This document shows positions 1 through 64,000 of a stretch of DNA of 64,000 nucleotides, piece by piece (the stretch's first letter is position 1; every line of letters begins with the position of its first letter). This DNA is from Microbacterium sp. SORGH_AS_1204. Its GTDB lineage: Bacteria; Actinomycetota; Actinomycetes; Actinomycetales; Microbacteriaceae. The notes beneath the pieces were generated by a model that saw nothing but the letters and a program-made list of their open reading frames with translations, did not search any database and was not told where the DNA came from. The stretch spans positions 1,488,001 through 1,552,000 of the forward strand of contig NZ_JAUTBD010000001.1 in the NCBI RefSeq assembly GCF_030818935.1, given 5' to 3'. A program made the position numbers and the translations under genes.

Positions 1-1
1 C

Positions 2-478
2 GGGTTCATGGTGGGCCGGGATGCCGAGGCCGGCGGCATCGCGAAAGACGGCGCCAAGATGGTCACCGCCGTCGCCTCCACCCGCGTTCCTAAGCTGACG
101 GTCATCGTCGGCGGGTCGTACGGCGCCGGCAATTACGCGATGTGCGGGCGGGCCTACGACCCGCGGTTCCTCTGGACCTGGCCGTCGAGCCGCATCTCGG
201 TCATGGGCGGGGCGCAGGCGGCATCCGTGCTCTCCACCGTGACGCGCGATCAGCGTGCCGCGCGCGGCGAGGAGTGGACGGATGCCGACGACCAGGCGTT
301 CCAAGCACCGATCCGCGAGCGGTACGAACAGCAGGGCAGCCCGTACTACGCCACCGCCCGGCTCTGGGACGACGGTGTCATCGACCCCGCCGACACCCGC
401 ACGATGCTCGGGCTCGCCCTCGACGTCGTCAGCCGGGTGCCGCTCGCAGACCGCGGCTTCGGCCTGTTCCGGATGTGA
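2..478 (+). CDS. accD1: acyl-CoA carboxylase beta subunit (carboxyltransferase), C-terminal part
   Basis: C-terminal 158 residues of a biotin-dependent acyl-CoA carboxyltransferase; the N-terminus lies outside the window. Visible motifs are the family's [12 protein letters not shown] helix, [19 protein letters not shown] (oxyanion/acyl-CoA site) and the [10 protein letters not shown] segment, the pattern of methylcrotonyl-CoA carboxylase beta rather than propionyl-CoA carboxylase. It transfers CO2 from biotin on the alpha subunit to 3-methylcrotonyl-CoA or a similar acyl-CoA in leucine breakdown. Its stop overlaps the first possible start (GTG at 475) of the alpha subunit gene, so the two are translationally coupled. 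The leucine-pathway assignment rests on motif resemblance and on the downstream gene order. Confidence 0.93.
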
Positions 479-492
479 GCGGGGTGAGGGAG

Positions 493-2739
493 ATGATCGA
501 TTACGCCGTGCCGGGCTCCGTCGCCGCCCCGCGCCCGGGCTCGGACGGGCCGCCCCCGGGCCCCCGCGCCGGCGCGGGCCACTTCACTGCGCCCCGCCTG
601 TTCTCGTGCGTGCTCGTCGCCAACCGCGGCGAGATCGCACGCCGCGTGTTCCGCACGCTCCGGCGTCTCGGCATCCGTTCCGTCGCCGTCCACACCGACA
701 CGGATGCCGATGCGCCCCACGCTCGCGAGGCCGATCACGCTGTGCGGGTGCCCTCGTACCTCGATGTCGACGCGGTGGTCGCCGCCGCGATGGCGACGGG
801 GGCGGATGCCGTGCACCCGGGCTACGGCTTCCTCAGCGAGAACGCCGGCTTCGCGCGGGCGTGCGCGGCGGCGGGCATCGTGTTCGTCGGTCCGGGCGTC
901 GAGGCGCTCGAGGTCATGGGCGACAAGATCCGCGCGAAAGAGCACGTCGCGCGGCATGACGTGCCGACGGTGCCGGGGTTCTCGGCGGCAGGACTCTCCG
1001 ATGCCGAGATCGCCGCCGAGGCCGACCGCGCGGGGTACCCGTTGCTCGTGAAACCGTCCGCGGGCGGTGGGGGAAAGGGGATGACGGTCGCCCGCGGTCG
1101 CGACGACCTCGCCGACGCGCTCGCCACCGCCCGTCGGGTCGCCGCCGCAGCCTTCGGCGACGACGCGCTGCTGCTCGAGCGACTGCTGGAGCGCCCACGC
1201 CACATCGAGGTGCAGGTGCTCGCCGACGCGCACGGCACGACGATCTCGCTCGGCGAGCGCGAGTGCACGCTGCAGCGGCGACATCAGAAGGTCATCGAAG
1301 AAGCACCGTCGCCCGTGGTCGACGCCTCCGCGCGGGCCCGCCTGGGTGAGGCCGCCGTCGCCGCCGCCCGCAGCGTCGGCTACCTCGGCGCGGGGACGGT
1401 GGAGTTCCTCACCGCCGGAGATCGCCTCGACGAGCCGTTCTTCATCGAGATGAACACGCGCCTGCAGGTCGAGCACCCCGTGACCGAGCTGGTCACGGGC
1501 ATCGACCTCGTGGAGCAGCAGCTGCGGGTCGCCGCGGGCCTCGCGCTCGACCTGCCGCAGATCCGGCTCGACGGGCACGCGATCGAAGCCCGGGTGTACG
1601 CCGAGACGCCCGCGCGCGGCTACCTCCCCGCCACCGGCACGGTGAGCCTGTGGCATCCGGGAACCGCCCGCGTCGACAGCGCCGTCGAGACCGGCAGCGT
1701 GATCAGTGCGCTGTACGACCCCATGATCGCGAAAGTCATCGCGCACGGGCCCGACCGCGAGACCGCGCTCGCCCGCCTCGACGCAGCCCTCGCCGACACC
1801 GTCGTGCTCGGCGTCGATACGAACATCGCCGACCTCCGGGCCCTGCTGGCAGACCCCGCCGTGCGCGCGGGGGATCTCGATACCGGACTGCTCGACCGCC
1901 GGGGCACGCCCGAACACCCGTCGCCGACGCCCGCCGCGCTCGCCGCGGCGGCGCAGAAGGTCGTGGATGCCGAAGCCCCGGCCGACGGTACGGTGTGGGG
2001 CCGCGTCGGTGCCTGGCGTGCCGGGGGAGCGCACACCGGTCGCACGGTGTGGCTCGAGGACGACGCGGGGCGCGTGTACGCGACCGAGCCGGCGCCGGGT
2101 GACGCGGTGGTCGTGGGCGGCCCCGAGGAGTTCTGGGTGCACGCCGACGGCGCAGCCCACCGTGTGCGCGTGGTGTCGCGGCGCGATGCGTCGGCGCGCC
2201 GCCGCGCCGCGACGGGGCGCGCCGAGGGAGCCGTCGATCCCGATCTCGTCGCGCCTCTTCCGGGAACCGTCGTGGCCGTGCACGTCTCCGACGGCGACGC
2301 CGTCGACGCCGGTGCCCGGGTCGTGACGATCGAAGCCATGAAGATGGAGCACACCGTGGCCGCGCCGCACGCCGGCACCGTGCGACTGCGCACGACGGCG
2401 GGTGCGCAGGTCGCCCGCGACGCGGTCGTCGCGACGGTGACCCCCGACGCCCAGGCCGCTGAGCCCCAGGTCCCTGAGCCCGAGGTCCCTGAGCCCGAGG
2501 TCCCTGAGCCCGAGGTCCCCGCGCCCGAGGTTCCCGCGCCCGAGGTCCCTGAGCCCGAGGTCCCCATGCCCGACGTCCCCGCGCCCGAGGTCCCGGCGCC
2601 CGAGGTCCCGGCGCCCGAGGTCCCTGAGCCCGAGGTCCCTGAGCCTGTCGAAGGGTCCGGCACCCCCGCGCACCTCGCACCGCACGACATCGCCGGCATC
2701 CCGGCATCCACCCCATCCCACAAGGAGACCCTCTCGTGA
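493..2739 (+). CDS. accA1: acyl-CoA carboxylase alpha subunit: biotin carboxylase plus BCCP, with a repetitive Pro-Glu-Val tail
   Basis: Carboxylates biotin using ATP and bicarbonate and carries the biotin to the beta subunit. Counting from ATG 493, the biotin carboxylase domain begins near residue 36 (VLVANRGEIARRVFRTL), has the ATP glycine-rich loop SAGGGGKGM and the EMNTRLQVEHPVTE active-site segment, and ends in a biotinyl domain with EAMKMEH (Lys about 617). About 65 residues of PEVPEPEVPAP-type repeats follow the biotinyl domain, which is unusual: such proteins normally end shortly after it. The start is uncertain; GTG 475 and GTG 484 are also in frame and GTG 475 overlaps the previous stop. 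The gene overlaps the following acyl-CoA dehydrogenase by GTGA. Confidence 0.93.
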   Translation: MIDYAVPGSVAAPRPGSDGPPPGPRAGAGHFTAPRLFSCVLVANRGEIARRVFRTLRRLGIRSVAVHTDTDADAPHAREADHAVRVPSYLDVDAVVAAAMATGADAVHPGYGFLSENAGFARACAAAGIVFVGPGVEALEVMGDKIRAKEHVARHDVPTVPGFSAAGLSDAEIAAEADRAGYPLLVKPSAGGGGKGMTVARGRDDLADALATARRVAAAAFGDDALLLERLLERPRHIEVQVLADAHGTTISLGERECTLQRRHQKVIEEAPSPVVDASARARLGEAAVAAARSVGYLGAGTVEFLTAGDRLDEPFFIEMNTRLQVEHPVTELVTGIDLVEQQLRVAAGLALDLPQIRLDGHAIEARVYAETPARGYLPATGTVSLWHPGTARVDSAVETGSVISALYDPMIAKVIAHGPDRETALARLDAALADTVVLGVDTNIADLRALLADPAVRAGDLDTGLLDRRGTPEHPSPTPAALAAAAQKVVDAEAPADGTVWGRVGAWRAGGAHTGRTVWLEDDAGRVYATEPAPGDAVVVGGPEEFWVHADGAAHRVRVVSRRDASARRRAATGRAEGAVDPDLVAPLPGTVVAVHVSDGDAVDAGARVVTIEAMKMEHTVAAPHAGTVRLRTTAGAQVARDAVVATVTPDAQAAEPQVPEPEVPEPEVPEPEVPAPEVPAPEVPEPEVPMPDVPAPEVPAPEVPAPEVPEPEVPEPVEGSGTPAHLAPHDIAGIPASTPSHKETLS
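2455..2655 (+). repeat. 15-nt tandem coding repeat at the end of the biotin carboxylase gene
   Basis: About 13 imperfect 15-nt units of the type gagcccgaggtccct encode Pro-Glu/Ala-Pro-Glu-Val pentapeptides. The last unit runs into gagcctgtcgaagg, which is the core of the intergenic 48-bp repeat at 5211-5390. That suggests the tail grew from, or next to, a copy of that interspersed element. The reading frame stays open throughout. Confidence 0.85.
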
Positions 2740-3911
2740 GCATCGACAGCCAGCAGGCCTTCACCGACGACGAGCGCGAGCTGAGCGCCATGGTGCGCGA
2801 GTTCGCCGACGAGGTGATCGCGCCCCGCTCGTACGACGCCGACCGCGCGCACGAGCTCCCCCTCGACATCGTCGAGCAGATGGGCGAGATCGGCCTGTTC
2901 GGCCTGCCGTTCCCCGAAGAGGTGGGCGGACAGGGCGGCGACTACGCCAGCCTGTGCGTCGCGATCGAGGGCGTGGCGCGCGTCGACCAGTCGCTCGCCA
3001 TCACGCTCGAAGCCGGAGTGGGCCTGGGCGCCATGCCGCTGTACCGCTACGGCACCGTCGCGCAGAAAGAGAAGTACCTGCCCGACCTCGTCGCCGGGCG
3101 GGCGCTCGCCGGATTCGGCCTGACCGAGGCCGAGGCCGGCAGCGACGCCGGAGCCACGCGCACGACGGCGCGGCTGGACGGCGACGAGTGGGTGATCGAC
3201 GGGTCGAAGCAGTTCATCACCAACTCCGGCACCGCGATCACCCGTTTCGTCACGGTCACCGCGGTCACGGGTCGCGCCGGCGACCGGCCTGAGATCTCGG
3301 CAATCATCGTTCCGAATGGCACGCCCGGGTTCACCGTCGGCCCCGCCTACGACAAGGTCGGCTGGAACGCCTCCGACACCCACCCCCTCACCCTCGACGG
3401 CGTCCGCGTCGCCGCCGACAACCTGCTCGGCGAGCGCGGGCAGGGCCTGAAGAACTTCCTCCGCACGCTCGACGAGGGTCGCGTCGCCATCGCCGCCCTC
3501 GCCACGGGAGCTGCCGAGGGCTGTCTCGAAGCCGCCGTCGACTACGCACGCAGCCGCACGGTGTTCGGCGAGCGCCTGTCGACGCGGCAGAGCATCCAGT
3601 TCCTGCTCGCGCGCATGCACGCCCGCGTGCACACCGCCCGCCTCGCCTGGGTGCACGCCGCGCGCCTGTGCGACGCCGGCAAGCCGTTCTCGGTGGATGC
3701 CGCGGTCGCCAAGATGACCGCGAGCGACGCCGCCATGGCCAATGCGCGCGATGCGACGCAGGTATTCGGCGGCAACGGGTTCATCAACGAGTACCCGGTC
3801 GCCCGGCACTACCGCGACTCCAAGATCCTCGAGATCGGCGAGGGCACCACCGAGGTGCAGCTCATGGTGATCTCGCGCGCGCTGGGACTCACCGGTACCG
3901 TTGCCGCATGA
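2736..3911 (+). CDS. acyl-CoA dehydrogenase (fadE19/isovaleryl-CoA dehydrogenase-like)
   Basis: FAD-dependent enzyme of 391 residues, full family length, making the 2,3-enoyl-CoA and passing electrons to ETF. Motifs are FGLTEAEAGSDAGATRTTA (FAD/acyl site), the YARSRTVFGERLS helix and the C-terminal GGNGFINEYPVARHYRDSK. A Glu occurs in IGEGTTEVQ, the position of the catalytic Glu of medium-chain acyl-CoA dehydrogenases; classical isovaleryl-CoA dehydrogenases keep their base elsewhere. The operon predicts a branched short-chain substrate such as isovaleryl-CoA, but that residue leaves another acyl-CoA possible. GTG start, GTGA overlap with the carboxylase gene, ATGA overlap with the next gene. 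Confidence 0.93.
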   Translation: MSIDSQQAFTDDERELSAMVREFADEVIAPRSYDADRAHELPLDIVEQMGEIGLFGLPFPEEVGGQGGDYASLCVAIEGVARVDQSLAITLEAGVGLGAMPLYRYGTVAQKEKYLPDLVAGRALAGFGLTEAEAGSDAGATRTTARLDGDEWVIDGSKQFITNSGTAITRFVTVTAVTGRAGDRPEISAIIVPNGTPGFTVGPAYDKVGWNASDTHPLTLDGVRVAADNLLGERGQGLKNFLRTLDEGRVAIAALATGAAEGCLEAAVDYARSRTVFGERLSTRQSIQFLLARMHARVHTARLAWVHAARLCDAGKPFSVDAAVAKMTASDAAMANARDATQVFGGNGFINEYPVARHYRDSKILEIGEGTTEVQLMVISRALGLTGTVAA

Positions 3912-4375
3912 TCGAGCAGCGCGGCCTGTTTCTGGAGGAGTTCGTCGTCGGCGAGCGCTACGCGCACCGGCCCGGACGCACCGTCACCGACGCCGACAAC
4001 GTGCTGTTCACCACCCTCACGATGAACACCCAGGCCCTCCACCTGGATGCCGCTTACTCGGCGACCCAGCCCTTCGGCCGGCCGCTCGTGAATTCGATGT
4101 GGACGCTGTCGACCCTCATCGGCCTGTCGGTCGCGCAGCTGACGCAGGGCACGCTCGTCGCCCAGCTCGGCCTCACCGATGTCAGCTTCCCCGCGCCGCT
4201 GTTCGTCGGTGACACCCTCACGGCCGAGACCGAGGTGATGTCGGTGCGGCCCTCGGCATCCCGTCCGGGCCAGGGGGTGGTCGTGCTCGCGCACACCGGT
4301 CGGTCGCAGAACGACGAGGTGGCTGTCACCGCCACCCGAACGGTGCTCGTGTGGACGAAAGACGGCGCGGCGTGA
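3908..4375 (+). CDS. MaoC-family (hot-dog fold) dehydratase
   Basis: 155-residue MaoC-like protein, homologous in context to Mycobacterium Rv2499c, which sits between fadE19 and citE. The hot-dog fold is indicated by the DADNVLFTTLTMNTQALHLD region and FGRPLVNSMWTLSTL, the usual MaoC pattern of a buried helix followed by the substrate channel. Likely an enoyl-CoA hydratase acting on an intermediate of the operon's pathway; the exact substrate cannot be read from the sequence. Start ATG overlaps the previous TGA and its own TGA overlaps the GTG of the CitE-like gene. Confidence 0.88.
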   Translation: MIEQRGLFLEEFVVGERYAHRPGRTVTDADNVLFTTLTMNTQALHLDAAYSATQPFGRPLVNSMWTLSTLIGLSVAQLTQGTLVAQLGLTDVSFPAPLFVGDTLTAETEVMSVRPSASRPGQGVVVLAHTGRSQNDEVAVTATRTVLVWTKDGAA

Positions 4376-5196
4376 GCGGCGCGCAGCCCGATGCGCGCGC
4401 CTTCGCTCCGGGGCCCGCGCTGCTGTTCGTCCCGGGTGATCGGCCTGAGAGGCTCCCCAAGGCCCTCGACCGGGCGGATGCCGCAATCCTTGACCTCGAA
4501 GACGCCGTCGCCGGGCACGCCAAGACCGTCGCGCGCGAGGCGATGATCGCCGCCGATCCTGACCCCGACCGTGTCATCGTGCGCGTGAACGGGCCGAAGA
4601 CCCCCGACTTCACGCGCGATCTCGCCGCACTGGCAGAGACCCGCATCCGCACGGTCATGGTCGCCAAGGCCGAGGACCCGGCATCCCTCGCCGCTCTCGA
4701 GGGGTACGACGTGATCGCGTTGTGCGAGACCGCCCGCGGAGTGGCGAATGCCGAGCACTTCGCGGCGCTGCCGCAGGTCGTCGCCCTCATGTGGGGCGCC
4801 GAAGACCTCGTCGCAAGCCTCGGGGGCACCTCCAGCCGGTTCGCGGACGGGACCTACCGCGATGTCGCCCGCCTCGCACGGGCTCGGGTGCTGCTGGCCG
4901 CCGGCGCCGTCGGCAAGCGCGCGATCGACGCCGTCCACGTCGACCTTGACGACCTCGACGGCCTGGCGTCGGAGGCTCAGGATGCCGCCGCCTCGGGGTT
5001 CGTCGCCAGCGCGTGCATCCACCCGGGGCAGGTCGAGACGATCCGCGCCGCGTACGCCCCGACGGCGGAGCAGCTGCGGTGGGCACGTGGAGTGCTCGCG
5101 CAGGCCGAGGAGGGCGCGTTCCGGTACGAGGGGCGCATGATCGACGAGCCCATCCTGCGCCACGCGCGGTCGCTCGTCGCACGGGCGAGGAAGTAG
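4372..5196 (+). CDS. citE: CitE-like HpcH/HpaI-family acyl-CoA lyase
   Basis: 274-residue TIM-barrel lyase. Signature segments are LLFVPGDRPERL near the N-terminus, AAILDLEDAVAGH (metal-binding acid patch), MWGAEDLVASLGG and ASACIHPGQVE. Stand-alone CitE proteins in this gene order (Mycobacterium Rv2498c) are described as 3-hydroxyacyl-CoA lyases linked to leucine and itaconate dissimilation rather than as citrate lyase; none of the other citrate lyase subunits is present here. GTG start at 4372 overlaps the maoC stop. It is the last gene of the operon; a tandem repeat follows. Confidence 0.9.
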   Translation: MSGAQPDARAFAPGPALLFVPGDRPERLPKALDRADAAILDLEDAVAGHAKTVAREAMIAADPDPDRVIVRVNGPKTPDFTRDLAALAETRIRTVMVAKAEDPASLAALEGYDVIALCETARGVANAEHFAALPQVVALMWGAEDLVASLGGTSSRFADGTYRDVARLARARVLLAAGAVGKRAIDAVHVDLDDLDGLASEAQDAAASGFVASACIHPGQVETIRAAYAPTAEQLRWARGVLAQAEEGAFRYEGRMIDEPILRHARSLVARARK

Positions 5197-5210
5197 CGGG
5201 CCTGCGAGGC

Positions 5211-5390
5211 GGTGGCTGAGCCTGTCGAAGCCGCCGGGTGCGCGCGTGGTCGTGGGGAGGTGGCTGAGCGTGTCGAAGCCGCCGGGCGCGCGCGTGGTCG
5301 TGGGGAGGTGGCTGAGCCTGTCGAAGCCCCAGGGGGCGCGCGTGGTCGTGGGGGAGGCGGCTGAGCGTGTCGAAGACCCAGGGAAGCCGC
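5211..5390 (+). repeat. 48-bp tandem repeat, four units
   Basis: Four head-to-tail units begin at about 5211, 5259, 5307 and 5356 (period 48, 48, 49). Each opens with GGTGGCTGAGC(C/G)TGTCGAAG and continues with a GC-rich cgcgcgtggtcgtgggga segment. The core tgagcctgtcgaag also occurs at 2640-2653 inside the carboxylase gene. No coding function is apparent; it lies between the convergent citE and phosphatase genes. Confidence 0.9.
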
Positions 5391-5396
5391 GCCGGC

Positions 5397-5984
5397 CTAG
5401 CCGGCGACGCCCGCGTACGCGAGCATCTCCCAGGAGTCGCCGTCGAGGCGGAACGTCGTCGCCGAGCAGTTCGGCAGCCGCTCGCCCTCGCGGGGGAACT
5501 CCCCGGCGGTGGCGAACATGATGACCTCGCGGATCAGCGCGCCGTGCGCGACCGCGATGACGTCGACGCCGTCGGGTGTCTCGGCGACGACCTCGGCCAG
5601 CGCGGCGAGCGCGCGTTCGCGTACCACCGGCCACGACTCGGCGTTCGGCACGTCGGCGGCGTGCCACGGGCCGTACGTCTCGTAGAAGGTGGGGGCGTCC
5701 ATGCCCTCGGCGTCGCCGTAGGAGCGCTCCTGCAGTCCCGGCATCCGTCGGCTGACCGTCGTTCCGAGCGCCGCGGCGATCACATCGGCGGTCTCGGCCG
5801 CGCGCGACAGGTCGCTCGAGACGATGACGACGTCGTGCCCCGCGTACTCGGCGGCGAGACGCTCGGCGAGCTCGCGCGCCTGCGCGCGACCGGTGTCGTT
5901 GAGGGGGATGTCGGTCGAGCCCTGGATGCGACCGCCGGAGTTCCAGTCGGTTTCGCCGTGGCGTACGAGGGTGAGGATCGTCAC
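5397..5984 (-). CDS. histidine phosphatase family protein (phosphoglycerate mutase-like)
   Basis: 195 residues. The phosphohistidine motif LVRHGETDWN is at the N-terminus (His9), followed by GSTDIPLNDTGRAQA, SDLSRAAETADVI and the second catalytic His in VIAVAHGALIREV. This is the full 2-His phosphatase signature, so the protein should be an active cytosolic phosphatase; the substrate is not predictable and GpmB/CobC-type labels are only analogies. GTG start. Convergent with the carboxylase operon across the 48-bp repeat. It contrasts with the degenerate relative at 11137-11706. Confidence 0.88.
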   Translation of the reverse strand: MTILTLVRHGETDWNSGGRIQGSTDIPLNDTGRAQARELAERLAAEYAGHDVVIVSSDLSRAAETADVIAAALGTTVSRRMPGLQERSYGDAEGMDAPTFYETYGPWHAADVPNAESWPVVRERALAALAEVVAETPDGVDVIAVAHGALIREVIMFATAGEFPREGERLPNCSATTFRLDGDSWEMLAYAGVAG

Positions 5985-6182
5985 GCGTCGAGCCTAACCC
6001 GGGGTGGCATCCGTGGTCCCGGCGGAGACGGGGCGCGACCCTCGCGCCCGGGGACGTCATGGCGCGAGCGGCGTGGGGAGCGGAGGAGATGGGGGGAGGG
6101 GAGGATGCCCGGCGGCGGTTCATCCTCCGCTCGCCCCTCGTCCTCCGCTCGTGACACCGGACCGCGCGGACGCCGAGAACAT

Positions 6183-6231
6183 TCCGGGCAGCCGCTCGGC
6201 CAGTGCCTGTCAGGCGTCGGTCGTGGCGCCG
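6183..6231 (-). repeat. degenerate duplicate of the sir2 gene 3' end
   Basis: The stretch cgggcagccgctcggccag...gcgtcggtcgtggcgccg closely resembles 6253-6301, which encodes the last residues of the Sir2 protein (ALRALAQRLPG). The copy lies 70 bp beyond the gene end and carries frame-breaking changes, so it is a non-coding partial duplication. The remainder of 5985-6246 holds nothing I can identify. Confidence 0.6.
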
Positions 6232-6246
6232 CGCGCGGGAGCGGCG

Positions 6247-7095
6247 TCAGAGCAGTCCGGGCAGCCGCTGCGCCAGCGCCCGCAGCGCGTCGGTCGTGCC
6301 GCCGTCGATCTTGACCGTCGCGCGCTGATCGGCCCGTGTCTCGCCGCGGTTGATGATGACGACCGGCAGGCGCTTGCGCCGTGCGCGCTCGACCAGCCGG
6401 ATGCCCGAGTTCACGACGAGCGACGACCCCGCCACGACGAGCGCGCCGCTGGTGTGGACGAGCTGCTCGGCCTCGCGGAACTTCTCCACCGGGATGTACT
6501 CGCCGAAGAACACGACGTCGGGCTTGAGCGTGCCCCCGCACACCGAGCACACCGGCACGATGAAACCGTCGGCGGATGCGGGTGTCACATCGCCGTCGGG
6601 ACCCAGTTCGACGTTGTCGGGCAGGGTGATCCACGGGTTGTCGGCCTCGACCCGCTCGGCGAGGTCGCGCCGGTCGAAGACCTGGCCGCACTGCAGGCAG
6701 CCCACCCGGCGCATGGTGCCGTGCAGCTCCACGACCCGTCCGCTGCCGGCGCGCACGTGCAGTCCGTCGACGTTCTGCGTGACGACGCCGTTCGCGACCC
6801 CCGCGGCCTCGAGTTCGGCGAGGGCGTGATGCCCGTCGTTGGGTTCGGCGGCGGCGAACACCTTCCACCCGAGATGACTGCCCACCCAGTAGCGCCGGCG
6901 CGCGTCGGCACTGGCGAGGAACTGCTGCGCCGTCATCGGCGTCCGCGTCGGCGCACCCTTGCCGCGATAGTCGGGGATCCCCGAGTCGGTCGACACGCCG
7001 GCGCCCGTCAGCACCGCGATCCGGCGGCCGGCGAGCACCTCGACAGCCCGATCGATGGATGCCGAGAACCCGGCATCCTTCGTCGTGTCGGTCAT
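6247..7095 (-). CDS. Sir2-family NAD-dependent protein deacylase
   Basis: 282 residues, typical sirtuin length. NAD-binding GAGVSTDSGIPDYRG at residues 31-45, the TQNVDGLHVRAG segment followed by the catalytic His in VELHG, two Cys pairs of the structural zinc (CLQCGQ and CSVCGG) and the C-terminal GSSLVVNSGIRLV. It removes acyl groups from lysines, consuming NAD. Start ATG 7095 is chosen because GGAGGTG lies just upstream; longer in-frame extensions have no ribosome site. Divergent from the methyltransferase gene at 7320. Confidence 0.94.
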   Translation of the reverse strand: MTDTTKDAGFSASIDRAVEVLAGRRIAVLTGAGVSTDSGIPDYRGKGAPTRTPMTAQQFLASADARRRYWVGSHLGWKVFAAAEPNDGHHALAELEAAGVANGVVTQNVDGLHVRAGSGRVVELHGTMRRVGCLQCGQVFDRRDLAERVEADNPWITLPDNVELGPDGDVTPASADGFIVPVCSVCGGTLKPDVVFFGEYIPVEKFREAEQLVHTSGALVVAGSSLVVNSGIRLVERARRKRLPVVIINRGETRADQRATVKIDGGTTDALRALAQRLPGLL

Positions 7096-7319
7096 GCACA
7101 CCTCCGTCGCATCGAGTCTAGAGCGGGGCGCCGACACCCGAGGCGCGATGCGCGCCGCGCGGCTCGGGCATCCCTGCGGTTCGTGCGGACACCGGGGCGA
7201 GTGTGCCCGACACCCGGGCCGTCTTCGCCGGCGTCCGCGTGCCGGGGACACCGAACGGACGGGGGCGCTCGACGCGGGCGGGGCGAGGCGAGGGGGAGCG
7301 CGGCTGGCACGATGGGACG

Positions 7320-8126
7320 ATGCCCGTCATCCCCCTCGACTCCGCCGACGACCCGCGCCTCGCCGACTACCGCGACCTCACCGACGTGTCGCTGCGGCGC
7401 GTGACCGAGCCCGCGGGCGGGCTGTACATCGCCGAGTCGTCGAAGGTGCTCGACCGGGCGCTCCGCGCCGGCCACCGCCCACGGTCGGTCCTCGTGCAGG
7501 AGAAGTTCCTCGCCGACGCGCTCGCTCTCGTGGGGGAGGATGCCGAGGTGTACGTCGTCCCGGCCGAGATCGCCGAGCAGGTCACCGGATACACCGTGCA
7601 CCGGGGGCTGCTGGCATCCATGCATCGCCCCGCCCTGGCATCCGTCGCGGAGGTCGTGAAGGACGCCCGTCTCGTCGTGGTGCTCGAAGACATCGTCGAC
7701 CACACCAACATCGGTGCCGCCTTCCGCTCGGCCGCTGCCCTCGGAGCGGATGCCGTGCTCGTGACGCCCCGGTGCGCCGACCCGCTCTACCGGCGCAGTG
7801 TGCGCGTGAGCATGGGCACCGTCTTTCAGGTGCCGTGGACGCGGCTGCCGGAATGGTCGGATGCCGCGCCGCTGCTGCACGACGCGGGGCTGCACCTCGC
7901 GGCGCTCGCGCTCTCGGACGACGCGGTCACCCTCGACGTGTTCTCGGCCGCGGGTCATGAGCGCGTCGCCCTGCTGCTCGGCGCCGAGGGCGACGGCCTC
8001 TCGCGCCGCGCGCTGGACGCCGCCGACACGGTCGTCACCATCCCCATGGCCGGGGGAGTGGACTCGCTCAACGTCGCCGCGGCGAGCGCCGTCGCGCTGT
8101 GGGAGTTGGGGCGCGGGCGGCGCTGA
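7320..8126 (+). CDS. TrmH/SpoU-family RNA 2'-O-ribose methyltransferase
   Basis: 268 residues. The N-terminal substrate-binding part (residues 1-100) precedes a SPOUT domain with all three motifs: EDIVDHTNIGAAFRSAAALG (motif 1, N and R), LLLGAEGDGLSR (motif 2) and IPMAGGVDSLNVAAASAVAL (motif 3). It methylates a ribose 2'-OH in tRNA or rRNA using S-adenosylmethionine. Start ATG 7320 gives the usual MPVIPLDS N-terminus; the in-frame extension upstream is GC-rich and unlike coding sequence. Confidence 0.92.
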   Translation: MPVIPLDSADDPRLADYRDLTDVSLRRVTEPAGGLYIAESSKVLDRALRAGHRPRSVLVQEKFLADALALVGEDAEVYVVPAEIAEQVTGYTVHRGLLASMHRPALASVAEVVKDARLVVVLEDIVDHTNIGAAFRSAAALGADAVLVTPRCADPLYRRSVRVSMGTVFQVPWTRLPEWSDAAPLLHDAGLHLAALALSDDAVTLDVFSAAGHERVALLLGAEGDGLSRRALDAADTVVTIPMAGGVDSLNVAAASAVALWELGRGRR

Positions 8127-8345
8127 GGCGGGCGCACGGGTCGTCGCCGAGGACTCAGGCCGCGTCGATGGGGTAGATGTCGCGGTACAGGCGCAGCCGA
8201 CCTGCGCGATGCGAGGGTCGCGGTCTGTCGTGCGTGCGCTGCGGCGCTCTTCTGTCGTGCCGGCGTGCGGCCGCTCCCGGCCGACCCTCGACCTCGGCGC
8301 GGGAGGTGTTACCTGACCGAAACACCCGCGTCACCCATTCGGCAA
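8127..8345. other. intergenic region with a possible gene remnant on the minus strand
   Basis: No complete gene. On the minus strand 8205-8155 reads RAGRLRLYRDIYPIDAA followed by a stop, which looks like a genuine protein C-terminus but has no convincing gene upstream of it. It may be the truncated end of a former convergent gene at the edge of the nitrile hydratase module. No riboswitch-like element was recognised here. Confidence 0.35.
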
Positions 8346-8373
8346 GCGTCAATGCGTCAATAAGTCATGACAC
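8346..8373 (-). promoter_or_regulatory. putative operator before the amidase gene, matching one before nthB
   Basis: Read on the minus strand this 28-bp stretch starts GTGTCA, contains TTGACGCA and ends TGACGC. It matches 13659-13686 at 22 of 28 positions when the two are aligned without gaps. It ends 64 bp before the amidase ATG. A likely binding site for the module's regulator (probably the ArsR-type protein at 11806), though binding is inference. Confidence 0.6.
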
Positions 8374-8437
8374 ATTCACGTCGGTCGCCGGCCGTCCCTC
8401 GGTCCGGTGATCGCAACGCTCGACGGAAGGACCGAAC

Positions 8438-9982
8438 ATGGCCGTGACCCGCCCGACGAAGGACGACGTGAGGGCGTTCGCGCAACGCTTCCGCTACGAC
8501 TACGACGAGTCCGAGGTCCACGAGCTGCACGCTCTCGCGGTCGGCGGGCTCGCCAGCTACGACGTGGTCGATCGGCTCTACGCGGCGCACGTCGAGGTCG
8601 AACCGCCCGTCCGGGAATCCCACCGCCCCCGCGACGAGGACAACCCGCTCGGGGCCTGGTATGTCCGCACCGAGATCGCTCCCACCTCCGGGGGAGTCCT
8701 CGACGGGCGCACGGTCGCCGTCAAGGACAACATCGCGGTCGCCGGCGTCCCGATGACGAACGGCTCGCGGACTCTTGAGGGCTACGTGCCCCGCGAGGAT
8801 GCGACCGTCGTCACGCGCGTCCTTGCGGCGGGAGCGACGATCCTCGGCAAGGCGGTATGCGAAGACCTGTGCTTCTCCGGGTCGAGTTTCACCTCGTCCA
8901 CCGGGCCGGTGCGCAATCCCTGGGACCACGGGCGCACGACGGGCGGATCCTCCAGCGGCAACGCCGCGCTGCTCGCCTCGGGAGAGGTCGATCTCGCGAT
9001 CGGCGGCGACCAGGGCGGCTCGGTGCGCCTCCCGGCATCCTTCTCGGGCGTCGTCGGACACAAGCCGACTTTCGGCCTCGTCCCCTACACCGGAGCCTTC
9101 CCGATCGAGCGGACGATCGACCACCTCGGCCCGATGGCCCGCACCGTCGAAGATGCCGCGCTGCTGCTGTCCGTGCTCGCCGGTGCGGACGGGCTCGACG
9201 CGCGTCAGGCGGAGGCTTTCCGTGGTCCGGGAGATCTCTCGACCATCGGCGCCGGAGTCTCGGGGCTGCGGATCGGCCTCGTCACCGAGGGATTCGGCAT
9301 CCCGGGCCTCTCCGATCCCGAGGTGGACGACATCGTCACCGCGGCGGCCGAGGCGCTGTCCGCGGACGGTGCCACGGTCACCCGCATCAGCGTTCCCGAG
9401 CACGCCGACGCCGGCGCTCTGTGGGGTGTCATCGCGACCGACGGGGCGACGTACCAGATGCTCGACGGCAATGGCTACGGCCTGGGTGTCCCCGGCTATT
9501 ACGACCCGCACCAGATGGAGCACTTCGCGCGGGGCAAGCTCGAGCGCGGTCACGCGCTCGCGGAGTCGGTCAAGGTGACGGCCCTGACGGGCGCTTGGGG
9601 GCTGCACGGCCTCGGCGGTGCCTCGTACGCCAAGGCCCAGCGCCTCGTGCCGTACGTGCGGGCCGGGTACGACGCGGCGCTGGCGCAGGTCGACGTGCTC
9701 GTCATGCCCACCGCCCCATTCACCGCGCTCGAGCTGCTGGAGGCCGGCGACGATCGCCCCGAATACCTCCGCAAGGCGCTCAGCATGATCGGGAACACGG
9801 CGCCCTTCGACGTCACCGGACACCCCGCCACCTCGGTGCCGGCGGGCTTGGCATCCGGTCTCCCGGTCGGACTCATGGTCGTCGCGCCGCGCTTCGACGA
9901 TGCGCTCGCCCTGCGCGTGGCCGCCGCCGTTCAGGCCCGGTGCGGCACTCTGACGCCGCCCGCGCTGGCCCAGCACGCCTGA
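8438..9982 (+). CDS. amidase signature family amidase
   Basis: 514-residue AS-family enzyme converting the amide produced by nitrile hydratase into acid and ammonia. Catalytic triad motifs: Lys in TVAVKDNIAVAG, cis-Ser in GGDQGGSVRLPAS and the nucleophile Ser region GRTTGGSSSGNAA. The N-terminal ~70-residue helical extension and overall length match amidases linked to nitrile hydratases. RBS ggaagga lies before the ATG. First gene of a unidirectional run amidase-cbtB-cbtA-phosphatase-like-arsR-sensor, preceded by the shared operator at 8346-8373. The co-location with a nitrile hydratase is the main argument for the substrate class. Confidence 0.93.
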   Translation: MAVTRPTKDDVRAFAQRFRYDYDESEVHELHALAVGGLASYDVVDRLYAAHVEVEPPVRESHRPRDEDNPLGAWYVRTEIAPTSGGVLDGRTVAVKDNIAVAGVPMTNGSRTLEGYVPREDATVVTRVLAAGATILGKAVCEDLCFSGSSFTSSTGPVRNPWDHGRTTGGSSSGNAALLASGEVDLAIGGDQGGSVRLPASFSGVVGHKPTFGLVPYTGAFPIERTIDHLGPMARTVEDAALLLSVLAGADGLDARQAEAFRGPGDLSTIGAGVSGLRIGLVTEGFGIPGLSDPEVDDIVTAAAEALSADGATVTRISVPEHADAGALWGVIATDGATYQMLDGNGYGLGVPGYYDPHQMEHFARGKLERGHALAESVKVTALTGAWGLHGLGGASYAKAQRLVPYVRAGYDAALAQVDVLVMPTAPFTALELLEAGDDRPEYLRKALSMIGNTAPFDVTGHPATSVPAGLASGLPVGLMVVAPRFDDALALRVAAAVQARCGTLTPPALAQHA

Positions 9983-10028
9983 GACACCCCCACCTCACCC
10001 CTTCCACGCAACCCCTACAGGAGAAATT

Positions 10029-10244
10029 ATGAGCACTCACTCCGAGGTCCTGGCCGTTCCCACGGTCCGCACCGCGAGCACGGCCGTCCGCGTCCTCTGG
10101 ATCGCCGGCGCGGTCCTCGTCGCCGTCGCGGCCTCCTATTTCGTCGGAATCGACCAGGGTGTCGTGTCGGTCTTCGGATCCGACACGCACATCCACGAGA
10201 TGATGCACGACGGCCGCCACCTGCTCGGCTTCCCGTGCCACTGA
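10029..10244 (+). CDS. cbtB: CbtB-family small cobalt transporter subunit
   Basis: 71-residue membrane protein with one transmembrane helix (about residues 22-42) and a histidine-rich C-terminus, HIHEMMHDGRHLLGFPCH, which is the diagnostic metal-binding tail of CbtB. It works with CbtA in cobalt uptake. RBS caggag before the ATG at 10029. Placed 46 bp after the amidase gene and 11 bp before cbtA. In many bacteria cbtAB is preceded by a cobalamin riboswitch; none is visible here, consistent with control by the nitrile hydratase module instead. Confidence 0.92.
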   Translation: MSTHSEVLAVPTVRTASTAVRVLWIAGAVLVAVAASYFVGIDQGVVSVFGSDTHIHEMMHDGRHLLGFPCH

Positions 10245-10255
10245 GGACGGATGTT

Positions 10256-11140
10256 ATGAGTGCGGAGTCGCGGATTGTCCTCGCCGGCGCGGGTGCCGGC
10301 CTCGTCGCCGGCCTGCTCGGTGCGGTGGTGTCGCTGATCACCGTGGAGCCGTCGCTGTCGGCCGCGATCGACTACGAGTCGATGCGGTCGGCGGCCGAGG
10401 CGGCGATCGGCACCGGAACCGCGACCGGCGGCCATCACCACGGTGCGATCGACCTCGCGGCGGGCGGCAGTGAAGAGGAGGTCGTGCCGCGCGCGGTGCA
10501 GGCGAGCGTCGGCGTCTTCCTGTCGGTGGGGCTGTTCGGGATGGCGATGGGTCTTCTCATCGCCGTCGCCGCGTACGGGCTGCAGAAGGTGGTCCCCGAC
10601 CTGTCCGCCCGCCGGGCGGCGCTCGTCGCGGGAACCCTCGCTCTCATCGGCGGGTTCCTGGTGCCGTACGCGAAGTACCCGAGCAACCCTCCGGCGATCG
10701 GCTCGCACGACGACCTCGTCGCTCGGACGCTCGCGTGGTATTCGATGTTCGCGATCTCGGTGTTCGCCATGACGATCGCCGTCGTGGTCGCTGCCCGGCT
10801 GTCCGCCCGATGGGGATGGTTCGCCGCCATCGTGGCCGTCGGCGTGGGGTACCTCGTCGTCGTGCTCGCGGCCGCGGCGTTCCTGCCCTCGGTTGCACAG
10901 ATGGTGGGGGCGGCGTCGGAGATGCCGGGGCCCGTCATGGACGGCGACGACATCGTGCTCGACGGTTACCCGGCCGCGGTCATCGGCGGCTTCCGGCTGG
11001 GGTCGCTGCTGGTGGCGACGACGATCTTCGGCGGCGCGACCGTGCTGCTGGCCGCGGTGCTCGGATTCCGGGGGCGCGGGCGTGGTGCCGCCGTCGCCAC
11101 GCCGGGCACCGCTTCGGGTGAGCTCGTGCCGGCGCGGTGA
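10256..11140 (+). CDS. cbtA: CbtA-family cobalt transporter subunit
   Basis: 294-residue integral membrane protein with about six hydrophobic segments. A His-rich loop (GGHHHGAIDL, residues about 60-70) follows the first helix and is a plausible cobalt-binding site. Family CbtA is the membrane partner of CbtB. ATG 10256 is chosen over an upstream start inside cbtB. It overlaps the following gene by GTGA. Its job here is probably to supply cobalt to the cobalt-type nitrile hydratase encoded 2.6 kb downstream. Confidence 0.9.
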   Translation: MSAESRIVLAGAGAGLVAGLLGAVVSLITVEPSLSAAIDYESMRSAAEAAIGTGTATGGHHHGAIDLAAGGSEEEVVPRAVQASVGVFLSVGLFGMAMGLLIAVAAYGLQKVVPDLSARRAALVAGTLALIGGFLVPYAKYPSNPPAIGSHDDLVARTLAWYSMFAISVFAMTIAVVVAARLSARWGWFAAIVAVGVGYLVVVLAAAAFLPSVAQMVGAASEMPGPVMDGDDIVLDGYPAAVIGGFRLGSLLVATTIFGGATVLLAAVLGFRGRGRGAAVATPGTASGELVPAR

Positions 11141-11706
11141 GTGTCGTCGACGGGAGCGCCGCCCGCGCGGAGATCGTGTTCGTCGTGCAAGCGACGACCG
11201 CGTCCCAGCTGCGGGCGGCTTTTCCCGCGTCGGACGACGAGCTGGCGGCATCCGGCCTCCAGCTGTGTCGAAGGTCGTCGCTCCATCCGGGGCGCCACGA
11301 GGTGCTCTCGGCGCCCGAATCGACGTGCGTGCAGACCGTCGCCGCGCTCGGCTGGTCGGCACCTCGCATCGTGACCGACCTGCGCGACGGGGGCGCCGGC
11401 GAGTGGCGCGGCAGAGACCTGGCGTCGCTCTCACCCGATGAACTCCAGCGCTGGCGATCCGGGGAGGCGCCCCCCGGCGGGGAGTCCGTCGACGATCTGT
11501 GCGGGCGCATCCGTCGCGTCATCGCGGGGGTCGGTGGCGGGCGATACGTCGCGGTCGTTCCGCAGGGAGTCGCGCGCGCGGCCGTGCTCGTCGCACTCGG
11601 GCTGCCGGCGTCGAGGATCTGGCGGATGGATGCCGAACCCCTGGCGGCCGTCGCCGTCGCGCGCCGATCGGATGGCGAGCTTCGATTGCGGCTGCGGACG
11701 GTATGA
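11137..11706 (+). CDS. histidine-phosphatase-like protein lacking the catalytic histidines
   Basis: 189 residues that align in outline with the histidine phosphatase fold: a strand in place of LVRHGE (IVFVVQATTASQ), an equivalent of SSPxxRAxqTA (SAPESTCVQTVAALG), GESVDDLCGRIRRV and VAVVPQGVARAAVLVALG where active members have VSHG. Both catalytic histidines, and the Arg of RHG, are replaced (QAT and PQG), so phosphatase chemistry is unlikely. It is translationally coupled to cbtA (GTGA overlap), suggesting a role with the cobalt transporter, for example binding a ligand or a protein. The fold assignment is by eye. Confidence 0.7.
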   Translation: MSVVDGSAARAEIVFVVQATTASQLRAAFPASDDELAASGLQLCRRSSLHPGRHEVLSAPESTCVQTVAALGWSAPRIVTDLRDGGAGEWRGRDLASLSPDELQRWRSGEAPPGGESVDDLCGRIRRVIAGVGGGRYVAVVPQGVARAAVLVALGLPASRIWRMDAEPLAAVAVARRSDGELRLRLRTV

Positions 11707-11805
11707 GCGTGCGGCGGGGAGGTGCCGTCGCGCCTGACGGCGATGAGTCCGCGGCGGGCGGTAGACTCGCGGCACCAGGACGGCGACGAGGAGAAGAGGG
11801 AGAGC

Positions 11806-12159
11806 ATGGATGCCGATAGCGTGTTCGACTCGCTCTCGAGTTCCGTCCGCCGTGACATCCTGACCTTCCTCTCGACGCACGGCGACGCCAGTGCGGGCGA
11901 GATCGCCGATGCCATCTCCGACGTCGGGCGGACGGCGGTGTCCACGCATCTGAGGATCCTTCGTTCGTCGGGCCTGGTCAGCGAGCGTCGTGCCGGCAGG
12001 CAGCGGTTCTACTCCCTCGATCGCGAGGGTTCGGCGATGATCGCCGTCGGGTACTTTCAGGCGCTGATGAACAGTGCACTCGAGCAGGCCGAGGGCGAGA
12101 CGCTCGCGGCGCCCTCCCTGTCGGCCCCGCCCGCCGCGCGGGCTCGACGCGCCGGCTGA
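11806..12159 (+). CDS. ArsR-family winged-helix transcriptional regulator
   Basis: 117 residues: a winged helix-turn-helix (VFDSLSSSVRRDILTFL..., recognition helix around GRTAVSTHLRILRSSGLV, wing ERRAGRQRFYSLD) plus a short C-terminal helix and Ala/Arg-rich tail. No CxC metal-binding motif is present in the recognition region, so metal sensing through the classical ArsR site is not indicated. The start ATG 11806 has agaggga before it. An ArsR-type regulator (NhlD) is known in the low-molecular-mass nitrile hydratase cluster of Rhodococcus rhodochrous J1. It probably binds the operators at 8346 and 13659. Confidence 0.88.
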   Translation: MDADSVFDSLSSSVRRDILTFLSTHGDASAGEIADAISDVGRTAVSTHLRILRSSGLVSERRAGRQRFYSLDREGSAMIAVGYFQALMNSALEQAEGETLAAPSLSAPPAARARRAG

Positions 12160-12168
12160 TCGACGCGC

Positions 12169-13566
12169 GTGTCGAGCATCGTCCTCACGGCGACGCGCGA
12201 CGTGGCGTTGACGCCCGAGGCTGTTTTCGAGACCCTCGGCGGCTGGTTGTTCGACGCGTCGTTCGAACGGCTCGAGGTCGGCCGGCCGATAACGTTGACC
12301 GTGCCGTTCGGGGGTGCGGCGTCGGGCTTCACCATCTTCGGGCGGATCAGGCGGATCGTCTGGGGACAGTCGATCGTCATCGAGCACTCGCAACCGTGGC
12401 GCGGCGTCGTGCGTCTTCGCCTCACGCCCCTGCCGACCGGTGCGCGCGTGACGATGATGTGCGACGTCGATGACGCCGGCGTCGACTGGATGGTCCGCCG
12501 CGCCGGCATGCCGTCATCCGTGCCGGACAGCGCGCGGGGGCGCCGCTGGGGCCTGTTGACGACCAAGTCCGGATCGGGTGCGGTGTTCGCCCTCGGCACC
12601 GAGAATGCGGCGCTGCTGGCGATCGACGAACTCAACGCGGCGAGCGCGAGCGGCGAGAACGACCTCATCGTCGGAGACGACGGGACGGATCCGGCGATGG
12701 CGGCTCTCGAAGCCGAGCGCCTCATCGCCGCGGGGTGTCGGATCATCGTGGCCGCCGTGATTTCGGCAAGCTTCACGGCCGTGCAGCAGGTCGCGCGTCG
12801 CCACGGCGTGCTGGCGGTCCATTCGGTGCTCAACGAGGGCGGCCGCCCGGCGCGTTCGGCGCTGCGACTCGGTGAGCGGCCGGCGCACCAGCTGCGGGCG
12901 GCGCTCACGCCGCTCATGCGCGAGACCGGCGGGTCGCGCTGCTACATCGTGGGGCACACGTACTCGTGGTCGCGCTCCGCGGCTCGCGTCGCGCGAGGAA
13001 TGCTCGCGGAGCGGGGAGCCTGCGTGGTCGGTGAGGCACGCCTCCCGTTGCGCCACCCCGACTACATGCCCGTGGTCGAGCGCATCCGGCGGTCGGGTGC
13101 CGACCTGGTGATCTCGACCCTCGTCGGAGACGACGAAGTGCGTTTCGAGCGCGCCAGCCACGAGCTCGGACTTCGATCGACCGCCACCACACTGTCGCTC
13201 GTCCTCGACGAATCGACCCGCGAGCACATCGGGGCTGAGCAGAGCGCGGGGCTCTGGGCGGCGATGGGGTATTTCGAGGCATCGTGCTCTCCGGTCAACC
13301 GGGCGTTCGTCGCCCGCTATCGCGATCGCTTCGGTGCCTGGGCGCCGCCGTTGTCGAGCATGTCGGAGTCGGTCTACAGCACGATCCTGCTCCTCGACCG
13401 CGCCCTGGTGACCGAACCGGATGCCGCGCCCGCGGCGCTCGTGCGGGCGGTGCGCCGCGTGCGACTGGAGACGCCGCGCGGCTTGCTCCGCTTCGGTGAC
13501 GAAGAGACCTACGCGTCCACGACCCGCGTGGCCGTCGCCGGGCAATCGGGCTTCCATCTGCTCTGA
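12169..13566 (+). CDS. SRPBCC domain fused to an AmiC/NhhC-type amide-sensing periplasmic-binding-fold domain
   Basis: 465 residues in two parts. Residues 1-120 resemble an SRPBCC/AHSA1-like domain (TATRDVALTPEAVFETLGGW, then a beta-rich stretch with GQSIVIEHSQPW). Residues about 126-460 match AmiC, the cytoplasmic amide sensor of amidase operons: WGLLTTKSGSG at the start, an Ile/Ala-rich strand leading to ISASFTAVQQVARRHG, YIVGHTYSWSRSAARV, ADLVISTLVGDD and NRAFVARYRDRFG. No signal peptide, so it is cytoplasmic. ArsR genes are often followed by a separate SRPBCC gene; here that domain is fused to a ligand-binding domain. Probably modulates the adjacent ArsR protein in response to nitrile, amide or acid. 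GTG start, 9 bp after arsR. Confidence 0.8.
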   Translation: MSSIVLTATRDVALTPEAVFETLGGWLFDASFERLEVGRPITLTVPFGGAASGFTIFGRIRRIVWGQSIVIEHSQPWRGVVRLRLTPLPTGARVTMMCDVDDAGVDWMVRRAGMPSSVPDSARGRRWGLLTTKSGSGAVFALGTENAALLAIDELNAASASGENDLIVGDDGTDPAMAALEAERLIAAGCRIIVAAVISASFTAVQQVARRHGVLAVHSVLNEGGRPARSALRLGERPAHQLRAALTPLMRETGGSRCYIVGHTYSWSRSAARVARGMLAERGACVVGEARLPLRHPDYMPVVERIRRSGADLVISTLVGDDEVRFERASHELGLRSTATTLSLVLDESTREHIGAEQSAGLWAAMGYFEASCSPVNRAFVARYRDRFGAWAPPLSSMSESVYSTILLLDRALVTEPDAAPAALVRAVRRVRLETPRGLLRFGDEETYASTTRVAVAGQSGFHLL

Positions 13567-13658
13567 ACCCACATTTGTGTCGGGCGTGTGAAGTTTTCCG
13601 CGCGATGCGATGTCGCCGCTTGACGGCCCGGACCGATGCGCGTTCTGTATATAACAAC

Positions 13659-13686
13659 GTGTCAGTACGTGTTGACGCAATGACAC
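13659..13686 (+). promoter_or_regulatory. putative operator before nthB, matching one before the amidase gene
   Basis: Imperfect inverted repeat with outer arms CGTGTCA and TGACACG (13658-13687) and internal TTGACGCA. It matches 8346-8373 (opposite strand) at 22 of 28 positions. An AT-rich tatataac at 13648-13655, unusual in this genome, lies directly upstream and is a candidate -10 element, so a bound regulator would overlap the transcription start. Confidence 0.6.
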
Positions 13687-13731
13687 GAGGGGGATATTCC
13701 GTCCCCGTCTGATCGAGAAAGAGAGCGAGAT

Positions 13732-14439
13732 ATGAACGGAGTGTTCGACCTCGCCGGCACCGACGGAATCGGCCCCGTCGTCGTGCCGGAGAGCGAGCCT
13801 GTCTTCCGCAGCGAGTGGGAGAAAGCCGTCTTCCCGATGTTCGCGATGTGCTTCCGTGCGGGCTTCTTCGGCGTCGACGAGTTCCGGCACGGGATCGAAC
13901 TCATCGACCCCGTGGTGTACCTCACGTCGCCGTACTACGAGCACTGGGTGCACACCGTCGAGCATTACGGCGAGAAGCGCGGCGTGCTGGATCTCGAGGA
14001 GCTGGACCGCCGCACCGCGTATTACCTCGCGAATCCCGACGCCCCTCTGCCGGAGCACGCCGACGACCCCGAGCTGCTCGCGTTCGTCGAGGCCGTCGTG
14101 AAGGCCGGCGCCACCGCGAAGCGCGAGTCCGAGGCACCGGCGGCCTTCGCGGTCGGAGACCTCGTCCGCGTCGAGCGCGACGCGCCCCAGGGGCACACCC
14201 GCCGAGCGCGCTACGTCCGCGGGGCGGTCGGGGAGATCGTGATGGCTCACGGGGTCTTCATCTACCCCGACACCGCCGGCAACGGCCTGGGTGAGGCGCC
14301 GGAGCACGTCTACACCGTCAAGTTCACCGCCCAAGAACTCTGGGGATCCGGCGCCGATCAGCCGCGGGACTCCGTCTATTTCGATGTCTGGGAGCCGTAC
14401 ATCGAGCTCGTCGAGCGCAAGGGAGAAGCCGCAGCATGA
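13732..14439 (+). CDS. nthB: nitrile hydratase subunit beta
   Basis: 235 residues, full family length. N-terminus [16 protein letters not shown] and the [17 protein letters not shown] helix are typical of beta subunits, and the C-terminal half has the SH3-like domain ([42 protein letters not shown]) shared with the activator. It forms the heterodimer with NthA that hydrates nitriles to amides. RBS-like agagcgag before the ATG. Beta-before-alpha order is typical of cobalt-type enzymes. ATGA overlap with nthA. Confidence 0.96.
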
Positions 14440-15044
14440 GCGCACACATCCGCAGCCGGGAAGAGATCGCCGCGCGCGTGAAGGCGCTGGAGTCGATGTT
14501 GATCGACAAAGGCATCATGACCACGCAGGCGATCGATCGCATGGTCGAGATTTACGAGAACGAGGTCGGCCCCCAGTTGGGCGCTCGTGTCGTCGCCAAG
14601 GCATGGGCGGACCCGGAGTTCAAAGCCCGCCTGCTCCACGACGCGTCGGAGGCCTGCGCAGAGTTGGGCATCAGCGGCCTGCAGGGCGAGGACATGGTCG
14701 TAGTCGAGGACACCCCCGAGGTGCACAACGTGATCGTCTGCACGCTGTGCTCCTGCTACCCGTGGCCCGTGCTGGGCCTGCCGCCGAACTGGTACAAGGA
14801 CCCCCAGTACCGCGCCGCGATCACGCGCGAGCCGCGGAAGGTGCTCAGCGAAGCGTTTTCGTACGATCTGCCGACTGACGTCGAGGTACGCGTATGGGAC
14901 TCCAGCAGTGAAATGCGGTACTGGGTCCTCCCGCAGCGCCCCGCGGGCACCGAGGGATGGTCCGAGGAGCAGCTCTACGAGCTCGTCACGCGCGACTCCA
15001 TGATCGGTGTCGGAACAACGAAGAGCGCAGAGGACGTGGCATGA
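14436..15044 (+). CDS. nthA: nitrile hydratase subunit alpha, cobalt type
   Basis: 202 residues. The metal-binding claw is VCTLCSC at residues 101-107 (Cys102, Cys105, Ser106, Cys107), followed by [14 protein letters not shown]. Thr in the first CT position is the marker of cobalt enzymes; iron enzymes carry Ser there. Two of the cysteines are normally oxidised to sulfinic and sulfenic acids during maturation. Cobalt is expected to be supplied by CbtAB encoded upstream and inserted with help from the downstream activator. It overlaps both neighbours by ATGA. Confidence 0.97.
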
Positions 15045-15472
15045 CGCCGGTGCTGCCGTCGCCGTACGTCGACGAGAGCGATCTGGAACGGGATCGTCGC
15101 CTCGTCGAGGAGCTCGTGTGCGACCTGCCCGGCGGCTCGCCCGATCAGCTGTCGTTCGAGAGCCCGTGGGAGATTCGCGCGTTCGCTCTCGCCATCACCG
15201 CCTACCACGCCAAAAAGTTCGACTGGGAGCAGTTCCAGGGCGCGTTGATCGCTTCCATCTCCGAGTGGGAGGCCCGGGGCGGTGATCGCGAGAGCGAGCC
15301 CTGGTCGTACTACGCCCACTGGGTCGTCGCTCTCGAGGACGTGATGGTGCAGGCCGGCGACCTCGATCCCGCGGCGCTCGATGCTCGCACGGCCGAGGTG
15401 CTGGCCACCCCGGCCAACAGCAACCACCACGAGGCCCACCCGGAGCCGATCGCGATCGATCCCGCGCGCTGA
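15041..15472 (+). CDS. nitrile hydratase activator/accessory protein (P14K/NhlE-like)
   Basis: 143 residues. It resembles the N-terminal half of nitrile hydratase beta ([27 protein letters not shown], then [10 protein letters not shown]-like [13 protein letters not shown]), the hallmark of the small activators that exchange the alpha subunit to insert cobalt. ATG 15041 overlaps the nthA stop, so it is co-translated. A 17-bp perfect hairpin follows at once and closes the operon. Confidence 0.9.
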
Positions 15473-15482
15473 CTGTCGTGGT

Positions 15483-15516
15483 GAACGAGGGGGACGCGAT
15501 CGCGTCCCCCTCGTTC
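15483..15516. terminator. terminator hairpin after the nitrile hydratase operon
   Basis: A 17-bp perfect palindrome, GAACGAGGGGGACGCGA with its reverse complement immediately adjacent, lying 10 bp after the activator stop. It can serve both the nitrile hydratase operon and the convergent hydrolase gene. Confidence 0.85.
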
Positions 15517-15577
15517 CGCGTTCGCCGGGTGAGAGCCTGGCGCGAGCGCGGCGCGGAGCTGGGCGGGTCGGGTGCCG

Positions 15578-16381
15578 TCAGCGTCGAAGCCACGCCCTGG
15601 CGCTCGCCCGGAATGTGTCCGGCTGCTCGATCCAGGGGTAGTGGCCGCAGTCCGCGAGCATCGTCAGGCTGGCGCCGAGAGCGTCGGCGTAGGACCGCAC
15701 CGGTGCCACGCCCGTCAGCAGGTCGCGGTCGCCGCCGATGACGAGCGTGGGCGGCAGATCCGCGCCGAGGATACGTCCGGCAGCGTCGGCGGGAATGTCG
15801 CGGAACCACGCGTGTGCGGCATCCCGGTCCAGCCGTCCGACGCGGGCGTGCGCGCTCTCGCGGGCTGTCCAGTGCGCGTACGACGCCGGAGCCTGGCGCA
15901 GGAACTGCTCCTGGAAGGATGCCGGGGTGTCGGCGTCGTTTTCGGCGAGCGCCCGGTAGCCCGCGCGGACCTCCGGATCGGCGTCGGTGAGGAGGGCCTC
16001 GGCATCGGATGCCGTGCCCGTCAGCCATGACGCCGGCGGGGTGATGAGCGCGAGCGAGCGGACGCGGTCGGGGTGTCGGACCGCCGCCGCCAGTGCGAGC
16101 CGCGTGCCGGCGGAGTGGCCGACGAGGTCGACGCGGTCGAGACCGAGCGCGTCGGCGAGGAGCACGACGTCGTCGGCATCGGTCCACCACCCGCGCGAGA
16201 GACCGCCGGTGGTCAGCGTGCCGCGTGGATGCAGCACGAAGAGCGACCGGTCGTCGCCGAGCCCGGCGAGATCGCCGAGGTACTCCACCCCGCGGCACGG
16301 CCCGCCGGGGAGGACGATCGCGGGCTCGCCCATGGAGGTGCCCAGCGACGAGGCAGCGAAAGGCAGATCGGCGAGGCTCAC
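15578..16381 (-). CDS. alpha/beta fold hydrolase
   Basis: 267 residues with the canonical triad: nucleophile elbow VGHSAGTRLAL, acid in VIGGDRDLL and His in CGHYPWIEQP near the C-terminus, plus the oxyanion region LPGGPCRG. Substrate unknown; the LVGHSAGTRLA/proline-iminopeptidase-like spacing would fit an aminopeptidase-like or ester hydrolase. The start chosen is GTG 16381; the long upstream extension overlaps the lysE gene on the other strand and looks non-coding. Divergent from lysE with 76 bp between the starts. Confidence 0.85.
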   Translation of the reverse strand: MSLADLPFAASSLGTSMGEPAIVLPGGPCRGVEYLGDLAGLGDDRSLFVLHPRGTLTTGGLSRGWWTDADDVVLLADALGLDRVDLVGHSAGTRLALAAAVRHPDRVRSLALITPPASWLTGTASDAEALLTDADPEVRAGYRALAENDADTPASFQEQFLRQAPASYAHWTARESAHARVGRLDRDAAHAWFRDIPADAAGRILGADLPPTLVIGGDRDLLTGVAPVRSYADALGASLTMLADCGHYPWIEQPDTFRASARAWLRR

Positions 16382-16457
16382 CGTGCCAGCTTCGCATGCG
16401 CTTTCCAGCCGAGCGGTGCGGTACCGTGCGGAAGCAGTCGACTCGAGGAGCATCCCG

Positions 16458-17069
16458 ATGAGCATTGCGTTCCTGCTGACCACGCTGGTCGTCGTCGCCA
16501 CACCCGGCACCGGTGCGGTGTACTCCATCGCCGCGGGTCTCTCGCGCGGATCGCGTGCCGGTGTCAGCGCGGCCTTCGGCTGCACGCTGGGCGTCGTCCC
16601 GCACATGATCGCCGCCATCACGGGCCTTGCCGCCATCCTCAACGCCTCCGCGATTGCGTTCCAGACCATCAAATGGCTGGGCGTGGCGTATCTGCTCTAC
16701 CTCGCATGGCAGGTGTGGCGCGATCGTTCGCTCATCGACGTGGATGCCGACACCACCCCCGTCTCGTTTTGGCGCGTCATCCGCACGGCGGTGCTCATCA
16801 ACCTCCTCAACCCGAAGCTCACGATCTTCTTCTTCGCGTTCCTGCCGCAGTTCGTCCCCGCGGGGGAGGCGGACGGCACCTGGCACATGATCGGTCTGAG
16901 CCTGGTGTTCATGGCGCTGACGTTCCTCGTGTTCGCCCTCTACGGAGTCTTCGCCGCCGCGATGCGCGCCCAGGTCATCACGCGCCCGAAGGTCATGGCG
17001 TGGCTCCGCCGCACCTTCGCGGCGACGTACGTGCTGCTCGCGGGGCGTCTGGCGTTCGAGAGCCGCTGA
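16458..17069 (+). CDS. LysE/RhtB-family amino acid exporter
   Basis: 203-residue membrane protein with about six transmembrane helices and the family's N-terminal PGTGAVYSIAAGLSRGSRAG motif and central LLNPKLTIFFFAFLPQF. It exports amino acids or small metabolites. ATG 16458 has aggag seven bases upstream. It ends convergently with the iron permease genes across a hairpin. Confidence 0.92.
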   Translation: MSIAFLLTTLVVVATPGTGAVYSIAAGLSRGSRAGVSAAFGCTLGVVPHMIAAITGLAAILNASAIAFQTIKWLGVAYLLYLAWQVWRDRSLIDVDADTTPVSFWRVIRTAVLINLLNPKLTIFFFAFLPQFVPAGEADGTWHMIGLSLVFMALTFLVFALYGVFAAAMRAQVITRPKVMAWLRRTFAATYVLLAGRLAFESR

Positions 17070-17075
17070 GTCCAC

Positions 17076-17113
17076 GGCATCCCTCGCCCCTGTCCCTCGG
17101 GAACGGGGATGCC
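17076..17113. terminator. hairpin between convergent lysE and iron permease genes
   Basis: Arms GGCATCCC and GGGGATGCC flank a 21-nt GC-rich loop that can pair further. Position between two convergent stops supports a bidirectional terminator; there is no clear T-run. Confidence 0.55.
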
Positions 17114-17136
17114 ATGACTTCCGCGCTCTGGCCCGC

Positions 17137-18165
17137 TCACCGCCGCCGCACGCCGATGAGCAGCGTCAGCAGGTACGCCCCGCCGAGGGAGAGGGTGACG
17201 AGACCGACGGGAGCGGCGATACCCGCGAGACCCAGCGCGAGCGCGACGAACTGCGCGGAGGTGAGGAGGAACGCCCCGGCACCGATCGCCGGGATGAGCC
17301 CCGTGCCGGGAGCGAGGCGCCGGGCGACGTGAGGAGCCGCGAGCGCGACGAACGCGAGCGGACCGGTGTTGGCGGTTACGACCGCGGTCACGACGACGGC
17401 GAGAGCGATCAGCGTCAGACGCAGGCGCACGACGGCGACGCCGTGAGCGGTGGCGACGTCGTCGCCGAGATCGAGGCTGCGCAGCGATCGGGTGGTGAGG
17501 AGCGCGGCGGCGCCGACGAGCACGAGGATCACCACGCTCGGCACGAGGCTCTGCCACGACACGCGGGTGAGCGAGCCCGCTCCCCAGAGGCCGACCGACA
17601 TCGCGTCGCCCACATCGGCACGCGTCACGAGGTAGGCGTTGATCGATCCGAGGGCCGCGGCCACGGCGATGCCGACGACGATGAGGCGGAACGTCGACAG
17701 CCCGCCCCGATACGCGAGCGCCGTCACCAGCGCGGCGGTGAGCAGACCGCCGAGGGATGCCGCGGCGGCGATCGGCCAGAAGCCCTTGGCTCCGAGCAGG
17801 ATCATCGCGATCGCCACGCCCGTGAAGGCGCCCACGTCGATGCCGACGAGGTCGGGGGAGCCGAGCGGGTTGCGGGTGAGGCGCTGAACGATCGCGCCGG
17901 CGAGGCCCAGGGCGGCACCGAAGACGACCGCGGCGATCGCCGTCGGCAGTCGCCACTCCATCAGCACGAGTCGTTCGAAGTCGCTACCGGTGCCCAGGGC
18001 CAGGGCGAGGAGGCGGTCGGGGGAGATGGGGTACTTCCCGAGCGTGAGGCTGAGGATCGCGAGCGCCACAGCGCCGAGGAAAAACCCGACCGTCACGAGG
18101 ACGACGCGGCGCGTGGCGCGGCGGCGCGGGGGCGCCGGGCGGGCGGTGTCGGCGACGACGCTCAC
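17137..18165 (-). CDS. FecCD-family siderophore ABC transporter permease (second subunit)
   Basis: 342 residues with roughly nine or ten hydrophobic helices. Typical FecCD motifs are GAALGLAGAIVQRLTRNPLGSPD, GLWGAGSLTRVSW and the cytoplasmic ATPase-contact region TGPLAFVALAAPHVARRL. It imports ferric siderophores together with the neighbouring permease and a binding protein. GTG start overlaps the upstream permease stop (GTGA). It is the last gene of the operon; no ATP-binding subunit gene follows. Confidence 0.94.
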   Translation of the reverse strand: MSVVADTARPAPPRRRATRRVVLVTVGFFLGAVALAILSLTLGKYPISPDRLLALALGTGSDFERLVLMEWRLPTAIAAVVFGAALGLAGAIVQRLTRNPLGSPDLVGIDVGAFTGVAIAMILLGAKGFWPIAAAASLGGLLTAALVTALAYRGGLSTFRLIVVGIAVAAALGSINAYLVTRADVGDAMSVGLWGAGSLTRVSWQSLVPSVVILVLVGAAALLTTRSLRSLDLGDDVATAHGVAVVRLRLTLIALAVVVTAVVTANTGPLAFVALAAPHVARRLAPGTGLIPAIGAGAFLLTSAQFVALALGLAGIAAPVGLVTLSLGGAYLLTLLIGVRRR

Positions 18166-19202
18166 AGCCCGCTCACCTCCCGACGGCGGACCATCGCGAT
18201 GAGCACCGGTGCCCCGACGACCGCGACGACCACGCCCACGGGGATCTCTCCGGGGGCGGCGATGAGCCGCCCGATGACGTCGGCGACGAGCACGAGCGCG
18301 GGGCCGGCGAGCAGCGACGTCGCGAGGATCCCGCGTTGGTCGGGGCCGACGACCCAGCGCATCGCGTGCGGCACCATGAGGCCCAGGAAGACGATCCCGC
18401 CGGTCAGGGCCGTCGCCCCGCCGGCTGTCAGGGCGATGGCGACGACAGCGGCGCCGCGCACCCAGGCGGCCCGCGTGCCGAGCGCGGTGGCGAGTTCGTC
18501 GCCGAGCGCGAGGGCGTTGAGGCCGGGCGCGCACACGAACGCCAGCACCACCCCGGCGGCGATCACGAGGCCCATGACCCGGGCCTCGTCGTATCCGGTC
18601 GCCACGATCGACCCGAGCGCCCAGTTGCGCACCGCCGTGAACGCCGTGCTGTCACGCAGGGAGATCGCCGTCGACAGGCCGCCGAGGATCGCCGCGATCG
18701 CGACTCCGGCCAGAAGCATGCGCGCTGAGCCGCCCGGGCGCCCGGCGCGCCCGATGGCGAGCACGACGGCGGTGGTGAGCAGGGCACCGGCGAAGGCCGT
18801 CCCGGCCACGGCGGAGGGCGAGGCGATGCCCCACACGGCGGCGGCGAGCGTCACGGCGAACCCGGCGCCGGCACTCACGCCGACGATTCCCGGCTCGGCG
18901 AGGGGGTTGCGCGACACGGCCTGGATCAGCGCTCCGGCGACGGCGAATCCGGCGCCGGCCAGGATTCCGACTACGGTTCGCGGCAGACGCAGTCCCCAGA
19001 TGACCGCGGCCTGATCGGCGGTTCCGGGTGCGATGATCGCATCGGCGAACGCGGTGACGGAGATCTCCCGGCCTCCCAGCATCAGGCTCAGGCCCACCGC
19101 GACGACCAGCGCCACGGCGAGCAGCGGCAGCGCCACCCGGCGCCGGTGCTGTGCGGGCGGCATCCGGCGATCATGCCGTGCGGGCATGCGGGAGCGTGTC
19201 AT
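18162..19202 (-). CDS. FecCD-family siderophore ABC transporter permease (first subunit)
   Basis: 346 residues, polytopic, partner of the next permease. Motifs GAGFAVAGALIQAVSRNPLAEPG, SIVATGYDEARVMG and GGIVFLGLMVPHAMRWVVG correspond to the same positions as in the second subunit. The ATG at 19202 (MTRSRMPARH) follows ccggag; ATG 19187 and ATG 19172 are alternatives. Lies 73 bp downstream of the siderophore-interacting protein gene and is likely co-transcribed with it under the iron box at 20148. Confidence 0.93.
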   Translation of the reverse strand: MTRSRMPARHDRRMPPAQHRRRVALPLLAVALVVAVGLSLMLGGREISVTAFADAIIAPGTADQAAVIWGLRLPRTVVGILAGAGFAVAGALIQAVSRNPLAEPGIVGVSAGAGFAVTLAAAVWGIASPSAVAGTAFAGALLTTAVVLAIGRAGRPGGSARMLLAGVAIAAILGGLSTAISLRDSTAFTAVRNWALGSIVATGYDEARVMGLVIAAGVVLAFVCAPGLNALALGDELATALGTRAAWVRGAAVVAIALTAGGATALTGGIVFLGLMVPHAMRWVVGPDQRGILATSLLAGPALVLVADVIGRLIAAPGEIPVGVVVAVVGAPVLIAMVRRREVSGL

Positions 19203-19275
19203 GTCTCCGGGGTCCTTCCGATGCTCCCCCTGCGGCACGACCCGCAGCCCGAGCGAGACGGGAGAAATCTGTGCC

Positions 19276-20091
19276 TCAAATATCGACGTCGAAGTCGTCG
19301 GCGCCGTCGGCCGACCCCGTCGACGTGAGCAGCGCGGCGAAGTGATCGAGTCGTTTGGCGTCGATCACGCTGTTGCTCACGCCGCGCTTCCAGTAGCCGA
19401 AGACACGGAGGTCGGCCTTGTCCATGCCGGCCGCGATGCACCGCGCGCGCAGAGCTCGCATGTCGTCGCGCTCTCCGGCCGCCCACAGCACTGAGTCGAT
19501 CGGTGCGGTGACGTCGGCCACGGCAGTGATGCGCTCGACGGTGACTCCGGGCACCGCGGGCAGCTGGCTCAGCACGACCTCGTCGAGGCTGGGGGAGCGC
19601 ACGCGTCCGCGGCTGCCGTCGGGCCACGCGGCGAGGATGGAGGCGACAGCGGGAAGCGCGGAGTCATCAGCCACGAGTTCGATCGGGCGTCCGTCATGAG
19701 GGGGAAGCAGGTGTGTGCGCGGACCGATCACGCGAACGCGGTCGCCGGGGCGGATGCCGCTGAGCCACGCCGTCATCGGGGTGCGATGACCGTGGCGCAC
19801 CACGTCGACTTCGATCGTGCGCGGCGCCTCGAAACGGCGGACCGTGTACACGCGCGAGACGAGCGCGGTGTCGTCGTCGAGCGCGGGGACCTCGATGCGG
19901 ATCGCTGTGTTGGGTTTCGCCCACTCCGCCGCCTCCGGCTCGCCGCCCAGATCGATCGTGACGCGCGTGACGAGCGACGACACCTTCACGGCTTCGCGAA
20001 CGAGCGCCATCTCGTCCACTAGACCGTGGGCGTGTGCGGTATGGGCGATCACCTCGCGCTGGGTCTGGGTCAATCGCAGCTCGCGGCTCAT
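19276..20091 (-). CDS. siderophore-interacting protein (FAD-binding ferric-siderophore reductase)
   Basis: 271 residues. FAD-binding segment SRVYTVRRFE, the acidic/HGHRTPMTAWLSGIRPGDRV linker and a C-terminal NAD(P)H-binding lobe ending with LRVFGYWKRGVSNS, as in ViuB-type SIP proteins. It reduces the imported ferric siderophore in the cytosol to free iron. Divergent from the binding-protein gene over a perfect-core iron box, so iron starvation should induce both directions. Confidence 0.93.
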   Translation of the reverse strand: MSRELRLTQTQREVIAHTAHAHGLVDEMALVREAVKVSSLVTRVTIDLGGEPEAAEWAKPNTAIRIEVPALDDDTALVSRVYTVRRFEAPRTIEVDVVRHGHRTPMTAWLSGIRPGDRVRVIGPRTHLLPPHDGRPIELVADDSALPAVASILAAWPDGSRGRVRSPSLDEVVLSQLPAVPGVTVERITAVADVTAPIDSVLWAAGERDDMRALRARCIAAGMDKADLRVFGYWKRGVSNSVIDAKRLDHFAALLTSTGSADGADDFDVDI

Positions 20092-20147
20092 GGGGTCCCC
20101 TCGTTCGTCGCCCGGTCACCTCGACGACTCGCGGGCGTCGATGTCTC

Positions 20148-20166
20148 TAAGGTTAGGCTAACCTAT
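20148..20166. promoter_or_regulatory. IdeR/DtxR iron box
   Basis: The 19-bp site TAAGGTTAGGCTAACCTAT matches the DtxR/IdeR consensus TTAGGTTAGGCTAACCTAA at 17 positions. It sits between the divergent siderophore-interacting protein and binding-protein genes, 72 bp before the latter's ATG. Repression by iron-loaded IdeR is expected from the family. Confidence 0.9.
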
Positions 20167-20237
20167 CCCGCGGGGCTGGACGAGCCGCGCGCCGGCCGCC
20201 TCTCCCCCCGCCGTAGTTCGCCATCCGAAGGAGTTCC

Positions 20238-21251
20238 ATGTCTCTCGCCCGCTTCCTCCGTCCGGCCCGCGCGGTCGCCACGGCCGCCGCCCTCGCGGTC
20301 AGCGCCGCGCTGCTGTCGGGCTGCGCCACGGGCGCCGCCGACGCCGGCAGCACGCCCGCATCGACCTCGGGCGGGTTCCCCGTCACGGTCGACCACGCTT
20401 ACGGCGAAGCCAGCATCCCCGCCGCTCCCGAGCGTGTTGTGACCCTCGGCTGGATGGAGGCCGACATCGTCACGGCGCTGGGCGTGGAACCTGTCGCGAC
20501 CTCGGCGTTCCCCTTCGACACGTCCGGCATCGCCCCCTGGCTCGCCCCGAAGCTCACCACGACACCCGCGCTCATTCAGACCGCCGCCGCCGGTGCCGAC
20601 CGCGCGCCTCTCGACCTCGAGGCCATCGCGGCACTGGACCCCGACCTCATCGTCGCAACCTCGTACGTCGACCTCGAGGCGAACTATGCCGCACTCTCGG
20701 CTATCGCGCCGGTCGTGGGCCCCAGCGCGAAGAACATCCACCACCTCGATTGGAAGGTCGAGGCTCCGCTCATCGCCGAGGCCCTCGGCACCTCGGATGC
20801 CGTGCAGCCGCTCATCGACACCGACGCAGCCGTGTTCGCCGAGGCGGGCGCGAGCCACCCCGAGCTGAAGGGCCTGACCTACACGCTGTCGCTCGGGACC
20901 CCCAACGCCCTCAAGGTCGTCAACGACCCCGAGGACGGCAGCGTCCGCGCCTTCGACGCGCTCGGCATGACGTTCAGCACGACCGCGGCCGCCCTTCCCT
21001 CCCTCGATGACGGCTCGGGGGCCGCGGGCCTGTCATTCGAGACCGTCGACAAGGCGGACGCCGACCGCATGTACATCGCCTTCCTCAGCGCCGACGTGAA
21101 GACCGCCTGGGAGAACAGTGCCGTCTACCCGACGCTGTCGGCGGTCGAAGACGGTCACGTCGTCGCCCTGACGATGGTGCAGATCGCGGCGCTGCGCAAT
21201 CCGTCCCCGTTGAATGCGTCATACGCGTTGAGTGCGATCGCAGGCTCGTGA
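20238..21251 (+). CDS. iron-siderophore ABC transporter substrate-binding lipoprotein
   Basis: 337 residues. A signal peptide with lipobox LLSGC (Cys29) is followed by the FepB/FecB-type fold: PERVVTLGWMEADIVTALG, LDLEAIAALDPDLIVA and the helix-linked lobe containing WKVEAPLIAEALG. It captures ferric siderophore outside the cell and delivers it to the two permeases encoded on the other strand. RBS aaggag before the ATG. A strong hairpin follows at 21302. Confidence 0.94.
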   Translation: MSLARFLRPARAVATAAALAVSAALLSGCATGAADAGSTPASTSGGFPVTVDHAYGEASIPAAPERVVTLGWMEADIVTALGVEPVATSAFPFDTSGIAPWLAPKLTTTPALIQTAAAGADRAPLDLEAIAALDPDLIVATSYVDLEANYAALSAIAPVVGPSAKNIHHLDWKVEAPLIAEALGTSDAVQPLIDTDAAVFAEAGASHPELKGLTYTLSLGTPNALKVVNDPEDGSVRAFDALGMTFSTTAAALPSLDDGSGAAGLSFETVDKADADRMYIAFLSADVKTAWENSAVYPTLSAVEDGHVVALTMVQIAALRNPSPLNASYALSAIAGS

Positions 21252-21301
21252 CGCATCGGTGAGGTCCGTCCCCGGGCTCGTCCGACCTACGCCGCTCTTT
21301 G

Positions 21302-21328
21302 CTGACCCCCGTCGAAATCGGGGGTCAG
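21302..21328. terminator. bidirectional terminator hairpin
   Basis: Ten-bp perfect stem CTGACCCCCG / CGGGGGTCAG with a 7-nt loop (tcgaaat), between the convergent binding-protein and SGNH hydrolase genes. Confidence 0.85.
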
Positions 21329-21383
21329 GAGGGGCGTGGACGGAGAGTGCGGGCCGGATCTCACGGCGTCGAGATCGCGATGG

Positions 21384-22244
21384 TCACACCGGCGTCCCCG
21401 GCGAGGCCGCGGCATCCTGACCCGGCGCGAGGGTGATGACGGGCAGCGGCTCGGGACGCTTGGCCTGGATGTGGTCGCCCGACGACTGGTGCCGCAGGCG
21501 CCGCAGCACCCAGGGCACGAGGTACGACCGCGCCCACACAAGGTCTTTCTCGCGCGCGGCGCGCCACGTCGTGGCGGTCACGGCCTCGGGTTGCTGCGGC
21601 TGGAGGTCGTTCGGCACGTTGAGCGCGCGCAAGACCATCCGGGCCACCTCGTGATGGCCGAGGGCGTTGTAGTGCAGCCGATCGTCGTCGAAGAAGCGCA
21701 TGTCCTGCACCTCTTTCAGCCCCCACTGATCGGCGACGACGCAGTCGTGGGCGTCGGCGATCGCGCGGATGTTCTCGTTGTAGATCGCGACCTTGCCCCG
21801 GATGCCACGGAACACGGGCGTGAACTCGGTGTCGATCCCCGTGAAGACGACGACGGTGGCGTTGTCTCGGCGCAGGCGGATGACGGCATCCTCGAACTGC
21901 TGGGCGACCGCGTCGGGATCGGAACCCGGACGGATGACGTCGTTGCCGCCGGCGGAGAACGTGATGAGGTCGGGCTTCAGCGCCAGCGCGGGCTCGATCT
22001 GGTCGGCGACGATCTGCCCGATCAGCTTGCCGCGGACGGCGAGGTTTGCGTAGGCGAAGTCGTCGACCTGCGCGGCGAGCACCTCGGCGACGCGATCGGC
22101 CCACCCGCGGTGGCCGCCGTCGGGCAGAGGGTCGCCGATGCCCTCCGTAAACGAGTCGCCGAGGGCGACGTACCGGCGCCAGGGGTGCGGGCCGGGGTTG
22201 TCGGGCGAGGGCGAGGTGCGGGGCGAGTGCGGATCGAGTGTCAT
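21384..22244 (-). CDS. SGNH/GDSL-family hydrolase
   Basis: 286 residues. The four SGNH blocks are visible: YVALGDSFTEGIGD (Ser31), ANLAVRGKL, FSAGGNDVI and the C-terminal DRLHYNALGHHEVA with the catalytic Asp and His. No signal peptide is evident, so it is probably cytosolic. An ester or lipid hydrolase of unknown substrate. The C-terminal 60 residues after the catalytic domain are Arg- and Pro-rich. Confidence 0.9.
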   Translation of the reverse strand: MTLDPHSPRTSPSPDNPGPHPWRRYVALGDSFTEGIGDPLPDGGHRGWADRVAEVLAAQVDDFAYANLAVRGKLIGQIVADQIEPALALKPDLITFSAGGNDVIRPGSDPDAVAQQFEDAVIRLRRDNATVVVFTGIDTEFTPVFRGIRGKVAIYNENIRAIADAHDCVVADQWGLKEVQDMRFFDDDRLHYNALGHHEVARMVLRALNVPNDLQPQQPEAVTATTWRAAREKDLVWARSYLVPWVLRRLRHQSSGDHIQAKRPEPLPVITLAPGQDAAASPGTPV

Positions 22245-22326
22245 CGAAACCTCCGACCTCCAGGCTAACCCCGGCCTCCGACAGTGCCGACGAGGGCATG
22301 GGGGGCTCGCGCCGGTGACCCCGCAG

Positions 22327-22385
22327 AAACGCGATTCGCGCGCAGAAACGCGCTGTCATCGCGTTTCTGCGCGTGAATCGCGTTT
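22327..22385. repeat. long imperfect inverted repeat before the helicase gene
   Basis: Two 26-nt arms (22327-22352 and 22360-22385) beginning AAACGCGATTC and ending CAGAAACGCG pair with a single mismatch around a 7-nt loop ctgtcat. It is 98 bp upstream of the helicase start and between divergent genes, so it may be regulatory or a mobile palindromic repeat. It shares the GAAACGC core with the arrays at 26040 and 48556. Confidence 0.85.
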
Positions 22386-22482
22386 ATCGCCGATGGGAGG
22401 GCGGAACCATTCACAGGGCGACGCCGGCCCGCGGCAGAACCGCCTATCGTGGATGTTCGCGCTCGCGAGGGATGGAGGTTCG

Positions 22483-24726
22483 ATGCTGGAAGAAGAAGCC
22501 CGCACCCCGAACCTTCCGCCGTCGCCGACGGGGACGGATGCCGCGAAACCGGCGCGCATCGCCAGTCCCGGTCCCGTCGCATCCCCGGCGCGCATCGCGA
22601 GCCCGGGCCCGGTCGCCAGTCCCGGCCTCGTCGCGGGCCCGGTTGCGAGCCCCGGCTCGGTCGCGAGCCCCGGCCCGGTTGCGAGCCCCGGCCCGGTTGC
22701 GAGCCCCGGCCCGGTCGCGAGCCCCGGCCCCGTCGCGAGCACGCTGCCCACGGCGTCCGCGCCCGTCACCGCCCCCGCGGCGCCGGACGTCGCGTCCGCG
22801 CCGGTCCCCGCGGCATCCCCCCTCGCCGACCCGGCGCACGCCACCTCCCCGATCGCCGACCACCCCATCGCCGGTGACGCGCCCGCGCCCATCGACGGCG
22901 TCGAACCCCACTTCGGCTCCTTCGCCGCCGAACACCTGTCGCCGTCGTTCCCGCAGCGCGCGCCGTGGGGCACCGCCCAGCGCCTGCGCGCGTGGCAGGC
23001 CGAGGCGCTCGACCTGTACTTCGGTCTCGACGGACCCGACGGCGAGGGCAAGGGACCCCGCGACTTCCTCGCCGCCGCGACCCCCGGCGCCGGTAAGACG
23101 ACGTTCGCCCTGCGTCTCGCGTCCGAGCTCATGCGCCGTCGCGTCGTCGACCGCATCGTCGTGGTCGCCCCCACCGAGCACCTCAAGACCCAGTGGGCCG
23201 AGGCGGCCGCACGCGTGGGCATCCGTCTCGATCCGTTCTTCTCCAACCGTCACGCCACGCCCTCGCGGCAGTACCACGGCGTCGCGGTCACCTACGCGCA
23301 GGTCGCGGTGAAGGCCGAGGTGCACCAGCGCCTGACGATGGATGCCCGCACCCTCGTCATCCTCGACGAGGTGCACCACGGCGGCGACGCCCTCAGCTGG
23401 GGCGACGCCCTGCGCGAGGCGTACAGCCGCGCGACCCGCCGCCTGCTGTTGTCGGGAACGCCGTTCCGCAGCGACACCGCGCCCATCCCGTTCGTGGAGT
23501 ATCACCCGAACGCCAAGGGCATCCGCCTCTCGCGCACCGACTACGCCTACGGCTACAAACGCGCCCTCGAAGACGGCGTCGTGCGCCCGGTCTTCTTCCT
23601 CGTCTACGCCGGCCAGATGCGCTGGCGCACCAAGGCGGGCGAAGAGATGGAGGCCCAGCTCGGCCAGGACAACACCAAAGACATCACGTCGCAGGCTTGG
23701 CGCACCGCGCTCGACCCGAACGGCGACTGGATCCCGGCCGTTCTCCGTTCCGCCGATCGTCGCCTGACCGAGGTGCGCGAGACGGTGCCGGATGCCGGGG
23801 GCCTGGTCATCGCGACCGACCAGACCGCGGCGCGGGCGTACGCCGCCATCCTCGAAGACATCAGCGGCGAGAAGGTCACCGTCGTGCTCTCCGACGAGGC
23901 CGAGGCCTCGGGCCGCATCGAGACGTTCTCGAAGGGCACGAGCCGCTGGATGGTCGCCGTCCGCATGGTGTCGGAGGGCGTCGACGTTCCACGCCTCGCC
24001 GTCGGCGTCTATGCCACGAGCGCTTCGACGCCGCTGTTCTTCGCGCAGGCCATCGGCCGTTTCGTGCGCGCTCGCCGTCGTGGTGAGACGGCGAGCGTGT
24101 TCCTGCCGAACGTGCCGCAGCTGCTCGCCCTCGCCGGTGAGATGGAGGCGCAGCGCGAGCACGCCCTCGACCGCGACAGCGACGCGGACGACCAGTGGAA
24201 CGCCGAAGAAGACCTGATGGATGCCGCCGAGCGCGAAGACAAGGCCTCCGACGCGCTCGAGCAGGAGTTCGAGTATCAGGCGCTCGGCTCGCTCGCCCAC
24301 TTCGACCGCGTGATGTTCGACGGGCAGGAGTTCGGTCAGCTCGCCGTGCCGGGAACCATCGAGGAGGAGGAGTTCCTCGGCATCCCGGGTCTGCTCGAAC
24401 CCGAGCAGGTCCACGAGGTGCTCATGTCGCGCGCGACCCGGCAGTCGCGGCATCGCTCCACGCGTGAGGCGACCGAGAAGGAGAACGGCGTCGAACCGCC
24501 GAGCGTCGACGACGGCGGGCTCCCGGCACCGCTCCACCGCACGCTGAAGGAGCAGCGGCAGCTGCTGAACACCATGGTCGGCCTGTACGCGCGTCAGAGC
24601 GGCGAGCCGCACGGTCTCGTGCACGCCGAGCTGCGGCGCATCTGCGGCGGTCCCGCGGTGTCGCACGCGACCGTCGCGCAGTTGCAGGCGCGCATCGACG
24701 TGCTGCGCAAGCGCGTGCACTCCTGA
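22483..24726 (+). CDS. DEAD/DEAH-box (SF2) helicase with a repetitive N-terminal extension
   Basis: 747 residues. After a ~130-residue low-complexity N-terminus comes an SSL2/RecG-like SF2 core: motif I TPGAGKTTF (about residues 200-207), VVAPTEHLKTQW (Ia), DEVHHGGD (II, about 295), LLSGTPFRSD (III), VRMVSEGVDVPRL (V) and AQAIGRFVRARR (VI). The C-terminal 150 residues are acidic then helical and unassigned. Probably an ATP-dependent DNA or RNA remodelling enzyme. Start ATG 22483 has ggagg five bases upstream; longer frames run into the inverted repeat region. Confidence 0.9.
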   Translation: MLEEEARTPNLPPSPTGTDAAKPARIASPGPVASPARIASPGPVASPGLVAGPVASPGSVASPGPVASPGPVASPGPVASPGPVASTLPTASAPVTAPAAPDVASAPVPAASPLADPAHATSPIADHPIAGDAPAPIDGVEPHFGSFAAEHLSPSFPQRAPWGTAQRLRAWQAEALDLYFGLDGPDGEGKGPRDFLAAATPGAGKTTFALRLASELMRRRVVDRIVVVAPTEHLKTQWAEAAARVGIRLDPFFSNRHATPSRQYHGVAVTYAQVAVKAEVHQRLTMDARTLVILDEVHHGGDALSWGDALREAYSRATRRLLLSGTPFRSDTAPIPFVEYHPNAKGIRLSRTDYAYGYKRALEDGVVRPVFFLVYAGQMRWRTKAGEEMEAQLGQDNTKDITSQAWRTALDPNGDWIPAVLRSADRRLTEVRETVPDAGGLVIATDQTAARAYAAILEDISGEKVTVVLSDEAEASGRIETFSKGTSRWMVAVRMVSEGVDVPRLAVGVYATSASTPLFFAQAIGRFVRARRRGETASVFLPNVPQLLALAGEMEAQREHALDRDSDADDQWNAEEDLMDAAEREDKASDALEQEFEYQALGSLAHFDRVMFDGQEFGQLAVPGTIEEEEFLGIPGLLEPEQVHEVLMSRATRQSRHRSTREATEKENGVEPPSVDDGGLPAPLHRTLKEQRQLLNTMVGLYARQSGEPHGLVHAELRRICGGPAVSHATVAQLQARIDVLRKRVHS
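22560..22745 (+). repeat. 18-nt tandem coding repeat in the helicase N-terminus
   Basis: Imperfect 18-nt units of the type gcgagccccggcccggtc encode roughly nine Ala-Ser-Pro-Gly-Pro-Val hexapeptides. The last four units are almost identical, indicating recent slippage or unequal exchange. The stretch is probably disordered in the protein. Confidence 0.85.
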
Positions 24727-24886
24727 TCGTCCCGGGGCCATTTCGCGTGCCCGAAACGCTGGCACCGTGACGCGGCATCCGCGTCTTTCCAGGCTTCGGA
24801 GGCCCGAAATGCTGTCAGTTTCGATCGACGCGCCCGGGGGAGCGCGGTCGCCTCATTACGGTTGTGGGCGACCCGAAGGAGCCCCA

Positions 24887-25966
24887 GTGACGACCCTTGC
24901 CACCCCCACCGCTCGCGACCGCCGCCGCTGGGCGCGCTATCTCGTCGACGAACGCGCCGAGGCACGCGTGTACCGCGAACTGGCCTCGCGTCGCACCGGC
25001 GAGGAGCGCGACATCCTGCTCGCGCTCGCCGAGGCCGAGGGGCGCCATGAGCAGCACTGGATCGAGCTGCTGGGGGAGAAGCCCCAGCGACTCCCGCAGC
25101 CCGGCATCGGAACGCGCATGCTCGCGTGGATGGCCCGCCGTTTCGGCTCCATCTTCGTGCTCGCGCTCGCGCAGAACGCCGAGGCCCGTTCGCCCTACGC
25201 CGATGAGCCGTACGCGACCGCCGCGATGGCCGCCGACGAGCGCGTGCACCACGAGGTCGTGCGCGGGCTCGCCGCCCGCGGCCGCCGCCGCCTCTCCGGC
25301 ACCTTCCGCGCCGCCGTGTTCGGCGCCAACGACGGCCTCGTGTCCAACCTCGCGCTCGTCATGGGTGTCGGGGCGACTGGCGTCGCCCCGAGCTTCGTGC
25401 TGTTCAGCGGCATCGCGGGCCTGCTCGCGGGAGCCCTGTCGATGGGCGCGGGGGAGTTCGTCTCGGTGCGCTCGCAGCGCGAGCTGCTGAAAGCCACCGA
25501 AGAGAGCGACTTCGCCGACTCGGCCCTGCCCCACCTCGACCTGAATGCCAACGAGCTCGCCCTCGTGTACCGCACGCGCGGCATGGATCCGGATGCCGCA
25601 CTGACCAAGGCCCGCGAGGTGGTCACGGCCGCGCAGTCCGGCACCGCCCCGGCGGCCGCCGCCCCGGGGGAGAGCGCGCACGACGTCGTCGGCAGCGCGT
25701 GGGGCGCGTCGATCTCGAGCTTCCTGTTCTTCGCGTCGGGTGCGGTCGTCCCGGTGCTGCCGTGGATCTTCGGCATGAGCGGCGTCGGCGCGGTCGTGCT
25801 CGCTCTCGTACTCGTCGGCATCGCCCTCATGGCGACCGGCGCCATGGTGGGGCTGCTCTCGGGTGCCTCGCCGCTCAAGCGCGGGCTGCGCCAACTCGCG
25901 ATCGGCTTCGGCGCCGCCGCCATCACCTACGTGCTCGGCCTGCTGTTCGGAGTCTCCGCGGCCTGA
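24887..25966 (+). CDS. VIT1/CCC1-family iron/manganese transporter with N-terminal ferritin-like domain
   Basis: 359 residues. Residues 1-140 form a ferritin-like helical domain with Glu/His metal ligands (DERAEARVYRELA, LAEAEGRHEQHWIEL, AADERVHHEVV), and residues 150-359 a CCC1 membrane domain with FRAAVFGANDGLVSNLALVMG and five helices, including SMGAGEFVSVRSQRE. Er-VIT1 proteins move Fe2+ or Mn2+ out of the cytosol. The GTG start is chosen because aaggag precedes it. No iron box is visible upstream. Confidence 0.92.
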   Translation: MTTLATPTARDRRRWARYLVDERAEARVYRELASRRTGEERDILLALAEAEGRHEQHWIELLGEKPQRLPQPGIGTRMLAWMARRFGSIFVLALAQNAEARSPYADEPYATAAMAADERVHHEVVRGLAARGRRRLSGTFRAAVFGANDGLVSNLALVMGVGATGVAPSFVLFSGIAGLLAGALSMGAGEFVSVRSQRELLKATEESDFADSALPHLDLNANELALVYRTRGMDPDAALTKAREVVTAAQSGTAPAAAAPGESAHDVVGSAWGASISSFLFFASGAVVPVLPWIFGMSGVGAVVLALVLVGIALMATGAMVGLLSGASPLKRGLRQLAIGFGAAAITYVLGLLFGVSAA

Positions 25967-26678
25967 CGAGCGCCGCCGCCGCGGCGCGGGCGGTAAGAGC
26001 GGCTCGACCGGCGGCAGCGACTCGACCGGCGGCGCCGCCGAAAAACGCTCTTTGCGTCGAGACACGTCGCGTCGTGGCGTTTCCCAAAGCGAACGGCGTT
26101 TCTCGCGCGCGGGGGCGCCGGCGCGGCGGGGCTGCCGACGGCGACTCGACCGGCGGGGGCGCCGGCGCGGCGGGGCTGGCAACGGCAACTCGACCGGCAC
26201 TGCCGCCGAGAAACGCTGTTTGCGACGAGACACGCCGCGTCGTGGCGTCTTTCAGAGCGAACGGCGTTTGTCGCGCGCGGCGGCGCCGCTGCCGCCGGCG
26301 GCGGCGCCGCTGTCGCCGCGGGGCCGGTGCCGCGGCGGGGCCGGCGATAGCGGCGGGGCCGGTGCCCCCATCGAGAAACGCCGTTCGTGACGAGACACGC
26401 GCCGTCATGGCGTTTTTCAGAGCGAATAGCGTTTCTCACGCGCGTCGCCGGCGGCGGCGCCGCGGCGGGTCCGGCGCCAGCGGCTCGGTCGCCGCCGCCG
26501 CCGAGAAACGCTGTTCGCGATGAGACACGCGGCGTCGTGGCGTTCCCGGTCGCGAACGGCGTTTCTCCCACGCGGCGGCGCCGCTGTCGGCACCAACGCG
26601 CGGCGGCGGCGCCGCTGTCGGCGCTGGAGCGCCGCTGCCAGCGCCGGAGCGCAGAGGCGCCGAAGTACGGGGCCGGCG
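25967..26678. other. 712-bp gene-free region made of palindromic repeats and GC-only spacers
   Basis: The open frames crossing this stretch are low-complexity Arg/Ala/Gly translations and are rejected as genes. It contains the four-unit array at 26040-26567; the spacers are nearly pure G and C with many gccgcc runs. It lies between convergent VIT1 and oxygenase genes. Confidence 0.8.
26040..26567. repeat. array of four 65-nt imperfect palindromes
   Basis: Units at 26040-26104, 26208-26272, 26373-26437 and 26503-26567. Each starts GAGAAACGC(T/C)GTT (first unit GAAAAACGCTCTT), has a central gagacacgc...gtc(g/a)tggcgt segment, and ends (GCGAA)CGGCGTTTCTC or a close variant, the reverse complement of its start. 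Each can fold into a hairpin with 13-16-bp terminal arms. Spacing is 168, 165 and 130 bp. Not CRISPR: units are palindromic, diverged, and the spacers are GC-only filler. Confidence 0.9.
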
Positions 26679-27725
26679 TCAGCCGCGCGTCGCCGCCGCC
26701 ACCCGTGCGGCCTCGCGCACCGCGCCGACGTTCTTCCGACCCGCGCGTGAGCCCGCGAGTTTGGCCGTGATGTGCTCGCGCACCGTCACGGGGTCGTACA
26801 ACGCCGGTGCCTCGGGCGACACGAAATGCGGCAGCGGTGCGATGACGGCATCCGCGTTCCCGTCGTGGAAGAACGCCGCCGACCGCCGCCGCTCGATCGT
26901 GCCGTCGATGACGGGCGGCTTCACCCGGTGCAGCGTCGACAGCCACTTGTCGTTCGTGAGGCGCGCGGCCACGTCGCCGAGGTTGACCAGCAGAGCGCCT
27001 TCGGCGGGCGCCACGTCGTTCCACGAGCCATCGAACCCGAGCACCTGGAGCCCCGCCACCCGATCCGCCCACAGCACCGTGACCAGACCGAAGTCGGTGT
27101 GCTCGCCCATCCCCGTCAGCTCCGCGCCGAGCTCGATCGACCCCGGCGGCAGGGCGTAGTTGTTCATCCGCAGCACGTCGATGGAGTGACCCGTGATGCC
27201 GTCGAAGAAGTCGTCGGGCACCCGCAGCGCCGCCGCGAACACCCGTGTCAGCGTCCGGGCCACGCGTCGCGCTTCGTCGTAGTACGCGGTCACGGCCGGC
27301 TCGAAGGTCGAGGCCTCATCGGGCCAGGTGTTCTCGGCGTAATCGGCGGGCGTCGCGGTCGTCCCCGGATACTCCCGCCACGACGTCCCCACGTTGAACG
27401 CCTCGAAGAAGTCGTTCATCCGCGTGACGGGGTCGACGCCGAGGCTATAGCTGAGCGACTCGCTCTTCGGCGGGCTGTACCCCCGGTTCTCGGCCCCCGG
27501 TCGCACGTACCGCTTCTTCTCGTCCAGCGGCAACGCGAAGAACGCGTCGAGCGCCGCCGTGAAGTCACTCAGAACCCCATCCGGGATGCCGTGCCCCACC
27601 ACCTGCATGAATCCGACGGTGCGGCACGCGTGATCGACGGCGGCGACGACCGCCGCGCGCGCATCGGGCGAGCCGGGGCCCTCCCACGCGGAGATGTCGA
27701 TCGTGGGCACACGGAAGGAAGGCAT
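26679..27725 (-). CDS. isopenicillin N synthase-like 2-oxoglutarate/Fe(II) oxygenase
   Basis: 348 residues. N-terminal non-haem dioxygenase domain starting VPTIDISAWEG, then the iron facial triad: His and Asp in GEHTDFGLVTVL and the second His in LSTLHRVKPP, with the co-substrate Arg in ERRRSAAFFHDG. It oxidises a small molecule; the family ranges from antibiotic to plant-hormone-like metabolism and no pathway genes flank it. Full length, ATG start. No associated NRPS or other biosynthetic genes are in the window. Confidence 0.9.
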   Translation of the reverse strand: MPSFRVPTIDISAWEGPGSPDARAAVVAAVDHACRTVGFMQVVGHGIPDGVLSDFTAALDAFFALPLDEKKRYVRPGAENRGYSPPKSESLSYSLGVDPVTRMNDFFEAFNVGTSWREYPGTTATPADYAENTWPDEASTFEPAVTAYYDEARRVARTLTRVFAAALRVPDDFFDGITGHSIDVLRMNNYALPPGSIELGAELTGMGEHTDFGLVTVLWADRVAGLQVLGFDGSWNDVAPAEGALLVNLGDVAARLTNDKWLSTLHRVKPPVIDGTIERRRSAAFFHDGNADAVIAPLPHFVSPEAPALYDPVTVREHITAKLAGSRAGRKNVGAVREAARVAAATRG

Positions 27726-28075
27726 GCTCCGACGCTAGGCGGGGCGTGTCACGCCGGTGTTTCGCGGGAGTCACGCGCGCGTGGATGCCGGGAGGCCAGC
27801 GCGGATAGATGGATGCCGCGGAGCCCGGCACGAATGGGCCGGGAGCGGGTGACGCCGCCGCGGGCGGGCGTGCGGGGCGGCCACGAGCGGCGTGGGCCCA
27901 ACCCCGAACGGGTTCGCGGCCGACCCGCCCGCAGATAACGAAGAAGGCCCCGGGATGAACCCGGGGCCTTCTTGTTCTGTGCGCGAGGGGGGACTTTCCC
28001 CACCGCCCCTCCACCCGCCGCTACGCGGCGCGCGGAGCCTCCGGCGGCGTGGGCCCAACCCCGAACGGGTTCGGG
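27726..28075. repeat. gene-free region with the first copy of a duplicated tRNA-Leu 3' end and terminator
   Basis: Positions 27887-27916 are identical to 28044-28073 (period 157 bp). After the first copy come a terminator hairpin (27940-27974) and 17 nt (27980-27996) identical to the 3' end of the tRNA-Leu gene (29387-29403), then divergence. The second copy continues on the far side of the IS element. Nothing else is recognised in this stretch. Confidence 0.8.
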
Positions 28076-29311
28076 GTTATAGGTCAGGAATAGTGGATGA
28101 ATCCTCGATCTAGCCGCGTGATTCCGGGGTAGAACGGGGATCGGTATGGTCCGCGACCCTTAGTCGTGGACCTTCCCTCGAATCAGGGCTCGTGCGTGGT
28201 ATGCGGGTCGAAGCTGGTGAAGAACGGACGACACCCCTCAGGAACGCAGCGGTGGCGGTGCCGGCCGTGCGGGTCCTCCACTATCCGTCGGCGCCCTGAC
28301 GTTACCCGCCGCGAACAGCTGCACCGGTTCCTGACCTGGCTGATGGGCAAGGCCTCACAGGCCGAGCTCGCCAGCTCCCGCAGCGCCCGCTCGTTCCGTC
28401 GCGACACCGCGTGGTGCTGGGCCCTCGAGCCGCGCCTGCCCGTCACAGGCGAAGTACACGAGGTGATCCTGGTCGATGGGATCTGGATCGAAACGTGGTG
28501 TCTACTCATCGCCCTCACCACCACCAACACCGTCGTGGGATGGCAGTGGGCCGCCCGCGAATCGGCTGCTGCCTGGGGCGCGCTGTTCGAGAGCATTCCC
28601 GCCCCGACGGTGGTGGTCACCGACGGCGGCTCCGGGATCCGTTCCGCCCTCGCCCTGCACTGGCCCGCCACCGCCATCCAACGCTGCATCTTCCACCTGC
28701 AGCTGAACGTCACCCGCGAACTGACAAGGAACCCGCGCCTGCGCGCCGGCAAAGACCTGCGCCAGATCGCCCTCGCCCTCAGCGGCATCCACACCGTCGA
28801 CGACGCCATCACCTGGCGCCTCACGCTGGAAGCCTGGTGGAAGACCTACGGGCACCTCCTGCGCGAACGCACCCTCTATGACAACGGCCACTTCGGTTAC
28901 ACCCACAAACCGCTCCGCAAAGCCTGGGCGATCTTGCACCGCGTCGCCGAGAACGAACACATGTTCACCTTCATCCGCCACGACGCCCCGCGCACCACCT
29001 CACGCCTCGAAGGACTCAACGCCCAGATCAGGCACCTCCTTCGCCATCACCGGGGCATGCCGATCCAGCATCAACGCCGCGCCGTCGAATGGTTCCTGCT
29101 GCTGCACGAAGTCCCCATCGACCACGCCCACAGCTACGCCCACGCCCCCACAACGCCAACCCCGCACGAGGACGCCACCATCGACCTCGAGGACCCCACC
29201 CCAACCCTCTACGACAACGGCCTCGACGCCACCGAAGGCCTCTGGCTCAGAACAGGATGGGCAGGACGAGGATGACACGCCCGACCCCATCCACTATTTC
29301 TGGCCTATAAG
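28076..29311 (+). mobile_element. IS1249-type insertion sequence (IS256 family)
   Basis: About 1.24 kb bounded by inverted repeats: the left end reads (G)TTATAGGTCAGGAATAGTGGATG and the right end, on the other strand, (C)TTATAGGCCAGAAATAGTGGATG, differing at three positions. One full-length transposase gene fills it. I could not identify a clean target-site duplication. It is inserted in the second copy of a duplicated tRNA-Leu 3' region. Confidence 0.85.
28166..29275 (+). CDS. IS1249-family transposase
   Basis: 369 residues. N-terminal zinc-ribbon-like CVVCGSKLVKNGRHPSG...CRPCG, then the mutator-type DDE catalytic domain: first Asp in VILVDGIWIETW, second in VVTDGGSGIRSAL with CIFHLQLNV, and the Glu in TTSRLEGLNAQIRHLLR. 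This arrangement is typical of IS1249 transposases of actinobacteria. GTG start. The frame is intact, so the element may be active. Confidence 0.92.
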   Translation: MDLPSNQGSCVVCGSKLVKNGRHPSGTQRWRCRPCGSSTIRRRPDVTRREQLHRFLTWLMGKASQAELASSRSARSFRRDTAWCWALEPRLPVTGEVHEVILVDGIWIETWCLLIALTTTNTVVGWQWAARESAAAWGALFESIPAPTVVVTDGGSGIRSALALHWPATAIQRCIFHLQLNVTRELTRNPRLRAGKDLRQIALALSGIHTVDDAITWRLTLEAWWKTYGHLLRERTLYDNGHFGYTHKPLRKAWAILHRVAENEHMFTFIRHDAPRTTSRLEGLNAQIRHLLRHHRGMPIQHQRRAVEWFLLLHEVPIDHAHSYAHAPTTPTPHEDATIDLEDPTPTLYDNGLDATEGLWLRTGWAGRG

Positions 29312-29343
29312 CCCCGCCTCGCGGCCGCCCCTCCCGCAGATAA

Positions 29344-29381
29344 CGAAGAAGGCCCCGGGGATGAACCCGGGGCCTTCTTCG
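29344..29381 (-). terminator. terminator of the tRNA-Leu gene
   Basis: Perfect 16-bp stem CGAAGAAGGCCCCGGG / CCCGGGGCCTTCTTCG with a 6-nt loop, starting 6 bp beyond the tRNA 3' end. A slightly degenerate copy lies at 27940-27974. Confidence 0.9.
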
Positions 29382-29386
29382 TTCTG

Positions 29387-29472
29387 TGCGCGAGGGGGGA
29401 CTTGAACCCCCACGCCCGTTAAAGGGCACTAGCACCTCAAGCTAGCGCGTCTACCTATTCCGCCACCCGCGC
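29387..29472 (-). tRNA. tRNA-Leu (anticodon GAG)
   Basis: 86 nt. Acceptor arms GCGCGGG and CTCGCGC, D-arm with TGGCGGAATAGGTAGACGC, anticodon stem CTAGC/GCTAG with loop TTGAGGT (anticodon GAG), a long variable arm typical of class II tRNAs, and T-arm GGGGGTTCAAGTCCCCC. CCA is not encoded. It reads CUC/CUU codons. Confidence 0.95.
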
Positions 29473-29689
29473 ATCTGGGTGAATTGTCGCTTGCGCAACG
29501 AGGAACGACATTACCACGCCGCGAAGCCCGACTCGAACCAGCGACGCAGCCCGGGCGCGTCCGACCGCGCCACCCACAGCGGACCCCGGTCGTCCATCGG
29601 CCGGCCACCCGTCCTCCCCAGGGCGCGCGGCGAGGGAACCGAGGGACATGCGACGGGAGTCGTCCTCGCGTCCCGGTACGGTAGTGCGC
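29473..29689. other. intergenic region upstream of tRNA-Leu and the peptidase gene
   Basis: 217 bp between the divergent tRNA and M20 peptidase genes. It must hold the tRNA promoter; ttgtcgcttgcg...gaacgacattacc near 29482-29516 is comparatively AT-rich. No further feature recognised. Confidence 0.4.
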
Positions 29690-30991
29690 ATGTCCGAGCC
29701 CGAAAACGTCGTCCCCGAGGTCGCGCGCATCGCGTCCGACCTCATCCGGTTCGACACCTCGAACTACGGCGGAGGCCGCTCCAACGGCGAGCGCGAGGCG
29801 GCCGAGTACGTCGGCGCCTATCTCGAAGCACTCGGGCTCGACACCGACTACTACGAACCCGTCGCGCGCCGCACGAACGTCTGCGCCCGCGTCCCCGGCC
29901 GCAATCCCGACAAGCCCGCGCTCGTGCTGCACGGCCACCTCGACGTCGTGCCCGCCGTCGCCGACGACTGGAGCGTCGATCCCTTCGCCGGCGAGATCCG
30001 CGACGGCATCCTCTGGGGCCGCGGAGCGGTCGACATGAAGAACATGGACGCCATGATCCTCACCGCCGTCGCCGACCTGCTGCGGGCGGGCGAACGGCCC
30101 GAGCGCGACGTGATCGTGACGTTCTTCGCCGACGAGGAGAACGGTGGCGTCGAAGGCTCGGGTCGGGTGGTCAAGGACCGTCCCGAATGGTTCGCCGGGG
30201 CCACCGAGGCCATCAGCGAGGTGGGCGGCTATTCCATCGCCGTCGGCGACCGGCGCGCCTACCTGCTGCAGGTCGGAGAGAAGGCGCTGCTGTGGATCAA
30301 GCTGGTGGCCCGCGGCCGTGCCGGCCACGGGAGCCGCCTGCATCCCGACAATGCGGTCACCCGTCTCGCCGAAGCCGTCGCCGCCCTCGGGCGCACCGAG
30401 TGGCCCATCCGGCTCACCGACACCACCGCCGCCCTGCTGGCGGGATTGGCCGAGATCACGGGTGACCACGCGGGCGATCCTGACGCCCTCGCGCGGCGTA
30501 CCGGCGCGGCGGCGAGCTTCGTCCAGTCCACCCTGCGCACCACGACGAACCCGACGGGCCTGACCGCCGGCTACAAGCACAACGTGATCCCCGATCGCGC
30601 CGAGGCGCTCATCGATGTGCGGGTGCTGCCCGGCACCGAGGAGGCCGCCCTCGCCGACGTCCGTCGGATCGTGGGCGACGGCGTCGACATCGAGATCGTC
30701 CATCGAGACGTCGGACTCGAGGTGCCCTTCGCCGGCGACCTGGTCGACGCGATGGTCGCGCAGCTCGGTCGCCACGACCCGGGCGTTCCCGTCGTCCCCT
30801 ACCTGCTGGGCGCGGGGACCGACAACAAGGCCCTCTCCACCCTCGGAATCTCCGGTTACGGATTCGCGCCGCTGCGACTTCCCGCCGATCTCGACTTCAC
30901 CGGAATGTTCCACGGTGTCGACGAGCGCGTCCCCGTCGACGCGCTCGAGTTCGGTCGACGTGTTCTCGCCGACCTCCTCCGGACGTACTGA
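29690..30991 (+). CDS. M20/M25/M40-family metallopeptidase (ArgE/DapE-like)
   Basis: 433 residues. Di-zinc ligands are visible in [24 protein letters not shown] and the [11 protein letters not shown] motif with the catalytic Glu; the dimerisation domain includes [17 protein letters not shown]. Acts on a peptide or N-acylated amino acid in the cytosol; the specific substrate is unclear. ATG 29690 is preferred because homologues begin near here; ATG 29648 would add 14 residues. Spaced 8 bp before uppP, so probably co-transcribed with it. Confidence 0.92.
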
Positions 30992-30999
30992 AGGACCGC

Positions 31000-31848
31000 A
31001 TGCATATCTTCGAGGTCATCATCCTCGGGCTCGTTCAGGGCCTCACCGAATTCCTCCCCATCTCTTCCAGTGCGCACCTGCGCATCGTGGGCGAGTTCCT
31101 CCCGTCGCAGACCGACCCCGGCGCGACCTTCACCGCCATCACGCAGATCGGCACCGAGCTCGCCGTGCTGATCTACTTCCGCGCGAAGATCGCCCGCGTC
31201 ATCTCGCGGTGGTTCCTTTCGCTCAGCGGCAAGGTGCCGCGCAACGACCCCGACGCCCGCATGGGCTGGCTCGTGATCATCGGCACCATCCCCATCGCCC
31301 TCCTCGGCGTGCTGCTGCAGAGCCTGATCCGCGACAACTTCCGCAGCCTCTGGATCACCGCTGTCGTGCTCATCGTCTTCGGCATCCTGCTGGGCCTCGC
31401 CGACCACTACGGCAAGCGCCGCCGCGACCTCGACGACCTCACCTACCCGCACGGCATCGCGTACGGATTCGCCCAGGCCCTCGCCCTCGTTCCCGGCGTC
31501 TCGCGGTCGGGCGCCACCACCACGCTGGGCCGCGCGCTCGGCTACAAGCGCACCGCCGTGGCCGAGTACTCGTTCCTGCTGGCGGTGCCCGCCGTGTTCG
31601 CTAGCGGACTGTTCGAGCTGTACAAGAGCTTCGACGAAGGCACCGGCCCCTACAACCTGGGCGAGACGGCCGTCGCGACGGTCATCGCGTTCGTCGTCGG
31701 TTACCTCGTGATCGCCTTCCTGATGCAGTACCTCAAGCGCGGCAGCTTCCTGCCGTTCGTGATCTACCGCGTGGCGCTCGGCATCCTCGTCATCGTGCTG
31801 CTGCTGCTCGGTGTCGTTCCGGCCGAGTCGGCCATCATGGCCGGCTGA
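31000..31848 (+). CDS. uppP: undecaprenyl-diphosphatase
   Basis: 282-residue polytopic membrane enzyme that removes a phosphate from undecaprenyl diphosphate to recycle the lipid carrier of cell wall synthesis. The two catalytic repeats are present: [18 protein letters not shown] at the N-terminus (Glu17 in TEF) and [16 protein letters not shown] in the second half. Full length, about eight transmembrane helices. RBS gaagga upstream of the ATG. Its product confers basal bacitracin tolerance in many species. Confidence 0.96.
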
Positions 31849-32157
31849 CCGCCCGTCTCACTCCACCGGCGCCGAGCCCTACGGAGTCGGATGCCACGGC
31901 ATCCGTCGTTCCGCGGGGCTCGGCGCCGTCGTTCCTGCCGTAGCGCGCGGAGCCGGGTCCCCCAGCGTCCGTCCTCCCCAGGGCTCGGCACCGTCGTTCC
32001 CGCCGAGACGGCGGCGAGCCTGCGCGCGAGCGATTGGCAGCGAGCGGCCGACGTGCTCGTCCTCGTTCGGCACCACCGGCCGGCGGCCCAGTCCGCCCCG
32101 CAGCGGCAGAGCGAAGGCCCGCCCCCGATACGGGAGCGGGCCTGTCGGCATCCGGGA
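31849..32157. other. 309-bp intergenic region with short repeats and a terminator
   Basis: Contains an 8-bp-arm palindrome CGGATGCCacGGCATCCG (31888-31905), two copies of gggctcggc(g/a)ccgtcgttcc about 64 bp apart (31917 and 31981), and the hairpin at 32115. No credible open frame. Confidence 0.6.
32115..32143. terminator. terminator between convergent uppP and ATP-grasp genes
   Basis: Stem AGGCCCGC / GCGGGCCT with a 13-nt loop, 15 bp beyond the ATP-grasp stop codon. Confidence 0.7.
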
Positions 32158-33180
32158 TCAGAACCCGATGGCCGCCCGGTAGCGCGGCTTGTGTCCGGTG
32201 CGGATACCGGTGACGCTCGGCTTGTTCTCGTACACGCCCGCGCCCCAGTTGCCCTCGACGAGCACGGGGCCGTCGGGGCCGACGACGATGTCCCAACCGA
32301 CGTACTGCACCTGGGGCACGACGCGGGCGACCTGGTCGACGAACGCCGTGACCTCGTCGATCATCGGCAGCTGGAAGTCGGCGATGCGCACGCCCGAGTC
32401 GGGGTGCACCTCGTGCACGTGGCCGTGCGAGTCGTAGCCGGCCCCGAGGGCGTGACCGTTCTCGTCGAGCATCGTGTAGAAGCCGCCGAAGGTCATCTGG
32501 TCGCTGACGGCGCCGCGGCCGAACTTCTGCGCCATCGCGAGGATGTGGGTCTTCTGCCCGTCGAAGAACGCTGTCACGCGCGTGGTGTTCACGGTTCCGG
32601 GGCAGACGGCAGCGAGGTCGTCGTGCTGGCGGATGACCTCTTCGACGAGGATCTCGCCCCGCTCGAGCAGGCCACGGTGGAATGCGCCCCAGTCCTCGAC
32701 CTCGGCGGCGTGGTAGCGGTGCACGCCGGTGCCGGCCTGACCGACCGGCTCCTTGGTGACGATGGTGCCGAGGCGCTCGGTGAACGCGCGCAGCTCGTCG
32801 GCGTTGTCGGCATCCACCACCATCCAGTCCCGGCGCAGGAACTCGCTGAAGCGGCGGTCGAAGGCCACCTTGTCTTGGAAGATGCCGCGGAAGTCGGGGT
32901 GGTCGTACTTCTGCGAGATCTGGTTCGACACCGGGTGCGTCATGTAGGTCGCACGCTCGGCCGGGGTGAGGATGGCGAAGTCGTAGTCGATGTAGTCCTG
33001 GAACCCGACGTTCTTCACGCCCGCCTGGAAGAGCATGTCGGCGACGACCAGCGGCATGGCCTTGCCGTGCTGGGCCGACGCCTCTTTGGCTCGTTCGATC
33101 ACCGAGCCCACATCGATGCGGCGGGCGCGATCGGCGAGGTAGCGCAGACGGGTGACGGGGGAGAAGCCCTGGCTAGGCAT
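32158..33180 (-). CDS. sugar-transfer-associated ATP-grasp protein
   Basis: 340 residues matching the ATP-grasp family associated with sugar-transfer and cell surface clusters. Features are an N-terminal helical part, KYDHPDFRGIFQDKVAFDRRF, the ATP-binding TKEPVGQAGTGVHRY loop, a strand with GEILVEEVI and the C-terminal metal/ATP site DIVVGPDGPVLVEGNWGAG. Such enzymes join a carboxylate to an amine or thiol using ATP; the substrate here is unknown. It is divergent (45 bp) from a pair of alanine racemase-like genes, which suggests a shared role with D-amino acids or the cell envelope. Confidence 0.82.
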   Translation of the reverse strand: MPSQGFSPVTRLRYLADRARRIDVGSVIERAKEASAQHGKAMPLVVADMLFQAGVKNVGFQDYIDYDFAILTPAERATYMTHPVSNQISQKYDHPDFRGIFQDKVAFDRRFSEFLRRDWMVVDADNADELRAFTERLGTIVTKEPVGQAGTGVHRYHAAEVEDWGAFHRGLLERGEILVEEVIRQHDDLAAVCPGTVNTTRVTAFFDGQKTHILAMAQKFGRGAVSDQMTFGGFYTMLDENGHALGAGYDSHGHVHEVHPDSGVRIADFQLPMIDEVTAFVDQVARVVPQVQYVGWDIVVGPDGPVLVEGNWGAGVYENKPSVTGIRTGHKPRYRAAIGF

Positions 33181-33225
33181 GCACGCTCCGGGGTCGGGGA
33201 TGACGGACCCCGTTAGTCTAGATGC

Positions 33226-33861
33226 GTGACCTCCACGCTCCCCGCCCGCACGCCCGGGGCCGGGGGAGTCGCCCCGGTGGCCCTCCTCTCCAAGGCCGCG
33301 CTACGGCGCAATGCGTCGCGGGCGGTGGGCGGTGACGACGACGTGCTCGCTGCCGACGGCTGGGGCCACGGTGCCGAGTGGGTGGCATCCGTGCTGTCTG
33401 AACAGGGCTTGGATGCCGCCGGCCTCGACGCCGCGACACTGTTCGGTCTGCCGGGCTCCGACGCGCGACCGGTGCTGTCGCTGCGCGGCCGCGCGTTGGG
33501 TACGAAGCCGCTGCTGCGGGGCGAGGGAGTGTCGTACGGGTACACGCACCGCGCGGCGGACGACACCACCGTCGCCCTGGTGACGGGGGGCTACGCACAG
33601 GGCATCGTGCGTTCGCTGGGGAACACCGCCACCGTCGCGATCGACGGGCGCCGCCACCGGATCGTGGGCCGCGTGGCGATGGACGTCTGCGTCGTCGACG
33701 TCGGCCACACGCCGGTCTCCCGCGGGGCGGAGGTCGTGTTCTTCGGCGATCCGGCGCGCGACGAGCCCTCCCTGGCGGAATGGACGGATGCCACGGGCTG
33801 GAGCGCAGCCGAGATCGTCGCCGTCGTGGGCGCGCGAGCCGAGCGCCGGGTGTCGGCGTGA
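33226..33861 (+). CDS. alanine racemase C-terminal-domain protein with deleted barrel
   Basis: 211 residues. It starts with a relic of the barrel's first strand (LLSKAALRRNASRAV, DVLAADGWGHGAEW) in which the PLP-binding Lys is missing, then jumps to a full alanine racemase C-terminal domain: GVSYGYTH (Tyr104, equivalent to the catalytic Tyr), VTGGYAQGIVRSLGN and IVGRVAMDVCVVDVGH. On its own it cannot bind PLP. Its stop overlaps the start of the next gene, which supplies the barrel and Lys. GTG start; a tagtctagat just before the start suggests a very short leader. Confidence 0.8.
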   Translation: MTSTLPARTPGAGGVAPVALLSKAALRRNASRAVGGDDDVLAADGWGHGAEWVASVLSEQGLDAAGLDAATLFGLPGSDARPVLSLRGRALGTKPLLRGEGVSYGYTHRAADDTTVALVTGGYAQGIVRSLGNTATVAIDGRRHRIVGRVAMDVCVVDVGHTPVSRGAEVVFFGDPARDEPSLAEWTDATGWSAAEIVAVVGARAERRVSA

Positions 33862-34889
33862 GCGCCGAGTATCGCGTCGACCTGGGCGCCTTCCGTCAAA
33901 ACCTCCGCCGCGTCCGCGAGGCCGTCGCCCCGGCGGCGCACATGCTCGTCGTGAAAGACGATGCGTACGCCCACGGTCTCGAGACGCTCGTTCGCGAAGC
34001 CCGGGACGAGGGCGTGCGCTGGTTCGGGGCGTTCGATGTCGCCACCGGCGCGGCCGTGCGGGCGATCACCGGCCCCGACGCGCGCATCTTCGTCTGGCTG
34101 ATCGGGGGCGCCGACGACCTGCGCGCCGGCGTCGCCGCCGACCTCGATCTCGGCATCGGCGACGAGGCGCTCCTCGACGACCTCGCGGCTCTCTCAGCCG
34201 CTCCGGCCCGCCTGCACCTGAAGATCGACACGGGCCTGCACCGCAACGGCATCCGTCCGGAGCGCTGGGATGCTGCGCTCACACGCACCGCCGAGCTCGT
34301 CGGTCAGGGCCGAGCGGTTCTCGAGGGGATCTGGTCGCACATCTCGGAAGCCTCGGATGCCGACGACGACGACGCCCGCGCGCTCTTCCTCGCCGCGCGC
34401 GACGCGGCGCGCGCCGCCGGCCTCGTGCCCCGTTACTCGCACCTCGCCGCCAGCGCCGCCGGATTCGCTCGCGGAGAGTTCCGCGAAGACCTCGTGCGCG
34501 TCGGGGCGTTCTCGTACGGCATCCGTCCTGCCGGAGGCCCGGGCGAGGCGGAGCTCGGCATCGAGCCCATCGCGGCCCTGGTCGCCACGGTCACCGCCGT
34601 CGGCCCGGCGGGCGTGCATCTCGACATCGGCAGCCTGCACGGGCTCCCGAGCGCCCTGAGCGGTCGGTTCGATGTCGCCACCCCGGCGGGGCCGCGCCGC
34701 GTGGAGGCGATCGGTGCGACCTCGACGGCCGTCGCCGTGTGGGACGACGCGCGGGTCGGCGACGAGATCGCCGTCTTCGGGCGGGGAGCCCTGCGAAGCG
34801 CGACGGACCTCGCCGAGCTGATCGACACCATCGGCGAAGAGATCGCGTTGCGCGTCTCCCCGTCGATACCCCGGGTGTACCGGGGCTGA
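33858..34889 (+). CDS. alanine racemase-like PLP-barrel protein with truncated C-terminal domain
   Basis: 343 residues. The PLP-dependent barrel is intact, with Lys33 in VVKDDAYAHG and LHLKIDTGLHRNGIRP, YSHLAASAA and VRVGAFSYGI downstream. The C-terminal domain keeps its end (IGEEIALRV...IPRVYRG) but lacks the VSYG and GYADG motifs that hold the catalytic Tyr. Alanine racemases work as dimers whose active site combines Lys of one chain with Tyr of the other, so pairing with the product of 33226-33861 would restore a site. GTG start overlaps the previous TGA. Substrate could be Ala, Ser or another amino acid. Confidence 0.82.
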   Translation: MSAEYRVDLGAFRQNLRRVREAVAPAAHMLVVKDDAYAHGLETLVREARDEGVRWFGAFDVATGAAVRAITGPDARIFVWLIGGADDLRAGVAADLDLGIGDEALLDDLAALSAAPARLHLKIDTGLHRNGIRPERWDAALTRTAELVGQGRAVLEGIWSHISEASDADDDDARALFLAARDAARAAGLVPRYSHLAASAAGFARGEFREDLVRVGAFSYGIRPAGGPGEAELGIEPIAALVATVTAVGPAGVHLDIGSLHGLPSALSGRFDVATPAGPRRVEAIGATSTAVAVWDDARVGDEIAVFGRGALRSATDLAELIDTIGEEIALRVSPSIPRVYRG

Positions 34890-34896
34890 AACGCAG

Positions 34897-34940
34897 AACG
34901 GGCCCCGCCTCACTCGCTCAGGGAGTGATCGGGGCCCGTT
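34897..34940. terminator. bidirectional terminator hairpin
   Basis: Outer 11-bp stem AACGGGCCCCG / CGGGGCCCGTT with a second pairing cactc/gagtg inside, between the racemase gene and the convergent small protein gene. Confidence 0.85.
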
Positions 34941-34953
34941 GCCGACGGAGGGC

Positions 34954-35172
34954 TCAGTCGGCGGAGGTGAGGCGTGCCGTCTCGTCGTGCCACGAGGTGG
35001 CGACGCTGCGGAGCTTCTCTTCGTACTTGCGGCCGTGGTGAGCGCAGAACAGCAGCTCGCTGCCGTTCACCTCCGCGGCGATGTAGGCCTGTGCGCCGCA
35101 GGAGTCGCAGCGATCCGCCGCCGTCAGGCGGTGGTCGAGAACAGTCGCGTCGGGTGCAGTCGTGGTGGTCAT
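34954..35172 (-). CDS. small DUF7455-type conserved protein
   Basis: 72 residues. Two short Cys motifs, CDSCGAQAY and LLFCAHHGRKYEEKL, could bind zinc. Proteins of this size and sequence are common next to parE in actinobacteria; the function is unknown. Start ATG 35172 is chosen for the ggaggg upstream. It is divergent from parE with 165 bp between them. Confidence 0.8.
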   Translation of the reverse strand: MTTTTAPDATVLDHRLTAADRCDSCGAQAYIAAEVNGSELLFCAHHGRKYEEKLRSVATSWHDETARLTSAD

Positions 35173-35337
35173 CTCGGGTGCCCTCCTCATGTGGTCGTGG
35201 GCGAGTCTCCATATACAACCACGCGGATGTTTCCCCTATGCCGCGCCTTGATCACATTTCGCTGTGCGCGTACGGTGGCCCAGGCCCGCTGTGTGTCTGG
35301 CAGGCGATGTCGGTGGCCCCGATTACGCTGGCTAACC

Positions 35338-37407
35338 GTGACGTCCGAGTACTCCGCCCACCACCTGCAGGTCCTCGAGGGTCTCGAGGCCGTGCGCAAG
35401 CGCCCCGGCATGTACATCGGCTCCACGGACTCCCGCGGCCTCATGCACTGCCTCTGGGAGATCATCGACAACTCCGTCGACGAAGCGCTCGCCGGTCACG
35501 GCAGTCGCATCGACATCGTCCTCCACGCCGACGGCAGCGTCGAAGTCCGCGACCGCGCGCGCGGCATCCCTGTCGACGTCGAGCCGCGCACGGGTCTCAC
35601 CGGTGTCGAGGTGGTCTTCACCAAGCTCCACGCGGGCGGCAAGTTCGGCGGCGGCTCGTACGCGGCATCCGGTGGTCTGCACGGTGTGGGCGCGTCGGTG
35701 GTGAACGCGCTGTCCGAGCGCCTCGACGTCGAGGTCGACCGCGGGGGCAAGACCTACGCGATGTCGTTCCACCGCGGCGAGCCCGGCCTCTTCGCCGGCG
35801 ACGGCCCCGACTCGCCCTTCACCCCGTTCGAGCGCAGCAGCGAGCTGCGCGTCGTGGGCAAGGCTCCTCGCGGCGTGACGGGCACCCGCATCCGCTACTG
35901 GGCCGACCGGCAGATCTTCACGAAAGACGCCGCCTTCGGCCACGACGAGCTCGTGCAGCGGGTGCGCCAGACGGCGTTCCTCGTGCCGGGGCTCGAGATC
36001 GTCGTGCTCGACGAGCGCGCCGAGAAGCATGTCGAGACGAGCTACCGTTTCGACGGCGGGATCTCGGAGTTCGCCGAGTTCCTCGCCCCGGATGCCGCGG
36101 TCACCGACACCTGGCGCCTCACCGGCACCGGAACCTTCACCGAGACCGTTCCGGTGCTGCAGCCGGGCGGATCGATGGTGCCCACCGAGGTGCAGCGCGA
36201 GTGCGCGGTCGACATCGCGGTGCGGTGGGGCACCGGCTACGACACCACCTCCCGTTCGTTCGTCAACATCATCGCCACCCCCAAGGGCGGCACGCACCAG
36301 CAGGGCTTCGAGCTGGGCCTGATGAAGGTTCTCCGCGCGCAGGTCGAGCAGAACGCCCGCAAACTCAAGGTCGGCAACGACAAGATCGAGAAAGACGACC
36401 TGCTCGCAGGGCTCACTGCCGTGTTGACGGTGCGTCTGCCCGAGCCGCAGTTCGAGGGCCAGACGAAAGAAGTGCTGGGCACTCCCGCGGTGCGGCAGAT
36501 CGTGGCATCCGTCGTGCAGAAAGAGCTCGCGGCACGCTTCGCGTCGGTCAAACGCGACGACAAGACGCAGACCGCGCAACTGCTCGAGAAGATCGTCTCC
36601 GAGATGAAGGCGCGCATCTCGGCGCGCACGCACAAAGAGACGCAGCGGCGCAAGAACGCGCTCGAGTCGTCGTCGCTGCCGTCGAAGCTCGTGGATTGCC
36701 GCTCGAACGACGTCGACAACTCCGAGCTGTTCATCGTCGAGGGGAACTCCGCGCTCGGCACCGCGCGCGACGCCCGCAACAGCGAATACCAGGCGCTGCT
36801 GCCGATCCGCGGCAAGATCCTGAACACGCAGAAGGCCTCGATCAGTGACATGCTGTCGAACGCCGAGTGCGCGTCGATCATCCAGGTGATCGGCGCGGGG
36901 TCGGGGCGCTCCTTCGATCTCAGCGCAGCGCGCTACGGCAAGATCATCCTCATGAGCGACGCCGACGTCGACGGCGCGCACATCCGCACCCTGCTGCTGA
37001 CACTGTTCTTCCGGTACATGCGGCCGCTCGTCGAGGCCGGCCGCGTGTTCGCCGCCGTCCCGCCGCTGCACCGCGTCATCGTGATGAACCCCGGCTCCAA
37101 GCCGAACGAGACGATCTACACCTACAGCGAGCAGGAGCTGCACGCGCTGCTCGCGCGCCTGAAGAAGGCGAACAAGCGGTGGCAAGAGCCCATCCAGCGG
37201 TACAAGGGACTCGGAGAGATGGATGCCGACCAGCTCGCCACCACCACGATGGACCGTGCCGGCCGCACCCTGCGGCGCGTGCAGGTGGAGCACATCGAGC
37301 GGGCGGCGGAGGTGTTCGACCTGCTGATGGGCAGCGAGGTCGCACCCCGCCGGGAGTTCATCATCGACTCGAGCGACCGCCTGGCGCGCGAGAGCATCGA
37401 CGTCTGA
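35338..37407 (+). CDS. parE: type IIA topoisomerase subunit B (ParE-like)
   Basis: 689 residues. GHKL ATPase: EIIDNSVDEALAG (motif I), VRDRARGIPVD (motif II, with Ala in place of the usual second Gly of DxGxG), LHAGGKFGGGSYAASGGLHGVGASVVNALS (motif III region). The TOPRIM domain has IVEGNSALGTARDARN and LMSDADVDGAHIRTL (metal-binding Asp residues); it reads EGNSA where most GyrB/ParE have EGDSA. It supplies ATP-driven gate opening for the ParC subunit encoded convergently. GTG 35338 gives the conserved SAHHLQVLEGLEAVRKRPGM start region. Confidence 0.93.
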   Translation: MTSEYSAHHLQVLEGLEAVRKRPGMYIGSTDSRGLMHCLWEIIDNSVDEALAGHGSRIDIVLHADGSVEVRDRARGIPVDVEPRTGLTGVEVVFTKLHAGGKFGGGSYAASGGLHGVGASVVNALSERLDVEVDRGGKTYAMSFHRGEPGLFAGDGPDSPFTPFERSSELRVVGKAPRGVTGTRIRYWADRQIFTKDAAFGHDELVQRVRQTAFLVPGLEIVVLDERAEKHVETSYRFDGGISEFAEFLAPDAAVTDTWRLTGTGTFTETVPVLQPGGSMVPTEVQRECAVDIAVRWGTGYDTTSRSFVNIIATPKGGTHQQGFELGLMKVLRAQVEQNARKLKVGNDKIEKDDLLAGLTAVLTVRLPEPQFEGQTKEVLGTPAVRQIVASVVQKELAARFASVKRDDKTQTAQLLEKIVSEMKARISARTHKETQRRKNALESSSLPSKLVDCRSNDVDNSELFIVEGNSALGTARDARNSEYQALLPIRGKILNTQKASISDMLSNAECASIIQVIGAGSGRSFDLSAARYGKIILMSDADVDGAHIRTLLLTLFFRYMRPLVEAGRVFAAVPPLHRVIVMNPGSKPNETIYTYSEQELHALLARLKKANKRWQEPIQRYKGLGEMDADQLATTTMDRAGRTLRRVQVEHIERAAEVFDLLMGSEVAPRREFIIDSSDRLARESIDV

Positions 37408-37896
37408 CCGCACCGCCGCACGGGCCCGCTCGGTGCGGCGGTGCGCACGCGCCACGGGACGTGGGCGATACGCCGCGCCGCCGCCGTTTCGTGCCGGCGC
37501 GCCGCTGACGATCGCCCCGCGGCCGTGCCCGGGCGTCACCGCCGCACGGCCGCGCCCGTGCACAATGGCAGAGATCCCGCACGACACGCCGCGACGCCGG
37601 CGTCTGCACCGGCGTGTCTCCCACAATCCCCGCAGCTGTGCACGGGCACCGCGACCGCGGGGCCTCCCCGCAGCTGTGCGCGGGCACCGGGGCCGCGGGG
37701 CATTCCCGCAGCGCCGCCGCGGGCACCGCCGCCCCCGTGCACAACGGCAGAGGTCATACCCGACACGCCGCGTCGACGGCGTCTGCACCGGCGTGTCTCC
37801 CACAATCCCCGCAGCTGTGCACGGGCGCCGCGACCGCGGGGCACCCCGCAGCTGTGCACGGGCGCCGCGACCGCGGCGACGCCCGCCGGCTCGGGC
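37408..37896. repeat. 489-bp repeat region between convergent parE and parC
   Basis: Two ~93-nt direct repeats (37555-37647 and 37734-37826) each hold a hairpin gacacgccg...cggcgtgtc inside outer arms built on cccgtgcacaa and cagctgtgcacggg. Additional copies of ccccgcagctgtgcacgggc(g/a)ccgcgaccg occur at about 37669 and 37846. Open frames through it are artefacts of the repeats. It presumably also terminates both genes. Confidence 0.85.
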
Positions 37897-40362
37897 TCAG
37901 CGCACGACGGTGCCGATGGCGCCGACGACGGCGTCGAGCGGTTGGCCCGACGCGTCGCGCTTCGCGCCCGGCTCGGGCAGCGTCCGCATGGACCCGTCGC
38001 TGCCGACCGCGCGCGGCTCGGTGCCGATCCATGCGAGCACGAGCGCGTCCTCGCCGCGAAGCAGACGCTGCGCACGCACACCGCCCGTGGCACGCCCCTT
38101 CGCCGGGAATTCGGTGAAGGCTGAGACCTTCGCGCTCCCGGCATCCGTTCCGGCAAGCGCCGCCGTGGAGCCGGCGACCGTCACCACGACCGCGTCGAAC
38201 GACGAGGCCCCGACGACCGCGAAGGCGATCACGCGCGCGCCGTCCGACAACCGGATGCCGGCCATGCCTCCGGCGGAGCGTCCCTGCGGCCGGACCGACG
38301 AGGCGTCGAAGCGCAGCAACTGCGCGTCGCTGGCGACGAAGACCAGCTCGGCGTTGTCTCCCGCGGGCGCGGCGCCCACCACCCGGTCGCCGTTGCGCAG
38401 CGCGATGATCTCGATCTCGTCCTTCGCGCCCAGCTCGCTCGCAGCGACGCGCTTGACGACACCCTGCTCGGTGCCGAGGGCGATCGTCGGACCACCGGTG
38501 AGGGGAACGAGGGCGACCAGCTGTTCGCCCTTGCCGAGCGGCAGATACTGCTCGACCTTGATCCCCGCGGCCATCTGTACCGAATTGGCCGGCACGGACG
38601 GCAGGTCGACGGGGGAGAAGCGCACCAGACGCCCTGCCGATGTCACCGCGCCGACGTCGCCGCGCGTCGTCGTGTCGACCGAGGACCGGATCGCGTCGTG
38701 CTTCGAGCGGCGCGTCGGAGCCACCACACCCCCGCCCGGTGCGTCGGCGACGAGCTCGGCGCGCACCATGCGTCCGGTGGCCGAGAGGTAGACGCGGCAC
38801 GGGGCGTCGGCGATCTGCAGGTCGGCGGCGGCCGCGGCCTTCGCCGACCGCGGTTGCACCGGCCCGCCGTTGAGCAGCATCGTGCGCCGCGGGGTGCCGT
38901 ACGCCTCGGCAGCGGCATCCAGTTCCTTCGCGACCTGCTGGCGCAGCAGCGTCTGGCTGCCGAGCAGCTCGACGAGCTCGGCGATCTCGGCGTTCAACTG
39001 GTCGCGCTCGGCCTCGAGCTCGATGCGCGAGAACTTCGTCAGGCGCCGCAGCCGCAGCTCGAGGATGTACTCGGCCTGCGCGTGCGACAGATCGAAGACC
39101 TCTTGCAGACGCGTGCGTGCGGCCTCCCCGTCATCGGAGGAGCGGATGACCTGGATGACCTCGTCGATGTCGAGGATCGCGATGAGCAGACCCTCGACGA
39201 GGTGCAGGCGCTCGCGCTTTCGCGCCAGGCGGTACTCGCTACGCCGCGTGACGACGCGGATGCGGTGATCGAGGTACACGCGAAGCAGGTCGCGGAGCCC
39301 GAGCGTCTGCGGCTGGCCGTCGACGAGGGCGACGTTGTTGATGCCGAACGAATCCTCGAGCGGGGTCAGGCGGTAGAGGTGCTCGAGCACGGCCTTGGGG
39401 TCGAACCCGGTCTTGATGCCGATGACGAGACGCAGACCGTGGTGGCGGTCGGACAGGTCGGTGACGTCGGCGATGCCCGTCAGCTTCTTGGCCTGAACGG
39501 CATCCTTGATCTTCTCGATGACGCGCTCGGCGCCGACGAGGTAGGGCAGTTCGGTGATGACGATGCCGGTGCGTCGCGGGCCGAGCGACTCGATCGACGC
39601 CTTCGCGCGCGTGCGGAAGGTGCCGCGACCGTTGGTGTAGGCGTCTTTGATGCCGTCGAGGCCGACGATGATGCCGCCCGTCGGCAGGTCGGGTCCGGGG
39701 ACGAACTCCATGAGCTCTTCCACCGTGGCATCCGGATGCTGGAGCAGATGCGTCGCCGCGGCGACGACCTCGACGAGGTTGTGCGGCGCCATGTTCGTCG
39801 CCATACCGACCGCGATACCGGTCGCGCCGTTGACCAGCAGGTTGGGGAACGCCGCCGGCAGCACCTCGGGCTGCTGGAACTGTCCGTCGTAGTTGGGGAT
39901 GAAGTCGACGACGTCTTCGTCGAGGTTCTCGGTCAGGGCGAGGGCGGGGGGAGCGAGGCGCGCCTCGGTGTAGCGCGAGGCCGCGGGGCCGTCGTCGAGC
40001 GAACCGAAGTTGCCGTGACCGTCGACCAGGGGTACGCGCAGCGTGAAGTGCTGCGCGAGACGCACGAGCGCGTCGTAGATCGGGGCGTCGCCGTGGGGGT
40101 GGAGCTTTCCCATCACCTCGCCCACCACGCGGGCGCTCTTGACGTGCCCGCGGTCGGGCCGCAGGCCCATCTCGGCCATCTGGTAGAGGATGCGCCGCTG
40201 CACGGGCTTCAGTCCGTCGCGGGCGTCGGGGAGCGCGCGCGAGTAGATGACGGAGTAGGCGTATTCGAGGAACGACCCCTGCATCTCGGTCGAGACATCG
40301 ACGTCTTCGATGCGCTCGGCGACGGCGGACGACGCGGAGGAAGAGGAACGGGAATCGGGCAT
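37897..40362 (-). CDS. parC: type IIA topoisomerase subunit A (ParC-like)
   Basis: 821 residues. The breakage-reunion domain has the quinolone-region sequence [15 protein letters not shown] and the catalytic Tyr in [30 protein letters not shown] and the coiled-coil [16 protein letters not shown]... follow, then a beta-pinwheel C-terminal domain (repeats such as [11 protein letters not shown] and [12 protein letters not shown]). Ala occupies the position where quinolone-sensitive E. coli GyrA has Ser83, as in many actinobacteria. ATG 40362 is chosen because the core begins soon after. Works with ParE to decatenate or relax DNA. Confidence 0.93.
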
Positions 40363-40433
40363 GTGAAGGGCCTCGGGTCGAGCGGGCGTCCGGGACGGAC
40401 GGGGATCGGGCGTCGTGTGGAAGACTTGCCCCG

Positions 40434-41552
40434 ATGTCACTCAGCCTACCGGCGGACCCGCCGCGTTCCCGGAGCCTCACCGGTGTGCTGGCGCAGTCGA
40501 TCGCCGCACTCGAGGGCGCGTCGCACTGGCTCCCGCCGGCCCGCAGCGTGATCGTCTTCCTCGTCGACGGCCTCGGCGCCCACAACCTCGCCGCCCGCCG
40601 CGGTCACGCGCGCTTCCTCGCGGCGGCCGGCGGTCGGCGCGATGTGGCCCGCACCGTCTTCCCGTCGACGACGGCCGCCGCCCTCACGAGCCTGCTCACC
40701 GGTGTCGATCCCGGCACCCATGGCATCGTCGGCTACCGCACGCGAATCCCCGGCACCCTGAGCGCACCGAACCAGTTGCACGGGTGGGAGACCGACGGAC
40801 TGGACCCGCTCACCTGGCAGCGGGCGGAGCCGCTCTTCGCCGAGCGTGCCGGCCGCGCCTTCGTGGTGTCGAAACCCAGCTACACCGGCACCGGCTTCAC
40901 CGAGGCCACGCTGCGGGGGGCGTCGTTCTTCCCCTCCGACGACCTCGACGAGCGCGTGCGCATCGCCGCCGACCTGGCCGCACGGCATCCGGGATCCGTC
41001 ACCTATCTCTACGCCCCCGAGCTCGACACCGCGGGGCATCGCGACGGGTGGGAGTCGGATCGCTGGACCGACACCCTCGAGCGCGTCGACGCCGCCGCCC
41101 GGCGACTCGCCGGCCTCATCGACGCGCGCACCGGTGTGCTCGTCACCGCCGATCACGGCATGGTCGACGTGCCCGCGCACAAGCACGTGCTGCTGCGCGC
41201 GGGCAATCCCCGGCTCGACGGCGTCGCCCTGCTCGGCGGGGAGCCGCGCATGCTCCACCTCTACGCGGAGGAGGGGCGGGCGGATGCCGTGGCCTCGACG
41301 TGGGCGCAGAGCGAGGCAACGCGCGCCTGGGTCATGACGCGCGACGAGGCGATCGGCGCCGGGTTGTTCGGCGCGGTCGACGACGAGGTGCGCCCCCGCA
41401 TCGGCGACGTCCTGGTCGCTGCGCGCGGACGCACCGCGTACTACGACGACCGCGAGCCCGACAAGCGTCCCCAGAAGATGGTCGGCCAGCACGGATCGCT
41501 CACCGATGAGGAGCGCACGGTCCCGCTCCTGCGTCTGGGTGCGTTCGCCTGA
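40434..41552 (+). CDS. alkaline phosphatase superfamily nucleotide pyrophosphatase/phosphodiesterase-like protein
   Basis: 372 residues. Metal-binding Asp in [13 protein letters not shown], the nucleophile Thr in [30 protein letters not shown] and [10 protein letters not shown] with the remaining Asp/His ligands: the standard alkaline phosphatase superfamily set. No signal peptide, so it may act in the cytosol, unlike many relatives. Divergent from parC (71 bp). Substrate unknown. Confidence 0.88.
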
Positions 41553-41646
41553 CGGTGCCGGATGCCGGGCGCCCGGCATCCGTTCCGCTCGCCGCTCCGC
41601 CGCACGGTGACGATGCCGTCACCGCCGCGGCATCCGCTCGAGGGAT

Positions 41647-42672
41647 TCAGCTCTCGTCGGAGCGGGCTCCGAAGACGATCTCGTCCCATGACGGCATCGA
41701 CGGTCGGCCTTTCGCGCGTCGCGCCGGGTCGGGCTGCGCACGCTCGGGCTCCGGCGCCGGCGGCTCGGGCTCGGCGACGTATTTCGGCTCGACGGCGTCG
41801 AACAGTGCGACGGGGGGACCGACCGGACGCAGCTCGGGCTCCGTCTCGGTCGTGCCGGGGAGCGGCTCGCGCTGACCGCGACGGCGCCGGAGCGCCTCGA
41901 GCAGGTCGGCCGTCTCCGACGACGTGACGGGGGCGTCGGGGGCGCGCTTGATCGCCGCGGCCTGCACGGCGGGGGCGACCGGGCCGGTGGCCTCGACCCC
42001 CGGTTCGTCCTCGATATCGAGGCGGCGCGGGCCGAAGGATCCGCTGTCGAAGCGGGACTCGTCCTTCTGCACGCTGTCGAGGGCGCGCAGACGGGGGATG
42101 AGGCCCTCGGGCAGCGAACCCTGGCGCGAGAGTTGGATCGCGTCGGCGTTCTGCGGCGAGAGGGTGCTGCGGCGCGGATCGAAGCCCCATCGCGCGTCGT
42201 GGTCGATGCCGTTGGCGGTGAACTCGAGCTTGACCATCCAGCTCGTGCCCTCCTTCCAACTCGTCCATCGCTCGGCCGAAGCGCCGGCTTCGGCGAGTTT
42301 CGCGCGCACCGCCGCGCCGAAGGTGATCGGGGCGTCGTGCTCGAGCGTGCCGCCGAGCAGCACCGGCACGGCCAGCGCTTGGCTGACGACGTGCTCGCGC
42401 TCGGCGAGCACCGGACCCTCGAAGCGCTCGATGTCCTCGACGCGTGCGTTCAACAAAGACGCCACCTCGCGGGCCGACATGCCGGCTCGGATGTGCGCCT
42501 GGATCTCGCGGGGGCTGGGACGCGGGGCGCGGTCGTCGTCCTCGCGGTCCCGGCGGGCACGGCGCGCTTCGGCGCGCAGTACCTCGTCGAGGGGGAGGGC
42601 GAAGCGCTCTCCCGCCTGGGTCGCCACGACGAGGACGTCATCCTCGGTTCCGATGACTTTGAGCTGTTCCAT
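41647..42672 (-). CDS. sepH: septation protein SepH
   Basis: 341 residues. N-terminal conserved domain with a helix-turn-helix-like segment (REIQAHIRAGMSAREVASLL), a W-containing central region (RWTSWKEGTSWMVKLEF) and a disordered Pro/Glu-rich linker ending in the conserved RPSMPSWDEIVFG motif. SepH binds FtsZ and promotes septation in actinobacteria. ATG 42672 is chosen because ggagggg lies 8 bases upstream; a GTG at 42681 is an alternative. Confidence 0.92.
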   Translation of the reverse strand: MEQLKVIGTEDDVLVVATQAGERFALPLDEVLRAEARRARRDREDDDRAPRPSPREIQAHIRAGMSAREVASLLNARVEDIERFEGPVLAEREHVVSQALAVPVLLGGTLEHDAPITFGAAVRAKLAEAGASAERWTSWKEGTSWMVKLEFTANGIDHDARWGFDPRRSTLSPQNADAIQLSRQGSLPEGLIPRLRALDSVQKDESRFDSGSFGPRRLDIEDEPGVEATGPVAPAVQAAAIKRAPDAPVTSSETADLLEALRRRRGQREPLPGTTETEPELRPVGPPVALFDAVEPKYVAEPEPPAPEPERAQPDPARRAKGRPSMPSWDEIVFGARSDES

Positions 42673-42893
42673 GCGAAACACCCCTCCGATCTGCGGTCAG
42701 CGCCCATGCTGACATGCGCGCGGCGCGCATCACGGAATATCGCGGGCGCGCCGCGAGTTTCACGCCTCGCCCGACATGCACACGCCCGCAAGAGCATTTG
42801 CTTATCGAAGACGTGTCATGCAAACTATGGCCGCCCGATCGGGCACCCGATGGGGCACAGCACCACGAATTCCGGAAGTTGAGACCTGCACGC

Positions 42894-43187
42894 ATGGCAA
42901 CCGATTACGACGCACCGCGCAAGACCGAGGACGACAGCGAGTCGATCGAGGCCCTCAAGGAGCGCGTGCCCGACAAGGCGTCGGGGTCGATCGACAACGA
43001 GGATGCCGACAACCCCTCGGGCTTCGAACTGCCCGGCGCCGACCTCTCCGACATCGAGCTCGACGTCGTCGTGCTCCCCGCTCAGGAAGACGAGTTCACC
43101 TGCATGAACTGCTTCCTGGTGAAGCACCGCTCGCAGATCGCGGAAGAGAGCGGCCCCGGCTTCATCTGCCTGGAGTGCGCAGCCTGA
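42894..43187 (+). CDS. DUF4193 protein
   Basis: 97 residues: acidic N-terminal half, then DVVVLPAQEDEFTCMNCFLVKHRSQIA...FICLECAA with two CxxC motifs that probably bind zinc. Conserved throughout actinobacteria in the dut neighbourhood; function unknown. ATG 42894 is taken as the start because homologous proteins begin MATDYDAPRK. It overlaps the convergent DUF3093 gene by 26 bp. Confidence 0.88.
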   Translation: MATDYDAPRKTEDDSESIEALKERVPDKASGSIDNEDADNPSGFELPGADLSDIELDVVVLPAQEDEFTCMNCFLVKHRSQIAEESGPGFICLECAA

Positions 43188-43653
43188 CCTGAGCGCGCTG
43201 GATCGCCGCCACCAGGCGATCCGGCGTGCGGGTGGAGATCACCCATGACGGCGTCGGGTCATCGGGATCGATGACCGGCACCACGACGATGCCGTCGATG
43301 CCACCCCGGATGACGTGCCACGCCCGACGGTCGAGACCACTCCCGCGGGCCGTACGCGCCTCTTCTGCGACGACACCCGACGGCGAACCGAGCAGCGCGA
43401 CGGGGATGTGCGCACGCCCGGCACGCAGCTCGCCGCCGCTCACCTCGACCACGGGCGATACGGCGAGCAGGCCCGCGACGATCGCGACCGACACGACGAG
43501 TCCGATGAACAGGGCGAGCGTGGTGTCGAGCGGGGAGAACACCACAGCGGCCATCGGCCCGCACACGGCGGCGGCCGCCAGAGCCCACAGGGATGGACTC
43601 AGACGCTCGCGGTACTCGATTGCGGTGCGGATGCCGCACCCCCTCTTCTGCAT
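43162..43653 (-). CDS. DUF3093 membrane protein
   Basis: 163 residues. Two N-terminal transmembrane helices ([18 protein letters not shown] and [16 protein letters not shown]) and a C-terminal beta-rich domain with [19 protein letters not shown], the DUF3093 pattern. Function unknown; conserved partner of dut. Divergent from dut with only 12 bp between starts, so their promoters must overlap or lie within each other's genes. Confidence 0.85.
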
Positions 43654-43665
43654 TACCCTCGTGGG

Positions 43666-44121
43666 GTGACCGAAACGGTGGATGTCCTCATTGTCGCATC
43701 CGAGTCCCCGCTCTTCGCCCACCCGGGCGACGCCGGGGCCGACCTGACGGCTGCCGAAGCCGTGCGGCTGGAGCCCGGTCGCCGGGCTCTCGTGTCGACG
43801 GGCGTGCGGATCGCGCTGCCGGAGGGCCACGCGGCGTTCGTGGTGCCGCGCAGCGGCCTGGCGGCCAAGCACGGCATCACCATCGTCAACTCTCCGGGGA
43901 CGATCGACGCGGGTTACCGCGGCGAGATCAAAGTCGCGCTGCTGAACACCGACCTCGACGAGGCCTACGACATCGCGGTCGGAGACCGCATCGCCCAGCT
44001 CATCGTGATGCCCGTCCCGCCCGTGCGCTTCGTCCCCGTCGACGAACTTCCCGACAGCGTGCGCGGCGACGGCGGTTTCGGATCGAGCGGATACCAGAGC
44101 CTGCAAGGGAGCACCCGATGA
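43666..44121 (+). CDS. dut: dUTP diphosphatase
   Basis: 151 residues, standard trimeric dUTPase with all five motifs: [44 protein letters not shown] and [10 protein letters not shown]. Hydrolyses dUTP to dUMP, preventing uracil incorporation. GTG start; only 12 bp separate it from the divergent DUF3093 start and no clear ribosome site is visible, so a leaderless or very short leader mRNA is possible. ATGA overlap with the next gene. Confidence 0.95.
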
Positions 44122-44750
44122 CCGACGACGAGACGCAGACCACCCCCGAGGTGGAACAGGCGGCCGGCCCTGCGGCGCCGCCCGTCAAGAGCGCGCCCAT
44201 CGACCGTGAGAGCGCGGGCCCCTTCGACGAGTCCGAGGCGAACCCGGTGCGCCCCTACATCGACCTGGGCGGCATCAAGATCCTCCCGCGCGAGGGCCTC
44301 AACCTCCGCCTCGAGGTCGAGGAGCAGACCAAGCGCATCGTCGCCGTCGGTCTCGACTACGCCGACTCGACGCTGCAGGTGCAGCCCTTCGCCGCCCCCC
44401 GCACGAGCGGCCTCTGGGAAGAGACGCGCGAGCAGATCCGTCAGCAGGTGAAGCAGCAGGGCGGTCGCGTCGAGGAGCGCGAGGGTCCGCTCGGCCCCGA
44501 GCTGCTCGCCGAAGTGCCCGTCACGGGCGGCGCCGACGCCGATTCGAAGCGTCTGGCGAGGTTCGTGGGTGTCGACGGTCCGCGGTGGTTCCTGCGCGGC
44601 GTCGTCGGGGGAGCGGCGACCAGCGACATCGAGGCCGCGGCCGCGGTCGAAGACCTCTTCCGCTCCATCGTCGTCGTCCGTGGATCCTCGCCGATGCCGC
44701 CGCGCGATCTGATCCCGCTCCGGATGCCGGCCACCCCCGGCACCGCATGA
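44118..44750 (+). CDS. DUF3710 protein
   Basis: 210 residues: a disordered acidic N-terminus, then the conserved [21 protein letters not shown] and [20 protein letters not shown], ending with [15 protein letters not shown]. It occupies the position of Mycobacterium Rv2696c next to dut. Function unknown. Overlaps dut and the following DUF3159 gene by ATGA, forming a coupled operon. Confidence 0.9.
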
Positions 44751-45502
44751 GCGACGACACGACCAGGCCGGGGCCCGACGGCGACCGGGTGCCGCTCGAT
44801 CCCCCCTCCGCCGCCGACAGCGTCGGTGCGGCGCTGGGCAACGCGGCACGGCGCGCGGGGCTCGACCCCGCGGCGCACGGCTCCACCGGAGCGGCCGTGT
44901 GGTCGGCGATGGGGGGAGTGCGCGGCATCCTCGAATCGGTGCTGCCGTCGCTGGCGTTCGTCGTGCTGTTCACCCTCACGATCGACCCGGAGACGCGCCA
45001 GGGCAACCTCTGGCTGAGCCTCGGGGTGTCGGTCGGACTCGCGGTCGTGTTCACCCTCGCGCGGCTGATCGCGAAGTCGCCGCCGAGCGCCGCGATCGGC
45101 GGCCTGCTCGCCACCGCCGGTGCCGCGGTGCTGGCGCTGGTGACGGGGCGCGGGCAGGACAACTTCGTCTTCGGCTTCTTCACCAACGGCGCCTACGGCA
45201 CGGCCTTCCTCGTCTCGGCGCTCATCGGCTGGCCGCTCATCGGCCTGGCCGCGGGCTACCTGCTGGGCGAGGGCACGCGATGGCGGGCGGACCGCCGCAA
45301 GCGTCTGGCTTACACCTGGCTGTCACTGGCGTGGGCGGCGCTGTTCGCGGCGCGGCTGATCGTGCAGCTGCCGCTGTATTTCGCGGGCGACGTCACCGCG
45401 CTGGGCACGCTGAAGATCGTCATGGGCTTGCCGCTGTTCGCCCCGATGCTCGCGGTGACGTGGCTCGTAGTGCGTTCTCTCTCACCTCGCCGCGAGTCCT
45501 GA
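44747..45502 (+). CDS. DUF3159 membrane protein
   Basis: 251 residues. A soluble N-terminal 60 residues precede about five or six transmembrane helices (first at VLPSLAFVVLFTLTI), with the family segment TNGAYGTAFLVSALIGWPLIGLAAG. Function unknown; conserved between dut and acn in actinobacteria. The stop codon is 2 bp from the palindromic operator of acnA. Confidence 0.88.
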   Translation: MSDDTTRPGPDGDRVPLDPPSAADSVGAALGNAARRAGLDPAAHGSTGAAVWSAMGGVRGILESVLPSLAFVVLFTLTIDPETRQGNLWLSLGVSVGLAVVFTLARLIAKSPPSAAIGGLLATAGAAVLALVTGRGQDNFVFGFFTNGAYGTAFLVSALIGWPLIGLAAGYLLGEGTRWRADRRKRLAYTWLSLAWAALFAARLIVQLPLYFAGDVTALGTLKIVMGLPLFAPMLAVTWLVVRSLSPRRES

Positions 45503-45504
45503 TA

Positions 45505-45524
45505 TTATCTTGACATCAAGATAA
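45505..45524. promoter_or_regulatory. near-perfect palindrome before acnA
   Basis: TTATCTTGA and TCAAGATAA separated by CA form a 20-bp palindrome, strikingly AT-rich for this genome, 111 bp before the acnA GTG. It is probably a repressor or activator site for aconitase expression and overlaps a possible TTGACA -35 element. The cognate regulator is not encoded in the window. Confidence 0.7.
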
Positions 45525-45635
45525 ATCCGTCCGTCCGCACGGTTAGGTCGACCTTCCTGGAATCGGCTCCGCCACGCGGGGAAGATGGACGACAGCGGGC
45601 CGACGCCTGCGCATTCGCCGACGAAGGAGACGATC

Positions 45636-48476
<2,841 letters not shown>

Positions 48477-48492
48477 TCCCGCACGCACCGTC

Positions 48493-48528
48493 CGAGCGCC
48501 CGTCCCGATCCGTCGGGGCGGGCGCTCG
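48493..48528 (+). terminator. acnA terminator
   Basis: 16-bp stem CGAGCGCCCGTCCCGA / TCGGGGCGGGCGCTCG with one G-T pair and a 4-nt loop, 17 bp after the acnA stop. Confidence 0.85.
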
Positions 48529-48644
48529 CGTGTCGCCGAGACCGTCGCATCCCCTCGAAAAACGGTCGCCGCCGGCAGAAACGCCCCGTGCCCGCGTTTA
48601 TCGCCGCAACAGGCGTTTATCGGTGCAGCGAACTTCGGTGCGGC

Positions 48645-48726
48645 GCGGTCTCGTCGGCGCAGCGGACGTTTCTCGCGCGCGGGCCGGTGCTGTGCGGTTT
48701 CGTCGGCGCAGCGGGCGTTTCTCGCG
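48645..48726 (+). repeat. two 33-nt direct repeats upstream of dxs
   Basis: gcggt(c/t)tcgtcggcgcagcgg(a/g)cgtttctcgcg occurs at 48645-48677 and 48694-48726, period 49. The cgtttctcgcg end matches the right arm of the repeats at 26040-26567. Related cagaaacgc and gcgtttatcg motifs lie just before. Confidence 0.75.
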
Positions 48727-48855
48727 TGGGCGATCGGATGCCAGCGCGCACCGCTGCGAGACCGCCCCGCAAGCCGTTGCCGGGCCGCTGTCAGCCCCCG
48801 AGACTAGAATCGACAGATGCGCAGGCCTCTGCGCGCACCGCACGAGAGGAGTCGT

Positions 48856-50805
48856 ATGGCTCTGCTGCCCGGCATTCACGGACCCCGCAATCTCGACGCG
48901 CTCACCCCCGACCAGCTGCGTCAGCTGGCCACCGAGGTGCGTTCGTTCCTCGTCGAGAACGTCGCCCGCACCGGCGGACACCTCGGGCCCAACCTCGGTG
49001 TCGTCGAGCTGACGATCGCCCTGCACAAGGTGTTCGACTCGCCGTCAGACCCCATCATCTTCGACACCGGCCACCAGTCGTACGTGCACAAGATCCTCAC
49101 GGGCCGGCAGGACTTCTCCGAGCTCCGCTCTCGCGGCGGTCTCGCCGGCTACCCGCAGCGCTCTGAGAGCGAGCACGACGTCGTCGAGTCGTCGCACGCC
49201 TCGAGTTCGCTGAGCTGGGCCGACGGTGTGTCCCGCGCGTTCCACCGCACCGGGCGCCGCGACCGTCACGTCGTCGCCGTCGTGGGTGACGGCGCCCTGA
49301 CGGGCGGCATGACGTGGGAGGCGCTCAACAACATCAGCGACGACAACGACCGCAACCTCGTCATCGTCGTCAACGACAACGGCCGTTCCTACGCCCCGAC
49401 GATCGGCGGCATGGCGCGCTACCTCAACCGGGTGCGCACCAACGACGCGTACCGCACGCTGCACCGCGGCTCCGACACGCTTTTCCGTCGTCTCGGGCCC
49501 GCCGCGCGCGCGGTCTATCGGGGTGTGCGCGGAGGAACGCACGGCTTCCTCTCGCGCTTCACCAACAACGAAGCGCTCTACAGCAACCTCGACATCAAGT
49601 ACCTCGGCCCCATCGACGGCCACGACTTCGAGTCGCTCATCGAGACCCTCGAGCTGGCGAAATCGTACGGTGCGCCGGTCATCGTGCACGCGATCACCGA
49701 CAAAGGCAGCGGTTATGCCCCGGCCATGAGCGACGAGGCCGACCAGTTCCACGCCGTTGGCAAGATCGACCCGATCACCGGCGAGGCACTCGGTGCGGGC
49801 GGCGGACTGCAGTGGACCGACGTCTTCGCCGAAGAACTCGTGACGGTCGGCGCCGAGCGCCACGACGTGATCGCGATGACCGCGGCGATGCTGCGTCCCA
49901 CGGGTCTGCAGCAGTTCGCCGAACGCTTCCCCGAGCGCGTGTACGACGTCGGCATCGCCGAGCAGCACGCCGTGGCATCCGCCGCCGGTCTCGCCTTCGG
50001 TGGCCTGCACCCCGTCGTCGCCATCTACGCGACGTTCATGAACCGCGCGTTCGACCAGGTGATGATGGATGTCGCGCTGCACAAGGCCGGCGTCACCTTC
50101 GTGCTCGATCGCGCCGGCGTCACCGGCCCCGACGGCCCGAGTCATCACGGCATCTGGGATCTCGCGATGCTGCAGTTGGTTCCCGGCATCCGCATCGCCG
50201 CCCCCCGCGACGCCGCGCGCCTGCGCGAGGAGTTCCGCGAGGCCACCGCCGTCGAAGACGCGCCCACGGTGGTCCGCTACCCGAAGGGCAAGGTGCCCGC
50301 CGACCTCGAGGCGATCGAACGCCTGCCCGACGGCGTCGATGTGCTCGCCCGCGGCGGCGGAGAAGACGTGCTGCTGATCGGCATCGGCCCGATGGTGCAC
50401 CTCGCGATGGAGGTCGCCGAGCGGCTCCGCGCGCAGGGCATCGGGGCGACGGTGATCGACCCGCGCTGGGCGATTCCGGTGCAGCCGTCGATCGTCGACC
50501 TCGCCCGCGAGCACCGCCTCGTCATCACCATCGAAGACGGCATCCGCGTCGGCGGCGTCGGCACGCGGGTGCGCCAGGTGCTGCGCGAGGCCGGCGTCGA
50601 CACGGCCGTCGACGAGCTCGGCATCCCCGACGAGTTCATCGACCACGCCACGCGTGAGCAGATCCTCGAAGACGCCGGCCTGACGGCATCCAAGATCGCC
50701 CACGACGTCGTCGCCCAGGTGCTCGGCACCCGCATCCCCGTCGCGCGGCAGACGCCGACCGGCTCGATCCCCACGATGGACGAATGGGAGAAGTCGCGCC
50801 CCTGA
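48856..50805 (+). CDS. dxs: 1-deoxy-D-xylulose-5-phosphate synthase
   Basis: 649 residues. Thiamine-diphosphate enzyme making DXP from pyruvate and glyceraldehyde-3-phosphate, the first step of the MEP isoprenoid pathway. Motifs: GGHLGPNLGVVELTIALH, FDTGHQSYVHKILTG (His), the TPP/Mg site VGDGALTGGMTWEALNN, and the transketolase part IAEQHAVASAAGLA and DRAGVTGPDGPSHHG. ATG 48856 has gagagga upstream. Confidence 0.97.
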   Translation: MALLPGIHGPRNLDALTPDQLRQLATEVRSFLVENVARTGGHLGPNLGVVELTIALHKVFDSPSDPIIFDTGHQSYVHKILTGRQDFSELRSRGGLAGYPQRSESEHDVVESSHASSSLSWADGVSRAFHRTGRRDRHVVAVVGDGALTGGMTWEALNNISDDNDRNLVIVVNDNGRSYAPTIGGMARYLNRVRTNDAYRTLHRGSDTLFRRLGPAARAVYRGVRGGTHGFLSRFTNNEALYSNLDIKYLGPIDGHDFESLIETLELAKSYGAPVIVHAITDKGSGYAPAMSDEADQFHAVGKIDPITGEALGAGGGLQWTDVFAEELVTVGAERHDVIAMTAAMLRPTGLQQFAERFPERVYDVGIAEQHAVASAAGLAFGGLHPVVAIYATFMNRAFDQVMMDVALHKAGVTFVLDRAGVTGPDGPSHHGIWDLAMLQLVPGIRIAAPRDAARLREEFREATAVEDAPTVVRYPKGKVPADLEAIERLPDGVDVLARGGGEDVLLIGIGPMVHLAMEVAERLRAQGIGATVIDPRWAIPVQPSIVDLAREHRLVITIEDGIRVGGVGTRVRQVLREAGVDTAVDELGIPDEFIDHATREQILEDAGLTASKIAHDVVAQVLGTRIPVARQTPTGSIPTMDEWEKSRP

Positions 50806-51124
50806 GCCGCTGACGAACGGGCCGGGATGCCGACATCCCGGCCCGTTCTTCGCGCCCGCGCGTCACCAGAACAGGGGATGCCACGAGAACAGGCCGGACA
50901 AGCTGGCATCGCTCTCTTCTCGGTGCACCGGCCTGCTCTCATGACCGGTCGAACTTCCCGCGCGTCTCCGCCGCCTAGCGACCAGAACAGGGGATGCCAC
51001 GAGAACAGGCCGAACCAGCTGCTATCGCCATGTTGTCGGCGCACCGGCCTGTTCCCATGACGAGGGCCGGCACGAACGACGGCGGCGCCGCCCCCGGAGG
51101 AGCGGCGCCGCGTAGCGAGCCGGA
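50806..51124. repeat. 319-bp intergenic region with a terminator and two 81-nt direct repeats
   Basis: After the dxs terminator, 50865-50945 and 50981-51061 are ~81-nt direct repeats (period 116). Both start accagaacaggggatgccac, continue gagaacaggccg and end with a caccggcctg(c/t)tc(t/c)catgac arm that can pair with that gagaacaggccg, forming a hairpin. No open frame is credible. Confidence 0.85.
50815..50848. terminator. dxs terminator
   Basis: Perfect 15-bp stem GAACGGGCCGGGATG / CATCCCGGCCCGTTC with a 4-nt loop (ccga), followed by TT, 9 bp after the dxs stop. Confidence 0.88.
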
Positions 51125-53263
51125 TCAGTCGCCGATGCCGCGGATGGGCGGGTGGTGGAACGTGTCGCCGAAGGCGCGCTCCGACGCCCCCTCGCGGTCG
51201 AGGTAGGGCGACGCTCCGCCGTCGATGAAGGGCCAGCCGGCGCCGAGGATGAGGCACAGGTCGATGTCCTGCACCTCGGGGACCACGCCCTCGTCGAGCA
51301 TGATCTTGATCTCTTGCGCCAGACCGTCCTGCACGCGAGCCAGGATCGTCTCGGGCGCCACCGGGGTCTTGCCGGTGACGAGCACCTTCTGCGCGGCTTT
51401 TGTCCACCCGGTCACGCGGCCGCCCTTGTCTTTCTCGACGACCTCGGGCAGCGCCGCGAGCTCGTGGAAGTTCTCGGATGCGAAGAACCGGTCGGGGAAG
51501 GCGTGCGCCATGGTGTCCTGCACATGGGCGGCGACCTTCCAGCCCACGAGGTCGATGAGCTGGAACGGTCCCATCGGCAGGCCGAGGGGCGCGAACGCCT
51601 TCTCCACCGTCGCGATGGGGGTGCCCTCGTACACAGCTCGCGCTGCCTCGCCCATGACCTTCGCCAGGAGGCGGTTCACGACGAAGCCCGGGGCATCGGC
51701 GGTGAGCACCGCGTTCTTGCCCAGGCCCTTCGCGACCACGAAGGCGGTGGACAGAGCCGCGTCGCTCGTGGCATCCGTCTTGACGACCTCGATGAGCGGC
51801 ATGACCGCGACGGGGTTGAAGAAGTGGAAGCCGACGAGGCGCTCGGGGTGCTGCAGCACGGAGCCGATTTCGGCGACCGAAAGCGACGACGTGTTCGTGG
51901 CGAGGATCGCATCCTCCGCGACGATTCTCTCGATCGCGGAGAACACTTCCTGCTTGACCCCGACCTCTTCGAACACCGCCTCGATGACGAAGTCGCAGTC
52001 CGCGAACTCGGTGCGGTCGGTCGTCCCGTGCACGAGGGCCCGCAGCTGATTGGCGGTGTCGCCGTCCAGGCGGCCCTTCGCCTCGAGCTTGCCGATCTCC
52101 TCGTGAATGGATGCCACGCCCTTGTCGACGCGACCCTGATCGAGGTCGGTGATGATGACGGGCACCCGCAGCTTCCGCACGAACAGCAGCGCGAACTGCG
52201 AGGCCATGAGTCCGGCACCGATGATGCCGACTTTCGTGACCTTCTTCGCCAGCGTCTTGTCGGGTGCTCCGACCGGACGCTTCGCGCGCTTCTGCACGAG
52301 GTCGAACGCATACATGGATGCCGCGAACTGGTCGCCCGTGATGAGATCGGCGAGCGCTTCGTCTTCGCGGGCGAACCCCTCGGCCTTCGTGCCGTTCTTG
52401 GCCTTGTCGAGGAGGTCGAGGGCGACGTAGGGAGAGCGGGGGACGGTGCCGATCTTCGACTCGAGCATGCCACGGGCCATCTTGATCGCGATGGGCCACT
52501 TCGTCAGGCGCTCGAGCTTGCCCGGCTCGTTCTTGCGCTCGACGCGCACGCGGCCGGTCAGCACGCCGTCGGCCCACCGCAGCGAGTCCTCGAGGTAAGA
52601 GGCCGCCGGGAAGATGGCATCCATGATCCCGAGGTCGAAGGCCTGCTGCGGCTTGAGCATGCGGTTCTGCTTGAGCGGGTTCGAGATCACGACCTCGAGC
52701 GCGTTCTCGATGCCGATGAGGTTCGGCAGCAGGTAGGCGCCTCCCCAGCCGGGGATGATTCCGAGGAATACCTCGGGCAGCGCGATCGCCGCTGCCGAAG
52801 AGTCGACAGTGCGGTAGGTCGAGTTCAGCGCGATCTCGAGACCGCCGCCGAGGGCGAGGCCGTTCACGAACGCGAACGAGGGCACACCCAGGTCGGACAG
52901 CGAGCCGATGACCTGATGCCCGCGCTGCGCGATGAGCCGCGCGACCTCTTTCGACGGGAGCTTCGCCACGTCGGAGAGGTCGGCGCCGGCGGCGAGGATG
53001 TACTGCTTGCCCGTGATCGCCACCGCGTGGATCTCACCCGCGTCCGCCCGCTTCTTCAGCGTCGCGAGGGTCTCGCCGAGCTCGGCGAGGGTCGCGGGCC
53101 CGAGGGTGTTCGGGCGGGTGTGGTCGCGGCCGTTGTCGAGCGTGATCAGCGCGAGCACGTTGCCCGATGGCAGGCGCACGTCGCGGACGGGGGAGTGGGT
53201 CACCACCTCGTCGCCGGTGAGGGCGTCGAGGGGCGAGAAGTCGATCGTCGAGTAGTCGGTCAC
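51125..53263 (-). CDS. fadB: fatty acid oxidation multifunctional enzyme: enoyl-CoA hydratase / 3-hydroxyacyl-CoA dehydrogenase
   Basis: 712 residues. N-terminal crotonase domain with catalytic Glu residues in LALGGGLEIAL and LPEVFLGIIPGWGG; NAD-binding VGIIGAGLMASQFA near residue 345; dehydrogenase His in VGFHFFNPVAVMPL; two C-terminal helical domains. Performs hydration and oxidation in beta-oxidation, passing 3-ketoacyl-CoA to the adjacent thiolase. GTG start overlaps the thiolase stop (GTGA), so the pair is coupled with fadA first. Confidence 0.95.
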   Translation of the reverse strand: MTDYSTIDFSPLDALTGDEVVTHSPVRDVRLPSGNVLALITLDNGRDHTRPNTLGPATLAELGETLATLKKRADAGEIHAVAITGKQYILAAGADLSDVAKLPSKEVARLIAQRGHQVIGSLSDLGVPSFAFVNGLALGGGLEIALNSTYRTVDSSAAAIALPEVFLGIIPGWGGAYLLPNLIGIENALEVVISNPLKQNRMLKPQQAFDLGIMDAIFPAASYLEDSLRWADGVLTGRVRVERKNEPGKLERLTKWPIAIKMARGMLESKIGTVPRSPYVALDLLDKAKNGTKAEGFAREDEALADLITGDQFAASMYAFDLVQKRAKRPVGAPDKTLAKKVTKVGIIGAGLMASQFALLFVRKLRVPVIITDLDQGRVDKGVASIHEEIGKLEAKGRLDGDTANQLRALVHGTTDRTEFADCDFVIEAVFEEVGVKQEVFSAIERIVAEDAILATNTSSLSVAEIGSVLQHPERLVGFHFFNPVAVMPLIEVVKTDATSDAALSTAFVVAKGLGKNAVLTADAPGFVVNRLLAKVMGEAARAVYEGTPIATVEKAFAPLGLPMGPFQLIDLVGWKVAAHVQDTMAHAFPDRFFASENFHELAALPEVVEKDKGGRVTGWTKAAQKVLVTGKTPVAPETILARVQDGLAQEIKIMLDEGVVPEVQDIDLCLILGAGWPFIDGGASPYLDREGASERAFGDTFHHPPIRGIGD

Positions 53264-54468
53264 TTGCGCTTCTTCTTTCCGTCGAAGAACGGGTTCTCCC
53301 AGATCACCGAGCCGCCCTGGCCGAGGCCCACGCACATCGCGGTCAGGCCGTAGCGCACGTCGGGTCGCTCGGCGAACTGCGCGGCGAGCTGGATCATCAG
53401 GCGCACACCGGATGCCGCGAGCGGGTGGCCCAGGGCGATCGCGCCGCCCCAGGGGTTCACGCGCGGATCGTCGTCGGCGATACCGAAGTGATCGAGCAGC
53501 GAGATCACCTGGATGGCGAAGGCCTCGTTGAGCTCGAACAGGCCGATGTCGTCGATCGTGAGACCGGCCTTCTTCAGGGCCTTCTCGGTCGACGGGATCG
53601 GGCCGATGCCCATGATCTCGGGCTCGACGCCGGCGAAGGCGAACGACACCATGCGCATCTTGGGCGCGAGGCCGAACTCCTTCACGGCGCCGGCGCCGGC
53701 GAGCAGGCTGATCGTCGCGCCGTCAGTAAGAGGCGACGAGGTCCCCGCGGTGACGCGGCCGTGCGGACGGAACGGCGTCTTGAGCGTGGCGAGGCCTTCG
53801 AGGGTCGTCTCGGGGCGGCGTCCCTCGTCCTCGGTGGCGAGGCCCCAGGCGCCGTCGGCGTTCTTCACAGCGACCGGCACGAGGTCGGGCTGGATCTTGC
53901 CCGCCTCGTACGCCGCCTGCACCTTGTGCTGGCTGGCGACGCCGAAGCGGTCGGCGCGCTCCTTCGTGAGGTGCGGGAAACGGTCGTGGATGCGCTCCGC
54001 CGTCACGCCCATGTTCAGGGCACCCGGGTCGACGAGCTTCTCGGCGACGAAGCGGGGGTTGGGGTCGACGTTGCCGCCGATGGGGTGACGACCCATGTGC
54101 TCGACGCCGCCGGCGAGGGCGAGGTCGTACATGCCGACGCCGATCGAGGCACCCATGGTGGTGACGCTCGTCATCGCGCCCGCGCACATCCGCTCGATCG
54201 CCAGGCCGGGAACGGTCAGGGGCAGTCCCGCGAGGATCGCCGCCGTGCGTCCGAGGGTCAGCCCCTGGTCACCGGTCTGCGAGGTCGCGGCGATCGCCAC
54301 GTCGTCGATCCGGTCCTTCGGCACGTCGCCGTTGCGCTCCATCAACCCGATGATCGCCTTGACCACCAGGTCATCGGCGCGGGTGTTCCAATACATGCCC
54401 TTTTCGCCGGCGCGCCCGAAGGGTGTGCGCATTCCGTCGACGAAGAAGACGTCCGTCATCTCGGCCAC
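53260..54468 (-). CDS. fadA: acetyl-CoA C-acyltransferase (3-ketoacyl-CoA thiolase)
   Basis: 402 residues. Nucleophile Cys in ERMCAGAMTSV, LFELNEAFAIQ, the GGAIALGHPLAASG His motif and second active Cys in AMCVGLGQGGSV. Cleaves 3-ketoacyl-CoA, releasing acetyl-CoA. ATG start; first gene of the fadAB operon. Annotations sometimes call the family acetyl-CoA acetyltransferase; the link to fadB favours beta-oxidation. Confidence 0.96.
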   Translation of the reverse strand: MAEMTDVFFVDGMRTPFGRAGEKGMYWNTRADDLVVKAIIGLMERNGDVPKDRIDDVAIAATSQTGDQGLTLGRTAAILAGLPLTVPGLAIERMCAGAMTSVTTMGASIGVGMYDLALAGGVEHMGRHPIGGNVDPNPRFVAEKLVDPGALNMGVTAERIHDRFPHLTKERADRFGVASQHKVQAAYEAGKIQPDLVPVAVKNADGAWGLATEDEGRRPETTLEGLATLKTPFRPHGRVTAGTSSPLTDGATISLLAGAGAVKEFGLAPKMRMVSFAFAGVEPEIMGIGPIPSTEKALKKAGLTIDDIGLFELNEAFAIQVISLLDHFGIADDDPRVNPWGGAIALGHPLAASGVRLMIQLAAQFAERPDVRYGLTAMCVGLGQGGSVIWENPFFDGKKKRK

Positions 54469-54540
54469 TCTGCCTCCTATGTTGGGGTTGGACCCAGCCT
54501 AGGAAGGGCGGTTTCGCGCCGAAGAATCGGTTGTCCGAAC

Positions 54541-55737
54541 CTACGAATCCGCGCCGGGCGCCTCATCGACGGTGTTGACGGAAGCTACAAAGCTATCCGC
54601 GATCACCTGTGCAGTCTGGTCAACCTGCCAGGGGCGCGCGCCGAGCTCGGAGAGGGCGGCACCCACCGACTCCGCCGAGATCTCCGCCGGGGGCGCCCAC
54701 GCCACGCGACGCAGCGTCTCGGGCGTCAGCAGGTTCTCGGTCGGCATCCGGAGCTCCTCCGCCCGCGCCTCGACGGCGGGGCGGGCCGCCTTGAGCCGGC
54801 GATCGGCCTCGGGGTTGCGATCGGCCCAGGCCCGCGGGGGCGGCAGGGTGTCGCTCGGCACGCGATCGGGGGGAAGCTCCGTCGACTCACGGCCGGCCAC
54901 GATCGCGTTCCACCACCGGTCGAGCTGCGTGCGGCTCGCGCGCCCGTTGAACTCCTTGACCCCGGCCAGCGCCTGCTTGCTCGCAGGATCCGCCAGCACC
55001 GCCGCGACCAGGGCGCGGTCGGGCACGAGGCGTCCGGGAGCGACGTCCTGCTCGCGCGCGAAGTCCTCGCGGGCCTGCCAGAGGGAGCGGGCGACGGCCA
55101 GCGCGCGACGCCCGCGCACCGCGTGCAGTCCGCTCAGGCGGCGCCACGGGTCGTCGCGGGCGGGCTTGGGCAGGCGGTCGAGGACGGCCTGGAACTCCTC
55201 CCGGGCGAACTGCGTCTTGTGCTGCTCGTCGAGCTCCGCGGCGAGCACGTCGCGCACGTCGATGAGATGCTCCACGTCGAGGGCGGCGTACTCGAGCCAG
55301 GATGCCGGCAGCGGCCGTGTCGACCAGTCGGCGGCCGAGTGCGCTTTGGCGAGGGTGATCCCCAGGGTGTGCTCGACGACGGCGCCGAGGCCCACACGCT
55401 CATGACCGAGCAGGCGCGAGCCCAGCTCGGTGTCGAAGATCGACGGCGGCTCGAGCCCCCGCTCGCGCAGCGACGGCAGGTCTTGGCTGGCCGCGTGGAA
55501 CACCCACTCGGTGTCGCCGATCGCCGCCTGCAGCGGGGCGAAGTCGTCGATGGTCGACGGGTCGAACAGGAAGACGCCGGCCCCACGGCGGAACACCTGG
55601 ATCAGATACGCGCGCTGCGAGTAGCGGAAGCCCGACGCCCGCTCGACGTCGACCGCGACCGGGCCGCTCCCCGCGGCGAGGGTCTCACAGGCGGCGAGGA
55701 AGCCCTCGGCATCCTCGATGACGATGTACTCAACCAC
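54541..55737 (-). CDS. rnd: ribonuclease D-like 3'-5' exonuclease with HRDC domain
   Basis: 398 residues. DEDD exonuclease motifs: VAVDVERASG (here D-x-E), IFDTELGSRLLG and the YAALDVEHLIDV third motif with the Tyr/Asp. HRDC domains follow (RRLSGLHAVRGRRALAVARSLW). It trims 3' ends of structured RNAs. The first codon used is GTG 55737, which overlaps the end of DUF3000 by 8 bp. The DUF3000-RNase D pairing matches Mycobacterium Rv2680-Rv2681. Confidence 0.92.
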   Translation of the reverse strand: MVEYIVIEDAEGFLAACETLAAGSGPVAVDVERASGFRYSQRAYLIQVFRRGAGVFLFDPSTIDDFAPLQAAIGDTEWVFHAASQDLPSLRERGLEPPSIFDTELGSRLLGHERVGLGAVVEHTLGITLAKAHSAADWSTRPLPASWLEYAALDVEHLIDVRDVLAAELDEQHKTQFAREEFQAVLDRLPKPARDDPWRRLSGLHAVRGRRALAVARSLWQAREDFAREQDVAPGRLVPDRALVAAVLADPASKQALAGVKEFNGRASRTQLDRWWNAIVAGRESTELPPDRVPSDTLPPPRAWADRNPEADRRLKAARPAVEARAEELRMPTENLLTPETLRRVAWAPPAEISAESVGAALSELGARPWQVDQTAQVIADSFVASVNTVDEAPGADS

Positions 55738-56326
55738 GCGGGGGCCTCCGGGCTCCGAGAACAGCGACGCCCTCCGACCCCGGGGGGAGGCCGGCGAGCA
55801 TGCACACGAGCTCCGCCCACGCCTCCAGGTGCGGGCGGAAGGGACCGCGCGGCGACCACGACGCGCGAAGTTCGATCTGCGACCCCTCGCCCTGCGCGGC
55901 CAGCGCGCCGAAGCCGGTGGAGAGGGTCTTGGTGGCGGTGCCCGACTCGGAGTGCCGCTTCGCGCCTCGCGAGTCCAGAGCGTCGATGAGCCACGACCAC
56001 GCCACCTCGGCCAGCAGGGGGTCGACGCCGATCTCCGGCTCGAGGGGGGCCTGCGCGAAACAGACGACGCGCCACGCGCCACCCCAGGGCTCGGGCTCCT
56101 CGGGATCGTGCAGCAGGATGAAGCGCCCCGTGCCGAAGGGCGAATCCGTCGCGTGCTCCTCGGGGCGCACGTCTCCGGCCAACGCCAGCGAGAACGGTGC
56201 GAGACCCGCCGGGGAGGGGATCTCACGGACCACGAGGTCTTCTCGGAAGCTCGTCGCGCGCATCTCGTCGGCGGTCCGCGCGAAGGGGCTGGCGGCCTCC
56301 GCCGGGCGCTGGTCACTCACGGCCAC
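55730..56326 (-). CDS. DUF3000 protein
   Basis: 198 residues. Conserved actinobacterial family with RATSFREDLVVREIPSPAGL, the FILLHDPEEPEPWGGAWRVV block and AWSWLIDALDSRGA, ending in a WSPRGPFRPHLEAWAELV segment. Function unknown. GTG start at 56326 (a second GTG at 56317 is possible). Coupled with the RNase D gene and divergent (19 bp) from the hydrolase gene. Confidence 0.88.
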   Translation of the reverse strand: MAVSDQRPAEAASPFARTADEMRATSFREDLVVREIPSPAGLAPFSLALAGDVRPEEHATDSPFGTGRFILLHDPEEPEPWGGAWRVVCFAQAPLEPEIGVDPLLAEVAWSWLIDALDSRGAKRHSESGTATKTLSTGFGALAAQGEGSQIELRASWSPRGPFRPHLEAWAELVCMLAGLPPGSEGVAVLGARRPPRG

Positions 56327-56345
56327 AGACTAGAGTGAGGCCTCG

Positions 56346-57551
56346 ATGAACGGTCCCAGGCGCGCCGCAGGTCTGCGCGCAACGCAGCGCCGCGCCACCG
56401 GCATCCCGCTCGCCCTCTCGGTGCTCACCGTCGCGCTCGCCGCGTCGTCCGCCGCCCTGACCGCGGTGTCGCTGCGCGTGGCCCGGACCGTCGTGCGCCC
56501 CGCCGGACGTGTGCCCGACACCCGCATCGTCGGTCTCGACGCCGCCGCCCAGACCATCACCCTGGCGCGCACACCCGATACGGCGCTGCCGGGCCGGTAC
56601 GGCCTCTTCACGGTCGGCTCGGTCGACTACCTGCGCCTGGGGTCCATCGTGGGTGGCGACGACGACACCGTGACCCGCAAGCTGCTGACGCACGTCGCCG
56701 CCGACGGCGACCTGGCTCCCGAAGCGGCGTTCAGCGGGTGGTACTACGACCGGCCCGACGATCTGCACCGCCCGTTCCGCACGGTCGAGATCGAAACCGG
56801 GGTCGGCCCGTGCCCGGCGTGGGAGTTCCCCGCCGCCGCTGACACCGACGTCTGGGCCATCCAGGTGCACGGCCGGGGCACGACGAAGGCCGAGGCGCTG
56901 CGGGCGGTGCCCGTCTTCCACGACCTGGGGATCACGAGCCTCGTCGTGTCGTACCGCAACGACGGCGAGGCCCCCAGGAGCCCCTCGGGCACGTACGCGC
57001 TCGGCGCCACCGAATGGCGCGACGTGGATGCCGCGATCGGCTACGCGCGCCGTCACGGCGCTCGGCGCATCATCCTCATGGGGTGGTCGATGGGCGGAGC
57101 CCTCGCCCTGCAGGCGGCATTCGAATCCCCGCACGCCGATGTCATCGCGGGTCTCGTCCTCGAATCCCCGGTCGTCGACTGGCGCACCGTGCTGCGTTTC
57201 CATGGACGCCTCATGCGGCTGCCCGCGCCCGTCATCGCCGTCGCACAGAGCGCGATCGCCTCGAACTGGGGAGCGACGGTGCTGCGCAGCGGCGAGCCGA
57301 TCCCGCTCGACCGGCTCGACGGCGTCGCCCGCGCGCGCGAGCTGCGGCATCCGATCCTCGTGCTGCACAGCGACGACGACGGGTTCGTGCCCTCCGACGC
57401 ATCCCACGCCCTCGCCGCCGCACGGCCCGACCTCGTCACGATGGAGACGTTCCAGGTGGCCCGCCACACCAAGCTCTGGAACTACGACGAGACGCGCTGG
57501 GTCACCGCCATCACCGACTGGGTACGCGCCCGGGGGCTGACGCGCGGCTGA
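56346..57551 (+). CDS. membrane-anchored alpha/beta hydrolase
   Basis: 401 residues. Basic N-terminus and one transmembrane or signal-anchor helix (residues about 20-47) precede an uncharacterised ~90-residue region and a serine hydrolase domain with WAIQVHGRG, nucleophile LMGWSMGGALAL, acid in LHSDDDGFVP and His in QVARHTKLWNY. Likely faces outside the membrane or is exported; substrate unknown. ATG start 19 bp from the divergent DUF3000 start; agactagagtg there is a candidate -10. Confidence 0.87.
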   Translation: MNGPRRAAGLRATQRRATGIPLALSVLTVALAASSAALTAVSLRVARTVVRPAGRVPDTRIVGLDAAAQTITLARTPDTALPGRYGLFTVGSVDYLRLGSIVGGDDDTVTRKLLTHVAADGDLAPEAAFSGWYYDRPDDLHRPFRTVEIETGVGPCPAWEFPAAADTDVWAIQVHGRGTTKAEALRAVPVFHDLGITSLVVSYRNDGEAPRSPSGTYALGATEWRDVDAAIGYARRHGARRIILMGWSMGGALALQAAFESPHADVIAGLVLESPVVDWRTVLRFHGRLMRLPAPVIAVAQSAIASNWGATVLRSGEPIPLDRLDGVARARELRHPILVLHSDDDGFVPSDASHALAAARPDLVTMETFQVARHTKLWNYDETRWVTAITDWVRARGLTRG

Positions 57552-57730
57552 TCCCGGATGCCACGTCGGTGCGGCTTCAGCCCATCCGGTTCGGCGCCGC
57601 GCGCCCAGATGTCTGTGGTTCGGGGCGGGATCGGCCGGTCGGGGCGGTCGTTTCGCGCCCCAAGGCGCCAAGTCCGCCCCAAACCCGACGAGGCGAACGC
57701 GCGCCCCGTCGGGCGTGAGGATGCCGAGGC

Positions 57731-58171
57731 TCAGGCGGCGCGCTTCGCGCTCACCTGGCGCTTCGCGCGCATCAGCATCCCGGTCATGCCCGCGATGCGC
57801 AGCGGACTCACCGCGCGGGTGAGGCCGATGCTCTGCGGGAAATCGTCGGGAACGGCGAGCACCTCATCGGCGCTCAGACCGGTCAGCCCCTGCGCGAGGA
57901 TGCTGGCGAACCCGCGCGTCGTCGGCGCCTCCGCCGGCGCGGTCGCGTGCATCGCCACGGTGTCGTCGGCATCGACGGTGACGATGATGTACACGGGCGA
58001 CTGGCACTCGACGACGCGTTCGCGCATCTCGGGATGGTCGGCGTACTCCGCCGGCACCTCGGGCAGTTCCTGGGAGAACTCCAGCAGCAGCTGCAGCCGG
58101 TCGGGCTCGTCGAGCTCGAGGAACTCGTCGCGGATCGCGGCGAGGGTGGCGGGGAGGGCGTAGTCGGACAT
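57731..58171 (-). CDS. sufE: SufE-family sulfur acceptor protein
   Basis: 146 residues. Active-site Cys in ERVVECQSPVYIIV, preceded by LLEFSQELPEVP; this is the SufE pattern of accepting persulfide sulfur from a cysteine desulfurase. ATG 58171 is preferred to ATG 58180, because gggagg sits directly against the latter but at a good distance from the former. Adjacent sulfurtransferase suggests a shared role in sulfur trafficking. Confidence 0.92.
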   Translation of the reverse strand: MSDYALPATLAAIRDEFLELDEPDRLQLLLEFSQELPEVPAEYADHPEMRERVVECQSPVYIIVTVDADDTVAMHATAPAEAPTTRGFASILAQGLTGLSADEVLAVPDDFPQSIGLTRAVSPLRIAGMTGMLMRAKRQVSAKRAA

Positions 58172-58330
58172 CACCGTCATCCTCCCACGCCCGCGGCCGT
58201 CAGGCTCGGGATGCCGCCGCCCGGCGGACGAGATCACACGATCGGTCCGACAGGACACGTCTTCGGCGGCGCGGATCGCGTGACCTCGAGCCGAGCGTGC
58301 GACCTCGGCGGGGGGCCAGGCGGAGCGGGC

Positions 58331-59233
58331 TCAGCGCCCGGGAACCTCGCCGGGCTCGGAACCCGAGACGATCGGCACGCGCACCGCGCTGCCCCACTCG
58401 GTCCAGGAGCCGTCGTAATTGCGCACGTCGTCGAAGCCCAGCAGGTGCTTGAGCACGAACCACGTGTGGCTCGAGCGCTCGCCGATGCGGCAGTACGCGA
58501 CGATCTTGTCGCCGTCGGCGAGGCCCGCGCCATCGCGATAGATGGCATCCAGTTCTTCGCGCGACTTGAAACCACCGTCCTCGGCGACGGCCTTGCCCCA
58601 CGGGACGCTCTGCGCGCTCGGGATGTGACCGGCCCGCAGCGCCCCCTCTTCGGGGTAGGCGGGGGCGGTGGTGCGCTCACCCGAGTACTCCTCGGGGGAG
58701 CGCACGTCGATGAGCGGGTTGCCGAGGTGGGCGAGCACGTCGTCTTTGTATGCGCGCAGGAGCGAGTCGTCGCGCTCGACGACGGGGTAGTCGGTCGGTG
58801 TCACGTCGGTCTTGTCGGTGGTGAGCGGCCGCCCCTCGGCGGTCCACTTATCGCGGCCGCCGTCGAGCAGGCGCACGTCTTCGTGGCCGAAGAGCGAGAA
58901 CACCCACAGCGCGTACGCGGCCCACCAGTTGTTCTTGTCGCCGTAGATGACGACGGTGTCGTCGCGGGAGATGCCCTTGCGGCTCAGCAGCTTCGCGAAG
59001 CCCGCGCCGTCGACGTAGTCGCGCACGACGGGGTCGTTCAGCTCCGTGTGCCAGTCCACTTTGACGGCGCCCGGGATGTGCCCCGTCTCGTAGAGGAGCA
59101 CGTCTTCGTCGGACTCGACCACGACGAGACCCGGCTGGCCGAGACGTTCCTGCAGCCACTCCCCGGTGACGAGCCGCCCGGGCTCGGCGTACGCGGCGAA
59201 CTTGGACGAGGTGGTGTCGAACTCGACGGTCAC
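58331..59233 (-). CDS. sseA: thiosulfate/3-mercaptopyruvate sulfurtransferase
   Basis: 300 residues in two rhodanese domains. The N-terminal one is inactive (no Cys loop); the second carries the loop [13 protein letters not shown] with Cys248. [11 protein letters not shown] and [11 protein letters not shown] are the usual domain landmarks. CRIGERS would fit thiosulfate as donor, though 3-mercaptopyruvate is not excluded. GTG start with gaggag upstream. Sits 159 bp upstream of sufE on the same strand. Confidence 0.93.
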
Positions 59234-59351
59234 GGGAACTCCTCGGTCGGGGCTGTGGATGCGGCGGCATAGGCTGGACACCGCACCTTCGACCCTAGAT
59301 CCGCCGCGTCGGGGCAGGCACCCTCTTGTAAGACTCGGACACAGGACGACC

Positions 59352-60389
59352 ATGACTTCGACTCCCGCCACGACCGGGCTCATCCACCTCACCGAGCGCG
59401 AGCCTGCGGTCACGGGCGCCGAGATGGTCAGCGCCCTCGTGCCCCCGCCGCAGTTCGACGGGGCGACCTTCGAGTCGTACCGGGCGGATGCCGCCTACCC
59501 CTCGCAACAGGAGGCGAAGGAGCTGCTGCAGGCGTTCGCGGGCACGCAGGCCGCCCCGGCGAAGAAGGGCGGGTTCTTCCGCAGGGCGGAGAAGGCGGCG
59601 CCGGTCAAACCCGGCGTCTATCTCGACGGCGGATTCGGCGTCGGCAAGACCCACCTCTTGGCGTCGATCTACCACGCCATGCCCGCCCGTCGGAAGTACT
59701 TCGGCTCGTTCATCGAATACACCGCCCTCGTCGGCGTGCTCGGCTACGCCAAGGCGGTGGAGTTGTTCCGCGGCTCTGACCTGCTGTGCATCGACGAGTT
59801 CGAGCTCGACGACCCGGGCGACACGATGGTCATGACGCGTCTGCTCGGCGAGCTCGTGGCATCCGGGACCCGACTCGCGGCTACCTCGAACACCCCTCCC
59901 AACGCGCTCGGCGAAGGGCGCTTCGCGGCGCAGGACTTCCTGCGCGAGATCCAGTCGATGGCCGACAGCTTCCGTACGATCCGCATCGACGGCACCGACT
60001 ACCGCCAGCGCGCGATCGACGGCGCGGCCCGCGTGCTCGCCGACGACGAGTACCGCCAGGCGGTGGATGCCGCCTCCGCCGGGGGAGTGGCATCCGATGA
60101 CGCCTTCTCCGACCTCGTGGGCCATCTCGCGCGCGTGCACCCCTCGCGCTTCATCCGCCTCATCGACGGCGTCACCACGATCGGCCTGCGCGACGTGCAG
60201 GTGCTGCACGACCAGTCGGCGGCGCTGCGTCTGGTCGCCTTCGTCGACCGGGCCTACGACGCGCAGATCCCCATCCGCGCCACCGGCGCTCCGTTGAGCA
60301 GCGTGTTCAGCGACGAGATGCTCGCCGGCGGGTATCGCAAGAAATACCTGCGCGCCGTGTCGCGCATGGTCGCGCTCACGCATTCTTGA
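59352..60389 (+). CDS. zapE: ZapE/AFG1-like ATPase
   Basis: 345 residues. Walker [11 protein letters not shown] (residues about 93-102), Walker [15 protein letters not shown], sensor region LAATSNTPP and the C-terminal [20 protein letters not shown]. ZapE modulates the Z-ring in proteobacteria; the family is also AFG1-like, so a cell division role here is by analogy. ATG start; divergent from the sulfurtransferase. Confidence 0.92.
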
Positions 60390-60410
60390 CCCGTTCATCA
60401 GCGGCATCCA

Positions 60411-60464
60411 GTTTCGCGAAACGCACTGTTTACCTCCGTGAGGTCGCTGTAACGTGCACGAAAC
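60411..60464. promoter_or_regulatory. possible amt regulatory region with a GlnR-like site
   Basis: GTAAC-n6-GAAAC at 60449-60464 fits a GlnR half-site pair (GTNAC-n6-GAAAC), 89 bp before the amt start; a second pair upstream is only weakly matched. A perfect 12-bp palindrome GTTTCGCGAAAC lies at 60411-60422. Nitrogen control of amt by GlnR is known in actinobacteria; binding here is a prediction. Confidence 0.45.
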
Positions 60465-60553
60465 ACGAGGCGAACGGCGGCGGTAACCGGGGGTCGGAAC
60501 ACTGAAGGGACCCGACGCTTTACCTGCGTCCCTGCAGAGAGGTTCCCTCCGAG

Positions 60554-61828
60554 ATGGATCAAGGCAACACCGCATTCATCCTGATAGCAGCCGCCCTCGT
60601 GCTGCTCATGACGCCAGGACTCGCGTTCTTCTACGGCGGTCTGGTCAAGGCCAAGAGCGTCATCAGCATGATGATGATGAGCTTCGGCGCCATGGGCCTG
60701 ATGGGCGTGCTGTGGGTGCTCTACGGCTACTCCATCGCCTTCCCCACCACCGCTGAGGGCACCACCCAGGTGCCGTGGGCGATCGACTTCACCAACTTCA
60801 GCCTCGCCGGCGTGCTCGAAGCGCCCGAGGGTGCGGCCTACCCGCCGCTCGCGTTCGTCGCGTTCCAGGCCACCTTCGCCATCATCACTGTCGCCCTGGT
60901 CTCGGGTGCCATCGCCGACCGCGCCAAGTTCGGCGCGTGGATGGTCTTCGCGGCCATCTGGGCGACGGTCGTCTACTTCCCCGTCGCCAGCTGGGTGTTC
61001 AACTTCGGCCTCGCCGAGGACGGATCCTTCGCGTACGGCGGCTGGATCACCCACGGTCTGCAGGACGTCTTCGGCGTCGGCGCGATCGACTTCGCCGGTG
61101 GTACCGCGGTGCACATCAACGCCGGTGCCGCCGCCCTCGCTCTGGCCCTGGTGCTCGGCAAGCGCGTCGGCTTCCAGAAGGGCGCGCACGTTCCTCACAA
61201 CCCGCCGTTCGTCCTGCTGGGTGCGGGCCTGCTGTGGTTCGGCTGGTTCGGCTTCAACGCCGGCTCCGAGCTCGCCGCCGACAACACCGCCGCCCTCGCC
61301 TTCGTCAACACGATCGCCGCTCCCGCCGCTGCCCTGCTCGCGTGGCTGATCGTCGAGAAGATCAAGGACGGCAAGCCCACCTCGGTCGGCGCCGCCTCGG
61401 GTGCCGTCGCGGGTCTCGTCGCCATCACCCCGGCCTGCGCTTCACTCGACCCCATCTGGGCGATCGTGCTCGGCCTCATCGCCGGTGCCGTCTGCGCCCT
61501 GGCGATCGAGCTGAAGTTCAAGCTCGGCTTCGACGACTCGCTCGACGTCGTCGGCATCCACCTCGTCGGCGGTCTCATCGGCACCCTCTACCTCGGTATC
61601 TTCGCCCGGGGCACGGGCCTCATCGAGAGCGGCTCGATCAACCAGCTGCTCGTGCAGGCCATCGCCGCCTTCGCGGTGCTGATCTACTCGTTCGTGCTCG
61701 CCTTCGTCATCGGCTTCGCGGTCGAGAAGACGATCGGCTTCCGCGTCAAGAACGAGGACGAGATCGCCGGCATCGACACCGTCGTGCACGGTGAAGAGGG
61801 CTACGTGCTCTCCGACACCCGCGGCTGA
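60554..61828 (+). CDS. amt: ammonium transporter
   Basis: 424 residues, eleven predicted helices. MTPGLAFFYGGLVKAKSVISMMMM at the N-terminus, the pore His residues in GTAVHINAGAAALALAL and GIHLVGGLIGTLYLG, and PPFVLLGAGLLWFGWFGFNAGS. Imports ammonium or ammonia. RBS agagagg upstream. No glnK/glnB PII gene follows, unlike the usual amtB-glnK arrangement; a terminator comes instead. Confidence 0.96.
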   Translation: MDQGNTAFILIAAALVLLMTPGLAFFYGGLVKAKSVISMMMMSFGAMGLMGVLWVLYGYSIAFPTTAEGTTQVPWAIDFTNFSLAGVLEAPEGAAYPPLAFVAFQATFAIITVALVSGAIADRAKFGAWMVFAAIWATVVYFPVASWVFNFGLAEDGSFAYGGWITHGLQDVFGVGAIDFAGGTAVHINAGAAALALALVLGKRVGFQKGAHVPHNPPFVLLGAGLLWFGWFGFNAGSELAADNTAALAFVNTIAAPAAALLAWLIVEKIKDGKPTSVGAASGAVAGLVAITPACASLDPIWAIVLGLIAGAVCALAIELKFKLGFDDSLDVVGIHLVGGLIGTLYLGIFARGTGLIESGSINQLLVQAIAAFAVLIYSFVLAFVIGFAVEKTIGFRVKNEDEIAGIDTVVHGEEGYVLSDTRG

Positions 61829-61841
61829 CCCGCTTTACCCC

Positions 61842-61879
61842 GAACGGGGCGTCACCGAGGAATCGGTGGCGCCCCGTTC
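61842..61879. terminator. bidirectional terminator after amt
   Basis: 17-bp stem GAACGGGGCGTCACCGA / TCGGTGGCGCCCCGTTC with one mismatched or G-T pair and a 4-nt loop, between convergent amt and VOC genes. Confidence 0.88.
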
Positions 61880-61893
61880 AGTGTGTCGCCCGC

Positions 61894-62265
61894 TCACGCA
61901 TCGGACGGCATGGTCTCCACGCGCTGCCAGACCCCGAAGCGGCTGCCGCTCGGGTCGGAAAGATGAGCGAAGCGGATGACGCCGGTGTCGATGATGGGTC
62001 GTACGACCTCCGCTCCCGCCTGCACCGCCGCGTCGACGATCGCCCGGATGTCGGTCACCTCGATGTAGAACACCGCCCATGCCTCGGCGCCGATGTCTGC
62101 GGTGTTCCACAACCCGCCGGCGTTGCCGTTCACGGGCGCGTAGTCGCCGTCGGCCGCACCGAACTCCCACCCGAACACCGATCCATAGAATCGCCGGGCC
62201 GCCTCGGGGTCGGGGGTGCCGATCTCGACGTAGTTCGCGGGGTTCACGCTCGTCGACTCACTCAT
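61894..62265 (-). CDS. VOC-family (glyoxalase/bleomycin-resistance-like) protein
   Basis: 123 residues, one vicinal oxygen chelate domain pair: NYVEIGTPDPEAARRFYGSVFGWEF at the N-terminus, then AVFYIEVTDIRAIVDAAVQAGAEV and AHLSDPSGSRFGVWQ. Metal ligands of true glyoxalase I are not obvious. A small-molecule binding or enzyme role is possible; function unknown. Downstream of the merR gene on the same strand, 98 bp apart. Confidence 0.88.
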   Translation of the reverse strand: MSESTSVNPANYVEIGTPDPEAARRFYGSVFGWEFGAADGDYAPVNGNAGGLWNTADIGAEAWAVFYIEVTDIRAIVDAAVQAGAEVVRPIIDTGVIRFAHLSDPSGSRFGVWQRVETMPSDA

Positions 62266-62363
62266 GTCGCCTTCGTCCTGTCTCTCTGCGGCTGCGCCGG
62301 ATGCGCAGCCCTGGCGAAGACGAGCGTGAAGCCTCCCACCGTGAGAGGGTCAAGTGCACGACG

Positions 62364-63197
62364 TCAACCGATGGGGATGTTCACCTCGGTCATCCACTTC
62401 GACGGGTCGAGCTGTCGTCCGGGACCGACCACATACAGGTTGAACGGGGGCCCGACGCGGCGCAGTCCGCGGTGAGCAATCCATCGACCCACCTCTTCGA
62501 GCGCGGACTCGATGCCCTCGTAGGGACCCCGGTGCGTGGTCCACGCCACGCGCTGCGGGGGAAGGTCTGCAACGGAGAACCCGTTTCCACGACCGAGGGG
62601 GCCGTCGTACTCGCGCCATACAGCCATCTCGACGTCGTCGTCGCGGTACTCCTCGTCGTAGTAGGTCGAGCCGACCGTCGCGCCGAGGCGGTCGGCATCC
62701 ACTGCGCCAGGCGTGTTCAGGAAGTCGCTGAAGTCTGCCCAGAGTTCATGTTCCGCCGGGTACGACGAGACGGTGCGCCGCAGAAGGAGCACACGCGCAC
62801 CCGGGACGGTCCGCTCGCCCACACGTCGCGGGGCCGCCAGGACGGAATCCGCCAGCGCGAGCGCGAGTCGTCGTTGCACGGCCAGATCTGCAACCGTTCG
62901 ATCGAGCGACGCGACATGGGCGTCTAACCGTGCCCGCAGCGTTTCGGGATCTGCGAAGAGCGGCAGCAGTTCCGCGATCAGCGTGATGCCGCATCCGGCG
63001 TCGCGGAGGTCACGGATGCGACCCGCGACGCGCAACTGGTCCGGTGAGTAGCGGCGGTAGCCCGACGAGCGGTCCACCTCGGCCGGCGGCAGGAGGCCAC
63101 GCTGGTCGTAGTGTCGCAGCATCCGCACGCTGAGGCCGGCGTATCGCGAGAAGTCGCCGATACCGAGCAGGGGTTCCGAGGCGTTCTTCCGGTCCAT
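62364..63197 (-). CDS. MerR-family regulator with GyrI-like effector domain
   Basis: 277 residues. N-terminal MerR winged helix (LGIGDFSRYAGLSVRMLRHY, RSSGYRRYSPDQL), a coiled-coil dimerisation helix (LRARLDAHVASLDRTVADLA) and a C-terminal GyrI/BmrR-like effector domain (VAWTTHRGPYEGIESAL, PFNLYVVGPG). Typically a multidrug- or small-molecule-sensing activator. Its start codon lies only about 10-30 bp from the end of the neighbouring IS element, so its original promoter is probably displaced. Confidence 0.9.
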   Translation of the reverse strand: MDRKNASEPLLGIGDFSRYAGLSVRMLRHYDQRGLLPPAEVDRSSGYRRYSPDQLRVAGRIRDLRDAGCGITLIAELLPLFADPETLRARLDAHVASLDRTVADLAVQRRLALALADSVLAAPRRVGERTVPGARVLLLRRTVSSYPAEHELWADFSDFLNTPGAVDADRLGATVGSTYYDEEYRDDDVEMAVWREYDGPLGRGNGFSVADLPPQRVAWTTHRGPYEGIESALEEVGRWIAHRGLRRVGPPFNLYVVGPGRQLDPSKWMTEVNIPIG

Positions 63198-63204
63198 CGG
63201 TCAA

Positions 63205-64000
63205 GTCCCGTGGCGTGGTGTTATTCCGTTGTTTCCTGATGGTGGGTGATGGTCAGGCGGTGAGGTAGAGCTCGGGGCGTGCGGGTTCGACGGTCTCGTG
63301 GAGGGTGTGGACCAGTTTCCGCATGGAGATGTCGGAGAAGTAGCGTCGTTCGCCATAGGACCATTCCTCGTGCTGCTCTTGCAGGACGGCGCCGATCAGG
63401 CGGGTGACGGAGTCGCGGTCGGGGAAGATCTGCACCACGTCGGCGCGGCGTTTGATCTCGCGGTTGAGGCGCTCGATCGGGTTGTTCGACCACACCTTCT
63501 GCCAGTGCTCCCGTGGGAGCGGCGCGAACGCGGTGAGGTCGGGTTCGGCGGCTTCGAGCATCGCTGCGATGTCCGGGAAGGAGCTGCGGAGGCTGTCGAT
63601 GACGGCCTGGTACTGGGCGAGCACGGCCTCCGTCGTGGTCTGCGCGAAGATCGTCGAGATCAGCGCGTTGACGGGCTTGGAGCGCGCCGAGCCAATCTTC
63701 TGAGTGACGTTACGGGCGAAATGGACCCGGCATCTTTGCCACCCGCTCCCGGGCAGGATCGCCTTGACCGCAGCCTTCAGCCCGGCATGGGCATCGGAGG
63801 TGACCAGGGTGACGCCGAGCGAGTCGGTGGCGGTGGCGACCTTCAGGCCGCGGTCTCGCAGGCCGCGGAGGAACTCGGTTCAGAAGTCCGTGGTCTCCGC
63901 GTCTCCGAGCGCCATGCCGAGGATCTCCCGGCGGCCCTCGCCGCTGACACCGGTCGCGACGACGAGGGCTTGCGAGACGACCCGGCCGCGGACCCGGACG
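63205..64000 (-). mobile_element. IS256-family insertion sequence, cut by the window edge
   Basis: Contains the 3' two-thirds of a mutator-type transposase and its terminal sequence. The exact boundary near merR is not resolved (the last 48 bp, around gtggtgttattccg, probably hold the inverted repeat). The other end lies outside the window. It belongs to a different lineage from the IS1249-type element at 28076. Confidence 0.75.
63253..63999 (-). pseudogene. IS256-family transposase with an in-frame stop, partial
   Basis: Reading from the window end the frame gives VRVRGRVVSQALVVATG and ALGDAETTDF, then TGA at 63882-63880, then continues in the same frame with TEFLRGLRDRGL, the second catalytic Asp in VTSDAHAGLKAA, CRVHFARNV and the Glu in SNNPIERLNREIKRR. 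The TGA replaces a codon that is TGG (Trp) in relatives of this group. Everything else is collinear, so a single nonsense change has inactivated it, unless the stop is read through. A short in-frame ATG at 63624 could at most give the C-terminal fragment. Confidence 0.85.

Follow-up and report, generated by a model that had tools for sequence, protein, structure and literature searches.

To our knowledge, all known racemases of the alanine racemase fold are homodimers. In prozyme-type pairs such as the trypanosomatid deoxyhypusine synthase, paralogues that are poor alone form a working site together. The locus reported here is related to alanine racemase (Alr, EC 5.1.1.1; 1vfh from S. lavendulae and 1xfc from M. 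tuberculosis), whose active site takes its Lys from one chain and its Tyr from the other, as described in PMC3485190. In the account of the gate given there, Tyr265' and Tyr354 restrict the site to alanine, and Tyr354 gives way to Thr391 in lysine racemase (Lyr) and to Ala393 in the broad-specificity enzyme (Bar), which opens the gate (PMC3485190). Lyr (4dza) and Bar/Bsr (4dyj, 4beu) have the Alr fold with larger or cationic substrates; they form homodimers, carry both bases on the same chain and lack Lys129. A further described system is MurT/GatD, the lipid II isoglutaminyl synthase, which one of the modules found beside the gene pair in relatives resembles by Pfam, except that the GatD of these relatives lacks the glutaminase Cys.

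We found a pair of genes, A and B (together AB), that would share with Alr the fold, the barrel motifs and the cross-chain Lys/Tyr two-base chemistry, whereas its bases lie on two gene products, one site per pair is expected, and Tyr354 is replaced by Glu or Asp. The predicted substrate resembles those of Lyr and Bar/Bsr, but B keeps Lys129 (106/113 B's) and has an acid rather than a small residue at position 354. Unlike the prozyme pairs, AB belongs to a different fold and pathway, and its loss consists of the deletion of whole structural elements. A narrow literature search for a heterodimeric alanine racemase found nothing relevant.

The window, the stretch of 64,000 nucleotides of Microbacterium sp. 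SORGH_AS_1204 that was analysed, contains gene A, a truncated Alr homologue (33226..33861, plus strand; 211 aa, GTG start), followed by gene B, a second Alr homologue (33858..34889, plus strand; 343 aa, GTG start). The stop of A and the start of B overlap by 4 bp in the sequence GTGA (33858..33861, plus strand), in agreement with the earlier note, and this overlap likely leads to translational coupling. The sole Pfam domain of A is Ala_racemase_C (105 bits, residues 83-208), and its motifs include GRVAMD and VSYG, the latter with Tyr104 (codon 33535..33537, plus strand), equivalent to the catalytic Tyr265'. Gene B encodes a complete (alpha/beta)8 barrel; in Pfam it has the whole Ala_racemase_N domain (149 bits, profile 1-220/220), while Ala_racemase_C matches only marginally and in part (25.6 bits, cut-off 25; profile 37-127). 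Its motifs are VVKDDAYAHG, HLKIDTGLHRNG and LVRVG, and Lys33 of the first (codon 33954..33956, plus strand) corresponds to the PLP Schiff-base Lys39 of B. stearothermophilus Alr. PLP-Lys and catalytic Tyr are thus on separate polypeptides, Lys in B only and Tyr in A only.

The earlier note had described the two proteins as degenerate in complementary halves. We confirmed that A keeps the C-terminal domain with its catalytic Tyr and that B keeps the barrel with its Lys, with two qualifications. In A, Ala42 stands at the expected PLP-Lys position (codon 33349..33351, plus strand), but a barrel stub of about 43 residues remains and folds; it carries DVLAADGWGHG, where the canonical Alr of the same genome reads VVKADGYGHG. 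In B, VSYG is absent with its whole segment and GYADG and GRxAMD are altered, but the C-terminal domain is still present and folds in the model, the deletion being that of the Tyr-bearing loop. With 97 bits for A and 113.6 bits for B, both proteins fall short of the TIGR00492 equivalog cut-off (168 bits). Since A and B fail the tests that define a single-protein alanine racemase, neither is filed under that name, but the two probably function jointly as an enzyme of the alanine racemase type. The search for a canonical alr elsewhere in the genome, which had been proposed as a check, found a full-length copy at G000:C1:2907659-2908729 (minus strand). The pair is therefore not the housekeeping enzyme, and its role as a substitute for housekeeping alr was ruled out.

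To compare the pair across relatives, we searched the family Microbacteriaceae with gene A (398 genomes) and with a B profile (397 genomes). The B profile was also run on 248 genomes of the order, 83 of which matched at E <= 1e-75, and the named collection was searched through the best 80 of 590 candidates. In total, 113 distinct tandem pairs were assembled, 102 of them split and 11 with two full-length copies; the pairs were chosen mainly by a short B-profile match, with a few long ones as representatives, so the ratio of 102 to 11 is not a frequency. The split pairs span 24 genus labels of Microbacteriaceae and also include named records, of which L048, L096 and L102 carry a title at a higher rank only. 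In the family-wide B search the pair occurred in 11 of 15 Microbacterium genomes, with a divergent pair in G433. Outside Microbacteriaceae, the matches listed for the B profile did not score above 290 bits and had canonical length.

The reciprocal loss was uniform among the split pairs. In A, Tyr265' and Met312 are each conserved in 102/102, and position 313 is Asp in 91 and Asn in 11. The PLP-Lys position of A is occupied by R (63), A (13), D (6), S (6), G (4), T (3), E (2), P (1) or a gap (3), and by K in a single case, so it is non-Lys or gapped in 101/102; the lone K (L151) is an alignment artefact, because A of this locus lacks that segment. In B, Lys39, Arg136 and Arg219 are each present in 102/102, and the Tyr265 loop is deleted in 102/102. 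Among the 11 full-length tandems, each copy retains Lys as well as Tyr. The gap between A and B was projected as -4 or -1 in 49/102 split pairs, and no internal stops were found in A or B among the matches listed. That 102 split pairs share this complementary loss excludes chance. The observation is real and broader than the local sequence alone reveals, and a heterodimer is its best explanation.

We examined the predicted structures of both proteins with AlphaFold, run on single chains with alignments of related loci. The model of B (pLDDT 96.0, pTM 0.92) has a folded C-domain and the two-domain Alr fold, with a TM-score of 0.92 (query length) to 1vfh. The model of A (pLDDT 92.8, pTM 0.88) contains the C-domain and the barrel stub only, both matching Alr, and the stub is folded at high confidence. 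The best PDB matches of A and of B in Foldseek are alanine racemases. Because the models are of single chains, the dimer rests on homology. We infer that A and B very probably form an obligate heterodimer with one active site per pair. The earlier note had predicted such an enzyme, and the comparison strongly supports it through the reciprocal loss in 102/102, the low dN/dS, the tight spacing and the full-length tandems. In this heterodimer, B would contribute the barrel, PLP bound through Lys33, and the carboxylate- and PLP-binding arginines. The C-domain of A would dock on the barrel of B and bring the second base, Tyr104, across the dimer interface, together with Met152/Asp153 and the gate arginines Arg129/Arg149. 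The pair would then interconvert the L- and D-forms of a diamino acid.

To predict the substrate, we examined the residue aligned to Tyr354, which is Glu327 in B of the window (codon 34836..34838, plus strand) and replaces the alanine-gating Tyr. This residue is acidic in 113/113 B's (70 Glu, 43 Asp), whereas 57 of 59 unpaired homologues have Tyr. The two exceptions among the unpaired homologues, L152 (Glu) and L192 (Asp), are without Tyr265 and fall within the B clade. One B subclade has Asp in 33/33, the other 70 Glu and 10 Asp; since Glu versus Asp tracks clades with no obvious pattern of side-chain length, the choice may be one of history. The replacement of the gate Tyr354 by Glu or Asp predicts a cationic diamino-acid substrate, and we consider such a substrate reasonably probable. 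It could be ornithine in many Microbacterium, and 2,4-diaminobutyrate or lysine in other lineages. The earlier note had put Ala, Ser, Glu, Lys and Orn forward for assay, and the acid at 354 now favours a diamino acid. It is unlikely that the pair acts instead on a neutral amino acid (Ala, Ser), or on a D-amino acid of catabolism or signalling, with no link to the cross-bridge. The Alr fold family would allow this, and the neighbouring M20 peptidase and UppP specify no substrate, but an acid stands at 354 in every B, and charged residues at this position lowered alanine activity in another Alr, as reported in PMC4517790. The neighbouring genes described below also include ligases of the D-Glu type or other amide ligases.

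The absence of a PLP site in A and the full PLP barrel in B could also be read differently, with A regulating or chaperoning B or the canonical Alr without any part in catalysis, and B carrying out a different PLP reaction for which a second base is unnecessary. The antizyme inhibitor of the ornithine decarboxylase system is a precedent for a non-catalytic regulator of this kind. This reading is quite improbable, since it leaves unexplained the invariant Tyr265' and Met312 and the Asp/Asn313 of A at the donated catalytic face (102/102), and B retains the racemase arginines. That A and B each pair with a protomer of the canonical Alr instead of with one another is very improbable, although the domains are still homologous and the C-domain of A has 48% identity to the canonical Alr of its own genome over 128 residues. 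The two genes are tightly paired and jointly present, and a barrel-less A loses the second interface alongside the Tyr loop of B, as expected if A faces B.

To trace the origin of the pair, we built trees of both domains. In the barrel tree all B's, split or full-length, fall in one clade (support 0.985), and in the C-domain tree all split A's fall in one clade (support 0.863). The first copies of full-length tandems from three genus labels join the split-A clade (0.979), and the other six full-length first copies cluster with canonical Alr. In four genomes of genus label g58, the barrel of A is full-length but degenerate, with Asp at the Lys position; elsewhere it is partly kept in some, a stub in Microbacterium, and almost gone in genus label g2. 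These graded losses read as stages of one process, and the full-length tandems are likely the ancestral state of the split pairs. Three genus labels have full-length tandems whose B has lost the carbamylated Lys129.

The pair evolves fast, and canonical Alr is better conserved. Mean pairwise identity in split-pair A is 0.44 for the C-domain and 0.33 for the barrel stub, and in split-pair B 0.46 for the barrel and 0.39 for the C-domain; the canonical Alr of the family (n=14) reaches 0.69 for the C-domain and 0.54 for the barrel. The catalytic C-domain of A is thus only slightly better kept than the spare C-domain of B (0.44 vs 0.39). In Microbacterium, A and B often have 45-60% identity, compared with about 80% for the adjacent ATP-grasp. 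Five related genomes (the window, L056, L058, L066 and L130), compared in all 10 pairings, gave dN/dS ratios of 0.14-0.39 (A) and 0.15-0.36 (B). That A and B are decaying alr duplicates with no joint function is hardly credible: both genes are degenerate, a canonical alr is present and the pair diverges faster than the adjacent ATP-grasp and canonical Alr, but the complementary retention holds in all split pairs across the 24 genus labels, and low dN/dS, the lack of stops among the matches listed and the tight spacing stand against decay. Chance and pseudogene readings were ruled out by this conservation together with dN/dS, and, judged from the comparison, the complementary loss is not local decay.

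Next to the pair we identified a divergent ATP-grasp ligase (32158..33180, minus strand; 340 aa; PF14397, 109.4 bits, gathering cut-off 31.4), predicted to be a cross-bridge amino-acid ligase. The 45-bp intergenic stretch between ATP-grasp and A (33181..33225) would hold a shared promoter region; no sigma-70 consensus was found in this gap. Upstream in the window lies the undecaprenyl pyrophosphatase gene UppP/BacA (31000..31848, plus strand), which was not found in the examined flanks of relatives; several of these have rpoD-CofE there. In the genome of the window the island is broken, with CofE and rpoD about 145 kb away, and the M20 peptidase and UppP now precede ATP-grasp. In readable flanks, the pair is mostly located beside parE, with one of two modules nearby and rpoD beyond. 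MurT-GatD forms the first module, which occurs in Agreia, Pseudoclavibacter, M. aoyamense, M. aurantiacum and M. resistens, among many others; the second is a CofE-like protein (PF01996), often with ATP-grasp. A few loci have neither module within the flanking stretch examined.

Among 18 named genomes, ATP-grasp is present in 8, and CofE in 7 of these 8 loci (L043, L045, L053, L054, L058, L063, L066), the flank of L048 being short. One gene of L053 was first taken as GatD and dropped, its Pfam domain being CofE-like. In the named genomes without ATP-grasp, MurT-GatD was found in L038, L059, L064, L086 and L097, and in L096 by Pfam, and no module was seen in the locus flanks of L041, L046, L069 and L107.

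Furthermore, we examined 119 genomes of Microbacterium, all with a completeness of 95% or more apart from that of the window (94.9%). ATP-grasp is present in 96, and the CofE-like gene in the same 96. A strong MurT match (E < 1e-190) occurs in 23/119, those without ATP-grasp and CofE, three of which (G578, G580, G581) were assigned to this group because they appear among neither the ATP-grasp nor the CofE positives. In G541 and G552, both with ATP-grasp, a weak match to MurT (E about 1e-9, 33-34%) was taken for another Mur ligase. MurT and ATP-grasp with CofE are mutually exclusive in Microbacterium. On a ParE tree of 77 loci, which has weak deep support and includes a few duplicate loci, parsimony needs 15 module switches.

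B is present in 99/119 of these genomes (E < 1e-50). Of the B-positive genomes, 68 carry an ATP-grasp with 66% identity or more, 8 carry a pair of 45-49% and 36-40% copies, and 23 carry MurT. All 20 B-negative genomes are of the ATP-grasp/CofE type with divergent ATP-grasp copies: 9 have a 56-60% copy and 11 a tandem of roughly 37-42% (G470 judged on part of its matches), and 3 of the 20 also carry a 70-72% copy. Nineteen of the 20 have a single Alr-like match, and G470 has a second, weak one. In seven pair-negative genomes we examined the interval itself: six hold rpoD, CofE, ATP-grasp and parE with no A/B, and the seventh stretch (G470) ends short of rpoD and parE.

The earlier note had proposed that the ATP-grasp ligates the D-amino acid, perhaps for the cross-bridge, and that the three genes be surveyed together. 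A bridge role is favoured by the neighbourhood and the module swapping, and the genes A and B do occur together (102 split pairs). The ATP-grasp is not constant and accompanies only part of the pairs; as a fixed partner it was ruled out by its absence from the 23 Microbacterium genomes with the strong MurT match.

To predict the function of the other module, we examined its GatD. The island GatD aligns with S. aureus GatD (5n9m), and PDB sequence matches support the assignment of MurT (L064) and GatD (L059), one of each. The catalytic Cys of GatD is present in 0/60 sequences from pair-carrying genomes (a few being repeat fetches), compared with 25/25 controls from other families of the order; the controls were the 30 best of 44 matching genomes (119 searched), minus 5 of Microbacteriaceae, and all 5 of the latter lack the Cys. 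The catalytic His is kept in 23/60 pair-genome sequences. GatD without the Cys also occurs in 3 sequences of genus labels g79 and g80 (Microbacteriaceae), where no short B-type match was seen. One set of 58 GatD rows comes from 56 loci or handles. Some rows represent the same genome twice (for example L017/L131, L034/L135, L038/L149); the GatD of L218 is from an island without the pair, and this genome has the pair elsewhere. According to PMC6085368, the amidation of lipid II in S. aureus was lost when Gly replaced the catalytic Cys of GatD. GatD without its glutaminase Cys is therefore an unlikely ammonia supplier. A MurT-GatD without ammonia supply, an adjacent predicted D-diamino-acid racemase and a bridge on D-Glu suggest that MurT in these loci joins an amino acid, and we propose this role for the MurT/GatD-like module in place of ammonia supply.

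In group-B peptidoglycan the bridge starts from the D-Glu alpha-carboxyl, and Microbacteriaceae are known for group-B walls. The peptide Gly-D-Glu is given as a marker of the group-B bridge in PMC4156110. D-Lys, D-Orn and DAB are recorded in Microbacteriaceae (PMC7033078), and Microbacterium walls are described by clade as D-Orn, L-Lys or DAB (PMC10757982). The D-diamino acid made by AB would feed the cross-bridge on the D-Glu alpha-carboxyl, and the ligase module would couple it, alone or together with Gly, to the D-Glu residue of the wall precursor. This module would be ATP-grasp and the CofE-like protein in the genome of the window, and MurT with the Cys-less GatD in relatives. A supply of D-Orn, D-Dab or D-Lys by AB to the group-B cross-bridge is likely from the comparison of these loci. 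The pair is predicted to be present with D-Orn walls and absent with L-Lys walls. However, the wall of M. enclense is listed as L-lysine in PMC10757982, and the genome labelled M. enclense (L066) has the A/B pair, with a different ATP-grasp set. This mismatch runs against a simple rule that equates the pair with D-Orn, although isomer or strain may differ. Many Microbacteriaceae genera have canonical-length Alr matches only; given the group-B walls of the family, these genera must obtain D-diamino acid by some other route.

Taken together, we lean towards AB as a heterodimeric racemase of the Alr fold that acts on a cationic diamino acid and feeds the group-B cross-bridge through a ligase module; substrate and pathway, which we infer, are well-motivated proposals. 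The chances are about even for a wider reading, in which the rpoD-parE interval of Microbacteriaceae is a group-B cross-bridge island that combines AB with one of two swappable modules (MurT with a GatD devoid of glutaminase function, or CofE-like protein with ATP-grasp), each joining the bridge to the D-Glu alpha-carboxyl rather than amidating it, and in which AB arose from a full-length Alr tandem that first switched substrate by acquiring the acid at 354 and then underwent complementary loss. A narrow literature search found no paper naming genes for D-diamino-acid supply or group-B bridge ligation. If our reading is true, the locus would provide concrete candidate genes for D-Orn/D-Dab/D-Lys supply and for group-B cross-bridge ligation, and AB would be a natural one-site heterodimer of the Alr fold whose evolutionary intermediates persist in living genomes.

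Among the relatives that carry two full-length alanine racemase (Alr)-type copies in tandem, the second copy, which is the counterpart of B, lacks the carbamylated Lys129 at five loci (L199, L200, L201, L204, and L030). We found that this residue is replaced there by G, T or N, and that the other scored catalytic residues are retained.

Two loci with an A/B pair differ in other ways. In L066 (M. enclense), two divergent ATP-grasp genes (6613-8821) take the place of the usual single one, matching the ATP-grasp of the window at 38% and 46%, and the adjoining A/B pair is otherwise close. The pair of L211 (genome G433; 3492-5101) is divergent within Microbacterium, lies in reverse orientation and adjoins MurT-GatD. 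It appears either to have been acquired independently or to represent an old lineage.

In the window, a Mutator/MULE-family transposase (28166-29275) was found upstream of the broken island, and the rearrangement parting CofE-rpoD from ATP-grasp is possibly linked to it. The minus strand carries an open frame (34910-35218) in the stretch that separates B from the parE-like gene. The parE-like gene and a gyrase/topoisomerase A-like gene are convergent, and the interval between them contains GC-rich repeats, both direct and inverted (37411-37891; five copies of a 48-nt unit and two of a 125-nt unit).

The catalytic (glutaminase) Cys is also missing from GatD of L233, L236, and L238 (genus labels g79 and g80), which are genomes of the family in which no short B-type match was seen. 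This observation suggests that the glutaminase function of GatD may have been lost family-wide.
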